DNA of 63,530 nucleotides, taken from the NCBI GenBank assembly GCA_029974315.1, contig JARKSE010000023.1:1-63530 (forward strand), written 5' to 3'. Made by a program: the position numbers and the translations under genes. The notes under the pieces were generated by a model. The model ran no database searches. It saw nothing but the letters and a program-made list of their open reading frames with translations, and had not been told where the DNA came from. Of the stretch, positions 1 through 63,530 are shown one piece after another (position 1 is the first letter of the stretch; each line of letters opens with the position of its first letter). This DNA comes from Paludibacteraceae bacterium (GTDB taxonomy: Bacteria > Bacteroidota > Bacteroidia > Bacteroidales > Paludibacteraceae).

Positions 1-101
1 ACGGCATTCATCTTTTTTAAACCAAGTGCATCTAAAGTAATCTTTTGATCTTTAGGACAGTTGATTCTGCTTCGTACTTGTTGAATTTTTATTTTTGCCA
101 T
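1..101 (-). CDS. rpmD: 50S ribosomal protein L30, truncated by window edge
   Basis: Own translation of the reverse strand: MAKIKIQQVRSRINCPKDQKITLDALGLKKMNA; position after rpsE in the spc operon. Confidence 0.93.
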   Translation of the reverse strand, partial: MAKIKIQQVRSRINCPKDQKITLDALGLKKMNA

Positions 102-114
102 AATCATCTATAAT

Positions 115-633
115 TTAACCTTTAAACACTTTTTCCATAGAAATACCTCTATTTTGTGCCACAGTATAAGCATCACGTAATTCGCTCAAAGCGGTAAATG
201 TCGCTTTTACTAAGTTGTGAGGATTAGAAGAACCTTTTGACTTAGCCAAAACGTCTGTAATACCAACACTTTCAAAAACAGCACGCATAGCACCACCCGC
301 TTTTACTCCAGTACCTTGAGATGCTGGATGAATAAATACTTCGGCACCACCATAACGAGCCACTTGTTCGTGAGGAATTGTACCTTTGTGAACTGGAACA
401 CGAATTAAGTTTTTCTTTGCAGCTTCAACGCCTTTAGCGATAGCAGCAGTTACTTCACCAGCTTTACCTAGACCCCAACCAACAATGCCATTCTCATTAC
501 CAACCACTACAATGGCAGAGAAACTAAATGCACGTCCCCCTTTTGTAACCTTTGTAACACGATTAATGGCTACCAAGCGATCTTTTAATTCAATGTCACT
601 CGTTGTTTTTACTCTATTATTATTTTCTGACAT
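115..633 (-). CDS. rpsE: 30S ribosomal protein S5
   Basis: Protein sequence ([23 protein letters not shown]) and operon order. Confidence 0.98.
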
Positions 634-642
634 AGTTGTTTA

Positions 643-987
643 TTAAAATTTAAGTCCACCTTTACGAGCAGCATCTGCCAATTCTTTCACTCTGCCGTGA
701 TACAAATAACCATTACGGTCAAAAACCACTGCGGTTACACCACTTTCTTGTGCTTTTTTAGCTACAAGTTCACCCACTTTAGCAGCTTGTTCTTTTTTGG
801 TCATTTTTTCTTTGATACCCAATGAAGAAGCAGCAGCCAAAGTTTTACCTGCAACATCGTCAATAACCTGTGCATAGATTTGTGTGTTACTACGGAATAC
901 CGTTAAACGAGGTAATTCTGCAGTTCCACTCACGCGATGACGAATGTGTGCTTTTATCTTTAATCTTCTTTTTATTTTTCCATTCAT
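643..987 (-). CDS. rplR: 50S ribosomal protein L18
   Basis: Protein sequence and operon order. Confidence 0.98.
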
Positions 988-1008
988 AATCTTACTAGTT
1001 TACGTAAA

Positions 1009-1560
1009 TTATTTACCTGCTGTTTTACCAGCTTTTCTACGAACAACTTCGCCTTGGAATTTAACACCTTTACCTTTGTAAGGTTCTGGTTTACGGAACG
1101 AACGAATTTTAGCGCAAACCTGTCCTATTAATTGTTTATCAGCACTTTCGAGCACAATTAATGGATTTTGGTTGCGTTCAGAAATTGTTTGAACTTTTAT
1201 TTCGTTAGGTAAACCTAAAAAGATGTTGTGAGTATAACCAAGAGAAAGTTCCAAAAGTTGTCCATTGCTTGAGGCACGGAAACCCACACCCACAAGTTCT
1301 AATGTTTTTTTGTAACCTTCTGAAACACCAACAACCATATTGTTGATTAAAGAACGATACAAACCATGCATAGCACGATTTTCTTTTTCATCATTTGGAC
1401 GAGCTACGTGACATACACCATCTTCTACTGTGATGGTAATAGCTGGGTTAACAACTTGTTTTAGCTCCCCTTTAGGACCTTTTACGGTTACTTCACTGTT
1501 ATTTACGGTAACTGTAACACCAGCAGGTATTTCGATTGGTAATTTTCCTATTCTTGACAT
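1009..1560 (-). CDS. rplF: 50S ribosomal protein L6
   Basis: MSRIGKLPIEIP start preceded by GGAGGAATAATA; the longer ORF to 1608 is probably over-extended. Confidence 0.97.
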   Translation of the reverse strand: MSRIGKLPIEIPAGVTVTVNNSEVTVKGPKGELKQVVNPAITITVEDGVCHVARPNDEKENRAMHGLYRSLINNMVVGVSEGYKKTLELVGVGFRASSNGQLLELSLGYTHNIFLGLPNEIKVQTISERNQNPLIVLESADKQLIGQVCAKIRSFRKPEPYKGKGVKFQGEVVRRKAGKTAGK

Positions 1561-1576
1561 TATTATTCCTCCTTCA

Positions 1577-1972
1577 TTAATAGATGTAACATAAAACTTC
1601 GCCGCCAATTTTTTGTTCGCGAGCTTCTTTATCAGTCATTACACCTTTCGATGTAGAAAGAATAGCAATACCTAAACCGTTCAATACGCGTGGCATGTCT
1701 TTGTAACCAACGTATTTACGTAAACCAGGAGTTGATACTCGAATCAATTTCTTCACCGCGTTAACTTTGTTAACCGGATCATACTTCAAGGCTATTTTAA
1801 TTGTACCTTGATGGCCTTCTTCTATAAACTTGTAGTTTAAGATATAGCCTTTGTCAAAAAGAACTTTTGTAATTTCTTTTTTCAAATTAGATGCGGGAAT
1901 TTCCACCACTCTATGATTAGCTTGAATGGCGTTTCGCAATCTGGTTAAATAATCTGCAATTGGATCTGTCAT
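1577..1972 (-). CDS. rpsH: 30S ribosomal protein S8
   Basis: MTDPIADYLTRLRNA start; the track ORF to 2047 extends into the structured leader. Confidence 0.97.
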   Translation of the reverse strand: MTDPIADYLTRLRNAIQANHRVVEIPASNLKKEITKVLFDKGYILNYKFIEEGHQGTIKIALKYDPVNKVNAVKKLIRVSTPGLRKYVGYKDMPRVLNGLGIAILSTSKGVMTDKEAREQKIGGEVLCYIY

Positions 1973-1991
1973 AAAATTAAAATTAAATTGA

Positions 1992-2075
1992 TCCCGATAA
2001 TCGGGACAATATTTAGTTAATATCTCTATCTGATATTGAAACAACAAATTACTCCTTCAAAATAAAAGAGTAATT
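1992..2075 (-). promoter_or_regulatory. Structured rpsH (S8) leader with several hairpins
   Basis: TCCCGATAATCGGGA at 1992-2006; AATTACTC/GAGTAATT at 2047-2054/2068-2075. Confidence 0.45.
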
Positions 2076-2089
2076 CTATGTTATAAATA

Positions 2090-2359
2090 CTACCAACTAG
2101 CTTTCTTTACACCTGGGATCAAGCCGGCCGAAGCCATTTCACGAAACTGAATACGCGAAATCCCAAATTGACGCATGTAACCTTTGGGACGACCAGTGAT
2201 TTTACAACGGTTGTGTAAACGTACATACGATGCGTTTTTAGGTAAAAGTTGCAAGCCTTCATAGTCGCCAGCAGCCAATAAAGCTTTACGCTTTTCAGCA
2301 TATGTATCTACCATTATAGCTCGATGTACCTCGCGAGCTTTCATTGATTCTTGTGCCAT
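2090..2359 (-). CDS. rpsN: 30S ribosomal protein S14
   Basis: [28 protein letters not shown]; lacks the four-Cys zinc motif. Confidence 0.97.
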
Positions 2360-2376
2360 TTTTTATCCTTTCTTTA

Positions 2377-2922
2377 TTAGTTTTTCTTAAATGGTAACCC
2401 AAATTCTCTTAACAGTGCAAAACCTTCTTCGTCTGTTTTTGCTGTTGTTACGAAAGTGATGTTCATACCTAGTATTTTAGAAATTCCATCGATATTGATT
2501 TCTGGAAAGATAATCTGCTCGGTAATACCCAATGTGTAATTACCACGACCATCAAGTTTTGATTCAATACCTTTGAAGTCACGAATACGAGGCAAAGCTA
2601 CTCTCACTAAACGTTCCAAGAATTCATACATTTTTTTGTCTCTCAAGGTTACACGAACTCCAATAGGCATTTTTTTACGTAATTTGAAGTTCGAAATGTC
2701 TTTTTTAGACACTGTTTGTACGGCTTTTTGACCAGTAATAGCAGTCATTTCTGCAATGGCGGTATCGATAATTTTTTTATCAGCAACGGCCATACCTAAA
2801 CCTTGGTTTAACACTATTTTTTCAAGGCGAGGAACTTCCATTACGGACTTGTAACCAAACTCCTTAACCAAAGCAGGAACGATGCGTTCCACGTAATCTT
2901 TTTTTAAGCTATCTGTTGTCAT
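2377..2922 (-). CDS. rplE: 50S ribosomal protein L5
   Basis: Protein sequence and operon order. Confidence 0.98.
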
Positions 2923-3242
2923 TATTTAATCTCCTCTCCTGATTTTTTTGAATAACGAACTAATTTGCCTTCAGCATTTTTACGACGGCCAATGCGAGTT
3001 GGTTTTCCTGTTTTAGGATCCACCACATTCAAGTTCGAAATATGCAAAGCAGATTCTTGTTTTACAATTCCACCTTGTGGGTTTTTCGCATTAGGTTTGG
3101 TGCTTTTAGATACCATATTAATGCCTTCCACAATAGCGCGCTGTTTGTCGACGAGCACTTTCAAGACACGACCAGTCTTGCCTTTGTCTTCACCGGCATT
3201 TACATACACTGTGTCGCCTTTTTTTATGTGTAACTTACTCAT
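2922..3242 (-). CDS. rplX: 50S ribosomal protein L24
   Basis: KOW-type N-terminus [20 protein letters not shown]. Confidence 0.97.
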
Positions 3243-3264
3243 TATTTTACTGTTTTACAATTTG

Positions 3265-3630
3265 TTAAAGCACTTCTGGTGCAAGTGAAATAATTTTCAT
3301 ATTGGTAGCGCGTAATTCACGAGCTACAGGGCCAAAAATACGGCTACCGCGCATTTCACCACTGTTACTCAATAGCACACAAGCGTTGTCGTCAAAACGA
3401 ATATAAGAGCCATCAGGACGACGAACTTCTTTCTTCGTGCGCACAACAACAGCTTTTGTTACACTACCTTTTTTCACATCACCCGATGGGATTGCACTCT
3501 TCACAGTTACTACAATTACGTCACCAATGGTTGCGTAACGTTTTCCTGTTCCACCCAATACGCGGATACACAAAACTTCTTTTGCACCGCTGTTATCGGC
3601 TACTCTAAGTCTGGATTCTTGTTGTATCAT
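3265..3630 (-). CDS. rplN: 50S ribosomal protein L14
   Basis: [27 protein letters not shown]. Confidence 0.98.
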
Positions 3631-3632
3631 AA

Positions 3633-3890
3633 TTACTTAGCTCTTTCGATAATTTCTACTAATCTCCATCTTTTGGTTTTACTCAACGGACGAGTTTCCA
3701 TGATGCTTACGGTATCACCAATATTGCATTCATTGTTTTCGTCGTGTACGTGGTATTTTTTCGTTTTATTAACGAATTTACCATAGATAGGGTGTTTTTC
3801 TTTCCATTTTACTGCAACGGTAATGGACTTATCCATTTTATTGCTGAAAACAACACCGATTCTTTCTTTTCTTAAATTTCTTGTTTCCAT
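3633..3890 (-). CDS. rpsQ: 30S ribosomal protein S17
   Basis: [31 protein letters not shown]; likely start [10 protein letters not shown]. Confidence 0.97.
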
Positions 3891-3901
3891 TTGGATAATC
3901 A

Positions 3902-4099
3902 TTATTGTTGTTGAAGTTCACGTTGACGCAATTCTGTCGCAAAACGCGCAATGGTTTTACGAGATTCTCTTATTTGAGCAGGATTGTCAATTGGAGAAAT
4001 GGCGTGATTCAGAGTAAGACGAGATAAGTGTTCTTTTTCTGCGTCTAAACGCTCCTGAATTTCTTTTGTTGTTAATTCTTTTATTTCTCTTGTTTTCAT
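3902..4099 (-). CDS. rpmC: 50S ribosomal protein L29
   Basis: Size, sequence and position between L16 and S17. Confidence 0.96.
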
Positions 4100-4104
4100 A
4101 ATCC

Positions 4105-4536
4105 TTAAACGTTTTGAGTTGGGTCATAATCACGTCTTACGACGAACTTAGTAGCAATTGGTAATTTTTGAGCTGCGAGGCGTAAAGCTTCTTTTGCAAC
4201 TTCAAAAGGTACACCTTCTACTTCAATAAGCATACGGCCAGGGCTAACTGGTGCCACGAAACCTTCTGGAGCACCTTTACCCTTACCCATACGTACGTCA
4301 GCAGGTTTTCTTGTAATTGGTTTGTCTGGAAAAATGCGGATCCAGATTTGACCTTGACGTTGCATGTAACGAGTTACTGCCACACGAGCTGCTTCAATCT
4401 GACGACCTGTAATCCATATCGTTCCTAACGATTTGATACCAAAAGAACCGAACGCCAGCTGATTTCCTCGTTGAGCGATGCCTTTTGGATGGCCATCTTG
4501 CTGTCTTCTGTATTTTGTCTTTTTAGGTTGTAACAT
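4105..4536 (-). CDS. rplP: 50S ribosomal protein L16
   Basis: [33 protein letters not shown]. Confidence 0.98.
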
Positions 4537-4565
4537 AATTTGTATAATTCAAATTCGTTCGATAA

Positions 4566-5297
4566 TTATTTTTTTCTCTTTCTGAAGCCTTTTCCTGTAT
4601 TGCCTCTTTCATTATTGGCTGCACCACGACCACTTTCTTTAGTAGAAGTAAATTGTGGTGTTAAGTCTTTCTTGCCATAGATTTCACCACGGCAAATCCA
4701 AACTTTGATACCAATAAGACCTACTTTCGTCAATGCCTCTGCATGACAGTAGTCAATATCAGAACGGAAAGTGTGTAATGGTGTACGTCCTTCTTTATAC
4801 ATTTCAGAACGAGCCATTTCAGCACCATTTAAACGGCCAGATACTTGAACTTTAATACCTTCAGCACCCATACGCATTGTTGATGCGATAGCCATTTTCA
4901 CAGCGCGACGGTAAGCAATTTTACCTTCCACCTGACGAGCGATATTGTTAGCAACAATTACAGCGTCCAAATCTGGACGTTTTACTTCGAAGATGTTGAT
5001 TTGTACATCTTTGTCAGTAATTTTCTTCAGTTCTTCCTTCAACTTGTCAACTTCTTGTCCACCCTTTCCGATGATCATACCGGGGCGAGCAGTGCAGACT
5101 GTGATAGTTACAAGTTTCAGTGTACATTCTATAATGATTCTTGATAAACTGGCTTTAGCAAGACGGGCATTGAGATATTTTCTGATTTTGCTGTCTTCAA
5201 GTAAAGTGTCACCATAATTGTTTCCACCGTACCAGTTTGAATCCCAACCGCGAATAATACCAAGGCGGTTACTAATTGGATTTGTTTTCTGTCCCAT
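4566..5297 (-). CDS. rpsC: 30S ribosomal protein S3
   Basis: [25 protein letters not shown]-domain region. Confidence 0.98.
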
Positions 5298-5302
5298 CTA
5301 GC

Positions 5303-5713
5303 TTAATTTTGATTATCGTTAGTATTCTTAGTGTCTACAAATAACGTTACGTGATTTGAACGTTTACGAATACGATAGCCGCGTCCTTGTGGAGCAGTAC
5401 GTAATCTTTTGAGCATGCGAGCAGAGTCTACATACACTCCACTAACATATAAATTACCGTTTTCTGCTTTTTGCTTAGTTTTTTGTTCCCAATTAGAAAT
5501 AGCAGAACGAAGTAATTTTTCCATTTTCCCTGAAGCTTCTTTAGTTGAAAATTTCAACACGCTAAGTGCTTTATTTACTTCCATACCGCGAATCATATCG
5601 GCGACCAAACGCATCTTACGAGGCGAAGTTGGCACATCGTTCAATTTCGCGAAGTAAATTGATTTCAGGGCTTCTTTTCTTTCTTCGGCAGATTTTCTTT
5701 TTCTTGCACCCAT
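5303..5713 (-). CDS. rplV: 50S ribosomal protein L22
   Basis: [27 protein letters not shown]. Confidence 0.97.
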
Positions 5714-5757
5714 GTTTATTTCTGTTTTTTTATTTTACAAATTTAATGTGCAACGGA

Positions 5758-6024
5758 TTATTTCTTTTTACCACCGTGTCCACGGAAAGTACGTGTAGGA
5801 GCAAATTCACCGAATTTGTGACCTACCATATTTTCTGTTACATACACAGGAATAAATTTATTACCGTTGTGAACTGCAATTGTATGACCTACGAAATCAG
5901 GCGAAATCATCGAAGCGCGTGCCCATGTTTTGATAACGGTTTTTTTACCACTTTCATTCATTTCTAGCACTTTCTTTTCGAGTTTCAAGTTGATGTAAGG
6001 TCCTTTTTTTAATGAACGACTCAT
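5758..6024 (-). CDS. rpsS: 30S ribosomal protein S19
   Basis: [19 protein letters not shown]. Confidence 0.98.
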
Positions 6025-6046
6025 ATTATTTACTGTTCTTTAAGCG

Positions 6047-6871
6047 TTATTTTTTCTTTCTTTCAATAATATACTGGCTTGAATGCTTTTTAGGAGCACG
6101 GGTTTTCTTACCCTTAGCCAATAAGCCTTTGCGTGAACGTGGGTGACCACCTGATGCACGTCCTTCGCCACCACCCATTGGGTGATCGACTGGGTTCATT
6201 GCTACACCGCGAACGCGAGGACGACGTCCAAGCCAGCGGCTACGACCTGCTTTACCTGATCTTTCGAGGGCATGGTCAGCATTTCCTACACTTCCTACTG
6301 TAGCTTTGCAAGTAGCAAGAATTTTGCGTGTTTCACCTGAAGGTAATTTTACAACTACGTATTTATCTTCACGAGAAGTGATTTGAGCAAAAGTTCCTGC
6401 TGAACGAACAAGCGCAGCACCTTGACCTGGACGAAGTTCAATGTTATGAACAACCGTACCAAGCGGAATGTTTTCCATTGGAAGTGTATTTCCAACTTCA
6501 GGAGCAGCTTGTGCACCTGAAATTACTTTTTGACCTACTTGCAATCCATCTGGTGCAAGAATGTAACTTTTTTCACCGTCAGCGTAATACAACAATGCAA
6601 TACGAGCCGAACGATTCGGATCGTACTCAATACTTTTTACTGTTGCAGGAACGCCATCTTTGTTACGTCGAAAATCAATTACTCTATATCTTCTCTTGTG
6701 ACCGCCACCAATGTAGCGCATGGTCATCTTACCGGTGTTATTACGACCGCCGGTTTTACTAAAACCACCTACAAGAGATTTCTCTGGTGCACTGGCAGTA
6801 ATTGTGTCGAATGCACCAATAATCTTGTTTCTTTGCCCCGGTGTTGTGGGGTTTAATTTACGTACAGCCAT
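6047..6871 (-). CDS. rplB: 50S ribosomal protein L2
   Basis: [29 protein letters not shown]. Confidence 0.99.
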
Positions 6872-6880
6872 TTTTAATTA

Positions 6881-7171
6881 TTAAATATTGCTATAAAAAT
6901 CTATTGTGTCTCCATCTTTCAAAGTTACAACAGCTTTTTTGTAAGAAGATGAACGACCATTGATTACGCCGCCTTTTGTATAGCGACTTTTTAGTTTACC
7001 TTTTACATTAGAGGTATTTACACTTACTACGGTTACGTTATAGAGAGCTTCAACGGCTTGTTTAATCTCTAATTTGTTGGCACTAGGTACTACCTGAAAT
7101 CCAACACGATTAAATTTTTCGCCGATTTGATTCATCTTCTCTGTAACGATCGGTTTGATGATAATTGACAT
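6881..7171 (-). CDS. rplW: 50S ribosomal protein L23
   Basis: Protein sequence and operon order. Confidence 0.96.
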   Translation of the reverse strand: MSIIIKPIVTEKMNQIGEKFNRVGFQVVPSANKLEIKQAVEALYNVTVVSVNTSNVKGKLKSRYTKGGVINGRSSSYKKAVVTLKDGDTIDFYSNI

Positions 7172-7183
7172 GTTTTTACCTCC

Positions 7184-7813
7184 TTATGCGTTAAAATGTT
7201 GTTCAATTTCGGCGATTGCTGACTCAACAAGCACCAAAGCCGAACAATTCAGAATCCCGTAAGTACTTAATTCTGAAACGTTTGAAACTTTTGCCTTTGG
7301 CAAATTACGAGCTGACAAATATACGTTTTTATTTGGTTCTGATAAAATTATAAGTGACTTTTTATCAGATATTTTCAAATTATTTGTCATTGCTACAAAA
7401 TCCTTAGTTTTGGGAGCTTCAAAATTGATTGTATCTACTACAACAATTTCACCCTTAGCTGCTTTATACGACAATGCAGATTTGCGAGCCAATTGTTTTA
7501 GTTTTTTATTCAATTTAAAGCCGTAATCGCGTGGAACTGGTCCAAATACGCGAGCACCGCCAACCAAAACAGGTGAGTTGATATCACCACGACGAGCACC
7601 ACCACCGCCTTTTTGGCGTCCTAATTTGCGAGTTGAACCGGTCATTTCGCTACGTTGTTTAGTTTTGTGTGTGCCTTGGCGTTGGTTAGCCAAATACTGT
7701 TTAACGTCCAAATAAATAGCGTGGTCGTTAGGCTCAATACCGAAAATAGAATCGTTTAATGTAACTTTTCTTCCGGTGTCTTCTCCTTTGATGTTATATA
7801 CACTCAATTCCAT
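7184..7813 (-). CDS. rplD: 50S ribosomal protein L4
   Basis: [34 protein letters not shown]. Confidence 0.97.
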
Positions 7814-8430
7814 TATTTCTCAATTATTACGATTGAACCTTTAGCTCCAGGAACTGATCCTTTGAGTAACAAAAGATTGTGTTCTGGAATTACTTTAATT
7901 ACTTGTAAGTTATGTACGGTTACACGATCGCCACCTGTGCGACCAGCCATACGCATACCTTTAAATACTTTTGATGGATAAGAAGACGCACCAAGCGAAC
8001 CTGGAGCACGCAAGCGGTTATGTTGCCCGTGCGATGTTTGTCCTACCCCACCAAATCCATGACGTTTAACAACGCCTTGGTGTCCTTTTCCTTTTGAGGT
8101 TCCTACAACGTCAACCCAGTCGTTTTCTTCAAACAACTCTACGGTTAAAGCGTCGCCTAATTTGAATTCTCCTTCGAATCCTTTGAACTCAACCAAGTGT
8201 CTCTTTGGAGCTACACCAGCAAGTTTAAAGTGTCCCATTTCAGCTTTGTTGGCATGTTTTTCTTTCTTGTCTTCAAAGCCTAATTGAACAGCCTCATAAC
8301 CGTCAGTTTCGACAGTTTTAACTTGTGTAACTACACAGGGACCAACTTCGAGAACAGTGCATGGTAAATTTTTACCCTCAGCACTGAAAACGGATGTCAT
8401 TCCGATTTTTTTTCCAATTAATCCTGGCAT
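7813..8430 (-). CDS. rplC: 50S ribosomal protein L3
   Basis: [30 protein letters not shown]. Confidence 0.98.
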
Positions 8431-8499
8431 TTCAATTAAATTATTATTAGTTAAAATTTACGGGATTGCCCGTGTTTTTCTCTTTTTTAAAGTTTAGAA

Positions 8500-8805
8500 T
8501 TACACTTTAATTTCCACTTCTACACCTGAAGGTAATTCAAGTTTCATCAAAGCATCTACGGTTTGAGCTGTTGAGCTATAAATGTCGATCAAGCGTTTGT
8601 AAGAAGATAATTCGAACTGCTCGCGTGCTTTTTTGTTAACGAAAGTAGAACGGTTTACGGTGAAAATACGTTTGTGAGTAGGTAGTGGAATTGGACCGCT
8701 CACTACTGCACCAGTAGCTTTCACTGTTTTTACGATTTTTTCAGCTGATTTGTCAACCAAGTTGTGATCGTAAGATTTGAGTTTGATTCTAATTTTTTGA
8801 CTCAT
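8500..8805 (-). CDS. rpsJ: 30S ribosomal protein S10
   Basis: [22 protein letters not shown]. Confidence 0.98.
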
Positions 8806-8846
8806 GTCTGTTTTTGTTTATAATATAAATAGTTAGTTTTATAACG

Positions 8847-8890
8847 AATAATATACGCATTAAGAGTCATTCGCTAATGCGCATATTATT
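8847..8890 (-). promoter_or_regulatory. Long hairpin in the fusA-rpsJ spacer
   Basis: AATAATATACGCATTA (8847-8862) versus TAATGCGCATATTATT (8875-8890), 16-bp stem; the single non-Watson-Crick pair is G-U only in minus-strand RNA. Confidence 0.6.
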
Positions 8891-8899
8891 TAGTTTTTG

Positions 8900-11017
8900 T
8901 TACAATAATTCTACGTGACCTTTAGCTTCTGCAACAACTTCTTTAGCAATTGCATTAGAAACCTCTGCGTAATGCGAGAATTCCATTGATGACGTAGCAC
9001 GACCTGATGAAATCGTACGCAAAGCTGTTACATAGCCAAACATTTCTGACAAAGGTACTTTAGCTTTTACAATACGTGCACCAGTACGGCTCGATTCCAT
9101 GCCTTCTACTTGACCACGACGTTTGTTCAAGTCACCAATTACGTCACCCATACTTTCTTCTGGAGTTACAACTTCCAATTTCATAATAGGCTCCAATAGT
9201 GCTGGACGCGCTTTAGCACAAGCATTTTTAAACGCAATTTGAGCACAAATCTCAAACGACAATTGGTCTGAGTCTACTGGGTGGTATGATCCATCAACCA
9301 ACACAACTTTCATTGAATCGACAGGGTAACCTGCTAACACACCATTTTTCATGGCTACACTGAAACCTTTTTGTACTGATGGAATATACTCTTTTGGAAT
9401 GTTACCACCTTTCACTTCGTCTACAAACTGTAAGCTTCCTTCAAAGTTTTCGTCTTTCGGACCAACTTGTACAATGATATCAGCAAATTTACCACGACCA
9501 CCGGTTTGTTTCTTGTAAACCTCGCGCAACGTAACAGTTTGCGTGATAGTTTCTTTATAAGCCACTTGAGGACGACCTTGATTACATTCCACTTTAAATT
9601 CACGCTTTAAACGGTCTATAATAATTTCCAAGTGAAGCTCACCCATACCTTCGATTACCGTTTGACCTGATTGTTCGTCAGTATGAACGGTAAACGTAGG
9701 ATCTTCTTCAGCCAACTTGCTAAGACCGATACCTAATTTATCAATATCGGCTTGCGATTTAGGCTCAACAGAGATACCAATAACTGGAGCCGGGAAGTCC
9801 ATTGATTCCAATACAATTGGTGATTTTTCATCACACAAGGTATCTCCTGTACGAATATCCTTAAAACCAACTCCTGCACCAATATCACCTGCGCCAATAA
9901 CTTCAACTGGATTTTGCTTATTTGAGTGCATTTGGAAGATACGTGAAATACGTTCTTTTTTATCAGTACGAGGATTGTACACATAAGAACCTGCATCCAA
10001 ATGCCCTGAATAGACACGGAAGAAGCACAAACGACCAACATAAGGGTCTGTAGCAATTTTGAATGCCAGAGCAGCCAACGGTTCGTCTTCGCTTGGTGTG
10101 CGTATCAATTTCTTTTCAGGATCACGAGGATCTGTACCATCAATACTTGGTGTGTCAAGTGGAGAAGGCAAATAGGCGCAAACTGCGTCAAGCAAAGGTT
10201 GAACACCTTTATTTTTAAATGATGAACCCAAAATAACTGGGTTAATTTCCATAGCACAAGTGCCTTTACGGATTGCAGCATGAATTTCTGCTTCTGTGAT
10301 GGTAGATGGATTATCAAAATATTTTTCCATCAACGTATCATCTAAGCCTGCAAGTGTTTCAAGCATTTTATCTCTCCACTCTTCCGCTTCTGCTTGTAAA
10401 TCAGCTGGAATTTCTTCAACTTCATACGAAGCTCCCATAGCCTCATTACGCCAAACAAGAGCTTTCATACGAACCAAATCAACTACACCTAAGAAGTTTT
10501 CTTCGGCACCAATCGGAATTTGAATAGGACAAGGATGTGCGCCAAGAACAGTTTTAATCTGAGTTACTACTTCAAAGAAGTTAGCACCAGAACGGTCCAT
10601 TTTGTTCACATAACAAACACGAGGAACATTATATTTATCTGCTTGACGCCACACTGTTTCTGATTGAGGCTCAACACCACCAACCGCACAAAATGTAGCG
10701 ATAGCACCATCAAGTACACGTAACGAACGTTCTACCTCAACGGTAAAGTCAACGTGCCCCGGAGTGTCAATCAAATTCATTTTGTATTTATTACCATCAT
10801 AAATCCAGCTAGTTGTTGTAGCTGCTGACGTAATAGTGATACCACGCTCTTGTTCTTGTGCCATCCAGTCCATGGTAGCAGTACCATCATGCGTCTCACC
10901 AATTTTGTGAGTTAAACCGGTATAGAACAAAATACGTTCAGAGGTAGTAGTTTTACCGGCATCAATGTGAGCCATGATACCGATATTTCTAGTATAGTGC
11001 AAATCTTTTTTTGCCAT
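8900..11017 (-). CDS. fusA: Elongation factor G
   Basis: [24 protein letters not shown]; GTPase motifs; position between rpsG and rpsJ. Confidence 0.99.
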
Positions 11018-11046
11018 TTGTTTAAAATCTTTTTTACCTTAGTTAG

Positions 11047-11523
11047 TTAAAAACGGAAATGAGCGAACGCACGGTTAGCTTCCGCCATACGGTGAATTTC
11101 TTCTTTACGCTTAAAAGCACCGCCTTGGCTGTTATAAGCATCAACGATTTCTGCAGCCAATTTCTCAGCCATAGAACGACCAACTCTTTTACGTGAATAT
11201 AATATAAGGTTTTTCATCGAGATAGATTCTTTTCTATCTGCGCGAATTTCGGTAGGAACTTGGAAAGTAGCACCACCAACACGACGAGATTTAACCTCAA
11301 CTTGTGGTGTAACGTTTTCTAACGCTTTTTTCCAGATTTCGAGAGGAGCAAGTTCTTCATTAGGAAGTTTTGCTTTTACTGCATCAAGAGCACCGTAGAA
11401 GATTTCGAAAGAGGTGTTCTTTTTGCCATCATACATCAAATGGTTTACAAATTTAGTAACCATTACTTCGTTAAAAATTGGGTCTGGTAAAATAACCCGC
11501 TTTTTAGGTGTAGATTTTCTCAT
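11047..11523 (-). CDS. rpsG: 30S ribosomal protein S7
   Basis: [35 protein letters not shown]. Confidence 0.98.
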
Positions 11524-11661
11524 TTTTTTTGTAAAATTTCGTTTTTGTTTTGGTTGTTTTGCTTGTCTTCAACGTATCCCTCTGGATGCATTTACTCAAC
11601 CTTCATCGATAGCCAAAAATCAAAAACAGGTTTTAAAACTCTGTGAATAGAAATGGTTTAA

Positions 11662-12036
11662 TTACTTTTTAGGACGTTTTGCGCCATATTTTGAGCGACG
11701 TTGTGTGCGTGATGAAACACCAGCAGTATCTAATGTACCGCGAACGATGTGATAACGTACACCTGGTAAGTCTTTAACACGACCACCACGCACCAAAACA
11801 ATAGAGTGCTCTTGCAAGTTGTGACCTTCGCCTGGAATATAGGCATTGACCTCTTTTGAGTTTGTCAAACGAACACGTGCAACTTTACGCATAGCCGAGT
11901 TTGGTTTTTTAGGCGTAGTCGTATAAACACGCACACAAACACCACGACGCTGTGGGCACGAGCCTAACGCTGGCGACTTGCTGTTTTCTTCCAGAGTAAC
12001 CCTTCCTTTTCTAACTAATTGCTGAATTGTAGGCAT
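11662..12036 (-). CDS. rpsL: 30S ribosomal protein S12
   Basis: [31 protein letters not shown]. Confidence 0.99.
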
Positions 12037-12090
12037 TTTTTCTGATTTTTAATACTTAAAACTTTTAATTCTTCCCACTATTTGGGGCTG

Positions 12091-12098
12091 CAAAGGTA
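12091..12098 (-). promoter_or_regulatory. Bacteroidota-type -7 box (TACCTTTG) for the str-S10-spc operon
   Basis: Reverse complement of CAAAGGTA, 55 nt upstream of rpsL; matches TAnnTTTG. Confidence 0.65.
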
Positions 12099-12389
12099 CA
12101 ACTTTTTTTGAAACTAACAAGGGGGCAAACAATTATTTTGCAGAAAACTTATACTTTACTAAATTGAAAATGAACTCATATAGAAAAAACATACAGAGAG
12201 ACGCTTCTTATTCTATTTTATCTGTCAAATATTTGATATTTAAAATATTGTTTGTACCTGCTGTAAAGCAAAATACTTTTTATGTATGATATACATCATA
12301 ATCTTATTTGTAATATCTCTTGTGATAACGTTAATCTATTTAATATTACAGGAATTTTATTTGTATTTCCATTTTTGTATCAAATTAGC

Positions 12390-12397
12390 TATCTTTG
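12390..12397 (+). promoter_or_regulatory. Bacteroidota-type -7 box (TATCTTTG) immediately upstream of the HAD phosphatase gene
   Basis: TATCTTTG with the start ATG 4 nt downstream. Confidence 0.6.
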
Positions 12398-12401
12398 TAG
12401 C

Positions 12402-13058
12402 ATGATGAAGAAACTAATTATTTTTGATCTCGATGGCACTTTGTTGAACACTATTGATGACTTAGCCGCTGCCACCAATCACGCTCTAACTGAACATGGA
12501 TACCCCGCACATCCTGTAGAAGCATATAATCTATTTGTAGGAAACGGTATCAATAAGCTATTTGAGCGCGCTTTACCCGAAGAAGCACGTACGCCTGAAA
12601 ACATTTTACGCATACGAACTTCATTTTTGCCCTTTTATGAAGCTCACAAACTTGACCTTACATGCCCATACGACGGCATACCTGAACTTTTAAGATCACT
12701 TACAAAAAACAACATACAACTTGCGGTTGCCTCCAATAAATATCAACTTGCAACAGAACACATGGTGAAGTATTATTTCCCCGACATCCCGTTTGTAGCC
12801 GTATTTGGGCAGCGTGAACATGTCCCCATAAAGCCTGATCCAACAGTAATCAAAGATATTCTAAACTTGGCAAAATTAAATAAAGAAAACACGCTATTTG
12901 TTGGCGATTCAGGCGTAGATATGCTCACCGCAAAACGAGCACATATTACCGCCGTTGGTGTTACGTGGGGATTTCGAACAGAAGATGAGTTGCGCACCTT
13001 TGAACCTGATTACATCGTAGCTAAACCTGATGAGGTTAGAGTTTTATTGAATTTATAA
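12402..13058 (+). CDS. HAD-family hydrolase, phosphoglycolate phosphatase-like
   Basis: IIFDLDGTLLNTIDDL; LFVGDSGVDMLTAKRA; start MMKKLIIFDLDG. Confidence 0.88.
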   Translation: MMKKLIIFDLDGTLLNTIDDLAAATNHALTEHGYPAHPVEAYNLFVGNGINKLFERALPEEARTPENILRIRTSFLPFYEAHKLDLTCPYDGIPELLRSLTKNNIQLAVASNKYQLATEHMVKYYFPDIPFVAVFGQREHVPIKPDPTVIKDILNLAKLNKENTLFVGDSGVDMLTAKRAHITAVGVTWGFRTEDELRTFEPDYIVAKPDEVRVLLNL

Positions 13059-13101
13059 AACATTTTCAGCAAACCCGAGATAAATCAAGTGCTGCTATTA
13101 A

Positions 13102-13572
13102 TTACAGGGGTTTATTTATTAATTGGTAATTAGCAAGGCGCTGCTCAGCCATAGTTTCATATTTGGTACCAGGCTGTCCGTAATTGGCAAACGGATAGAT
13201 AGAAATACCACCACGAGGCGTAAAAACACCTGTTACTTCGATATATTTGGGTTGCATCAGAGCGATAAGATCTTTCATAATGATATTGACACAATCTTCG
13301 TGAAATGCACCATGGTTGCGAAAACTAAACAAGTAGAGTTTCAAACTTTTACTCTCTACCATTTTCACTGCTGGCAAATAACTGATGCGAATTTCAGCAA
13401 AATCGGGCTGTCCTGTAATGGGGCACAAGCTGGTAAACTCGGGACAGTTGAACCGTACCCAATAGTCGTTTTCGGGATGTTTGTTATCGAACGCTTCAAG
13501 CACTTCGGGCGCATAAGTTTGTTGGTACTCGGTTTTGCGACCAAGTAAACTTAATTGATCATTTAATTCCAT
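13102..13572 (-). CDS. queF: NADPH-dependent 7-cyano-7-deazaguanine (preQ0) reductase
   Basis: [43 protein letters not shown]. Confidence 0.95.
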
Positions 13573-13587
13573 ACTAAATAAACGTAA

Positions 13588-14268
13588 TCAAATATCTTTA
13601 ATATTCAAAGGATTATAAGATATTCCCTCATCGAAGGTGTCGCTGCCTTCTATCTTTTTAATAGCTTTTACCACACGAATAGTTACGGGCAACACTACGA
13701 TTTCGTAAAGCGATTTAAGCACAATTTGCACTGCTATCAGCTTGAGTAGTTCGACAAATGGAATAATCCCACCAAACGCAATAGGGAAAAAGATAATAGA
13801 ATCGGCGGTTTCGCCCACAAGCGTACTCAACACTGCACGGAGCGAAAAATATTTGCCTGCGTGAAGCAATTTCATTTTACTCATCACAAATGCGTTAAGA
13901 AATGAACCTACTAAAAAGGCTGCTAACGAAGCCATAACAATACGGGGCGCCAAACCAAATACAAAGTTAAATTCAGCTTCGCCTTCCCAAAATGGAGCTG
14001 CAGGTAGCAAAACAGCAATTTGCCCCATAACTACTACAAAAAAATTCATAGCAAAACCGCTCCAAATGATAAGACGTGCTTTTTTAAAACCCCACACTTC
14101 GGCAACACAGTCATTGATGATGTACGAAATGGGAAAAACTAATAAGCCGGCAGTCATAGAAATTCCAAAAACTGAAATTACTTTGGTTTCGAGCAAGTTT
14201 GCTGTGATAAGGCAAACGTTAAATAAAATGCCCAACAGCATGAAAGGAACAGATACTTTTTGTTTCAT
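13588..14268 (-). CDS. Queuosine precursor transporter (YhhQ/VUT family)
   Basis: Multi-TM protein; FPISYIINDCVAEVWGFKKAR; adjacent to queF. Confidence 0.85.
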   Translation of the reverse strand: MKQKVSVPFMLLGILFNVCLITANLLETKVISVFGISMTAGLLVFPISYIINDCVAEVWGFKKARLIIWSGFAMNFFVVVMGQIAVLLPAAPFWEGEAEFNFVFGLAPRIVMASLAAFLVGSFLNAFVMSKMKLLHAGKYFSLRAVLSTLVGETADSIIFFPIAFGGIIPFVELLKLIAVQIVLKSLYEIVVLPVTIRVVKAIKKIEGSDTFDEGISYNPLNIKDI

Positions 14269-14453
14269 ATTTCTTGTTTTTTACGTGGTTGACCAAGCAC
14301 ACGATTTATCTCAGTGTGAGATAACAGCAGTATAAAATTATGGCTGCAAAAATACAAAAAAATCACACTCTGATAAACATTTCTTCGTTAGTATTTAAAA
14401 AAAAACTATTTTTGTGGTCAAAATCAATAAAAATCACATTAAATCATCTCATT

Positions 14454-15272
14454 ATGGATTCTATCGACAAAACTTTAGATCAATTGCTGGCATCGGGCAT
14501 TGAATTAGGAAAAAGTATTTTAACAGCATTAGCCATTTATATTATTGGGCGCTACGTCATAAAAGGTGTAAACAAATTAGTGGCGCGCTTACTTGATAAA
14601 CGTGACTTAGAGCTTTCGGTACGTTCTTTCTTGCGTAGTTTGGTAAATATTACGTTAACAACATTCTTAATTGTTGCCGTAATTGGTGCATTAGGTGTTG
14701 AAACCACATCATTTGCTGCTTTATTGGCTTCGGCAGGTGTGGCTATTAGTATGGCATTAAGCGGGAATCTTCAAAATTTTGCTGGAGGATTAATTATTCT
14801 GCTAATCAAACCTTTCAAAGTCGGCGATTTTATAGAAGCACAGGGATTAACAGGAACTGTCAAAGAGATTCAAATTTTTCATACCATACTCACCACACCT
14901 GATAATCGTGTTAATTATATTCCCAATGGGGCTCTAAGCAATGGCGTATTAACTAACTACAACAAGCAAACTACCCGCCGGGTTGAATGGATTGTAGGCA
15001 TAGAGTATGGCGAAGATTACGAGAAAGCGAAAGCCTGTATTGAAACTATTTTAAATAGTGATAAACGTATTTTAAAAGAACCCACTACTTTGATTGCTTT
15101 AGGCGCATTAGGTGATCATGGGTTGAAAATAACCGTACGCGGTTGGGTTGATGTAGCCGAGTATTGGGATGTCTATTTCGATATCAATAAAGCTATTTAC
15201 AACACATTTAATAAGGAAGGTATTACATTCCCACTCAACCAACTTACTGTTCATCAAGCAACTAAAAAGTAA
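14454..15272 (+). CDS. Mechanosensitive ion channel, MscS family
   Basis: ALLASAGVAISMALSGNLQNFAGGLIILLIKPFKVGDFIE; TATTTTTG box at 14407-14414 supports the ATG at 14454. Confidence 0.93.
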   Translation: MDSIDKTLDQLLASGIELGKSILTALAIYIIGRYVIKGVNKLVARLLDKRDLELSVRSFLRSLVNITLTTFLIVAVIGALGVETTSFAALLASAGVAISMALSGNLQNFAGGLIILLIKPFKVGDFIEAQGLTGTVKEIQIFHTILTTPDNRVNYIPNGALSNGVLTNYNKQTTRRVEWIVGIEYGEDYEKAKACIETILNSDKRILKEPTTLIALGALGDHGLKITVRGWVDVAEYWDVYFDINKAIYNTFNKEGITFPLNQLTVHQATKK

Positions 15273-15295
15273 AATTTAACAATTTTTTGCTGTTT

Positions 15296-16357
15296 ATGGA
15301 TCAATTACCACTTTGGAAACACTTTTTACTCTATATACCATCACAACTCTTTGGGTGGATTACTTGTTTACGCAACAAAGCGTTTGATTGTAATTTACTA
15401 AAAACAAAACGATTTGACATTCATGTTGTTTCTATTGGCAATATTTCAGTGGGAGGCACAGGGAAAACGCCACATACAGAATATATCATTCGTTTATTGT
15501 CGAATAAAAAGCAACTTGCCGTATTAAGTCGAGGCTATAAGCGAAAAACATCTGGATTTATTTTGGCTGACAGCAATGCTACAGCTCAAACTATCGGCGA
15601 TGAACCATTTCAAATTCTACAGAAATTTCCTGACATTACTGTTGCTGTTGATGAAAAACGTGTACATGGAATTGAACAATTACTCACGCTACCCGTACCA
15701 CCAGAAGTAGTTTTACTCGATGATGCCTTTCAACACCGCCACATAACACCGAGTTTTTCGATTGTGTTAGTAGATTATAATCGCCCAATTCAGAGCGACA
15801 CGTTTTTACCTTTAGGACGCTTAAGGGAATCAACAAAAGGCATTCAGCGTGCACAATGTGTAATTGTTACCAAATGTCCCAAACTTGCGGATTTAGATGA
15901 GATAACTTGGCGAAATGCCTTGCAGCTATCGCAGCATCAACGGATCTTTTTCTCAACATTTGAATATGAAGCTCCTAAACCATTATTTAATAGCTCATTA
16001 CTCAATTGGAAGAAAACTCAAATACAAAAATCTCATATTTTGATAGTAACAGGTGTTGTTTCTGCCACAGATTTGTATGATTACATCACGCCATTTGCAG
16101 AGACTTTACACAAACTTTCGTTTGCTGATCATCATAACTTTACGAAAAAAGATTTAACTGTAATACATGAAATATTTGATAAGCTGCCAGAACCAAAACT
16201 CATTATTACAACAGAGAAAGATGCATCACGCCTATTGCATAATCCATACTTGAATACTGCGATAAAACCATTCTTCTATACGGTAGCTATTAACGTTAAG
16301 ATTTTAAAGAATCAGGGGAAAGAATTTGATCAACTCTTGTTAAATCACGTAAACTAA
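15296..16357 (+). CDS. lpxK: Tetraacyldisaccharide 4'-kinase
   Basis: VVSIGNISVGGTGKTPHTEYIIRLL; VVLLDDAFQHRHI. Confidence 0.95.
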   Translation: MDQLPLWKHFLLYIPSQLFGWITCLRNKAFDCNLLKTKRFDIHVVSIGNISVGGTGKTPHTEYIIRLLSNKKQLAVLSRGYKRKTSGFILADSNATAQTIGDEPFQILQKFPDITVAVDEKRVHGIEQLLTLPVPPEVVLLDDAFQHRHITPSFSIVLVDYNRPIQSDTFLPLGRLRESTKGIQRAQCVIVTKCPKLADLDEITWRNALQLSQHQRIFFSTFEYEAPKPLFNSSLLNWKKTQIQKSHILIVTGVVSATDLYDYITPFAETLHKLSFADHHNFTKKDLTVIHEIFDKLPEPKLIITTEKDASRLLHNPYLNTAIKPFFYTVAINVKILKNQGKEFDQLLLNHVN

Positions 16358-16362
16358 TACAT

Positions 16363-16399
16363 AAAAAAAGGTTGCTAACCGTGTTAGCAACCTTTTTTT
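16363..16399. terminator. Bidirectional rho-independent terminator
   Basis: AAAAAAAGGTTGCTAAC-CGT-GTTAGCAACCTTTTTTT, perfect 10-bp stem between convergent lpxK and the acyl-CoA synthetase gene. Confidence 0.92.
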
Positions 16400-16434
16400 G
16401 TACCCCTTGTTCAATATTTTTAATAATATAGAAC

Positions 16435-18105
16435 TTATTTAAGTAGATTACTATACAAGTAGCGCTTAATACTTTTCTTTGGAGTTTTTTCAAACTCGTT
16501 AGGATATAACTGCACAGCCACTACGTTTTCGTAAGCAGCCACTATTTTATTTAGGTTTTTACGGTTTTCCTCCATAATGAGTTGCAGTTCAGTCTCTGAA
16601 ATACTCGCTTCGTCCACAGCATCATAATCAGGATAAACAAAAGCCACCAACTTATTATCAGCATTTTCAATAATCAAACTCTCCATTACAAATGGCATAT
16701 TGTTTAGCTTAGCTTCTATTTCTTCAGGATAAATATTTTGTCCTGATGGACCTAAGAGCATACTCTTGTTACGACCACGAATATAAATGTAACCATCTTT
16801 ATCAATGGTTCCCATATCGCCGGTATGCATCCAGCCATCCTCTTCAAGCACAGCTTTTGTAGCTTCCTCATTTTTGTAGTAACCTTTCATCACGTGTTCA
16901 CCACGAATCATAATTTCGCCCACTTCTGTATAAGGATCGTTTGACATAATTTTCACATCCATAACTGGCAAAATCTTACCTACAGAAGTTAATTTGAATT
17001 GATCCCAAGGTGCGTAACTAATTAGTGGAGCACACTCCGTCATACCATAACCGACAGTAAATTTAAACCCTATACGATGGAAAAACTCTTCTACTTCTGG
17101 ATTTAATGGCGCACCACCAATAATAACTTCTTTAAATTCGCCACCAAATGCAGTGCTTAATTTTTTACGAATAGTGCCTAATATCGTATTATCAATCACA
17201 GGAACACTCAATGCCCAGCGCATAGAACGACTATTAAGCAAAGGTTGAATCTGTTTACGATATATTTTTTCGATAATCAACGGTACTGTAAAAATTACTG
17301 TTGGTTTTACTTCGGCAAATGCTTTTAATAAAATTTTAGGAGATGGAATTTTTCCCAAATACGTGGTATGGGCACCTACACAAAATGAAGTTAAAAAATC
17401 GAACGCACAACCATAAGCGTGAGCCAATGGTAAAAATGCTAACGCACGATCACCCTTGCGAAGTAACTCAGTAGTAATACCAAAAGAGATATTTCCCGCC
17501 AAGTTGTTAGCTGTAAGCATTACGCCCTTACTAAAACCTGTGGTTCCCGACGTATAACTAATACAAACTAATTCTGAATTAGGAATGGTTGGATATAATA
17601 CTTCAGCTGCAGTAAAACCATCAGGATAACGTTTTTCAAATGTTTTAGGCAATGCTTTTGTTACTTTCTGTATTGTTTCACCATCTTTCTGATGTAAACA
17701 ACGGAAGTCGTTCAACGAAAAAACAGCACGCAATTCGTCCATTTTTTCTTCTTCAAGCGTTTCCCAAATGTTATCGCTGACAAACAATAAAGTAGAATCA
17801 GAGTGATTAACAATGTGATGAACATCATTTGGATTAAAGTCTTGAAGAATAGGCACAATCACAGCACCATACGTTACAGCAGCGATGTAAGTCACACACC
17901 AACTTGTACCGTTTTTGCCAATCAATGAAATTTTTGCGCCTTGGTCAATACCAATAGTATCGAATAGTAGATGCAATTTGGCAACTTCTGTACCCACTTC
18001 TCCATACGTGAGCGTATGTTCTTCAATATAGTCAGTAAAAGCAGGAAGTTCCCAATTATCTCTAATACTGCTTTCAAATAGACGAATAAAATTTTCTTTT
18101 ATCAT
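16435..18105 (-). CDS. AMP-binding long-chain fatty acid-CoA ligase
   Basis: CISYTSGTTGFSKGVMLT; GYGMTECAPLISY; GWMHTGDMGTIDKDGYIYIRGRNK. Confidence 0.9.
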   Translation of the reverse strand: MIKENFIRLFESSIRDNWELPAFTDYIEEHTLTYGEVGTEVAKLHLLFDTIGIDQGAKISLIGKNGTSWCVTYIAAVTYGAVIVPILQDFNPNDVHHIVNHSDSTLLFVSDNIWETLEEEKMDELRAVFSLNDFRCLHQKDGETIQKVTKALPKTFEKRYPDGFTAAEVLYPTIPNSELVCISYTSGTTGFSKGVMLTANNLAGNISFGITTELLRKGDRALAFLPLAHAYGCAFDFLTSFCVGAHTTYLGKIPSPKILLKAFAEVKPTVIFTVPLIIEKIYRKQIQPLLNSRSMRWALSVPVIDNTILGTIRKKLSTAFGGEFKEVIIGGAPLNPEVEEFFHRIGFKFTVGYGMTECAPLISYAPWDQFKLTSVGKILPVMDVKIMSNDPYTEVGEIMIRGEHVMKGYYKNEEATKAVLEEDGWMHTGDMGTIDKDGYIYIRGRNKSMLLGPSGQNIYPEEIEAKLNNMPFVMESLIIENADNKLVAFVYPDYDAVDEASISETELQLIMEENRKNLNKIVAAYENVVAVQLYPNEFEKTPKKSIKRYLYSNLLK

Positions 18106-18424
18106 TTTCGAATAATCAATAAATTATACATAAAATTCGGTGACAAAATTACTCATTTTTTTTAATTCTGTGCACATTTATGTATAAAAATGCACATTTT
18201 AACAAATTTTGAGCAATAAATATCAGATAATCAAGGAAATAAGTAAAAGAATTTTCGGATAAAACAACCTCTTCTTAAACAAATCAACAAAACAACTTTA
18301 TGGAAGCTAAAGTATTATAAAACAAGCTTTAAGAAGTATTTAAAACAATAATTAACGCATAATAAATAAGAACTCCAATTAGGTTAAAATTTGTTACAGA
18401 GTAAAATAATTGCACATTTATACC

Positions 18425-18432
18425 TATTTTTG
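18425..18432 (+). promoter_or_regulatory. Bacteroidota-type -7 box (TATTTTTG)
   Basis: 55 nt upstream of the ATG at 18487; supports that start over 18391. Confidence 0.5.
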
Positions 18433-18486
18433 TGCCGTTTTTCTCAGAGAACATCAAAGCAGTATAAATTTAGGTTTTTAAGACAT

Positions 18487-21400
18487 ATGAAAAAACATCT
18501 TTTCATTACCAAAGGATTACTCCTTTTGGCACTTGTATGTATAAGTGTAAACATACATGCTGAAGAGTATTTTATTCAAAATCAAACTCGTACATTTTCA
18601 AGTAATGAGAATTACGATGTTCCAATTAATGGTATTCCTGGCATGTTAATCTATTCCATGAGCGAAAGTGGGACTTATAATGCCTTATGTAAATCCTCTT
18701 TTAAAATTTTTGCTTCTACAGATGGTCAAAACTTCTCAGAACTCGCTTCATATACACGTTTTAATACATCTGCCATTATATATTTAAACCCTAATGTCAG
18801 ATATTTGAGATTTAATTTTACTAAGTGTTGGTCAAGTAACCTCAAGTGCAATCTCAATTTTTCCGTTACCAAGGCACTTTCCGTAAATCCTACATCGTTA
18901 AATTTAGGTGATGTTTTCGTTGGTAATGAACCTAACACAAAGACTTTTACACTGCACTATTCCAATAGCGCCGCTACAGCCACCACCTACAATCTCACAT
19001 GCTCAAATCCTTATGTTACATTTTCTCCTACATCGGTTCATGCCAATGCACAAACCAATGGAGCACAGATAATTTCTGTTGGCTATAGTAGCAGTTCACC
19101 AGCCACGGGCGTCACCAACGCGACACTAATCGCAACTAACGCTAATCCTACTACACAAACAGCTCCTGTTGCTATATCAATAAATGTAAAAAAATACACC
19201 CAAACACTCAGTTGGAAATCAGGTATTGATGTTATGTCGGTGGGCGACGAAGTGATAGAAGCCGCCTCGACTTCTACTAATTTACCGATAACCTACTCGT
19301 CCAGTAATTCTGCAATTATTGAAGTTATAAACGGAAAATTGGTTGCCAAAACAACAGGAACAGCTACCATCACCGCCACACAAGCTGGTAACGACATCTG
19401 GGAATCGGTTACCTCTACAAAGACCATCGAGGTTACCCAAAAAGTTGTACAACGTATTGTTTGGAATGATGACTTATCACGCTTACGTGTTGGTGACATA
19501 GCTACATTATCGGCTTATGCTGTTGACAACGTTACTGGGTTAGCTACCTGATTACCAATTACATACAGCATTTCTACTACTGGAATTGTTACCCTGAACG
19601 GCACTCAACTCACAGCTAATGCTGAAGGAGAAGTTATTATAACAGCACATCAAGTAGGTAATACTAATTACGCTGCAGCTACTTACCACTTAAACGCTCG
19701 CGTTTTGGCTGCTAGTAGACAAACGTGTAATCCACTCGTTTTAGACGCTGGTGAAAGTAGCATATTAACCATTGATAGTAAAGAATACACCTTAGCTGGA
19801 GAGCCTGGATCTCTTACGTTTGACGCTAAATGCGTTGATTTATTGTTGTTTTGGGGAGGTGATTTGAAAGTTGCACAATATGTAAATGGATCGTGGATAG
19901 ATGTATTTTCACAATGTCCTACAAAAGATACATATACACATTACGGTCCATTTCAACTAAACAGACAAGCTACTAAACTGAAATTTTACACAGTCACAGG
20001 AGCTACGGGATATAAATACTTCCGTGACATCAAAGTTACCTTAGCTAAATATGTAGAAGTCAATAAATCTACGATCAATTTTGATATGCAAGCTGGTGCT
20101 TCAGCGTCCAATTCATTTACAGTAAACTACTCTAACTTGAATGATGTACTCATGGTCAACCACAGCTCAAATGCGTTCAGTTTTTCACCTTCTGTATCTA
20201 CACTTGGTAATGGCTGTGGCGATAAAGGTACACAAACCTTTAATGTCGCTCTCAACGCTCCTATTGGAGGGAATTATGAAGATATTATAACGTTTTCGGA
20301 TGGTACCAATTCGACTCAATTGACTGTTACCGCAAACGTCACAAAACACCCACAAAATATTACGTGGAATCAAGATATCAATATCAACATAGAAAACTCA
20401 CCACTCACGCTTATGGCTACAGCTAGCAGCGGCTTGCCTGTGAGTTATACGTCATCCAATCCCGCCATAGCAACTATTGACAATGGACAATTGGTGCTAG
20501 TAAACAGTGGAAATGTGAGCATTACAGCTTCGCAAGCAGGTAATGGAATATATGAAGCTGCTACCAATGTGACAAAAACAATCACAGTTATCAAACCTGT
20601 TGCATTAGCAACCCCTATAATCAGCATCACCGGTACTACCTACAACGATAGCGTGCGCTCTGATGCCAACAAATTCGTCTCCATTGCTTGTAACGATGCT
20701 ACACCACACACCATCTACTATACAACCAACGGCTCTATACCAACTACAGAGTCACTTATTTATAGTGTTCCATTTGAAATTACCACAACAACCACTGTAA
20801 CCGCTATAGCAATACCCAATAATTTAATCCATTATAAACCTAGTGAAATTGCAAGTAAGACCTTTGTAGTATTTGATTGCCAATCGTACGTCATCACACA
20901 TTTTACAAATACTTCAGACAACTCAACCACTATCAATTGGAATAACACTTTAGCAAGTAATGGAATTTTACATTATTGGATAGGAAGTGCTACAACAGTA
21001 ACCAACTTATCAGAAGTAGCAGTAAATGGCACAGATTATACTTGTTATGATTTAACACCTGCAACAACCTATTATTTCCAACTAAATGATCATTACGGTT
21101 GTACATCGGCTATTGACAGTATAACAACGAAAGCCATTTACATATCTTCACTCGAGTTATTTAGAACAGCTGTTGGTTGGAGTATGACACAATTGATTTC
21201 GCTGACAAGTAGCGGTCTAACAGGAACTATTACGGCAACGTTATCAAACAACAACAATAACACATTCACGCTGAACAAAACAATATTAAGCAGTAGTGGT
21301 GGTGATATTGCAATCACCTTTGCTCCTACAACGGCAGGATCTCATACGGCAACGCTTACAGTTACCAGTGATACTGATAACACATCACGTACTATTATTT

Positions 21401-23211
21401 TAAACGGAAACGCAACTGTTAGCACGATCGAAAAACCTCAGGTTAAATCTGAATCAACTCTACTTTTAAGCAACACCCCAATTAATGGTTCTATCTACGT
21501 GTACGATGAACACGGAGTACTTATTCCAACGGCAATTACATCTGTTTTAAACAATCACGAGATACGTTTCACACAGCCTGATGCTTTATCAAATTTGTCG
21601 TGCAAAGAGATTAAAATCACGGTAAAAGATAACACCAATGCACTACTTGATGAGTGACCATACAAAGTTCCAATAATTATTTCAAGGGATTCTACTACGG
21701 GCGAAATAAATATCGATACCGACTCATGTACTACATGTGACATTACAACATTAAGTGCAGCTGTCTTAAGCAAAGGAAGCGACACCAAAACATTCCGTGA
21801 TGTATATGTTACATCTGGAGCAAGTATCCGTATCCCTGAAAACAAGGAGCTCAAAGTTCGCAATTTTTACCTCCAATCTATTGATGACAGCATAAGTTCT
21901 GCTTATTTAACAAGTCATAAAGGAAAAATTAGTTGTTCTCAACAAATTATTCATATCAAACGCATTACAAATAATAGCCGATATTTCTTCTTCTCCTTAC
22001 CATACGTTTGCGCTATGCAAGATATTAAACTGAGCAACGGCAAACCCATAGGCATTTATGGTACTGATTGGATAATCAGAGAATATAACGGCTTACAACG
22101 AGGAACCGCGCCACAAACTAATAATTGGCGATCACTAGCTATTACGGATAGCCTGATAGCTGGTAAAGGTTATATCATTGCACTCGGTAATAACGTGGAG
22201 TGTGAAATACAATTCCCTGGATACTTACGATCAACCGACCAATTAATAGAAAGTACTTACCAAGTGACTGCTTATGGCTGTGAACCTGAATACGATGCAA
22301 TCAAACCCAACAATAAAGGCTGGAATTTAATAGGGATACCATCTATCAGCTCATTATACAGCAATAGCACAATAACAGTAAATGGTAATAATATACAATA
22401 CATCACAGCACCGAATGATGATGGTAGAACGTATAAACAAAAAAAGGTAAATGAATATACATTTGATCCATTCCGTTGTTTCTTTGTACAAGTAAATACC
22501 ACCGGGAACCTCAACTTCGCTACAAATGGAGTTATTGAGGCGCCTCGCAAAGCTGCTGCTACACGCATTAGCAACGAAATTAGATTGACGGTAACTGGTA
22601 AAAATGGTAGTGACTACACTGAAATTATTTTAGGAGATAACCAAACCACAGATTATACGATTGGACACGATTTAGAAAAAATGTATGCAGCTGCCACCAT
22701 CCCTCAAGTTTATTCTAAAATGAACGGTTATAGATTGGCTTTTAATGCATTACCTATAAGCGATGCCTTTTATATTCCACTGGGTTTTTATGCACCAGTT
22801 ACAGGCACATACACTATTGATGCCACTAATAATAGCGAATACGGTGTCTATTTGATTGATAACATTACAGGGGAAACAACCAATTTAGCACAAACACCAT
22901 ACCGTTTTGAAGCAAATAAAGGATTAACCGAAACCCGTTTTGCTATCAGTGTAGAACAACGTATAGCTACTACTATTAAGCCAACGACTAATGGACAACA
23001 GCCTATTGCTCTAATGTCGACAGGAGGAATATTAAAACTTCAAAATTTACCAATTGGGGCTTCGATTCAAATTAGCGATGCTATCGGTAGAGTGGTTTAC
23101 ACAGCTCGCACACAGTCTGAAATATTAAACGTCACGTTGCCCGTACAAGGCGTATACAACATCAAATTAGCATATAATGGACAAACTCAAATTGTACGTA
23201 CTATCCGCTAA
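18487..23211 (+). pseudogene. Large secreted Ig-like-repeat surface protein with T9SS-like C-terminal domain, interrupted by two in-frame TGA codons (19549-19551 and 21655-21657)
   Basis: Track ORFs 18391-19551, 19705-21657 and 22015-23211 are all in the same frame (start offsets 1314 and 2310 nt, both divisible by 3). The DNA between them has no other stop. Signal peptide MKKHLFITKGLLLLALVCISVNIHA; C-terminus QISDAIGRVVYTARTQSEILNVTLPVQGVYNIKLAYNGQTQIVRTIR. Confidence 0.85.
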
Positions 23212-23229
23212 ATAGACAAAAGCAGCACC

Positions 23230-23260
23230 AAAAAAGGAGAATTCACATTCTCCTTTTTTT
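23230..23260. terminator. Bidirectional rho-independent terminator
   Basis: AAAAAAGGAGAAT-TCAC-ATTCTCCTTTTTTT between convergent genes. Confidence 0.9.
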
Positions 23261-23267
23261 ATTGTTC

Positions 23268-24053
23268 TCATAAACCCAAAGATTTAGCTTCGTCCCAAAA
23301 AACATCCATCTCTTCGAGACTCATCTGTCGTAAATCTCTGCCTTGTTTTATAGTGCGCTCTTCGAGATAATTAAAGCGACGAATAAACTTTTTATTAGTT
23401 TTTTCTAAGGCATTTTCAGGATTGATTTTATACAAACGAGCAGCATTTATCAAGCTAAATAGCAAATCGCCAAATTCGCCTTCTAAATTATCAGACTCCT
23501 CCTTAAGAGCTTCCACCTCAAATTCAGCAATCTCTTCTTTTACTTTATCCCAAACTTGTTCTCGTTGTGCCCAATCGAAACCGACACTGCGTGCTTTATC
23601 TTGAATACGATGCGCTTTTATTAAGGCGGGTAAAGCCGTAGGCACACCACTTAACACACTGGCATTGCCACCTTTTTCTTTAAGTTTCAGTTGTTCCCAG
23701 TTTTGCTTTACAGCTTCAGGCGTATTGGCTTCGGTTGTTCCATAAATATGTGGATGGCGGTAAATAAGCTTTTCAACCAATACATCACACACATCTTTGA
23801 TATCAAAATCGCCGGTTTCACTTCCCATTTGTGCATAAAACACAACGTGCAGTAACACATCGCCAAGCTCTTTTTTTATATTTTTAAGATCTCTATTAGA
23901 GATAGCATCTGCCAGTTCGTAAACCTCTTCAATAGTATTGGAGCGTAAAGATTCAAAGGTTTGTTTTTTATCCCAAGGACATTTTTCGCGCAATTCACTC
24001 ATCACGTCGAGTAGGCGCGAAAACGATTCTAATTGTTCAACTCTTGTGTGCAT
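23268..24053 (-). CDS. mazG: Nucleoside triphosphate pyrophosphohydrolase
   Basis: LREKCPWDKKQTFESLRSNTIEEVYELADAI; KKELGDVLLHVVFYAQ; bona fide TGA stop after DEAKSLGL. Confidence 0.96.
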   Translation of the reverse strand: MHTRVEQLESFSRLLDVMSELREKCPWDKKQTFESLRSNTIEEVYELADAISNRDLKNIKKELGDVLLHVVFYAQMGSETGDFDIKDVCDVLVEKLIYRHPHIYGTTEANTPEAVKQNWEQLKLKEKGGNASVLSGVPTALPALIKAHRIQDKARSVGFDWAQREQVWDKVKEEIAEFEVEALKEESDNLEGEFGDLLFSLINAARLYKINPENALEKTNKKFIRRFNYLEERTIKQGRDLRQMSLEEMDVFWDEAKSLGL

Positions 24054-24152
24054 AGTTTGTTAATTCATTATCTTATGTCTATCCTGTTAAAATCACCCAG
24101 CAACATCGCGGTTATAGACCACAGCATCTTCATGCTACGCTTGTTAGTTCTG

Positions 24153-24326
24153 CTAAACCTTCTCATATAAATAAATATTTTGTTCGTGTTTATTATGTGA
24201 CACCAGTAAAGAAACAGTAGTAAATTCTGTTTTTATGGTACTTTTATAACGTTTCAAGCGGACACTTTTGAGTGTATAAATAGCACCGTTGTAGAAGAAT
24301 GCACCTGAAACTTTGCGGTAGTTCAC
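24153..24326 (-). CDS. Short ORF (57 aa, GTG start) in the 330-nt gap; unknown or remnant
   Basis: Own translation: VNYRKVSGAFFYNGAIYTLKSVRLKRYKSTIKTEFTTVSLLVSHNKHEQNIYLYEKV; below the ORF-track cut-off, no recognised homology. Confidence 0.2.
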   Translation of the reverse strand: MNYRKVSGAFFYNGAIYTLKSVRLKRYKSTIKTEFTTVSLLVSHNKHEQNIYLYEKV

Positions 24327-24383
24327 AAGCTACAAAAAGTAGTAAGAAAAAGCCAAATGCAATATGAGTGTATTATTTTATCC

Positions 24384-26453
24384 TCATTTAATCATTTTTA
24401 TTGGCAAATGATTATTTACACGCAAAAAACAAACACCTTTAGCCAACCAAGGAATATGTAAGGTACTACCCGATGTATGCAACGTTCTGTAACAAACGCG
24501 TCCTACCGCATCAAACATCGAAATGTGAGCATTAGGTTCTAAATTTTCCAACACAAACCCATTGGATGTTGTAGTATATTGTATTGGCAATTCAGACGGT
24601 GTGTACACACCTATTATATTTTCTGTCACCACTTTTACGGGACCATAAACAGCGTTGTTTGTACCTCCTTGGGGTTGCACTGTGTAATAATACGTTTCTC
24701 CTTCTATGAGATTCACTACTTCGTGAAACAACAACGTCTCTTGTTGAGGATAATCAGGCAACAACATCGCCGACTCTACCGATTTTAAAACATCAAGCTG
24801 TATAGCGTCAATAATCACACGTTTACCAATAACAGCACTAAACTTAAATTTCATTGTCGAGTAATCCGCAGCCGACATTTTAAACATAAATGTTTGATAA
24901 TTTACACCCGTTGTAAATGTTGTTACCGTTACATCATTACAAAGAACGGTTAATTTTGCACCATTATCGCTACCGTACTGTTTAGCACGCACCAATAACT
25001 GAACACTATCTGCATCAACCGCTATAGAAGGCGCAATTATTGAACCTGCCGTACCACTCGATGCCAATCTTACCTCACTCAATTGATTTGTTACAATATA
25101 ACCAGTAGAAGTCCAACCTGATGGAAGATTTGGCGTACTTACAAAATCCTCGTTGAATTGATTTGTCCACAACGTTTCGCCAGCATCCCCCATCGTAAAC
25201 ACTGATACTTCATAAGACGAAGCATCAACCGAGGCTGTCCATTTTATGGTAAAACGATCACTATTGATGGCTGGTTTAAGCAACGAAAATGAGTCAAACG
25301 CCTGTGCCGTTAATTGTACATGTACGGTATCTACTTCATCGCTAAATAACTGTAACTCTACCGTATCACAAGCTATAAACTCAGAATTGTAAGTAATAAC
25401 TAACGAAGTTCCGGACAAAACTTCATTCGCCGCAAATAACGTGCGTGAAAGTGCAAATCTAGAAGTGTTATGACCAACTATTTTTACACTCAATGGTTTA
25501 GTAATACTTTTACCTTGAATAGGAAGCGTCAAATGTTGCGCAAAACCTATCGTATCTGGTGTAAAGGCAAACGATTTGCCATTGATAGGGGTTTTTAAAT
25601 ACGGTTGTCCCGTAATAATGGCTCGTGAAAAAGGCTCTTCCTTCTTATCGCCCCAAATATACTCTGCCAAAGCAGGACAATCAATAAATGGATTTCTATT
25701 TCCCTGAATTTTATAAACTTCCTCATTCCGATGTAATTCTTTAGCACTTACAGGGTCAGCTCTGTGCCAAGCCAATAACATGTTGGTTGTCCAATCTTGG
25801 AATAATGGATAAGTATCGTGATTATTAACATTTAACTGCATTGACGCATCTGAATTCCATATATCATTCGGAGAAAAGTATTCGTAACACGTCACCATAT
25901 ACATGTAAATTCGGGCAAAATCCCCTTTGTATTCATCAGCTGGTTCCCAAACCATAATAGAATTAATCGGATCACGTAAAAATGAACGTCCACGCTTAAT
26001 CACGCCGTTATCAAACAACACATCGCCATCCACAACACCCATTGTCCAATTACTTTTTTGATTATTGGCTACTGCATCGGCAGGATTGAGATGATGCAAA
26101 TCCTTGTACGCCTGATTTTGAGTTCCACCCCACCAACTCTTCGGAAGCGAATGCTCAATATTTATTCCACTTACAGAGTTTACACCATCAAATTGGTACA
26201 CTTGCTTAGAGTACATATCCCATACAGAACCATCAGGGCGAACATCAGTTACAGGAAAAGCAGACCACGTAGCACCAATGCCACTACCGTAAGCCAACAC
26301 ATTAGCTGAACGAATGATTTCGTACAAAGCCGTTTTTAACTCCCCTTTATTTTTACCTTCTGTTGTGCTGTAATAGCCTGCAGGAATTTGTGCCCACAAC
26401 GGAATTGTGCAGCATAAAAAAATGTATGTAACTATTTTTTTCAACATTACCAC
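24384..26453 (-). CDS. Secreted endonuclease I family nuclease with T9SS-like C-terminal sorting domain
   Basis: INIEHSLPKSWWGGTQNQAYKDLHHLNPADAVANNQKSNW; signal peptide; C-terminus SMFDAVGRVCYRTLHTSGSTLHIPWLAKGVCFLRVNNHLPIKMIK. Confidence 0.88.
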   Translation of the reverse strand: MVMLKKIVTYIFLCCTIPLWAQIPAGYYSTTEGKNKGELKTALYEIIRSANVLAYGSGIGATWSAFPVTDVRPDGSVWDMYSKQVYQFDGVNSVSGINIEHSLPKSWWGGTQNQAYKDLHHLNPADAVANNQKSNWTMGVVDGDVLFDNGVIKRGRSFLRDPINSIMVWEPADEYKGDFARIYMYMVTCYEYFSPNDIWNSDASMQLNVNNHDTYPLFQDWTTNMLLAWHRADPVSAKELHRNEEVYKIQGNRNPFIDCPALAEYIWGDKKEEPFSRAIITGQPYLKTPINGKSFAFTPDTIGFAQHLTLPIQGKSITKPLSVKIVGHNTSRFALSRTLFAANEVLSGTSLVITYNSEFIACDTVELQLFSDEVDTVHVQLTAQAFDSFSLLKPAINSDRFTIKWTASVDASSYEVSVFTMGDAGETLWTNQFNEDFVSTPNLPSGWTSTGYIVTNQLSEVRLASSGTAGSIIAPSIAVDADSVQLLVRAKQYGSDNGAKLTVLCNDVTVTTFTTGVNYQTFMFKMSAADYSTMKFKFSAVIGKRVIIDAIQLDVLKSVESAMLLPDYPQQETLLFHEVVNLIEGETYYYTVQPQGGTNNAVYGPVKVVTENIIGVYTPSELPIQYTTTSNGFVLENLEPNAHISMFDAVGRVCYRTLHTSGSTLHIPWLAKGVCFLRVNNHLPIKMIK

Positions 26454-27923
26454 TTATAAACTCCATTCAAAACCATCTTTGGTATCTTTAATAGAGAACC
26501 CCAAAGCCGTTAACTCATTGCGAATTTTATCCGACGTAGCCCAATCTTTATTTTGTTTAGCTTCCAAACGCATTTGCAATAATAAATCGATAGCCTTTTT
26601 GTATGCTTCGTTGCTTTCGCCAGCGACGTCTTCGGTTTGTAAACCAAGAATATCTTTAACAAAAACATCGAACACATCCTTTAGCTCAGTCAAATCTGTT
26701 TCAGAAATTGCTCCTTTCCCGTCGTGCACTGTATTTATCGCTTTGGCTACATCAAAAAGATGAGAAATAACAATCGGTGTATTCAAGTCATCGCACATAG
26801 CTGCTTCGCACTTGTCACGTAAACCAACAATTTCCACAGTCGAAGTTGCCGAGGGCATCAACTTCTGTAAACGCATATAAGCTTCCATTAAGCGCGCCAA
26901 CCCTTTCTCACTTGCCTCTAACGCATCACTACTAAAATCGACCGTACTGCGATAGTGTGCTTGGAGAATAAAGAAACGAATAGTCATAGGCGTAAATGGT
27001 TGCGACAAAAGCGAATGCCTGCCTGAAAAAAACTCGTCAAGTGTAATAAAGTTACCCAACGACTTCCCCATCTTTTGCCCATTGATAGTAATCATATTAT
27101 TGTGCATCCAATACTTAACAGTTTCTTTGCCTAAAGCCGCACTATTTTGTGCAATTTCACACTCGTGGTGAGGAAACATTAAATCCATACCACCACCGTG
27201 AATATCAAACTCTTCACCTAAATATTTAGTGCCCATCGCTGAGCATTCAAGATGCCAACCGGGAAAACCTTCACCCCATGGGCTTGGCCAACGCATAATA
27301 TGTTCTGGTGACGCTTTTTTCCACAAAGCGAAATCAACACTACGACGTTTTTCGCTCTGTCCGTCCAGCTCGCGCGTAGTTTCTAACAATTCATCGATAT
27401 TGCGCCCTGAAAGTTTTCCGTAGTGAAAGTTTTTATTATATTTTTCGACATCGAAATAGATAGAACCTTCACTTTCGTAAGCATATCCCGCATCAAGAAT
27501 TTTTTTCACAAATTCAATCTGCTCAATAATATGTCCCGAAGCGTGTGGCTCAATGCTTGGTGGCAAGACGTTGAGTTGTTCCATAGCTTTGTGATAACGC
27601 AACAAATAGTATTGCACCACTTCCATCGGTTCCAACTTTTCGAGACGTGCTTTTTTAGCAATTTTATCTTCGCCCTCGTCAGCGTCATGCTCCAAATGCC
27701 CAACATCAGTTATGTTACGCACATAACGCACTTTATAACCCAAATGGGTAAGGTAACGAAATAACACGTCAAACGTAATGGCTGGACGTGCATGTCCCAA
27801 ATGGGCGTCGCCGTACACAGTTGGACCACAAACATACAAACCCACATTGGGTTCATGCAATGGTTTAAACTCCTCTTTTTTACGTGTTAATGTGTTGTAA
27901 ATAAACAATTTATTTTTCATCAA
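26454..27923 (-). CDS. cysS: Cysteinyl-tRNA synthetase
   Basis: [36 protein letters not shown]. Confidence 0.98.
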
Positions 27924-27996
27924 AGTACTATGTAAACGATTATATCATGACATTTGTGTGAAACAAATGCACTTTAATTCAGTGTTAATCAACTCA

Positions 27997-28004
27997 CAAA
28001 GGTA
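27997..28004 (-). promoter_or_regulatory. -7 box (TACCTTTG) for cysS
   Basis: Reverse complement of CAAAGGTA upstream of cysS. Confidence 0.5.
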
Positions 28005-28075
28005 AGGTATTTTTCAGAAAAGACAAAACCTGAAAACCAGTTCCTAAAAATATTGTCCATTCAACCGAAATCAAC

Positions 28076-28083
28076 TACTTTTG
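28076..28083 (+). promoter_or_regulatory. -7 box (TACTTTTG) for the UbiA/radical SAM pair
   Basis: 29 nt upstream of the ATG at 28113. Confidence 0.5.
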
Positions 28084-28112
28084 TAAACAAACAAATTAAA
28101 ACAATAAACACG

Positions 28113-29111
28113 ATGAATAAAATAGGTTTTTGGATCAATAACGCACGCCATATTGCACTACCACAAAGCGTACTTCCTGCCCTACTAGCATTCACTATGG
28201 CTGCTACACATTCTGATTTTTCGTGGTGGTTGGGGATCATTGCTCTATTCGGAATTATCTGTGCACATTTAGGCATGAATTTAGCTGACGACTACTTCGA
28301 CTACAAAGTAAAAAGTGGCGAAAATCGCAATGAAATGGCAGCCGAAGGTATACGTGCTCGAATTGCAAAATATCCTTACCTCACGTCAGGACAGGCCACA
28401 GTAAAACAACTTGTCGGTGCCATTTTTGTTTTTCTACTCATTGCCTGTATGTGTGGTGCTGTGATTTTCTATTTTAGAGGCATCAACATTCTCTATTTAA
28501 CATTAATTGGCGGTTTTTTAGGGATTTCCTATTCTGGTTGGCCGTTTCGTTTGTGTTATCATGGCTACGGCGAACTCGTTATAGGAGTAATGTTTGGTCC
28601 ACTACTTATGATTGGAATGCAATATGCAGCTGCCGGCGTTTTTGATGCAAACATTATTTTAGTTAGCGTTCCGGTAGGATTATTAGTGACCAATATTGTC
28701 TATTCGCACTCTATCATGGACGCAATTCCTGATGAAAAGGTAGGGAAAATGACTTTTGCTCGCTTACTTGCCAAACCAAAGTGGATGATTTTATTTTCTG
28801 CCATCTTCAATTTGATGCCCTTTGTTATTATTGCTATTGGCGTGATATTAGGCGTGTTACATGTCGCCTATTTGAGCATTTTTATCTTATTGCCTATGGG
28901 TATCTACTTGGTGAAATCACTCAATCAATTCATCAATCAACAAACCGTAGACATTAAATTAAAATCGTGGATGGGACCGATGGGAGAATTTGATAAATAC
29001 CGCGAAGCGAGCATCGATTGGTTTATGTTGCGTTGGCTTATTGCGCGCAATTTAGTCACTTTTTTCTGTCTGATTTTAGCCATTGTCAACATCATTCTTA
29101 TCTTTATTTAA
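28113..29111 (+). CDS. UbiA-family prenyltransferase (MenA-like)
   Basis: Multi-TM; NLADDYFDY and DAIPDEKVGKMTFA resemble UbiA Asp-rich motifs. Confidence 0.8.
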   Translation: MNKIGFWINNARHIALPQSVLPALLAFTMAATHSDFSWWLGIIALFGIICAHLGMNLADDYFDYKVKSGENRNEMAAEGIRARIAKYPYLTSGQATVKQLVGAIFVFLLIACMCGAVIFYFRGINILYLTLIGGFLGISYSGWPFRLCYHGYGELVIGVMFGPLLMIGMQYAAAGVFDANIILVSVPVGLLVTNIVYSHSIMDAIPDEKVGKMTFARLLAKPKWMILFSAIFNLMPFVIIAIGVILGVLHVAYLSIFILLPMGIYLVKSLNQFINQQTVDIKLKSWMGPMGEFDKYREASIDWFMLRWLIARNLVTFFCLILAIVNIILIFI

Positions 29112-29124
29112 AACTATCATCACT

Positions 29125-30021
29125 ATGAAAATCAAACAATTTATATACCTCGGCTGGTGGTTCTTTAATGCACGCATCTTAGGACGCAAACGCCCGTTAC
29201 AAACCGTATTATTCATTTCAGACAAATGCAACCTCGAATGCAAACACTGTAGCGTGTACAACAAAACCAATCCGCATCAATTTACTTACGAGCAAGTGCG
29301 CCAACAACTGGAATATGCCTACGACCAAGGCTCGCGTTTTGTGGATTTAGAAGGAGGCGAAGTGATGATTTGGCGTGATGGAGATTATCGTATCAACGAT
29401 TTGATTGATTTAGCCAAAGAGATTGGTTTTTTTTCAGTCACTATTACTACCAACGCACAACTACCATTTGCTGGAAGTCACGCCGATAGCATCTGGGTAA
29501 GCCTCGATGGTTATGGCAAATTTCACGAAGAGATTCGTGGAGAAGGTACTTTTAAACGCCTCGAAGCCAACATTGCCTCATCAAAACATCCACATTTAAG
29601 CGTGAATATGGTGGTTAATACATTGAATTACATCAGTGTAGAAGAAACCATAAAATACGCTAAAAACAATCCTGCTATCGAAAGCATTTCTATCAACTTC
29701 TATACACCATTCCCCGGAGCCGAAAATTTGATGATCGACCATGAGACACGCTTGGCAGTAATCGACAAAGTTATTGAAATGAAAAAAGCAGGCTACCCGA
29801 TAATGAACAGTGTTTCCGGCTTAAAATTGATGAAACACAATAAATTCAAACGCCACTGCTGGGTAACTAACTTTATCTATCCCGATGGTACACGTAGCGG
29901 TTGCGTAGGCGAAGAGTTGGGTATTTGCGACGACTGTGGACTCTGCATGGCTGGCGAAATGAATGCTGTATTCAACTTTAGAATTGATACTATTTTTGCG
30001 GGACTTAAATTACGTTTGTAA
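29125..30021 (+). CDS. Radical SAM protein with C-terminal cysteine cluster
   Basis: CNLECKHC (CxxxCxxC); DLEGGEV; C-terminal GCVGEELGICDDCGLCMAGE. Confidence 0.88.
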   Translation: MKIKQFIYLGWWFFNARILGRKRPLQTVLFISDKCNLECKHCSVYNKTNPHQFTYEQVRQQLEYAYDQGSRFVDLEGGEVMIWRDGDYRINDLIDLAKEIGFFSVTITTNAQLPFAGSHADSIWVSLDGYGKFHEEIRGEGTFKRLEANIASSKHPHLSVNMVVNTLNYISVEETIKYAKNNPAIESISINFYTPFPGAENLMIDHETRLAVIDKVIEMKKAGYPIMNSVSGLKLMKHNKFKRHCWVTNFIYPDGTRSGCVGEELGICDDCGLCMAGEMNAVFNFRIDTIFAGLKLRL

Positions 30022-30033
30022 TTTTTCAATAGT

Positions 30034-30876
30034 TCATTTCTCCACAGCGCGCATACGTTTTTGAAATTGAGAAATACTCTCTTTGGATGTATTTTTAAAA
30101 AAACGACTAAACACCGAAGGGCTATCAAATCCCAAGATATAAGCAATCTCTTTAGCTGGTTTGGAACTATATAATAGCAACCGTTTAGCTTCTGTCAAAA
30201 TGCGTTCGTGAATAATTTGAAGTGGTGACGGCAGGTTGTGCGCCGCAAAAATATGCGACAACGTTTTAGGTGACCGATGCAATAGTTCGGCATAATCTTT
30301 TACCTGCTTTTTCTCCTTGTAGTGTGCATCGACCAATAAAAAGTAGTGCCGTATTAAGTTAAACGTATGTTCACTATGCTCGTCCAGATCATATTTTTCT
30401 TTTCCCAAACGTGTAGCTGTAATAATAAATCGTTTCAAATGCAATCTAAGCATTTCTTCCTGAAAGGGATCATTTATAACAGATTCCGCTTTTAACTCTT
30501 TTGCTATGTTGCGAAAGTCTGCAATTTGACTGTCTGTGAGGTGCAAATGCATGATAGAAGCACCACTATTGAATAAAAATCCGTTACACGATACTTCGTT
30601 ATCGTGCCCATAAATACAGTAGAAATTACTATTAAACACTAAAGAAAAGTAGCTTCCACGTACATCCAAAAAACGCATCTCATGCAACGGTGAAATTGTA
30701 ATTAAATCATTAACTTTCAATTCCATAAAAACGTGATCAACTTCCACCAACAGCTCACCTTGCTCCACTATTATAAATTTGAATAGCGTTTGATCATCTT
30801 GCAACACCATATTCCTATGCAACTCATCAGTTAATTGCAATACACCTTTTAACTTTGTATTAAACGTGAAATTCAT
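30034..30876 (-). CDS. AraC-family transcriptional regulator
   Basis: C-terminal HTH AKEIAYILGFDSPSVFSRFFKNTSKESISQFQKRMR. Confidence 0.88.
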   Translation of the reverse strand: MNFTFNTKLKGVLQLTDELHRNMVLQDDQTLFKFIIVEQGELLVEVDHVFMELKVNDLITISPLHEMRFLDVRGSYFSLVFNSNFYCIYGHDNEVSCNGFLFNSGASIMHLHLTDSQIADFRNIAKELKAESVINDPFQEEMLRLHLKRFIITATRLGKEKYDLDEHSEHTFNLIRHYFLLVDAHYKEKKQVKDYAELLHRSPKTLSHIFAAHNLPSPLQIIHERILTEAKRLLLYSSKPAKEIAYILGFDSPSVFSRFFKNTSKESISQFQKRMRAVEK

Positions 30877-30909
30877 AATTCGCCATGTAAAATTATCAAC
30901 TTTCGACTA

Positions 30910-30917
30910 CAAAGATA
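30910..30917 (-). promoter_or_regulatory. -7 box (TATCTTTG) for the AraC regulator
   Basis: Reverse complement of CAAAGATA, 33 nt upstream of the start. Confidence 0.5.
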
Positions 30918-30990
30918 ACTATTTCCCAAAATAAGTAAACAATATTTCCCGAAAAATAAATCTTCTCATCTAAAAATCGTTTTTTTTATT

Positions 30991-30998
30991 TATCTTTG
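30991..30998 (+). promoter_or_regulatory. -7 box (TATCTTTG) for zwf-pgl-gnd
   Basis: TATCTTTG 29 nt upstream of zwf. Confidence 0.6.
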
Positions 30999-31027
30999 TA
31001 AAAGCAACTATTTTTTTAGGATTTCCT

Positions 31028-32548
31028 ATGGAAAAATTCATATTGGTCATATTTGGCGCATCTGGTGATTTAGCTTGGCGTAAACTGATGCCGGCACTTT
31101 ATACATTACATCAACAAAAATTACTGCCCGAAACCTTTAAAATGCTCGGAGTAGGACGTAAAACAATAAATGATGATGCTTTTCGTAAAAAAACAGCGGA
31201 AGGCTTAAATCAATTTGTCCCGAAAGAGCAATATTCCGACGACGAGGTGCGTAAATTCATCACCAACATACATTTTCACAGTATGGACACGAGTAATGTC
31301 AATGATTACGCAGGACTCAAAGAGCGTCTTAAAGAACTTTCGGAGAGTTTAGTTTGTGACGCCAACTACCTATTTTACTACGCCACGCCACCTACGATGT
31401 ACACTGTTATTACGCATCATTTGCAGGCGCACAACCTCACTTGCCAGGAATCGGGTTGGAAACGTGTAATTATAGAAAAACCATACGGACACGATTTAGC
31501 TAGTGCTGTAGAGCTAACCAAAGAGTTGTCGCAAGCCTTTGCTGAAGATCAGATTTACCGTATTGATCACTATTTAGGCAAAGAAACCGTACAAAATATT
31601 TTGGTGACTCGTTTTTCGAACAGTATTTTTGAACCGCTTTGGAATCACAACTATATCAAATATGTAGAGATAACGTCATCTGAAGATTTAGGCGTGGGGT
31701 CGCGCGCGGGCTACTACGACTCCACGGGCGCTATGCGCGATATGGTACAAAATCACCTACTTCAACTTTTGGCTATCGTGGCTATGGAACCGCCTGCTAA
31801 AGCACACGGAGACGCTATTCGAGACGAAATGGTAAAAGTTTTCCATTCACTACGTCCTATAAAAGAAGAAGAGGTGCCGCAATACGTTGTACGTGGACAA
31901 TACACTGAATCCAAAATTCATGGTGAATTAGTCAAAGGTTACCGTCAAGAAGATGGCATTGCTCCAAATTCAAAAACGGAAACTTACATGGCCATGGTTT
32001 GTTATATTGACAACTGGCGTTGGAGTGGTGTTCCGTTTTACATACGTACAGGAAAACGTTTGCCTACACGCGTTACAGAAATTGTAATTCATTTCAAAGA
32101 AAATCCGCACCGCATTTTTGCACAAAAAGATGGTTTAACCGATGCTGGCAATCAGCTCATTATCCGCATTCAACCCGACGAAGGTTTAGTACTCAAAGTA
32201 GGTATGAAAGTACCGGGTGCTGGTTTTCAAGTGGACAAAGTTGGTTTAGATTTCCACTACTCGTCACTCACAAACCACTACATTCCACAAGCGTACGAAC
32301 GTTTGTTGTGCGATTGCATTCAGGGCGATTCTACACTATTTCAACGTAATGATGCCGTGGAAGCTACATGGAATTTTGTGCAACCGATTATCAACGCTTT
32401 AAATAATCCACGAAAATTCCCCGTGTACGGCTATCCTGCGGGTACTTGGGGACCTGAACGTGCCGACCAACTCTTGGCTAAAGATGGCTTTGAGTGGCGC
32501 TATCCTTGTAAAAATTTAGCCAGCAATGGCGTTTATTGTGAATTATAA
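31028..32548 (+). CDS. zwf: Glucose-6-phosphate 1-dehydrogenase
   Basis: IFGASGDLAWRKLMPALYTL; YRIDHYLGKETVQNILVTRF. Confidence 0.97.
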   Translation: MEKFILVIFGASGDLAWRKLMPALYTLHQQKLLPETFKMLGVGRKTINDDAFRKKTAEGLNQFVPKEQYSDDEVRKFITNIHFHSMDTSNVNDYAGLKERLKELSESLVCDANYLFYYATPPTMYTVITHHLQAHNLTCQESGWKRVIIEKPYGHDLASAVELTKELSQAFAEDQIYRIDHYLGKETVQNILVTRFSNSIFEPLWNHNYIKYVEITSSEDLGVGSRAGYYDSTGAMRDMVQNHLLQLLAIVAMEPPAKAHGDAIRDEMVKVFHSLRPIKEEEVPQYVVRGQYTESKIHGELVKGYRQEDGIAPNSKTETYMAMVCYIDNWRWSGVPFYIRTGKRLPTRVTEIVIHFKENPHRIFAQKDGLTDAGNQLIIRIQPDEGLVLKVGMKVPGAGFQVDKVGLDFHYSSLTNHYIPQAYERLLCDCIQGDSTLFQRNDAVEATWNFVQPIINALNNPRKFPVYGYPAGTWGPERADQLLAKDGFEWRYPCKNLASNGVYCEL

Positions 32549-32560
32549 AATGACAACACT

Positions 32561-33253
32561 ATGAATAAAATCAACACATACAAAACGGCTTCCGATGCTT
32601 GCATAGAAGTTACCCATCGGTTGGTAAAATTAGCCAAAACAGGTGGGAACGTAGCACTTTCGGGCGGAGAAACTCCAAAACTGCTTTTTAATATTATGGC
32701 TGAACAATTCCGCGATACGGATTGGAGTAAACTCAACTTTTTTTGGGGCGATGAACGCATGGTACCACCTGAAAGCGCTGAAAGCAACTACGGTTTCTTT
32801 TTTCGCACCTTGGTAAGCACAGAACTTATTGATAGACAGCAAGTTTTTCAAATTTCCTATTTCGGTAATGAAGAAAAATCATTGAAAGATTATCAAGCTA
32901 AATTACAAGAAAAAGTACCTTTTAAAAACGGTTTCCCACAATTTGACTTAATTATTTTAGGACTTGGCGAAGATGGACATACCGCTTCCATTTTTCCCGA
33001 TAATTTAGAGTCATTTACATCTCTTGAAATGGCAGAAATCACGATGCATCCTAACGGACAACAAAGACGCATAACGCTTACTGGCAGCACACTAAACAGT
33101 GCAAAAGCAGTCTATTTTCTCACCACAGGAGAAGGCAAACGTGACATTATAAACGAAGTTATTATTCAAAAAAACATGGCTTTGCCTGCTACATTGGTCA
33201 ACAAACCACAAATTACATGGTTTATAGATGAAGCAGCAGCCACCAAATTATAA
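32561..33253 (+). CDS. pgl: 6-phosphogluconolactonase
   Basis: VALSGGETPKLLFNIM; FFWGDERMVPPESAESNYG; LGLGEDGHTASIFP. Confidence 0.95.
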   Translation: MNKINTYKTASDACIEVTHRLVKLAKTGGNVALSGGETPKLLFNIMAEQFRDTDWSKLNFFWGDERMVPPESAESNYGFFFRTLVSTELIDRQQVFQISYFGNEEKSLKDYQAKLQEKVPFKNGFPQFDLIILGLGEDGHTASIFPDNLESFTSLEMAEITMHPNGQQRRITLTGSTLNSAKAVYFLTTGEGKRDIINEVIIQKNMALPATLVNKPQITWFIDEAAATKL

Positions 33254-33258
33254 ATAGT

Positions 33259-34698
33259 ATGAAACAAGATATTGGAGTTATAGGACTCGCCGTAATGGGC
33301 GAAAACCTCGCACTCAACATAGAACGTCGAGGTTATAGTGTATCAGTGTACAACCGCACTGCTGAGAAAACCACTAAATTTATAGAGGGACGAGCTGCTG
33401 GAAAACGTTTTCACGGAGCTTTGACCGTAGCCGACTTTTGCGATTCTCTGAGTGTTCCACGTAAAATAATACTGATGGTAAAAGCTGGCGAAGCGGTAGA
33501 TAAAACTATTGAAGCGCTACTGCCACACCTGTCTGAAAATGACATTATTATTGATGGCGGAAACAGCAACTACGAAGATACCGAACGCCGTTTAGCCACA
33601 TTAGCCGAACACAAAATTCTTTTTGTAGGCAGTGGCATTTCCGGTGGCGAACTTGGCGCATTGCACGGCCCTTCAATTATGCCGGGAGGTTCGCAAGCTG
33701 CGTGGCCACACATCAAACCGATATTTGAAGCCATTACAGCCAAAGTTGGTAAAAACCAAGAACCTTGCTCTACATGGGTAGGCAGTGGAGGCGCAGGCCA
33801 TTTTGTGAAAATGGTACACAACGGCATTGAATATGGCGATATGCAAGTGATTGGCGAAGGTTACGACGTCGCAAAACGCTTATTACAATTGGATAATAAA
33901 ATCATAGCTAACGCCTTTGCAGAATGGAATGAACAGCGCTTACAAAGCTACTTAATGGAAATTACGGTTGATATTCTGCGTTACGAAGAGAACGGGAAAG
34001 CTGTAGTGGACCTTATTTTAGATAGTGCTGGACAAAAAGGAACCGGTAAATGGACTTCAATCAACGCTTTGAACGAAGGCATTCCGCTCAATTTAATTAC
34101 CGAATCGGTTTTTGCACGATTTATTTCAGCACAAAAAGAGTTACGCACACTATTGCATGATAAATATCCACAACCAGCTGTAAATAGTGCTGTAAAGTGT
34201 CAACTGAAAGATATTGAAGGTGCTATGTACGCCTCAAAACTCATCTCGTATGCGCAAGGTTTTGAACTTATCGACACGAAATCGAAAGAGAAAAAATGGG
34301 GTATAAACTTAGCCGCTATTGCCAAAATTTGGCGAGGCGGTTGCATTATCCGCTCTATGTTTTTGGATAACATTGCAGCTGCTTACGAACATGAAACTAT
34401 CGACACGCTATTAGCTTCAAACTTCTACAAACAGATGTTGCCCGAAGCTATTGAATCATTACGTAACGTAGTAGCTGCAGCGACACTCAACGGAATTCCG
34501 GTACCAGCTATGAGCGCAGCATTGGCTTATTACGACTCTATGCGCACCGACCAATTGCCCGCTAATTTACTACAAGCACAACGCGACTATTTTGGGGCAC
34601 ACACGTATGAACGGATAGACAAACCGCGCGGCGAGTTTTTCCACACCAACTGGACTGGGGAAGGTGGCGACACAGTTTCCACCACTTACAATAACTAA
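33259..34698 (+). CDS. gnd: 6-phosphogluconate dehydrogenase, decarboxylating
   Basis: GVIGLAVMGENLALNIERRGYSV; ILDSAGQKGTGKWT. Confidence 0.98.
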   Translation: MKQDIGVIGLAVMGENLALNIERRGYSVSVYNRTAEKTTKFIEGRAAGKRFHGALTVADFCDSLSVPRKIILMVKAGEAVDKTIEALLPHLSENDIIIDGGNSNYEDTERRLATLAEHKILFVGSGISGGELGALHGPSIMPGGSQAAWPHIKPIFEAITAKVGKNQEPCSTWVGSGGAGHFVKMVHNGIEYGDMQVIGEGYDVAKRLLQLDNKIIANAFAEWNEQRLQSYLMEITVDILRYEENGKAVVDLILDSAGQKGTGKWTSINALNEGIPLNLITESVFARFISAQKELRTLLHDKYPQPAVNSAVKCQLKDIEGAMYASKLISYAQGFELIDTKSKEKKWGINLAAIAKIWRGGCIIRSMFLDNIAAAYEHETIDTLLASNFYKQMLPEAIESLRNVVAAATLNGIPVPAMSAALAYYDSMRTDQLPANLLQAQRDYFGAHTYERIDKPRGEFFHTNWTGEGGDTVSTTYNN

Positions 34699-34712
34699 AA
34701 AATTATTCAAAT

Positions 34713-34749
34713 AAAAATCCCCATTGCAATTTGCAGTGGGGATTTTTTA
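34713..34749. terminator. Rho-independent terminator, probably bidirectional
   Basis: AAAAATCCCCATTGCA-ATT-TGCAGTGGGGATTTTTT between convergent gnd and the GGGtGRT gene. Confidence 0.88.
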
Positions 34750-34770
34750 TAATTACACCGAAAACGGTTG

Positions 34771-35781
34771 TTATTTGTTCAAAGCTTGCGCTACGCTAAC
34801 AGCTACTGCCACAGTAGCACCAACCATTGGATTGTTGCCCATACCTAAGAATCCCATCATCTCTACGTGAGCAGGAACCGATGAAGAACCAGCAAATTGA
34901 GCGTCAGAGTGCATACGACCCATTGTGTCGGTCATACCATAAGAAGCAGGACCAGCAGCCATATTGTCTGGGTGCAATGTACGACCTGTACCACCACCAG
35001 AAGCTACTGAAAAATAGCGTTTACCAGCTAAAATACGTTCCTTTTTGTACGTTCCAGCTACTGGATGTTGGAAACGAGTAGGGTTAGTTGAATTACCTGT
35101 AATAGATACGTCAACACCCTCTTTCCACATTACCGCCACACCTTCACGCACATCGTCAACACCGTAACAGTTCACTTTAGCACGTGGCCCGTTTGAATAA
35201 GCTTTGGTTTTAACCACTTTCAATTCGCCCGTAAAGTAGTCGAATTCAGTTTGTACATAAGTAAAACCATTGATACGTGAAATAATCAAAGCGGCATCTT
35301 TTCCAAGACCGTTCAAGATAACACGCAGAGGTTTTGTACGTACTTTGTTAGCCATTTCGGCAATTTTAATAGCACCTTCGGCTGCAGCAAACGACTCATG
35401 TCCTGCCAAGAAAGCAAAACATTCAGTCTCTTCGCGCAACAACATAGCCGCCAACTTACCATGACCAATACCCACTTTACGATCGTCGGCTACAGAGCCA
35501 GCAATACAAAATGCTTGTAAACCTTCACCAATAGCTTCTGCAGCATCAGCAGCGTTTTTACAACCTTTTTTGATAGCGATAGCAGCGCCTACCACGTAAG
35601 CCCATTTCGCGTTTTCAAAACTAATATTTTGTGTGTGTTCGCACTCCAAGTATGGATCAACACCCAAATCGTGGCAAATTTGATTTGCTTCTTGAATAGA
35701 GGCGATACCGTAGGAGTTCAACACTTTTTTGATTGAAGCCTCACGACGGTTTTGGCTTTCAAATTTTACTTCTCTTATCAT
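34771..35781 (-). CDS. GGGtGRT-motif protein, function unknown
   Basis: Signature VASGGGTGRTLHPDNMAAGPASYGMTDTMGRMHSDAQFAGSSSVPAHVEMMGFLGMGNNPMVGATVAVAVSVAQ. Confidence 0.88.
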   Translation of the reverse strand: MIREVKFESQNRREASIKKVLNSYGIASIQEANQICHDLGVDPYLECEHTQNISFENAKWAYVVGAAIAIKKGCKNAADAAEAIGEGLQAFCIAGSVADDRKVGIGHGKLAAMLLREETECFAFLAGHESFAAAEGAIKIAEMANKVRTKPLRVILNGLGKDAALIISRINGFTYVQTEFDYFTGELKVVKTKAYSNGPRAKVNCYGVDDVREGVAVMWKEGVDVSITGNSTNPTRFQHPVAGTYKKERILAGKRYFSVASGGGTGRTLHPDNMAAGPASYGMTDTMGRMHSDAQFAGSSSVPAHVEMMGFLGMGNNPMVGATVAVAVSVAQALNK

Positions 35782-35801
35782 TGTTTATTCCTCCTATTTA
35801 A

Positions 35802-36503
35802 TTAGTCAATACGTGGGTCAATAAATTTAACAGCACCTTGCTCTTTTGTAAAACGACCATAGTTTGCAGTCGATTTTTTAAGCGCTTCGTTTGCATCTAC
35901 TCCTTTTTTGATTAAATCCATCATAGGACCAACACGCACGAATTCGTAACCACACACTTCGTCATCTGCATCTAAAGCAATTTTGGTAACATAACCTTCG
36001 GCCATTTCTAAATAACGAACACCTTTAGCTTTGGTTGAAAACATAGTCCCAATTTGCGAACGCAAACCTTTACCCAAATCTTCCAAACCTGCACCTACGA
36101 CCAAACCTCCTTCTGAGAACGCTGATTGCGTGCGACCATAAACAATTTGTAAAAACAATTCGCGCATAGCAGTGTTTATAGCATCACAAACTAAGTCGGT
36201 ATTCAACGCTTCCAATAGAGTTTTTCTTGGAAGAATTTCAGCAGCCATAGCAGCCGAGTGCGTCATACCCGAACAACCAATAGTTTCAATCAAAGCCTCT
36301 TCGATGATGCCATCTTTGACGTTCAAGGTCAATTTACATGCACCTTGTTGTGGTGCACACCAACCAACACCGTGAGTCAAACCCGAAATGTCTTTGATCT
36401 CTTTGGCCTTCACCCATTTTCCCTCTTCAGGAATTGGAGCAGGACCGTGATTTGGCCCTTTTTTTACAACACACATGTGTTCTACTTCGTGAGAGTAAAT
36501 CAT
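35802..36503 (-). CDS. IscU/NifU_N-like iron-sulfur scaffold-type protein paired with the GGGtGRT protein
   Basis: HGVGWCAPQQGACKLTLNVKDGIIEEALIETIGCSGMTHSAAMAAEILPRKTLLEAL resembles the IscU/NifU_N layout (..C..(D)xMxLxIKV..G.I.DA.F.TFGCGAAIASSSMATEMIKGKTLDEA). Confidence 0.8.
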   Translation of the reverse strand: MIYSHEVEHMCVVKKGPNHGPAPIPEEGKWVKAKEIKDISGLTHGVGWCAPQQGACKLTLNVKDGIIEEALIETIGCSGMTHSAAMAAEILPRKTLLEALNTDLVCDAINTAMRELFLQIVYGRTQSAFSEGGLVVGAGLEDLGKGLRSQIGTMFSTKAKGVRYLEMAEGYVTKIALDADDEVCGYEFVRVGPMMDLIKKGVDANEALKKSTANYGRFTKEQGAVKFIDPRID

Positions 36504-36542
36504 AACTTTATAATATTAATTAATCACTAAAATTTCGCAGCA

Positions 36543-36550
36543 CAAAGATA
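36543..36550 (-). promoter_or_regulatory. -7 box (TATCTTTG) for the IscU-like/GGGtGRT operon
   Basis: Reverse complement of CAAAGATA, 40 nt upstream of the start. Confidence 0.55.
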
Positions 36551-36657
36551 CGACTATTTTTGGTTAAATAAAGAACTCTAAAAAAGGAATTTCTACTATT
36601 TCTAAAAAACATCAAATTGAATTGTAATTTCACGGTTTTGTTTTCATAAGATTTTTG

Positions 36658-36665
36658 TATCTTTG
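36658..36665 (+). promoter_or_regulatory. -7 box (TATCTTTG) for the DUF5606/carboxyltransferase operon
   Basis: TATCTTTG 118 nt upstream of the ATG at 36784; implies a long leader. Confidence 0.5.
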
Positions 36666-36783
36666 CCACTCTCAAACCAAAAAGTTTAAGTTTTAGATGT
36701 GTCAAAAAAGTTGGCATGTTTACACCGAAACTTTGCTTTAAAATTACTTATTAAAACATTATATCACTAATACCAAATTAGTT

Positions 36784-37197
36784 ATGTTGAAAACAATTTT
36801 ATCAATTTCCGGGAAATCGGGTTTATACAAGCTCGTTTCACAGTCGAAAAATATGATTATTGTAGAGTCTCTTATCGACGGCAAACGTATGCCCTCCTAT
36901 TCGCACGACAAAGTTGTAGCACTTTCAGACATAGCCATGTTTACCGATGAAGGCGAAGTGCCACTACACTATGTTTTAGAAAAAGTACGTGCTAAAGAAA
37001 ATGGTCAACAAGCAACTATTGACCCCAAAGAAACGCCCGATAGACTGCGTGCCTATTTTGGTGAAATTCTACCAACATTCGACCGTGAACGCGTTTACCC
37101 AACGGATATCAAAAAGTTGATAGCTTGGTACAATCTACTCATAAAAAATGGCATTACCGACTTTTCAGTGAAAGAAGAATCAGAACCTGTAAAATAA
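36784..37197 (+). CDS. DUF5606-type conserved Bacteroidota protein
   Basis: N-terminus MLKTILSISGKSGLYKLVSQSKNMIIVESLIDGKRMPSYSHDKVVALSDIAMFTDEGE. Confidence 0.75.
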   Translation: MLKTILSISGKSGLYKLVSQSKNMIIVESLIDGKRMPSYSHDKVVALSDIAMFTDEGEVPLHYVLEKVRAKENGQQATIDPKETPDRLRAYFGEILPTFDRERVYPTDIKKLIAWYNLLIKNGITDFSVKEESEPVK

Positions 37198-37219
37198 ACT
37201 TCTAAACCGCACAATAGAG

Positions 37220-38986
37220 ATGAAAAAAGAGATTAAATTTAGTCTTGTTTACCGCGACATGTGGCAATCGTCGGGTAAATATGTCCCTCGTAAAGACCAA
37301 TTAGCCCAAGTGGCACCTGTTATTATTGATATGGGTTGCTTTGCACGTGTCGAAACCAATGGCGGTGCATCAGAACAAGTCAATTTGCTCTATGGCGAAA
37401 ATCCAAACGATGCGGTACGCACATTTACAAAACCTTTTAACGAAGCAGGTATCCAAACACACATGCTCGACCGTGGCTTAAACGGTTTACGCATGAATCC
37501 CGTACCAGCCGACGTGCGCGAGTTGATGTACAAAGTAAAAAAAGCACAAGGTACAGACATTACTCGTATTTTTTGCGGATTGAATGACGTAAGAAATATC
37601 GCACCGTCAATCAAATGGGCTAAATCGGCTGGAATGATAGCGCAAGCCACTATGTGTATTACCTATTCTCCTGTGCACAATGCGGAATACTACATCAATA
37701 TGGCCGAACAGTTGATTGCTGAAGGCGCTCAAGAAATTTGCTTGAAAGACATGGCAGGAATTGGTCGTCCAACGATGTTGGGAACTATTGTAAAATCAAT
37801 TAAAACTAATCATCCCGACATTACCATTCAATATCACGGTCATTCTGGACCAGGTTTTTCTGTAGCATCAATGCTCGAAGTAGCCAAAGCTGGTATCGAT
37901 TTTTTAGACGTAGCTATGGAGCCACTATCGTGGGGCATGGTGCATCCTGACGTGATTACCATTCAAGCTATGTTGAAAGATGCAGGTTTCCAAGTAGCCG
38001 ACATCAACATGAACGCTTATATGGAAGCACGCCGTTTGACACAAAGTTTTATGGACGATTTCCTAGGTTATTTCATCGATCCTCGTAATCGCTATATGAC
38101 TTCACTTTTGATTGGCTGTGGACTGCCTGGTGGTATGATGGGCTCGTTAATGGCTGACCTTAAAGGTGTTCATGTGGCAATTAACAACAACTTAAAAGCA
38201 CAAGGAAAAGCCACTTTAAACGAAGACGAGCTGTTAGTTCAACTCTTCGACGAAGTTAAATACATTTGGCCAAAACTTGGTTATCCTCCATTAGTGACGC
38301 CATTTAGTCAATACGTGAAAAACGTAGCCCTTATGAACGTATTTGCCATGAGCAAAGGCGATCAACGCTGGACTATGATTGACAACAACACGTGGGATAT
38401 GATTTTAGGCAAAGCAGGAAAACTCCCTGGTAAATTAGATCCAGAAATCATTGCGTTAGCCAAATCAAAAAATCTTGAATTCTTTGAAGGAAATCCACAA
38501 GATAACTATCCTAATGTACTCCCAAAATATATCAAAGAGATGGAAGAGTTAGGTTGGGATAGAGGCCAAGACGATGAGGAATTATTCGAGTTTGCTATGC
38601 ACGACAAACAATACCGTGATTTCAAATCGGGCGAAGCTAAAAAACGCTTTAATGCAGAACTGCGTGAAGCCATGGAAAAAGAGTTTAAAACAGCAGGCAA
38701 AGAGATTAACATATCAGAATTAAAAGCACTCTGTAACCCTGACGGCATTCCTGTAACGGCTCCAGTTAGTGGTCGCATTATGTGGGAATTCGATTTTGTA
38801 GATCACTCTATAAAACCAGCCATTGGCACCATGTACGAACAAGGTGATATTTTATGCGCTATTCAAACAAACGGACATGGTTTAGAAGTGGTTCCTGCAC
38901 TTTTCCCTGGACGCATTGTAGATGTAGTTGCAGACCAAGGTACGTTAGTGCAAAAGGGTGATATTATTGCTTATATGGAAAAATAA
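37220..38986 (+). CDS. Pyruvate carboxylase subunit B / oxaloacetate decarboxylase alpha-type carboxyltransferase with atypical C-terminal biotinyl-like domain
   Basis: SLVYRDMWQSSGKYVPRKDQL; YHGHSGPGFSVASMLEVAKAGIDFLDVAMEPLS; C-terminal APVSGRI...GDILCAIQTNGHGLEVVPALFPGRIV. Confidence 0.88.
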   Translation: MKKEIKFSLVYRDMWQSSGKYVPRKDQLAQVAPVIIDMGCFARVETNGGASEQVNLLYGENPNDAVRTFTKPFNEAGIQTHMLDRGLNGLRMNPVPADVRELMYKVKKAQGTDITRIFCGLNDVRNIAPSIKWAKSAGMIAQATMCITYSPVHNAEYYINMAEQLIAEGAQEICLKDMAGIGRPTMLGTIVKSIKTNHPDITIQYHGHSGPGFSVASMLEVAKAGIDFLDVAMEPLSWGMVHPDVITIQAMLKDAGFQVADINMNAYMEARRLTQSFMDDFLGYFIDPRNRYMTSLLIGCGLPGGMMGSLMADLKGVHVAINNNLKAQGKATLNEDELLVQLFDEVKYIWPKLGYPPLVTPFSQYVKNVALMNVFAMSKGDQRWTMIDNNTWDMILGKAGKLPGKLDPEIIALAKSKNLEFFEGNPQDNYPNVLPKYIKEMEELGWDRGQDDEELFEFAMHDKQYRDFKSGEAKKRFNAELREAMEKEFKTAGKEINISELKALCNPDGIPVTAPVSGRIMWEFDFVDHSIKPAIGTMYEQGDILCAIQTNGHGLEVVPALFPGRIVDVVADQGTLVQKGDIIAYMEK

Positions 38987-39002
38987 TTGATTCGTACTCA
39001 AA

Positions 39003-39031
39003 TGAAAAGCTCACCTGTGGTGGGCTTTTTT
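39003..39031 (+). terminator. Rho-independent terminator
   Basis: AAAAGCTCACC-TGT-GGTGGGCTTTTTTTT. Confidence 0.8.
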
Positions 39032-39042
39032 TTAAGATATTT

Positions 39043-39582
39043 ATGATAACGCTACAACCAATAACTAATACGGATGACATTCTGCTAACGCCACTTAAAG
39101 CACTTTACGAAAGCGCATTTCCTGTGTGCGAAAGGCGACAAACAGAAAAACTTGTACAACTCATAGCAAACGAGCCACGTTTTAGCTGTGTTGCTATCAT
39201 TTATAACGATAACTTTGTTGGATTCTTCACTCGGTGGGATTTGGATACCTTTTACTATGGTGAACATTTTGCCATTTCTGCCACCATGCGTGGACAAAAA
39301 ATAGGTTCTCAAGTTCTACAAAACATAGTAGAGAACCTTATAAAACCATTTATCATAGAAGTAGAACTTCCTATTACCAATCTGGCGGCTCGACGTATTG
39401 CATTTTACGAACGGGCAAACTTCACACTTTGTCAAACGCCATACCTACAACCGCCCTACGAAAAAGGATTGGAATCCATTCCTTTGCATTTGATGGAATA
39501 TGGTGGTCATTTAACCCAAACTCACTTCTCTGACGTAGTAAGAACGCTACACACAGAAATTTATGGCATAAAAATTGCTTAA
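39043..39582 (+). CDS. GNAT-family N-acetyltransferase
   Basis: ISATMRGQKIGSQVLQNIVENL; AARRIAFYERANF. Confidence 0.82.
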   Translation: MITLQPITNTDDILLTPLKALYESAFPVCERRQTEKLVQLIANEPRFSCVAIIYNDNFVGFFTRWDLDTFYYGEHFAISATMRGQKIGSQVLQNIVENLIKPFIIEVELPITNLAARRIAFYERANFTLCQTPYLQPPYEKGLESIPLHLMEYGGHLTQTHFSDVVRTLHTEIYGIKIA

Positions 39583-39616
39583 AATGAATTGTAAATCTTT
39601 TGTTTACATTTCTATT

Positions 39617-40339
39617 ATGAAATCTACTCTCACGACCATTTTATTAGTGTTATCATACTTTGTTCAAGCACAAGTTAATCACGAAGCGCTCTATAATGCC
39701 TATTTAGCGCAAGATTTTCAGGTGTGGAAAAAGAGTATTGACGAAGCTCAAAAAAGTAAAATGACCATTAAGCAAATCGAAGAAATCATCAACTACGAGT
39801 ATGGGTACATTGGTGTCTGTTTAGATGAAAATAAAAATGCCGAAGCAGTGCGTATAATGCAACTTATGGATCGCCAACTGACTATTTTAGAGCGACATCA
39901 ATACCAACCAGCTTTAGTCTATATGTACCGTTCAGCTTTAGATGCATTTCAAATCTCACTCAATAAGTGGGACATTCTATCGTTAGGAGCACGAAGCGTG
40001 AAATATGCCGACTTAGCCTACCATACCGATCCGCAAAATCCTTTAATCGTAAGTCTTAAAGGCAACGTCGATTTTTTTCGTCCAAAACTTTTGGGTGGTT
40101 CTAAAAAAAATGCGCTATATAATTACGAAAAAGCCATAGAGCTCTTTGAGCAACAGAATCAAACCACACACAATTGGAACTACCTGGCCACTCTACTATG
40201 GATGGCTCAAGCGTACGAAAAAACAGGGAATGTACAAAAAGCAGAATTAGTTTGTCAAAAAATACTCACTTTGGCACCTAATTTCAAATATGTCAAAGAG
40301 GTCTATTATCCAGAACTAACAAAAAAAATGGCAAAATAA
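39617..40339 (+). CDS. Secreted TPR-like protein of unknown function
   Basis: Signal peptide MKSTLTTILLVLSYFVQAQ; helical TPR-like C-terminus. Confidence 0.6.
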   Translation: MKSTLTTILLVLSYFVQAQVNHEALYNAYLAQDFQVWKKSIDEAQKSKMTIKQIEEIINYEYGYIGVCLDENKNAEAVRIMQLMDRQLTILERHQYQPALVYMYRSALDAFQISLNKWDILSLGARSVKYADLAYHTDPQNPLIVSLKGNVDFFRPKLLGGSKKNALYNYEKAIELFEQQNQTTHNWNYLATLLWMAQAYEKTGNVQKAELVCQKILTLAPNFKYVKEVYYPELTKKMAK

Positions 40340-40404
40340 ATTTGATTTGTGCATATTCTGAGTAATTGTTACTTTTGCGAACACTTATAAACCATGTTAG
40401 CTTT

Positions 40405-41112
40405 ATGAAAAAAATCGTCGCTTTCATCCTTTTGATATGTAGCGCTTGGATCTTGCAAGCTACTGAATACGTCTACATTATGAGTGATTATGGGAAACCA
40501 TCATTCACCACAGCCGACGGACGCTTTCAAACTTTAGGCAAAAAATCTGATGGGGTTACAGGTCCATCGTACAATGGTGCTGAAAATTCACTTGATGTTC
40601 GTCTTTATGCTAAAAACACATACACCATTACCAGTTTGACTGGCGTAAAGATGAAACACATTGCCTTTATCATTTCGCGCAAAGGCAAATACAATTTAAC
40701 CTCATTAACACCAACTAATGGAACTTGCGAAGTGGTTGGTGCACCCGATTACACCGCCACTTGGACTGGCGATGCAACAGAAGTAACATTCACCATTGGC
40801 GACAGAGCCATTTACGGCATAGAAGGCGAATCTGAAGCTGGTCAACTTGACTTTACACAACTCGTAATTACAGTAGATGATTCTTCGCCAGTAAAAAACA
40901 CGGATAACAAATTGGTTGAAATCATAGCTGCCAACGGCGTATTAACCGTTAACGGTATCAATGACGGTACTCAAGTAGAACTTTTCAATTTAACAGGTTC
41001 ACGCATTCTGTCACAACCATTGAGCAATTCACAAATTATTACTGGCAATCTACACTGCGGTATTTATATTGTAAAAATCAATAATAAAACTACCAAAGTA
41101 TTTATTCAATAA
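40405..41112 (+). CDS. Small secreted protein with T9SS-like C-terminal domain
   Basis: Signal peptide MKKIVAFILLICSAWILQA; VELFNLTGSRILSQPLSNSQIITGNLHCGIYIVKINNKTTKVFIQ; TACTTTTG box at 40370-40377 supports the ATG at 40405. Confidence 0.75.
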   Translation: MKKIVAFILLICSAWILQATEYVYIMSDYGKPSFTTADGRFQTLGKKSDGVTGPSYNGAENSLDVRLYAKNTYTITSLTGVKMKHIAFIISRKGKYNLTSLTPTNGTCEVVGAPDYTATWTGDATEVTFTIGDRAIYGIEGESEAGQLDFTQLVITVDDSSPVKNTDNKLVEIIAANGVLTVNGINDGTQVELFNLTGSRILSQPLSNSQIITGNLHCGIYIVKINNKTTKVFIQ

Positions 41113-41133
41113 AACTCTGAACTCACTAAAATA

Positions 41134-41171
41134 CAAAATCCGCACTAACTCACGGTTAATGCGGATTTTTT
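41134..41171. terminator. Bidirectional rho-independent terminator
   Basis: AAAATCCGCACTAAC-TCACG-GTTAATGCGGATTTTTT between convergent genes. Confidence 0.88.
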
Positions 41172-41207
41172 GTTATCGAACAACTTCGTTCAATATCACG
41201 AAACGGA

Positions 41208-43334
41208 TTACTCTTCGTCCATTAAAATCTCCATAATGGTACAAGCCGCTTTAGCCACTGGTGAGCCAGGACCAAAGATAGCTGCTACGCCTGCTTTGTA
41301 CAAGAAATCGTAATCTTGTGCAGGAATAACACCACCAGCAATCACAATAATATCTTCGCGACCGAGTTTTTTCAACTCGTCAATCACTTGAGGTACCAAA
41401 GTTTTGTGACCTGCTGCCAAGGACGAAATACCCATAACGTGCACATCATTTTCAACGGCTTGTTTAGCTGCTTCGGCTGGTGTTTGAAACAATGGTCCCA
41501 TATCCACATCGAAACCGCAATCAGCATAACCCGTAGCTACCACTTTAGCACCACGGTCGTGTCCATCTTGCCCCATTTTGGCAATCATAATACGTGGTTG
41601 ACGCCCCTCTTTTTTAGCAAAAGCAGCGGTCAACTCACAAGCTTTTTGGAAAGCTGCATCATTTTTTGTTCCTGCGCTATACACTCCTGAAATAGTTCTA
41701 ATAGTTGCTTTATAACGGCCTACGACAACTTCGCAAGCATCTGAAATTTCTCCTAACGTAGCACGTACGCGAGCTGCTTCAACAGCCAATTCAAGTAAAT
41801 TACCCTTACCTGTTCTTACACATTCGGTAAGCGCATCTAACGCTTTTTTTACAGCAACGCTATCACGATTAGCTTTCAAATGTTGTAAACGTTCGATTTG
41901 TTGCTTACGTACAGCTGTGTTATCCACTTCCAAAATATCAATTGGATCCTCTTGTTCTAAACGGTATTTATTAACACCTACAATAGTTTGCTGACCTGAG
42001 TCGATACGCGCTTGTGTACGTGCAGCAGCCTCTTCTATACGCATTTTTGGTAAACCGGTTTCGATAGCAGCAGCCATACCACCAAGCTTTTCAACCTCTT
42101 CAATCAACGCCCACGCTTTTTCTGCTAATTCATTAGTTAAACGTTCAACATAATAAGAACCAGCCCAAGGGTCAATTGATTTACAAATATGGGTTTCTTC
42201 TTGGATAAAGATTTGTGTATTACGAGCAATACGTGCCGAAAAATCAGTTGGTAACGCAATAGCTTCGTCTAACGCATTGGTATGCAACGACTGTGTATGT
42301 CCAAGCGCTGCACCCATAGCTTCAATACAAGTACGCCCCACGTTGTTAAATGGGTCTTGCTCTGTGAGCGACCAGCCCGATGTTTGTGAGTGTGTACGCA
42401 ATGCCAATGATTTTGGATTTTTAGGATTGAATTGTTTTACAATTTTTGCCCACAACATACGAGCTGCACGCATCTTAGCAATTTCCATAAAATGATTGGT
42501 TCCGATTGCCCAGAAGAATGACAAACGAGGCGCAAATGCATCGATATCCATTCCTGCATTTACACCAGCGCGCAAATATTCTAAACCGTCAGCCAACGTG
42601 TAAGCCAATTCGATATCGGCAGTAGCACCAGCTTCTTGCATGTGATAACCCGAAATAGAAATCGAGTTAAACTTCGGCATATTTTTCGATGTATATTCAA
42701 AAATGTCGGCGATAATTTTCATCGAGAATTTTGGTGGGTAAATATAAGTATTACGCACCATAAACTCTTTCAAAATGTCGTTTTGAATAGTTCCTGCCAT
42801 CTCTTCTAACTTGGCACCTTGTTCCAATCCTGCGTTGATGTAGAATGCTAAAATAGGCAATACAGCACCGTTCATGGTCATAGAAACTGACATTTTATTC
42901 AGCGGGATTCCATCGAATAAAACTTTCATATCTTCTACAGAACAAATAGACACACCTGCTTTACCTACGTCACCAACAACACGTTCGTGGTCAGCATCAT
43001 AGCCACGGTGAGTAGCTAAGTCGAATGCTACGGACAAACCTTTTTGACCAGCAGCTAAATTACGACGATAAAATGCATTTGATTCTTCGGCAGTAGAAAA
43101 GCCGGCATACTGACGAATAGTCCAAGGACGCATAGGATACATACCGCTATATGGACCGCGCAAAAATGGTGGTAAACCAGCAGCATAGTCTAAATGTTCA
43201 AGACCTTCGAGGTCTTCTTTTGTATAAACTGATTTGACTGGAATTTGTTCCGGAGTTAACCAGCTTTCGCCGTTGCAGTCAGTCTTACTAGCTACAACAT
43301 TTTTTATATCAATATCTTTAAAATTTGGTTTCAT
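41208..43334 (-). CDS. mutB: Methylmalonyl-CoA mutase large subunit
   Basis: [87 protein letters not shown] (B12 domain). Confidence 0.98.
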
Positions 43335-45193
43335 TTTTTAAGGAGTTGAGCGTTAAACGATTTAAGAGTTTCCAATACATTTGAGCGCACATGAATAAAG
43401 TTTTCTATTCCTTGTGCTTTCAAATCTTCCATACAAGCAGGAGCACCCGCTACAATAAAAATCTGTTTCCCGTCAATAGCCTTAAATGCTGCTGGAGCAA
43501 ATTCAGCATATTCATCGTCGCTTGAACACAACACAATAATATCTGCACCTGCTTTTTGAGCAGAAGCTACACCAGCTTCTACGGTATCGAAACCAAGATT
43601 ATCGATTACTTCGTAACCTGCACACGCTAAGAAATTGCACGAGAATTGTGCACGAGCTAAACGCATAGCCAAATTACCAATAGTCAGCATAAAAGCTTTT
43701 GGACGCTTTGCTGATTTTTCAGTAGCTAAACGCAACACTTCAAACTCTTGTGCCGCACGTACTTGTGGCAATTTGGCCAATCCACTATCGGTAGAGCAGC
43801 CACATTTGCACACGCAAGCCTCGTCGGTTATTTTTTGAGCAGCTTGTTCATTGAAATTTGGGAACTGATTGGTACCAAGCAATACTTCTTTACGTACCGA
43901 AACATCTTTCAAACGTGCATTTGCTGTTGCTTCCATATCCGCTTGTACTTGACCTGCTTCTACAGCTGCAAAGAAACCACCTTTAGATTGAATATCCAAG
44001 AAACGTTTCCAAGCTTGTTCGGCAATACTAGCCGTCAAGTTTTCGATATAATAAGAACCTGCACTTGGGTCAGTCACTTTATCGAAATGTGATTCTTCTC
44101 TCAACAACAATTGTTGATTACGTGCAATACGTTCTGAAAAATCATCGCCTTCTTTGAACGTTACATCAAATGGATTCACCGTTAATGATTCGACACCAGC
44201 CAATGTGGCGCTCATAGCTTCTGTTTGCGTACGCAATAAATTTACATGAGCATCGTATACGGTTTTGTTGAAAGTAGAAGTTTCAGCATGGATATGCATT
44301 TTTGATGCACTTTCGGTAGCAGGATTGAATGCTTTCACCACCATGGCCCACAATAGACGAGCCGCACGGATTTTAGCGATTTCCATAAAATAGTTACCAC
44401 CAACACCCATGTTAAATTTAATAGCATTCGCAGCTGCATCAGCTGAAACACCAGCATCGGTAAGCATTTCGATATATTGTGCACCCCAAGCTAAAGCATA
44501 GCCCAACTCTTGTGCGCAATAAGCACCAGCATTATTTAAACTGATAGAGTTAACACCAAGTACGCGATAAGCAGGAAGTTGTTTTTGAGCATCCACCATG
44601 GCTTTAGCAAATTGGGCAACTACAGTTTTGTCAAGTTTTTTGCCTTTTAACAACATACGATTCATTGGATCGCAGTTGATAGAGCCATTCAATTTGGCAA
44701 CATCGTAACCTTTTGATTTAAAGTAGTCGGCCAACAAACCTACCAACTCGGCTGAACGACGAATACAAACCGTGAAATTGAGTTCCACGCAGTCTGCAGC
44801 AATGCCGTCGAGCAATGTAGCAATGTAAGCGCTACCTAGTTCCGCTTTGTTCAGTTTAAATCCTAACGAATCCACACCTTTATTCAACACATCAAGTGCT
44901 TTTGCATTAGCAACTTTAGCATCTTTGACATCAATATCTTGACGCACATACCAACTGTTGTCAGTTTTAATGCCACGTACATAAGGAAATTTGCCCGGTG
45001 CCGACTCAGTAGTTTTCAAAGTCGTCACATCTTCCGTACGATAAAAAGGCATTACGTTAAACCCTTCATTGGTTCTCCAAACGAGCTTTTTAGTAAAATC
45101 CGCTCCTTTGAGGTCAGCTTCAATTTTCGCCATCCACTCTTCGGTGGTTACTGCGGGAAAATCGGCTAACAGATTTAATTTCTTTTCTGCCAT
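43331..45193 (-). CDS. mutA: Methylmalonyl-CoA mutase small subunit
   Basis: Homologous mutase fold; ATGA overlap with mutB; TGA stop. Confidence 0.95.
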
Positions 45194-45320
45194 AAAATAA
45201 GTATTTATTATAAAATTGAAAGTATTTGTATGCTAAAATGGACTAATGCTTAGCAGACCTAAAATTACAAAGTTGATTCATCAGAGATAGCATCATTATT
45301 TATTTTTAGGTCGAGCGCTG

Positions 45321-45328
45321 CAAAGTTA
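45321..45328 (-). promoter_or_regulatory. -7 box (TAACTTTG) for mutAB
   Basis: Reverse complement of CAAAGTTA upstream of mutA. Confidence 0.4.
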
Positions 45329-45421
45329 TAATTTTTTAGTGAAGATACCCAGCATTTTAGTTGAAAAAACAGTTTAAAATAAAAGAATAACACGAGATAT
45401 TTTTTTATCATAAAAAATACA

Positions 45422-45429
45422 TATCTTTG
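45422..45429 (+). promoter_or_regulatory. -7 box (TATCTTTG) for the alpha-amylase gene
   Basis: 52 nt upstream of the ATG at 45482. Confidence 0.5.
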
Positions 45430-45481
45430 TTTCGCGACCATTCTCTAAAATTAAACATAACCTCCTTATATTATTACAATT

Positions 45482-48109
45482 ATGAAAGCACGACACACCT
45501 TTTGGCGATTCATAATGATAGTGGTTGTTTGGTACACTACCTTACCAATACATGCAACATCATTTATTGGTGGACGTACAGATTTTCGTGACGAAACCAT
45601 TTATTTCCTCATGACCACACGTTTCTACGACGGCGACTTAACTAACAATGTACAATGCTGGGATGGCACGCAATACAACCAAGGCGATCCTGCATGGCGT
45701 GGCGATTTTAAAGGTTTAATAGAAAAACTGGACTACATCAAAGCATTAGGTTTTACTGCTATTTGGATTACGCCTGTAGTAGAAAACTGTTCAGGTTACG
45801 ACTATCACGGTTATCATGCTATCAACTTTAGTAAAGTTGATCCACGTTACGAATCGGAAGATTGCAACTTTCAAGATCTTATTGATGCCGTACATGCCAA
45901 AGGCATGAAAATTATTTTAGACGTTGTATTTAATCACACGGGAAATTTTGGCGAAGAATTTTTGTGTCCAATGTTTACTAAAACGGGCGACTTATCGTCC
46001 AGCGCCTGCCTAACACCTCATCAAAACACAAAATTACCTGCTAATTATGCTAGTTTGAGTTCAAGTGAACAATATCAAGCGCGTTTAGCTTTGATGAAAA
46101 ATACAGATGGAAAAAATCACGATGCAAAAAACTATTGGCACCACTATGGTAATTTTAATTGGGACGACATCACCAGTCAATGGGCACAAATCGCAGGCGA
46201 CTGTGTGGACTTGAATACAGAAAATCCAGCGGTATATAACTACATTGTCCGGGCTTACTCATCGTTCATCCGCATGGGCGTGGACGGTTTTCGTATCGAT
46301 ACAGGACGACATATTTCACGTTTGGTATTCAACAAAGTGTTTAATGACGCTTTTCATGCCGCAGCACAAGCCTCGGGTAAACCAAACTTCTTTATGTTTG
46401 CCGAAATTTGTACACGTGACCGCAACTATTGGTATCGCAATACACCTGCAATGTCAACACCATTCTACACATGGAAAGATTCAAAAAATTATGCTTGGTC
46501 TAACGACTCCACAGTTTGGGAAAACATTGTTATCATGAATGGCACTGAAGGATTTACAAATACAGTAAATCAAGCTTCGTGTATTGCAAACTACAACGAC
46601 AATAGCAGCGAAGGCGGACAACCATCGAGTAATAACGCTAAACTTATAGGTAACGATTATCACACACCCGATTGGTCGAAACATTCAGGATTAAATGTGA
46701 TTGACTTCCCCATGCACTGGAATTTTGAAAATGCTGGAAGCGCCTACAATGTTGCACTAAATGGCGACTGGAGTTACAACGATGCCACGTTCAATGTGAC
46801 TTATGTAGATTCGCACGACTACGCACCCGATGGCGCACCTGAAAGCCAGCGGTTTGCCAAAGATCAAGCTACGTGGGCTGAAAATTTATCACTAATTTAT
46901 ACGTTTAGAGGAATTCCTTGTGTCTATTATGGTTCAGAAATTGAATTCAAAAAAGGATACATCATCGATAAAGGTCCAAATATACCTCTGCGTGAAAGCG
47001 GTCGTGCCTATTTTGGCAATTACATTACAGGCTCGCTCAACGTCACTGAATTTGCTGAATACAACAGCGCTACAGGTAATGTAGCTGTAACACTCAAACA
47101 TCCATTGGCATTACACATTCAACGTTTGAGTAAAATTCGCATGGCAATACCAGCACTGCGCAAAGGACAATACTCCACCGACAATTGTTCTGGTTCATTC
47201 GCTTTTAAACGTCGCTACACCGATGCTACAACCGATAGCTATGTCTTAGTTTGTATCTCTGGAGGAGCAACATTTAGCAACATTCCTAACGGTACATACA
47301 CCGACGCTGTAACGGGCGACACAAAAACTGTAACAAACAACACTTTAACAGCTAACTGTAGTGGGAAGGGAAATTTGCGTGCATACGTACTGTCGACTGT
47401 AAAAACAGCTGCACCTGGTAAAATAGGTAATGATGGACAATACATTTACACAAATTCATCTGTAATAGTTCCACAAGGTACTTATCCCGATCCAACAGAA
47501 GTTTTGTTAGATGGCGAAAGCAGTGGTGATGGCAGTGGCACTGGTGAAATTATAACGCCTTGTATTAACACTGATGAACGTGCCGTATTCTTTACAAAAT
47601 CAAATGATTTTGGAAACAATATCTACACCTATATTTGGCATAAAACTACTGGTTCTGTGACGCAAGTATGTGGAGCATGGCCTGGTAAAAAGATGACTGC
47701 ATTGGGAAATAGCACTTATAAATTCACCATTCCTGTAGAAGCCGCAGCTATAGATGGAACTTGGCAAATTATTTTCAACGATGGTAGCGGTAATCAAACA
47801 GCAGATTTAGCCTTTACATTAAATGGTATGTATTCAGGAACAAACAAAGGCAATATCGCCTGTACAAGTACCGTAACAGAACACTGTGACATTCTCCAAA
47901 ATATTGACAACATAACAGCAAACAAGCTAGTAATTTATAGTCATAATGGTACGTTAATTATTAGTAGCCCTAAAGCTGCAACGCTACACATTCATAGTAT
48001 CGACGGACGCTTATTGCGTACTGCAAATATCGAATCTGGAATTACCACGCTCTACGGTTTCCAGCAAGGCGTATATCTCGTCAATGGCAAAAAAGCAATC
48101 GTATTATAA
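45482..48109 (+). CDS. Secreted GH13 alpha-amylase with starch-binding-like module and T9SS-like C-terminal domain
   Basis: ALGFTAIWITPVVEN; KGMKIILDVVFNHTG; GVDGFRIDTGRHI; module ERAVFFTKSNDFGNNIYTYIWHKTTGSVTQVCGAWPGKKM. Confidence 0.92.
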   Translation: MKARHTFWRFIMIVVVWYTTLPIHATSFIGGRTDFRDETIYFLMTTRFYDGDLTNNVQCWDGTQYNQGDPAWRGDFKGLIEKLDYIKALGFTAIWITPVVENCSGYDYHGYHAINFSKVDPRYESEDCNFQDLIDAVHAKGMKIILDVVFNHTGNFGEEFLCPMFTKTGDLSSSACLTPHQNTKLPANYASLSSSEQYQARLALMKNTDGKNHDAKNYWHHYGNFNWDDITSQWAQIAGDCVDLNTENPAVYNYIVRAYSSFIRMGVDGFRIDTGRHISRLVFNKVFNDAFHAAAQASGKPNFFMFAEICTRDRNYWYRNTPAMSTPFYTWKDSKNYAWSNDSTVWENIVIMNGTEGFTNTVNQASCIANYNDNSSEGGQPSSNNAKLIGNDYHTPDWSKHSGLNVIDFPMHWNFENAGSAYNVALNGDWSYNDATFNVTYVDSHDYAPDGAPESQRFAKDQATWAENLSLIYTFRGIPCVYYGSEIEFKKGYIIDKGPNIPLRESGRAYFGNYITGSLNVTEFAEYNSATGNVAVTLKHPLALHIQRLSKIRMAIPALRKGQYSTDNCSGSFAFKRRYTDATTDSYVLVCISGGATFSNIPNGTYTDAVTGDTKTVTNNTLTANCSGKGNLRAYVLSTVKTAAPGKIGNDGQYIYTNSSVIVPQGTYPDPTEVLLDGESSGDGSGTGEIITPCINTDERAVFFTKSNDFGNNIYTYIWHKTTGSVTQVCGAWPGKKMTALGNSTYKFTIPVEAAAIDGTWQIIFNDGSGNQTADLAFTLNGMYSGTNKGNIACTSTVTEHCDILQNIDNITANKLVIYSHNGTLIISSPKAATLHIHSIDGRLLRTANIESGITTLYGFQQGVYLVNGKKAIVL

Positions 48110-48122
48110 TACTACTTTAAAT

Positions 48123-48153
48123 AAAAAAGGAGAACTCGTGTTCTCCTTTTTTT
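48123..48153. terminator. Bidirectional rho-independent terminator
   Basis: AAAAAAGGAGAAC-TCGT-GTTCTCCTTTTTTT between convergent genes. Confidence 0.9.
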
Positions 48154-48154
48154 A

Positions 48155-48667
48155 TTATAAATCCAACAAACCTTCAGGTAAGCTCACATATAAAATACGC
48201 TTATCATGATCAATTTCCGTTATATAAGCATCGCTTGCAGGAATAAGTCGTTCGCCTACTACAAACAAGACATTTGCGGTAGATTCGTCCAGTTCATCTA
48301 TCACGCCAAGCACACCATGAGATTCCTCATGTACTCTAAATCCAAGGAAATATGACAATGTTAGGTTTTCAGCCGCTTGTACTAACATTTCACGTTTTAC
48401 ATACACCAATTTTCCACTTAACTCTCGTGCACGAGGCTCGTCAGTAATACCTTCGAGTAGAATAAGTGCCGTAGTGTCACTCTTAAAACGGTAGGAATAA
48501 ATAAAAAACGGTACAAAAATAGCCTCTATTTCCAAAACAAAGTACTCACACACTTCAATATTAAAATCCTCACTAAACTCAAAAATGAGTTCACCTTTAA
48601 TACCATGAGTTTTACCTGTTTTGCCTACTAAAACTAATTCTGAACGTTGTATCACGGAAAAATTCAA
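48155..48667 (-). CDS. rimM: Ribosome maturation factor RimM
   Basis: VGKTGKTHGIKGELIFEFSEDF; LIPASDAYITEIDHDKRILYVSLPEGLLDL. Confidence 0.94.
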   Translation of the reverse strand: MNFSVIQRSELVLVGKTGKTHGIKGELIFEFSEDFNIEVCEYFVLEIEAIFVPFFIYSYRFKSDTTALILLEGITDEPRARELSGKLVYVKREMLVQAAENLTLSYFLGFRVHEESHGVLGVIDELDESTANVLFVVGERLIPASDAYITEIDHDKRILYVSLPEGLLDL

Positions 48668-48676
48668 TTATATTGA

Positions 48677-49573
48677 TTATTTTCTCTTCGGTTCTTCCTG
48701 TGGCATCACATATTCCACTTTGCCTTTTCGCAAAGCACGTATAATGACATATATACCAAAAATTACAAATGGCACACTCAACCATTGTCCCATGTTGAAC
48801 GTCATATTTGTCTCAAAAGCTGATTGATCATTTTTTAAGAATTCAATCAGCTGACGAGCTACAAATACACCTGTAAAACCAATACCGGTCAGCAAACCAT
48901 TATATTTTCCTGCGTCCTTTTTCCAATAGAGCCACATTAACAGAATAAACAACAGAAAATAAGCACCTGCCTCATAAAGTTGAGTTGGATGACATGGCAA
49001 CCACTCTGTTGGCGGGCAGCACAAGTGAGGTGTTGGACAAGCTACATAATCGTCAACAGAACCACAAAACTGTTCACGTCCACGTAGAAAGACAAAACCC
49101 CAAGGCAAATCAGTTGGTGTTCCATAAATTTCAGAATTCATCAGATTACCAATACGAATCATACCTGCTACCAACGATGAACCTATAAACATACGGTCAC
49201 CCAACCACCACATACTTAATTTTGTCATATATTTTGACAACAACCAAGCTGTTAAAACCATAGCAAAAGCTCCACCGTGACTTGCTAAGCCACCATGCCA
49301 AACCATTGGTATTTCCCACAAATTATCTTTGTAATATTCCCAATCGTAAAAAAACACATGTCCCAAACGCGCACCAATAATAACAGCTAACACAAAGTAA
49401 ATAAACACTTTATCAATCCAGCTTTCTGGTGCACCATCATGTTTAAACGTTTTACCAATAATAGAAATACCGATAAAAAAGCCAAGTGCATACAACAAAC
49501 CGTACCAACGTACAGATAAGGAGCCTATGGAAAATAAAATGGGATCTGCATCCCAAATAATGGAGAGTAACAT
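48677..49573 (-). CDS. lgt: Prolipoprotein diacylglyceryl transferase
   Basis: SVRWYGLLYALGFFIG; RIGNLMNSEIYGTPTDLPWGFVF; HPTQLYEA. Confidence 0.97.
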   Translation of the reverse strand: MLLSIIWDADPILFSIGSLSVRWYGLLYALGFFIGISIIGKTFKHDGAPESWIDKVFIYFVLAVIIGARLGHVFFYDWEYYKDNLWEIPMVWHGGLASHGGAFAMVLTAWLLSKYMTKLSMWWLGDRMFIGSSLVAGMIRIGNLMNSEIYGTPTDLPWGFVFLRGREQFCGSVDDYVACPTPHLCCPPTEWLPCHPTQLYEAGAYFLLFILLMWLYWKKDAGKYNGLLTGIGFTGVFVARQLIEFLKNDQSAFETNMTFNMGQWLSVPFVIFGIYVIIRALRKGKVEYVMPQEEPKRK

Positions 49574-49675
49574 AAACGAATAAAAATTAAGTAATTGAAA
49601 ATAAATAAGGAAGGAAGCAAAAACCGTGCTTTCATCATCTTAAGCTTATAAAATCGAACAAGTAATCACTTTATT

Positions 49676-50368
49676 TTATGCTTTACGAACGATGGCGATT
49701 GGCGTCTGTTGGGAGCTTTGTCCTAATGGATTGTCTTTGAACAATGCTTTTAGAAATTTCACGTCTAAATCCTTACTTGATTTCCCCAAAATATCTACAT
49801 TCAAATCATTAGCATCAAGAACAAAAGCCTCATTGCCAAGTCTTTCCTTTAATTTTCGTGCTACTTTATCAGGGTTTTTAGGAGCCATTTTAGCGTAGCG
49901 ATTATAAGGTGGTATAGTACAATCGCATGGCCCATCGATAGCATAAGCACGAGGTCCACAAACTTTATAAAATGCGCCGCGAATACCAAATGGCTTAGTA
50001 ACCAATGCTGCTGCACAACCTAATAACAAACGAGGAATACCAACATCTTCTATGGCTAATTGCATAGTATAAGGGCTTCCTAAACCAATGCCATAAGGCG
50101 ATTTATAAACAAATTTTACTAAAAATCGAGCGAAGCAGCTTGGTTTAATTTCCGAAATAGGAAATGCACGACCTTGTGTAATAGCTACAATTTTTTCACT
50201 CACAAAAATAATATCACCAGGTTGACGTAGCTCTTTAGTATATTTATCAACTACATCGAACAAATTATCTTCACGCATCACCACATGGGTTTTCACAGGA
50301 ATACGTAAATAATTAACGCCATCTATTTCAATAGCCAACTTTTTTCCTTCGTTTGCTTGAACTTCCAT
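49676..50368 (-). CDS. CofE/FbiB-like (F420-0:gamma-glutamyl ligase superfamily) protein
   Basis: LRIPVKTHVVMREDNLFDVVDKYTKELRQPGDIIFVSEKIVAITQGRAFPISEIKPS; start METRN-like ATG at 50368 (MEVQANEGKK) with CAAAGATA box at 50405-50412. Confidence 0.7.
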   Translation of the reverse strand: MEVQANEGKKLAIEIDGVNYLRIPVKTHVVMREDNLFDVVDKYTKELRQPGDIIFVSEKIVAITQGRAFPISEIKPSCFARFLVKFVYKSPYGIGLGSPYTMQLAIEDVGIPRLLLGCAAALVTKPFGIRGAFYKVCGPRAYAIDGPCDCTIPPYNRYAKMAPKNPDKVARKLKERLGNEAFVLDANDLNVDILGKSSKDLDVKFLKALFKDNPLGQSSQQTPIAIVRKA

Positions 50369-50460
50369 TTTTAATATAATTTGATTATCTATAAAAATAT
50401 GCGACAAAGATAACGATTAGTTATGAGTTACACGCAAAACAATTTTCTTTTTTTCTGAAA

Positions 50461-51096
50461 CTAAAAAAATGGATTGTATTGGCGTTCATTGCCAATAGTA
50501 GTCGCTGGCCCATGCCCAGGATGAACAACAGTTTCGTCAGATAAGGTCAATAGTTTACGCCGTATTCCTGATATTAGCTCGGCATAATTACCTTTGGGTA
50601 AATCTGTTCGCCCAATGCTACCAGCGAACAAAACATCACCGACAAAAACAACTTTTTTAGCACGACAGTGGAAACAAATCCCACCGGGCGAATGACCAGG
50701 CACGTGTAAAACTTCCAACTTAGTGCGTCCAAAAGAGACCACATCTCCATCACTTAAATAACCGCCTAGAGGTTGTTCCTGAACAACTCCAGGAAAGCCA
50801 AACAGCTGAGCTTGTGACATCATTTGTTCAATCAAAAACTCGTCAGCTTGATGAGCTTCAGGTAAAACACCAAACGTCTGAGCAAGCATATAATTTCCAA
50901 ATGCGTGATCAAGGTGAAGATGTGTATTTAAGACACGTTGTACTTGCAACTTTTCTGATTTTAGATAAGAGAGTAAGCGTTCATTTTCGTCAGGTAACAA
51001 ACAACCACAATCAATAATTACAGCCTCACCCGTATCGTCCGACAACACGTAAGTATTTTCTTGAAATGGATTAAATTGAAATATTTTTATCGTCAT
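50461..51096 (-). CDS. MBL-fold metallo-hydrolase (glyoxalase II-like)
   Basis: THLHLDHAFGN; VLHVPGHSPGGICF; FVGDVLFAGSIGRTDLPKG. Confidence 0.9.
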   Translation of the reverse strand: MTIKIFQFNPFQENTYVLSDDTGEAVIIDCGCLLPDENERLLSYLKSEKLQVQRVLNTHLHLDHAFGNYMLAQTFGVLPEAHQADEFLIEQMMSQAQLFGFPGVVQEQPLGGYLSDGDVVSFGRTKLEVLHVPGHSPGGICFHCRAKKVVFVGDVLFAGSIGRTDLPKGNYAELISGIRRKLLTLSDETVVHPGHGPATTIGNERQYNPFF

Positions 51097-51119
51097 AAAG
51101 CGTATTCTAAATTAAATCA

Positions 51120-51740
51120 TTACAGAGGAAGGTAAACTGCTTTTTTGGTTGTAAAATACTCTTCGGTAAAAAAGTCACTGACAGCATAAAGTGTAGCCAC
51201 CTTTCTGTAAGGAAATACTTCCGCTTCCAACTCGCCTCCCTTTAAACATATAAGCCCATTAGGTAATGCGTTTTTCTGTTCCTTTGCAATATTTTTCTTG
51301 ACCAATTTTACTAAATCGCTCAAAGGCATTACAGCACGACTCACTACAAAATCATATTTACCTTTTACATCTTCCATACGTGCATGTTGAAAGGAACAAT
51401 TTTTCAAGCCAATTGCATCAGCGATTTCGTGTGCTACACGTACTTTTTTACCGATAGAATCAACTAAATGAAAATATGTTTCTGGAAATAATATCGCCAA
51501 AGGAATACCGGGGAAACCACCGCCAGTACCAACATCAACCACTTTTGTTCCGGGTTGAAACGACAACACTTTAGCTATAGCCAAAGAGTGTAACACGTGG
51601 TGTTGATACAAATTATCTATATCTTTACGAGAAATAACATTAATTTTTGCATTCCAATCGCGATACAGAGCATCTAAAGCAGTAAACTGATCTATTTGTG
51701 TTTGATTAAGTTCAGGAAAATAACGTTTTAATGATTCCAT
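51120..51740 (-). CDS. rsmG: 16S rRNA (guanine(527)-N(7))-methyltransferase
   Basis: NVISRKDIDNLYQHHVLHSLAI; VVDVGTGGGFPGIPLAILFPE. Confidence 0.95.
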   Translation of the reverse strand: MESLKRYFPELNQTQIDQFTALDALYRDWNAKINVISRKDIDNLYQHHVLHSLAIAKVLSFQPGTKVVDVGTGGGFPGIPLAILFPETYFHLVDSIGKKVRVAHEIADAIGLKNCSFQHARMEDVKGKYDFVVSRAVMPLSDLVKLVKKNIAKEQKNALPNGLICLKGGELEAEVFPYRKVATLYAVSDFFTEEYFTTKKAVYLPL

Positions 51741-51755
51741 TGCACAGTATGACTA

Positions 51756-52544
51756 CTATTTTAAAAGTTCATAAACAGGGGTCTCTTTCTTAAGCAATGG
51801 TAAAAGTTCATTTTTAGCTATAAACAACCGTGTGCTTCCAACAGAATACGGTGCTATATCATAAGGATTAAAGTGATAGAATATGCCATCTTCCGTAACA
51901 GAAAAGTTTCCATTAGGGGTAAGTTGTTGTAACCAAAAATCTTTCAATGTCAAATTACGTTTTGCGGCATCTGCTTCCAATAAACGAGTTAAAAGAGCAA
52001 TCAACTCATCACTATAGTTGTCAATAAAAATATCATCTTCAGTCAACTGATGTCCCGTAGTAACATCAAAAACCCAGCACATAGTTGTTTCCAATCCATG
52101 TGAACCACCAGTAAACACATAACGAGTGGCTTCGTAACTCAACAAATCATCAGACTCATACAAAGGTACAGCTGTTAAAAATTCTTGATATTGATATAAA
52201 ACAGGACTACCTTTAATGTCTGTTTCCACTAAATTGTAATCTTCATAACAAGATGCAATATAAGTTGGCAATAGACTTTCTGAAGAAACATCAATATACT
52301 TTTCAGTAAATAAATCTGTTGTTAATGTACGTTGTACATTCTTCAATGCTGTTGCATCAGAACCTTTTGTTGGAAACTCCACCTTAAGTTTCATTTCAAA
52401 ACAAAGAGCATCGCCTTGGGGGCAAGCAACCATTAAACTATCTTCCAAAGAAGTAAATGTAAAAGCTGTTCTTTCAATAAAATCACAAGATGTCAGCATG
52501 TAAATAGTCGCCAACAGGACCAATGAAATTTTAAATGTTTTCAT
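51756..52544 (-). CDS. DUF3298-like lipoprotein
   Basis: Lipobox-like LTSC; C-terminal VFDVTTGHQLTEDDIFIDNYSDELIALLTR...YDIAPYSVGSTRLFI. Confidence 0.7.
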   Translation of the reverse strand: MKTFKISLVLLATIYMLTSCDFIERTAFTFTSLEDSLMVACPQGDALCFEMKLKVEFPTKGSDATALKNVQRTLTTDLFTEKYIDVSSESLLPTYIASCYEDYNLVETDIKGSPVLYQYQEFLTAVPLYESDDLLSYEATRYVFTGGSHGLETTMCWVFDVTTGHQLTEDDIFIDNYSDELIALLTRLLEADAAKRNLTLKDFWLQQLTPNGNFSVTEDGIFYHFNPYDIAPYSVGSTRLFIAKNELLPLLKKETPVYELLK

Positions 52545-52577
52545 AACAGGGGTATTGAATGTGGATAATTGAGACTA

Positions 52578-52585
52578 CAAATATA
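52578..52585 (-). promoter_or_regulatory. -7 box (TATATTTG) for the DUF3298-like gene
   Basis: Reverse complement of CAAATATA. Confidence 0.4.
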
Positions 52586-52639
52586 CATTATATTTGCTAA
52601 AAATGATTAATAAATCATTTTAATTTGAATTGTTTCTAC

Positions 52640-52647
52640 TACTTTTG
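52640..52647 (+). promoter_or_regulatory. -7 box (TACTTTTG) for the metal-locus operon
   Basis: 13 nt upstream of the ATG at 52661; short leader implied. Confidence 0.5.
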
Positions 52648-52660
52648 TGTCCTATTAATA

Positions 52661-53128
52661 ATGAAACGCCTCACATCACATATTATTAGTTTGGGATTAG
52701 CCTACCTTTTTTTAACAGTTGGCTGCGGAACTAACGTTACCGAATACTGTTGTAATTTGTGTGCAGAACATGGTTCACGAATATTCACAACCAGTAGTTG
52801 CGAAGACGTTCACGCATCACATCACAAACACGAGCACGTGAGTAATCGCTGTTGCGAAACTTCTCACCGCGATAATCACACACAGGAAAATGGTTTCAAC
52901 AACGCAGAACAAGATAGAAAGTGTGAACTTCATCGTCTTAATGTTGAAGAGCCAACACTTTCAGAGCATGTAGAGTTATTGCCTATCTCTTTTGTGGTAA
53001 TCGTATTCGTTCAGGAGCAACTTGATTTATCAATAGAGACCTCTACACCTATCGATTTTGCGTCGCTCAAAGCTCCACCAAATAGTGGACGTGATATTCT
53101 CACCCAATTTTCAGTTCTTACTATTTAG
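52661..53128 (+). CDS. Cys/His-rich exported protein (HYC_CC_PP-like)
   Basis: YCCNLCAEHG...HASHHKHEHVSNRCCETSHRDNH; upstream of a TonB receptor and an HMA protein. Confidence 0.6.
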   Translation: MKRLTSHIISLGLAYLFLTVGCGTNVTEYCCNLCAEHGSRIFTTSSCEDVHASHHKHEHVSNRCCETSHRDNHTQENGFNNAEQDRKCELHRLNVEEPTLSEHVELLPISFVVIVFVQEQLDLSIETSTPIDFASLKAPPNSGRDILTQFSVLTI

Positions 53129-53210
53129 TTTGATTGCTAACATTAAAGTCAAAACTTGCAAGTTCTTGACTTTAACTCGTTGTGTCTAAAATCAAACAAA
53201 CAGATAGAAA

Positions 53211-55418
53211 ATGAAAAAAACAGTTTTTACTTTTTTAATTAGCGTACTCAGCGTATTTACACAAGCCTCAACAGTCATAGGCGTTATTCAATCCAATAAC
53301 GAACCCATTATTGGAGCTGAAATTTTTTGGCAAAATACCACAATCGGTACCACATCACACTTAGACGGCTCATTTCAGATAAACACTACCGATAAGTCTG
53401 ATACGCTTGTTATTCGTTATTTGGGATTTGATACAGAGTATATTTTTGTAGAAAACTCAAAACAACCTTTACACATTACACTAACGGAAACCAAGCTAAA
53501 TTTAGATGAAGTGAACGTAACTGCACGTGCCTTAGGTACAATCACATCACGCATCACGCCTGTACACACACAAACGATTTCAGGAGCCGAATTATGCAAA
53601 GCAGCCTGCTGCAATTTATCAGAAAGTTTTGAAACAAATGCTTCTATCGATGTGGCTTACAGCGATGCTGCTACCGGTGCAAAACAAATACGTTTATTGG
53701 GTTTGTCGGGCACATACGTTCAACTGCTCACAGAAAACACGCCCGGTATTCGTGGTTTAGCGTCTAATTTCGGATTGGAATACATTCCTGGTCCTTGGAT
53801 GGAAAGCATTCAAATCTCAAAAGGCACATCATCGGTTCTTAATGGCTATGAAGCAACTACGGGTCAAATCAATGTGGAGTTTTTAAAACCACAAACCAGC
53901 GACCCGTTAGCTTTAAATCTAATGGTAAACTCTGAATTACGAACCGAATTTAATGCTACTGGTAGTTGGCATATTAACGATAAACTTTCAACAGCTGTTT
54001 TGGCACACTACAAAAATGAAAGTTTGGAGTTTGATGCAAACCACGACGGTTTTATGGATTTACCCAAAAGTAATCAAGTCAATATTTTAAATCGTTGGAA
54101 TTACCATTCAGAACGCTATACTGGACAAGTTTTAGTACGTGGTTTATATGACGAAAGACGTGGTGGACAATTAAGCAAAATTAATGTAGCAGATCCGTAC
54201 AACATTGCCGTTGACACCAAACGTATTGACGCCTTTATTAAAAACGGTTATGTTTTAAATTCTGAAAAAGCTACTAGCATAGGTGTTATCGTAAGCGGTT
54301 CATACCACGACCAAACGGGTATTTATGGCAAACGTTTTTATCATGGTGCACAAACTAACGTATATGCCAATGCCATATTTCAAACCAATTTTGATGAGCA
54401 TCATAAACTTGTAACTGGTGCTAGCGTTAATTATGATAATTACAATGAAGGATTACAACTATCAAGTAGTAGTGATGAAATGCCTTTCGACAGGAGCGAA
54501 ATAACACCGGGCATTTTTGCCGAATATTCATTTACATTTCACGAACATCTATCATTTTTAGCTGGTTTACGTGGTGATTACAGCACACGTTTCGGTTTTT
54601 TCGTTACGCCACGCATTAACGTACGTTATTCGCCTTGGGCATGGTGGAATATCCGTACCTCTGTGGGTTTAGGTTATCGCTCGCCAAATATTTTAGCTGA
54701 TTATGCTTTTACACTACCAAGTAGCCGAAAAATAGTGCTTGCTGATTCGGAATTCAACCAAGAAAAAGCGCTAAATACGGGCATTAGTACCACGTTTTAT
54801 ATCCCCATTGGAAATCGCGAACTACAACTATCGGCAGAATATTACTACACCAACTTCTTTGATTGCGTGGTTGCGGATTTAGACAGTGATCCTCATCAAG
54901 TTATTTTTAGTAATTTGAACGGCGGTAAAGCGTACGCTAGCAATTTTCAAACAGAACTTTCGATGGAAATTTTACGTGGATGGACAACCACTATTGCCTA
55001 CCGCATGATTGACGTAAAAAACAGTTACAACGGTGTATTACGTGAAAAACCACTCACCAATCGTTTTAAAGGATTGATAACCACATCGTATCAAACACCA
55101 CTCAAAAAGTGGCAATTTGATGTCACTGCACAACTCAACGGTGGTGGTCGCATGCCCGACTCAGACACCAACAACCCATTGTGGTCAAACACGTTTGGTA
55201 TTTACCCTATGCTAATGGCACAAATTACCAAATATTTCAGAACATGGAGCATCTATTTAGGCGGTGAAAATATCACCAATTTCAAACAAAAAAATCCTAT
55301 CATTGACGCTTGGAATCCATATAGCAATAACTTTGATGCCTCTATGGTGTGGGGACCCATTCACGGTGCAAAAGTCTACATCGGATTTCGTTGGGCGTTA
55401 GACAAACCTGAAAGCTAA
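53211..55418 (+). CDS. TonB-dependent outer-membrane receptor with N-terminal carboxypeptidase-like domain
   Basis: GVIQSNNEPIIGAEIFWQNTTIGTTSHLDGSFQI; plug ISKGTSSVLNGYEATTGQINVEF; beta-barrel C-terminus VYIGFRW. Confidence 0.92.
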   Translation: MKKTVFTFLISVLSVFTQASTVIGVIQSNNEPIIGAEIFWQNTTIGTTSHLDGSFQINTTDKSDTLVIRYLGFDTEYIFVENSKQPLHITLTETKLNLDEVNVTARALGTITSRITPVHTQTISGAELCKAACCNLSESFETNASIDVAYSDAATGAKQIRLLGLSGTYVQLLTENTPGIRGLASNFGLEYIPGPWMESIQISKGTSSVLNGYEATTGQINVEFLKPQTSDPLALNLMVNSELRTEFNATGSWHINDKLSTAVLAHYKNESLEFDANHDGFMDLPKSNQVNILNRWNYHSERYTGQVLVRGLYDERRGGQLSKINVADPYNIAVDTKRIDAFIKNGYVLNSEKATSIGVIVSGSYHDQTGIYGKRFYHGAQTNVYANAIFQTNFDEHHKLVTGASVNYDNYNEGLQLSSSSDEMPFDRSEITPGIFAEYSFTFHEHLSFLAGLRGDYSTRFGFFVTPRINVRYSPWAWWNIRTSVGLGYRSPNILADYAFTLPSSRKIVLADSEFNQEKALNTGISTTFYIPIGNRELQLSAEYYYTNFFDCVVADLDSDPHQVIFSNLNGGKAYASNFQTELSMEILRGWTTTIAYRMIDVKNSYNGVLREKPLTNRFKGLITTSYQTPLKKWQFDVTAQLNGGGRMPDSDTNNPLWSNTFGIYPMLMAQITKYFRTWSIYLGGENITNFKQKNPIIDAWNPYSNNFDASMVWGPIHGAKVYIGFRWALDKPES

Positions 55419-55459
55419 AATTACAATTTTTATATTTACTTTTTAAACACATTATCACT

Positions 55460-55804
55460 ATGAAAAAAATCATGATTAGCATTGTTTTGATACTGGCTGC
55501 CACCACTATGGTAAATGCCGTAAAACAAGAAGTTGTACTTTTCATCAACAATATGGAATGTGCTAACTGCCAAGCCAAAGTTGAAAAAACATTAGCTTAT
55601 GAAAAAGGTGTTAAAGACTTAAAATTTGATTTGCAAAAACGCCAAGTAACCATTACCTTTGACAGCGAAAAAACAACAGTTGAAAAGCTTCAAAATGCGT
55701 TATTAAAACGCAACAAATACGCATCTGAAGTTGTAAAACCACATTGTACTAAACCTTGTAAATCTGCAGCTAACAGCTGTTCAAAGCCATGTAAAAAACA
55801 TTAA
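55460..55804 (+). CDS. Exported heavy-metal-associated (HMA) domain protein with Cys-rich tail
   Basis: Signal peptide MKKIMISIVLILAATTMVNA; MECANCQAKVEKTL; tail HCTKPCKSAANSCSKPCKKH. Confidence 0.88.
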   Translation: MKKIMISIVLILAATTMVNAVKQEVVLFINNMECANCQAKVEKTLAYEKGVKDLKFDLQKRQVTITFDSEKTTVEKLQNALLKRNKYASEVVKPHCTKPCKSAANSCSKPCKKH

Positions 55805-55881
55805 GTCAAGGCAGTAATTTTATTTAAAATATAATGGATAGAACATAAAAATGCTCTATCCTCTATTATTAAGCGTTTGTA

Positions 55882-56724
55882 GTGAAACACGTTAAAAAAC
55901 CCGATTGGCTAAAAATTGATTTTAGAAGCAATGATCAATTTGCTAACGTCAACCAAATTGTGAAAGAACACTGTTTGCACACCATCTGCACCAGTGGTCG
56001 CTGTCCCAATATGAGTGAATGTTGGAGCAGAGGCACAGCAACTTTTATGATTTTAGGTGATATTTGTACACGCTCCTGTAAGTTTTGCAATACGCAAACC
56101 GGGCGACCTCTACCACCTAATCCAAACGAACCGCAACATTTGGCAAAATCTATCCAATTGATGAAGCTCAAACACGCTGTTGTGACTGCTGTTACGCGCG
56201 ACGATTTACAAGATCAAGGTGCAACACACTGGGCATCGTGCATTGCCGCTATCAAACAAGAAAATCCGAATACTACAATCGAAGTACTAATTCCTGATTT
56301 TCAAGGAAACACGAAACTCATAGACCAAATTATTGCGCAACAACCAAACATCATTGCGCACAACATTGAAACTGTTGAACGCCTTACGCCTGAAGTGCGC
56401 AGTGCCGCCAAATACCGCACAAGTTTGAATACATTAGCACACATTGCACAGAGTGGCATTCCGGCAAAAAGTGGTTTTATGCTCGGTTTGGGTGAAACGG
56501 AAACGGAAATTTTAAAAACAATGGACGATTTACGCCAAGCCTCCGTGTCAGTGTTGACACTTGGGCAATATTTACAACCAAGCCGTAATCACCTTCCTGT
56601 GAGTGCTTACATTCATCCCGATAAATTTAAAGAATATAAACAAATCGGTTTAGAAAAAGGGTTTCGTGTAGTAGAAAGCGCTCCGTTGGTACGCTCATCG
56701 TATCACGCAGAACGGCATTTATAA
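55882..56724 (+). CDS. lipA: Lipoyl synthase
   Basis: CTSGRCPNMSECWSRGTATFMILGDICTRSCKFCNTQTG; GTG start. Confidence 0.97.
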   Translation: MKHVKKPDWLKIDFRSNDQFANVNQIVKEHCLHTICTSGRCPNMSECWSRGTATFMILGDICTRSCKFCNTQTGRPLPPNPNEPQHLAKSIQLMKLKHAVVTAVTRDDLQDQGATHWASCIAAIKQENPNTTIEVLIPDFQGNTKLIDQIIAQQPNIIAHNIETVERLTPEVRSAAKYRTSLNTLAHIAQSGIPAKSGFMLGLGETETEILKTMDDLRQASVSVLTLGQYLQPSRNHLPVSAYIHPDKFKEYKQIGLEKGFRVVESAPLVRSSYHAERHL

Positions 56725-56739
56725 CAAGCTAATTCCCAT

Positions 56740-56771
56740 GAAAATCTTGCGCTACAACGTGAGATTTTTTG
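56740..56771 (+). terminator. Rho-independent terminator-like hairpin after lipA
   Basis: AAAATCTTGCG-CTACAA-CGTGAGATTTTTT with G-U pairs. Confidence 0.65.
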
Positions 56772-56806
56772 TTTACATTTAGCTTTGTAACTTGTTCGTT
56801 TTTATA

Positions 56807-56814
56807 TATCTTTG
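56807..56814 (+). promoter_or_regulatory. -7 box (TATCTTTG) for holB
   Basis: TATCTTTG 21 nt upstream of holB. Confidence 0.6.
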
Positions 56815-56835
56815 TAGGTTGAATATAAATCGCAC

Positions 56836-57957
56836 ATGCTATTTTCGGACATCATAGGACAAGAAGCAATTAAAGAACAGCTGCGCCAAACAGTACATTC
56901 ACAACGTTTGCCTCATGCGCAACTGTTTTCTGGAGTTGAAGGCGTAGGGAAGCTACCATTAGCACTAGCTTATGCCCGATACATCAATTGCGAAAACAGA
57001 AACAAACAAGATTCTTGTGGCAATTGTCCATCATGTATCAAATTCAACAAAATGGTACATCCCGATTTGCATTTTGTTTTTCCAATCGTGAAAAACGATG
57101 CAAAAAAAATGACTGTTTGCGATAATTTCTTGGCAGATTTTCGCGAAGCTGTACTCACGAATCCCTATTTAACTGTAAACACATGGTTAAACCAAATAGG
57201 CGAAGGTAAACAAGGGCAAATTTACACCAACGAAGGTGATGAGATTATTCGTAAACTAAACCTTAAAACCTACGAGTCAGAGTACAAAATCATGATTATT
57301 TGGGCGCCCGAGAAAATGCACGAAAGTTGTGCCAATCGAGTTCTTAAAATCATAGAAGAACCGCCTCCAAAAACGATTTTTTTGTTAATTTCAGACACGC
57401 CTGATGAAATTATCGGAACTATACAATCGCGTGTACAGCGTATTAGCATTCCTCCAATCAACGTAAAGGATTTGGTTGCACACGCTCAAAATAGATACAC
57501 TTTGCCTACGGACGAATTACAACTTTTAGCTCGTATGGCGCAAGGTAGTTGGTCGCATATGCAAGCGTTAGTAGAACAGACCGATGAAATGAAAATCAAC
57601 TTCGAGCGTTTTATTCAACTGATGCGTTTATCGTGGGCTTTGAACGTCAAAGAACTTCGTGCTTGGGTGGACGAACTTGTAGCAGCAGGTCGGGAAGAAG
57701 AAAAACAATTTTTGCAATATGCACAGCGTATGATTCGTGAGAACTTTGTGTTACACCTTAAACAACCAACATTGAGCTACATGAGCCAACAAGAACAAGC
57801 GTTTGCAAAAAACTTTTCACAATTCATCAACGAGCGAAATATTCTTGATATCATGGATGAACTCGCATTGGCTGAAGCTCAAATTGAACAAAATGGAAAT
57901 GGGAAAATTATATTATTAGACCTAAGTATTAAACTGTACAGATTATTAAAAAAATAA
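56836..57957 (+). CDS. holB: DNA polymerase III delta' subunit
   Basis: DIIGQEAIKEQLRQTVHSQRLPHAQLFSGVEGVGKLPLALAYARYINC; zinc cysteines CGNCPSC. Confidence 0.93.
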   Translation: MLFSDIIGQEAIKEQLRQTVHSQRLPHAQLFSGVEGVGKLPLALAYARYINCENRNKQDSCGNCPSCIKFNKMVHPDLHFVFPIVKNDAKKMTVCDNFLADFREAVLTNPYLTVNTWLNQIGEGKQGQIYTNEGDEIIRKLNLKTYESEYKIMIIWAPEKMHESCANRVLKIIEEPPPKTIFLLISDTPDEIIGTIQSRVQRISIPPINVKDLVAHAQNRYTLPTDELQLLARMAQGSWSHMQALVEQTDEMKINFERFIQLMRLSWALNVKELRAWVDELVAAGREEEKQFLQYAQRMIRENFVLHLKQPTLSYMSQQEQAFAKNFSQFINERNILDIMDELALAEAQIEQNGNGKIILLDLSIKLYRLLKK

Positions 57958-58007
57958 ACGGATAGAAAAACATCTAATTTCAATATCATATTACACACTG
58001 AATAATA

Positions 58008-59153
58008 ATGAAATATACACTAAATAACGGCGGAAGTAATCCTGGTAAAAAAGGATTTTGTGGCAATAGCAACCGTAAACTACCAGTAATCGATTGGTTA
58101 GCCGATTTACCTGAAACTCAATTAGAAACTGAGTTAGTAGAGGTACAATTCAAAAACACACGTAAAGGCTTCTTCCTTAACAATATGAAATTACCACTCG
58201 AAAAAGGCGATGTGGTAGCTGTTGAAGCGACACCTGGTCACGATATTGGCACAGTTACACTTACAGGAAAACTTGTACTGGCGCAAATGAAAAAAAGCAA
58301 CATTTCTTTGGATCATTATGAAGTAAAACGTGTTTATCGTATAGCCCGTACCAATGATATGGCAAAATATAACGAGGCAAAATCCAAAGAACACGATACC
58401 ATGATTCGTTCGCGTCAGATTGCTGAAAATTTAAATTTAGAGATGAAAATTGGCGATGTTGAATACCAGGGCGATGGCAGCAAAGCTATTTTCTACTACA
58501 TTGCCGATGGGCGCGTGGATTTTCGTCAGCTCATCAAGGTATTAGCCGAAACTTTTCGTGTACGTATTGAAATGAAACAAATCGGTGCACGCCAAGAAGC
58601 TGGTCGTATTGGTGGTATTGGCCCTTGCGGTCGGGAATTGTGCTGTGCTACATTTATGAGTAGTTTTGCTTCTGTTTCGACCACAGCAGCGCGCCACCAA
58701 GATATCTCCACAAATCCACTCAAATTGGCAGGACAGTGTGCCAAAATCAAATGCTGTGTTAATTATGAATTAGACACTTACATTGATGCTAAAAAAGATT
58801 TTCCGCGACAAGATATACCTTTGGAAACCAAAGATGGTACGTTCTATCATTTCAAAACCGACGTCTTTAAACGTCAAATGCCCTACTCAAGTTCAAAAAC
58901 ATTTGCTGCCAATCTTGTAACATTATCAGTTGATCGGGTTAAAGAGATTATTGCGTTAAATAATAAAGGTGAACATGTTGATACACTCTTAGCCAAAGAA
59001 CCTGTTGTAAAAACTGATTCTCCCGTTGGCTACCAAAATGTCATAGGACAAGATAGTTTAACTCGTTTTGATAAAGCAAAACCCAAAAACAGAAATCGAA
59101 ACAAATACAATAAAAACCGCAATAACAATCAAAATAAACCTAATACAAATTAA
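58008..59153 (+). CDS. PSP1-domain protein (RicT/YaaT-like)
   Basis: GGIGPCGRELCCATFMSSFASVS; NPLKLAGQCAKIKCCVNYELDTY. Confidence 0.92.
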   Translation: MKYTLNNGGSNPGKKGFCGNSNRKLPVIDWLADLPETQLETELVEVQFKNTRKGFFLNNMKLPLEKGDVVAVEATPGHDIGTVTLTGKLVLAQMKKSNISLDHYEVKRVYRIARTNDMAKYNEAKSKEHDTMIRSRQIAENLNLEMKIGDVEYQGDGSKAIFYYIADGRVDFRQLIKVLAETFRVRIEMKQIGARQEAGRIGGIGPCGRELCCATFMSSFASVSTTAARHQDISTNPLKLAGQCAKIKCCVNYELDTYIDAKKDFPRQDIPLETKDGTFYHFKTDVFKRQMPYSSSKTFAANLVTLSVDRVKEIIALNNKGEHVDTLLAKEPVVKTDSPVGYQNVIGQDSLTRFDKAKPKNRNRNKYNKNRNNNQNKPNTN

Positions 59154-59156
59154 ATC

Positions 59157-59618
59157 ATGAAGGTAAAAATCATTTTGGGATTTCTGCTTATTATTATATT
59201 AACCGCTTGTAGTGATACGGTGTTTATGGAGTGTAAAGAGTTACCCACAGAGGGTTGGCACAAAGATTCATTGTGTGTGTTTGAGGTACCTATTACAGAA
59301 ACAAATGCTACATATCAAATGCAACTTATCATTCGCAATGATGGTAGCTATCCGAATCAAAACTTATGGCTGTTTGTAGATCACATCAAACCCGATAATA
59401 GTTTTGCTCGTGATACAGTGCAGTTTTTTCTCGCCGATAATTTTGGACGATGGACAGGTTCTGGAGTTGGCTCTATTTTTGAGAATGTTTGGATTTATCG
59501 TGAACGTATAAAATATAAAGAAACTGGCACTTATAAAATTCGTATTGCTCAAGGTATGCGCTACGAAAAGCTGGAAGGCATTTGTGACGTAGGCATAAAA
59601 GTAATTAAAACGAACTAA
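59157..59618 (+). CDS. gldH: Gliding motility-associated lipoprotein GldH
   Basis: Lipobox LTAC; GWHKDSLCVFEVPITETNATYQMQLIIRNDGSYPNQNLWLFV; follows ricT-like gene. Confidence 0.88.
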   Translation: MKVKIILGFLLIIILTACSDTVFMECKELPTEGWHKDSLCVFEVPITETNATYQMQLIIRNDGSYPNQNLWLFVDHIKPDNSFARDTVQFFLADNFGRWTGSGVGSIFENVWIYRERIKYKETGTYKIRIAQGMRYEKLEGICDVGIKVIKTN

Positions 59619-59636
59619 AATCCACACAGCTTTGGT

Positions 59637-60392
59637 ATGGGAAAAAATAAATTGAAAAAATTTGCTGACATGGAGACGTTTTCACACGTATTCCAATGTT
59701 CATACAACGAATTAACCAATGGAACCTCTTTTCCACTTAAAGGCAAATGGCACAGCGAGTTTTTTCATAACAACAATCCCATTGTACTAGAACTTGGTTG
59801 TGGCAAGGGAGAATATACCGTAGAATTAGCCAAACAATTCCCTGACAAAAACTTTATCGGTGTCGATATAAAAGGTGCACGCATGTGGACCGGTGCTAAA
59901 CTGTCTCAAGAGTTTGGTTTAACTAACGTTGCCTTTATACGCACTGGAATTAACGTCATTCACTATTTTTTTGAGCAAAACGAAGTAAACGAAATTTGGA
60001 TTACCTTTCCCGATCCACAGATGAAAAAGGTAAACAAACGATTAACTTCCACCTTCTTTTTGAATATTTACAAACAGATTCTTCACGAAAATGGTATTAT
60101 CAATTTAAAAACAGACAGCAATTTTTTATTCACCTACACTTGTGCACTTGTGGAGTTAAACAAATTGCCAATATTTGTCAAAACAGACAATTTATACAAG
60201 ACACACCCCAATGATAACATTTTAGCCATAAAAACGTACTATGAAAAACAATGGCTGTCGCGTGGGTTGACCATAAAATATTTACAGTTCTCTTTACCAC
60301 ACACCAGTTCTTTACAAGAACCCGATATTGAAATTCCTCTCGACGAGTATCGCAGTTTTAACCGTCAAAAACGTACAGAGTTAGATTTTTAA
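59637..60392 (+). CDS. trmB: tRNA (guanine-N7-)-methyltransferase
   Basis: [46 protein letters not shown]. Confidence 0.95.
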
Positions 60393-60681
60393 AATTAATA
60401 AACGAATTTTTTAATTGATTTAATTTTTTATTTTTTTCACATAAAAAGAGTTTTTACGCAAAAATGAAGGATAAAAACTCCCACAAACTCCCTCAAAAAA
60501 CATGTTTTAGAGAAAAAAGAGAACAAAAAGTATGAAAAACAAAAAAAATATAAAAAACTCACATTTTTCATAAAAAACTGATTAACAATAAATTACAGTT
60601 GTTTAGAAAAATAAAATTGAGAAAATAAAAATCTTTTCAAAAAAAAAAGTCAAAATAAGTTGCATTCACAAAAATAAGTTC

Positions 60682-60689
60682 TAATTTTG
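60682..60689 (+). promoter_or_regulatory. -7 box (TAATTTTG) for the small lipoprotein gene
   Basis: 47 nt upstream of the ATG at 60737. Confidence 0.5.
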
Positions 60690-60736
60690 TGCTGATATTA
60701 TATACAATTTTGTTCAACATTAAAAAATTCGTAAAG

Positions 60737-60910
60737 ATGAAAAAATTAGTTTTGTTCTTTGCTGCTGTTGTTGCTGTTGCATTTGCATCTTGTGGTGCTA
60801 AAGCTACTGAAGAAGCTACTGAAGAAGTTGCAGTAGAAGAAGTTGCAGTAGAAGAAGTTGTTGACACTGCTGCTGTAGTAGTTATTGATAGCGCTGTAGT
60901 TGCTGAATAA
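60737..60910 (+). CDS. Small acidic repeat lipoprotein (57 aa)
   Basis: MKKLVLFFAAVVAVAFASCGAKATEEATEEVAVEEVAVEEVVDTAAVVVIDSAVVAE; lipobox FASC; promoter box and terminator flank it. Confidence 0.75.
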   Translation: MKKLVLFFAAVVAVAFASCGAKATEEATEEVAVEEVAVEEVVDTAAVVVIDSAVVAE

Positions 60911-60937
60911 TTCAGAAACACACAACACTTTCAGTTT

Positions 60938-60970
60938 AAAAAGGTCTATTGTTACAATAGGCCTTTTTTT
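60938..60970 (+). terminator. Rho-independent terminator
   Basis: AAAAAGGTCTATTG-TTA-CAATAGGCCTTTTTTT. Confidence 0.88.
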
Positions 60971-60987
60971 ATTGTCAAAATTTTGAG

Positions 60988-60995
60988 TACATTTG
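60988..60995 (+). promoter_or_regulatory. -7 box (TACATTTG) for the HisG-like gene
   Basis: 69 nt upstream of the ATG at 61065. Confidence 0.4.
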
Positions 60996-61064
60996 TGCTG
61001 TTTTAGTACAACGTTGCGCTAAAAACAGACACGCCAACCACCGACATTTCTAATCGTAAACATC

Positions 61065-61913
61065 ATGATTCGTCTAGCCATTCCAGCCGAAGGCTTATTA
61101 AACAGAGAAAGTCTTCAATTTCTAAATCGTATAGGCATAAAACTGCCTTGTGCCACGCAAGCCTGCGCCATGTATGCCACCAACTTTCCACTCGAAATCA
61201 TAGCGGTGGCAGAAGCAGATATTTTAACACTTGTACAAAGCGGCATGATGGACATTGGTTTTGTAGGCGAGCAATTTCAAGATGAAAAAAATGCCGACGT
61301 TCAGGTGTTACGTCATTGGGGCATTGCATCACACAATATGGCGATTGGTGGCACGCCAAATATAAAATACAAAAGCCTCGAAACACTGAATGGGAAAACT
61401 ATTTTAACTCCGTTTCCTAATTTTGTAAACAAAGAACTCAAGGCCAAAAATATCAAAGCAAAAGTTCAAGGTATTTCCGACTCCTTAAAAAGTATTCCTC
61501 CTGGCGACATGAGCGAATTTTACTGCGACGCCATTCCTGCCGGGTTACACTTTCAACAAAAAGGATTAAAGGAACTCGAATTGCTAGCTACTTTTGAAAC
61601 TCTATTAGTGGTTCACAGCCAATTGGCCACCAATAAAAAAACCATTCTAGAAGAATTAGTATTCCGCATGGATGCCACGGCAGAATCAGCCAATAAACAA
61701 ACACTCACCATGCGTGTGCCTACCAAACACTTAGAGGACATCTTAATCGTTTTACCAAGTCAATTGCCACCTATGGTGATGCCTATCAATAACGAATTAA
61801 GTTTAGTGCAAACCCTTGTGGACGACACCCGTTTTTGGGACATTGTGACTAAACTCAAACAATTGGGAGCTACCGAAATCACATTAGCGCCCATAAACCA
61901 TCTGATACACTAA
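61065..61913 (+). CDS. HisG-like (long-form ATP phosphoribosyltransferase family) protein with divergent PRPP-loop
   Basis: Colinear with long-form HisG (NFPLEIIAVAEADILTLVQSGMMDIGFVGE; KKTILEELVFRMDAT; RFWDIVTKLKQLGATEITLAPINHLI); canonical SSGxTL loop not conserved. Confidence 0.75.
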   Translation: MIRLAIPAEGLLNRESLQFLNRIGIKLPCATQACAMYATNFPLEIIAVAEADILTLVQSGMMDIGFVGEQFQDEKNADVQVLRHWGIASHNMAIGGTPNIKYKSLETLNGKTILTPFPNFVNKELKAKNIKAKVQGISDSLKSIPPGDMSEFYCDAIPAGLHFQQKGLKELELLATFETLLVVHSQLATNKKTILEELVFRMDATAESANKQTLTMRVPTKHLEDILIVLPSQLPPMVMPINNELSLVQTLVDDTRFWDIVTKLKQLGATEITLAPINHLIH

Positions 61914-61945
61914 CAAAATCTGTTGTCCTATTCAAAATAAATCAC

Positions 61946-61953
61946 TAATTTTG
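61946..61953 (+). promoter_or_regulatory. -7 box (TAATTTTG) for pgk
   Basis: 42 nt upstream of pgk. Confidence 0.5.
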
Positions 61954-61995
61954 TAGGCGTTTTCTAGTAGTTACAACTAATAAAAATATACTGTT

Positions 61996-63252
61996 ATGCA
62001 AACTATTGACAATTTTAATTTTGCCGGTAAAAAGGCATTTGTCCGCGTAGACTTCAATGTGCCTATGGACGAAAATTTTAACATCACAGACGACACACGT
62101 ATTCGTGCTGCATTGCCTACGTTGAAAAAGATTTTAGCTGATGGTGGTAGCCTTATCATCGCTTCACACATGGGTCGCCCCAAGAAAAATCCAGATGCTA
62201 AATATTCATTGAAACACATCGTTGCTCACGTTTCTGAAAAATTGGGCGTAGACGTTAAATTTGTAGACGATTGCGCAAAAGCTGCTGAAGCTTGTGCTGC
62301 TCTAAAACCAGGTGAAGCGTTATTATTAGAAAATCTTCGTTTCTATGCCGAAGAAGAAGGCAAACCACGTGGTTTAGCTGAAGATGCTACCGATGAAGAA
62401 AAAGCTGCTGCTAAAAAAGCAATCAAAGCTAGCCAAAAAGAATTTGCTAAATTATTGGCATCTTACGCTGATTGCTACGTAAACGACGCATTCGGTACAG
62501 CGCACCGCGCACACGCTTCTACGGCTTTAATTGCAGATTATTTTGATGCTGATCACAAAATGTTTGGTTACTTGATGAACCAAGAAGTATCAGCCATTGA
62601 AAAAATTATGACCGACACAGCTCGCCCATTTACCGCTATCATGGGTGGTTCTAAAGTATCTTCAAAAATCGAAATCATCGAAAACCTATTGACCAAAGTA
62701 GATAACTTGATTATCGCTGGTGGCATGACTTATACATTCACTAAAGCCTTAGGTGGTAAAATTGGTACTTCTATTTGTGAAGACGATAAATTAGATTTAG
62801 CACTTGGTTTATTAGAAAAAGCCAAAGCTAATGGCGTAAATATGGTATTAGCTGTGGATGCTAAAATTGCTGATGCTTTCTCAAACGATGCAAACACTAA
62901 ATTTGTGAACGTTGACGAAATTCCTGATGGCTGGGAAGGTATGGACATTGGCCCAAAAACAGAAGCTATCTTTGCTGATGTGATCAAAAACTCAAAAACT
63001 ATTCTTTGGAATGGTCCTACTGGTGTATTTGAATTTGACAACTTCACCAGTGGTTCACGCGCAGTAGCAAACGCCATTGTAGAAGCAACCAAAAACGGTG
63101 CATTCTCGCTTGTTGGTGGTGGCGACTCTGTAGCTTGTGTTAACAAATTTGGTGTAGCCGACAAAGTAAGTTATGTATCAACCGGCGGTGGCGCTTTATT
63201 GGAAGCTATCGAAGGTTTGGTATTACCTGGCATCGCTGCTATCAAAGGCTAA
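61996..63252 (+). CDS. pgk: Phosphoglycerate kinase
   Basis: [52 protein letters not shown]. Confidence 0.98.
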
Positions 63253-63273
63253 TTACAACCAATCTCATAATTC

Positions 63274-63308
63274 AAAAATCCCTACCATCACTGGTGGGGA
63301 TTTTTTTG
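63274..63308 (+). terminator. Rho-independent terminator after pgk
   Basis: AAAAATCCCTACCA-TCAC-TGGTGGGGATTTTTTT. Confidence 0.9.
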
Positions 63309-63530
63309 TTTAGAAACACACGCAAAAAAATGCGAAAAGTTTTTTTGTAAAAACTTGTTAAACCAAAAATAAACGACTACATTCGTTGCGCTCAACAGTG
63401 TACAAAAAACACCATTCGTAAATGCTTTTTATAAATGTTAATAAATGATTCATTTACAATGAATTAAACTTTAGCGATAGGTTGATTTACGAATGTTTTT
63501 AATGGGTAGTTACGTAAATAAAACGTTAGC

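Follow-up and report, generated by a model that had tools for sequence, protein, structure and literature searches.

A large surface-protein gene with two in-frame TGA codons in a Paludibacteraceae draft genome is probably an early pseudogene

A gene for a large surface protein in the draft genome of a Paludibacteraceae bacterium (18487–23211, plus strand) is open in a single frame except for two in-frame TGA codons. We conclude that it is probably a dispensable accessory gene, recently struck by two nonsense mutations and in an early stage of decay. Among the options that an initial sequence-only reading had listed, double nonsense mutation agrees best with the data: homologues are intact, the gene is absent from a sister species, and TAG and TAA interrupt other genes in this genome.

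The window analysed here, a stretch of 63,530 nucleotides, is one contig (C177) of a genome bin that comprises 1.63 Mb in 205 contigs and is 82% complete with 6.4% contamination. Joined translation places the open reading frames (ORFs) at 18391–19551, 19705–21657 and 22015–23211 in one frame, which from 18487 onwards spans 1,574 residues and ends with a TAA at 23209–23211. The first in-frame TGA is codon 355 (19549–19551, plus strand; context ACC TGA TTA) and the second is codon 1057 (21655–21657, plus strand; context GAG TGA CCA). There is no frameshift across the 4.7 kb of the gene, and its coding composition is kept to the end. Using a hexamer coding score trained on other long ORFs from the same bin, we obtained 0.19 for the joined frame, with the two shifted frames at −0.72 and −1.08; the score is positive on either side of the first stop (+0.46 and +0.35) and of the second (+0.18 and +0.07). 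Thus, the stretch represents one ancestral gene and not a chance arrangement. The sequence-only reading had described three ORFs in one frame with TGA as the only stop and without a frameshift, and this description is confirmed. It had also stressed that both interruptions are TGA and never TAA or TAG, which is correct as seen but fails as a signal: 27% of the single-base changes that would create a stop in this gene give TGA, two of two stops would be TGA by chance around 7% of the time, and the all-TGA pattern is not significant relative to mutational opportunity.

The domain layout of the joined protein (all features on the plus strand) shows where the stops fall. A signal-peptide-like N terminus, recognized by reading the translation, occupies residues 1–25 (18487–18561). 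Internal repeat alignment identifies three Ig-like repeats, starting at residues 239 (19201–19452), 323 (19453–19716) and 624 (20356–20598), and these are followed by a chitobiase/beta-hexosaminidase C-terminal-like domain (PF13290; CHB_HEX_C/Fn3-associated; E 4.7e-11) at residues 728–777 (20668–20817). A conserved C-terminal region (residues 1030–1563; 21574–23175) shares at most 38% identity with the family's uninterrupted proteins. At the end of the protein, a match to the T9SS type A sorting domain (TIGR04183; 23041–23199; E 0.0022) reaches 17.9 bits, below the cut-off of 23, and the PF18962 matches found in the bin do not include this gene. The earlier expectation of a signal peptide at the start and a T9SS-like domain at the end therefore stands for its first half, with one signal-peptide-like stretch present, whereas the sorting domain remains a weak, sub-threshold assignment.

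Each stop lies within a conserved domain and not between domains, and truncated products would therefore break off partway through a domain. The internal Ig-like repeats align as LPITYSSSNSAI / xLPITYSISTTGI / LPVSYTSSNPAI, in which x is the first TGA, in the middle of repeat 2; glycine is the commonest residue in this column among aligned relatives (8 of 30 rows). The second TGA, inside the conserved C-terminal region, directly precedes a conserved YKVPI motif, and relatives carry S, I, T, N, Q or K at this position. No signal peptide is present in ORFs 2 and 3, in which the first ATG comes 178 and approximately 119 codons, respectively, after the stop; both points make separate expression of these parts unlikely.

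Relatives of the protein are uninterrupted. A search of 300 genomes of the family returned roughly 115 matches at E ≤ 1e-40, none of which has an internal stop except the window gene itself. The C-terminal region is common to many large proteins of the same bacterial family, and in two family members (G066:C33 and G012:C27) the N- and C-terminal parts occur in one open frame. The closest homologue is only 38% identical, with no close orthologue among the family genomes, and a scan of the genome contigs returned a single distant relative (24% identity). No solved structures of relatives were found at E ≤ 0.01.

In a sister species of the same genus (G001), the gene is missing as a unit and both flanks are kept. 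The left neighbour, an acyl-CoA-ligase-like gene (window 16435–18227), and the right neighbour, mazG (window 23229–24053), have 83% DNA identity to their counterparts there, which are separated by 77 bp; window positions 18228–23228 correspond to a slot near G001:C11 88796–88872. A terminator-like hairpin 3′ of the surface-protein gene (23230–23259, plus strand) is common to the convergent mazG, and in the sister species the conserved right flank starts with the matching stretch. That the two neighbours are only 77 bp apart indicates that the surface-protein gene is dispensable in this genus. The gene may have been gained here or lost in the sister species, and the slot between the acyl-CoA-ligase-like gene and mazG may be a place where surface genes come and go. 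Insertion flagged by direct repeats at the gene ends was rejected, as only weak matches were present.

Other genes of the bin are interrupted as well. In a sample of about 612 kb, we found four further genes that are cut by one in-frame stop (TAG in three, TAA in one and TGA in none), counts that are approximate because they are based on coding scores and inspection, and because one case, a lipoprotein-like gene, has no family match. A P-type Ca2+-ATPase-like gene on segment L114 (G000:C113:19901–39800; gene at 15123–17546, minus strand) has a mid-gene TAG at 16436 that is spanned by a TIGR01522 match (E 4e-172); it also changes frame near the C terminus, which is ordinary decay. On the same segment, an aminotransferase class IV gene (7249–7842, minus strand) has a TAG at 7653. 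A DUF2147 gene (L111, G000:C31:1–19900; 10994–11494, plus strand) is cut by a TAG at 11117, right after the signal peptide, and the lipoprotein-like gene (L100, G000:C195:15001–34900; 3961–4542, minus strand) by a TAA at 4401. The ATPase gene is missing from the syntenic place in the sister species, and the DUF2147 and lipoprotein-like genes have no match in the searched parts of that genome. When the same census was run on the sister genome (about 272 kb), inspection gave no convincing case. As TAG and TAA cut the other genes, interruption in this bin is not specific to TGA. The automatic candidates did not include the window gene's second TGA, owing to the low score downstream of it (0.07), and the census therefore overlooks some cases. 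At the rate of the remaining sample, the expected number of stops in the surface-protein gene is 0.035 and the probability of two or more is around 6e-4, a value that is post hoc because the stops were what led to the choice of this gene. The pair of stops points to relaxed selection on this gene, which it fits better than evenly scattered base errors. Elsewhere in the bin, contig C69 (L127; G000:C69:1–15000 of 15790) has the same junctions mirrored on both strands, for example at 13371+ and 2420−, and looks like a long palindrome, either artificial or true.

We weighed several other explanations. Three separate genes that share a frame by chance would be compatible with the ORF list alone; however, the coding score is continuous, domains span both stops, and the N- and C-terminal parts are joined in one open frame in the two family members noted above. 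Homologues with domains that align across both stops refute independent genes, and we give this explanation hardly any weight. Lower still is the probability that TGA has been reassigned to an amino acid, in the organism or in this gene. The frequent glycine in the column of the first stop recalls the code in which UGA encodes glycine, known from Gracilibacteria and related bacteria (PMC8629427, PMC4032931), but the likeness to the code of Gracilibacteria and Absconditabacteria is confined to that site. The second site is variable in relatives. Release factor 2 is present here (prfB, 454.8 bits), and TGA is in use as a terminal stop: in the 612-kb sample, 311 long ORFs end in TAA (241), TGA (40) or TAG (30). 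We found 42 tRNA genes in the bin and read their anticodons with ARAGORN; none is UCA, although absence from an 82%-complete bin is not proof, and the tRNA-Gly anticodons are the ordinary TCC, GCC and CCC. The use of terminal TGA with release factor 2 present refutes general reassignment. The sequence-only reading had taken TGA to be a true stop elsewhere in the window, which is borne out by mazG and other window genes, and its rejection of genome-wide recoding is supported by release factor 2, by the 42 ordinary tRNAs without UCA and by selA, which was not found in the 82%-complete bin. On this last result, we also rejected a selenoprotein reading.

Low-level or programmed UGA readthrough, which would yield three nested isoforms with the C-terminal sorting region in the longest only, is improbable on present evidence. 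In its favour, both stops are TGA, and the frames downstream of them are still coding-like. UGA followed by C is a leaky context, and this context is found at the second stop; the first stop has UGA-U. Against readthrough, the stops are in the middle of domains, no homologue carries them, and other genes are interrupted by TAG and TAA. No stable RNA structure was detected 3′ of either stop (z −0.24 and +1.10) and no Rfam element at the locus. Neither a suppressor tRNA nor a UGA-reading tRNA-Trp variant was found in the bin: a tRNA-Trp variant with a 4-bp anticodon stem has been described (PMC13092985), but the tRNA-Trp(CCA) here has the full 5-bp stem (C27–G43) and G24, which rules out both that form and the Hirsh G24A change. 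Furthermore, two successive low-efficiency events would leave almost no full-length protein. In-frame stops have been reported to be widespread in bacterial genes, with purifying selection acting on many of them and most not lasting long (Belinky et al. 2021; PMC7918605), and given this precedent weak readthrough may in principle occur. The stops in that study resemble ours in lying within an otherwise coding frame, and for the most part they last only as long as polymorphisms within populations; the signs relied on there were conservation of the stop in orthologues and dN/dS below 1, whereas here no relative has the stops. The nested isoforms suggested by the sequence-only reading are thus not supported, given the mid-domain stops, the TAG and TAA interruptions elsewhere, the absence from the sister species and the stop-free homologues. 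More doubtful again is the idea that leaky UGA stops would hold down the dosage of a large adhesin, such that few ribosomes would make the full protein and the rest would export an N-terminal fragment.

The main rival to an early pseudogene is base error in the draft assembly. One or both TGA codons could be base errors, or minority or mixed-strain alleles, with the gene intact in the cell; we consider this unlikely, but more plausible than any of the alternatives above. The bin is fragmented, incomplete and partly contaminated, its contig C69 resembles an artificial palindrome, and single stops cut other genes of the bin, while the sister genome, which is better assembled, yielded no convincing case in about 272 kb. 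Against this, the sample contains more than 300 long ORFs without interruption, and both stops fall together in a single gene, one that the sister species lacks. Random errors would hit mostly core genes. A frameshift is also present in another of the interrupted genes.

In the early-pseudogene explanation that we favour, an accessory surface-protein gene would recently have acquired two nonsense mutations, release factor 2 would halt translation at codon 355, and what is made would be an N-terminal fragment, exported and broken off within an Ig-like repeat. As such a fragment would be without the conserved C-terminal region and the sorting signal, no functional surface protein is expected. 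We infer that the living population truly carries the stops and that they terminate translation efficiently. Because the 4.7 kb contain no frameshift and stay coding-like in composition to the end, the stops must be either very young or tolerated; these same features, together with the lack of a close orthologue (best, 38%), count against an early pseudogene.

As in nonsense pseudogenes, the gene has premature stops relative to uninterrupted homologues and is absent from the syntenic place in a close relative. Young bacterial nonsense pseudogenes also have an intact-looking frame, single stops, a dispensable gene and further genes of the same genome that have been hit; the gene described here differs in that both its stops are of one type and its frame has not yet shifted. 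Among the large Ig-like, T9SS-secreted surface proteins of Bacteroidales, it is familiar in its signal-peptide-like start, Ig-like repeats, CHB_HEX_C/Fn3-like domains and weak sorting domain, but it is interrupted twice and its sorting domain falls below the family cut-off. On its own, the finding has little significance, as one more decaying accessory surface gene in a draft bin. The lesson is that searches for recoding should compare all three stops genome-wide, and include a sister species, before two TGA codons are interpreted.
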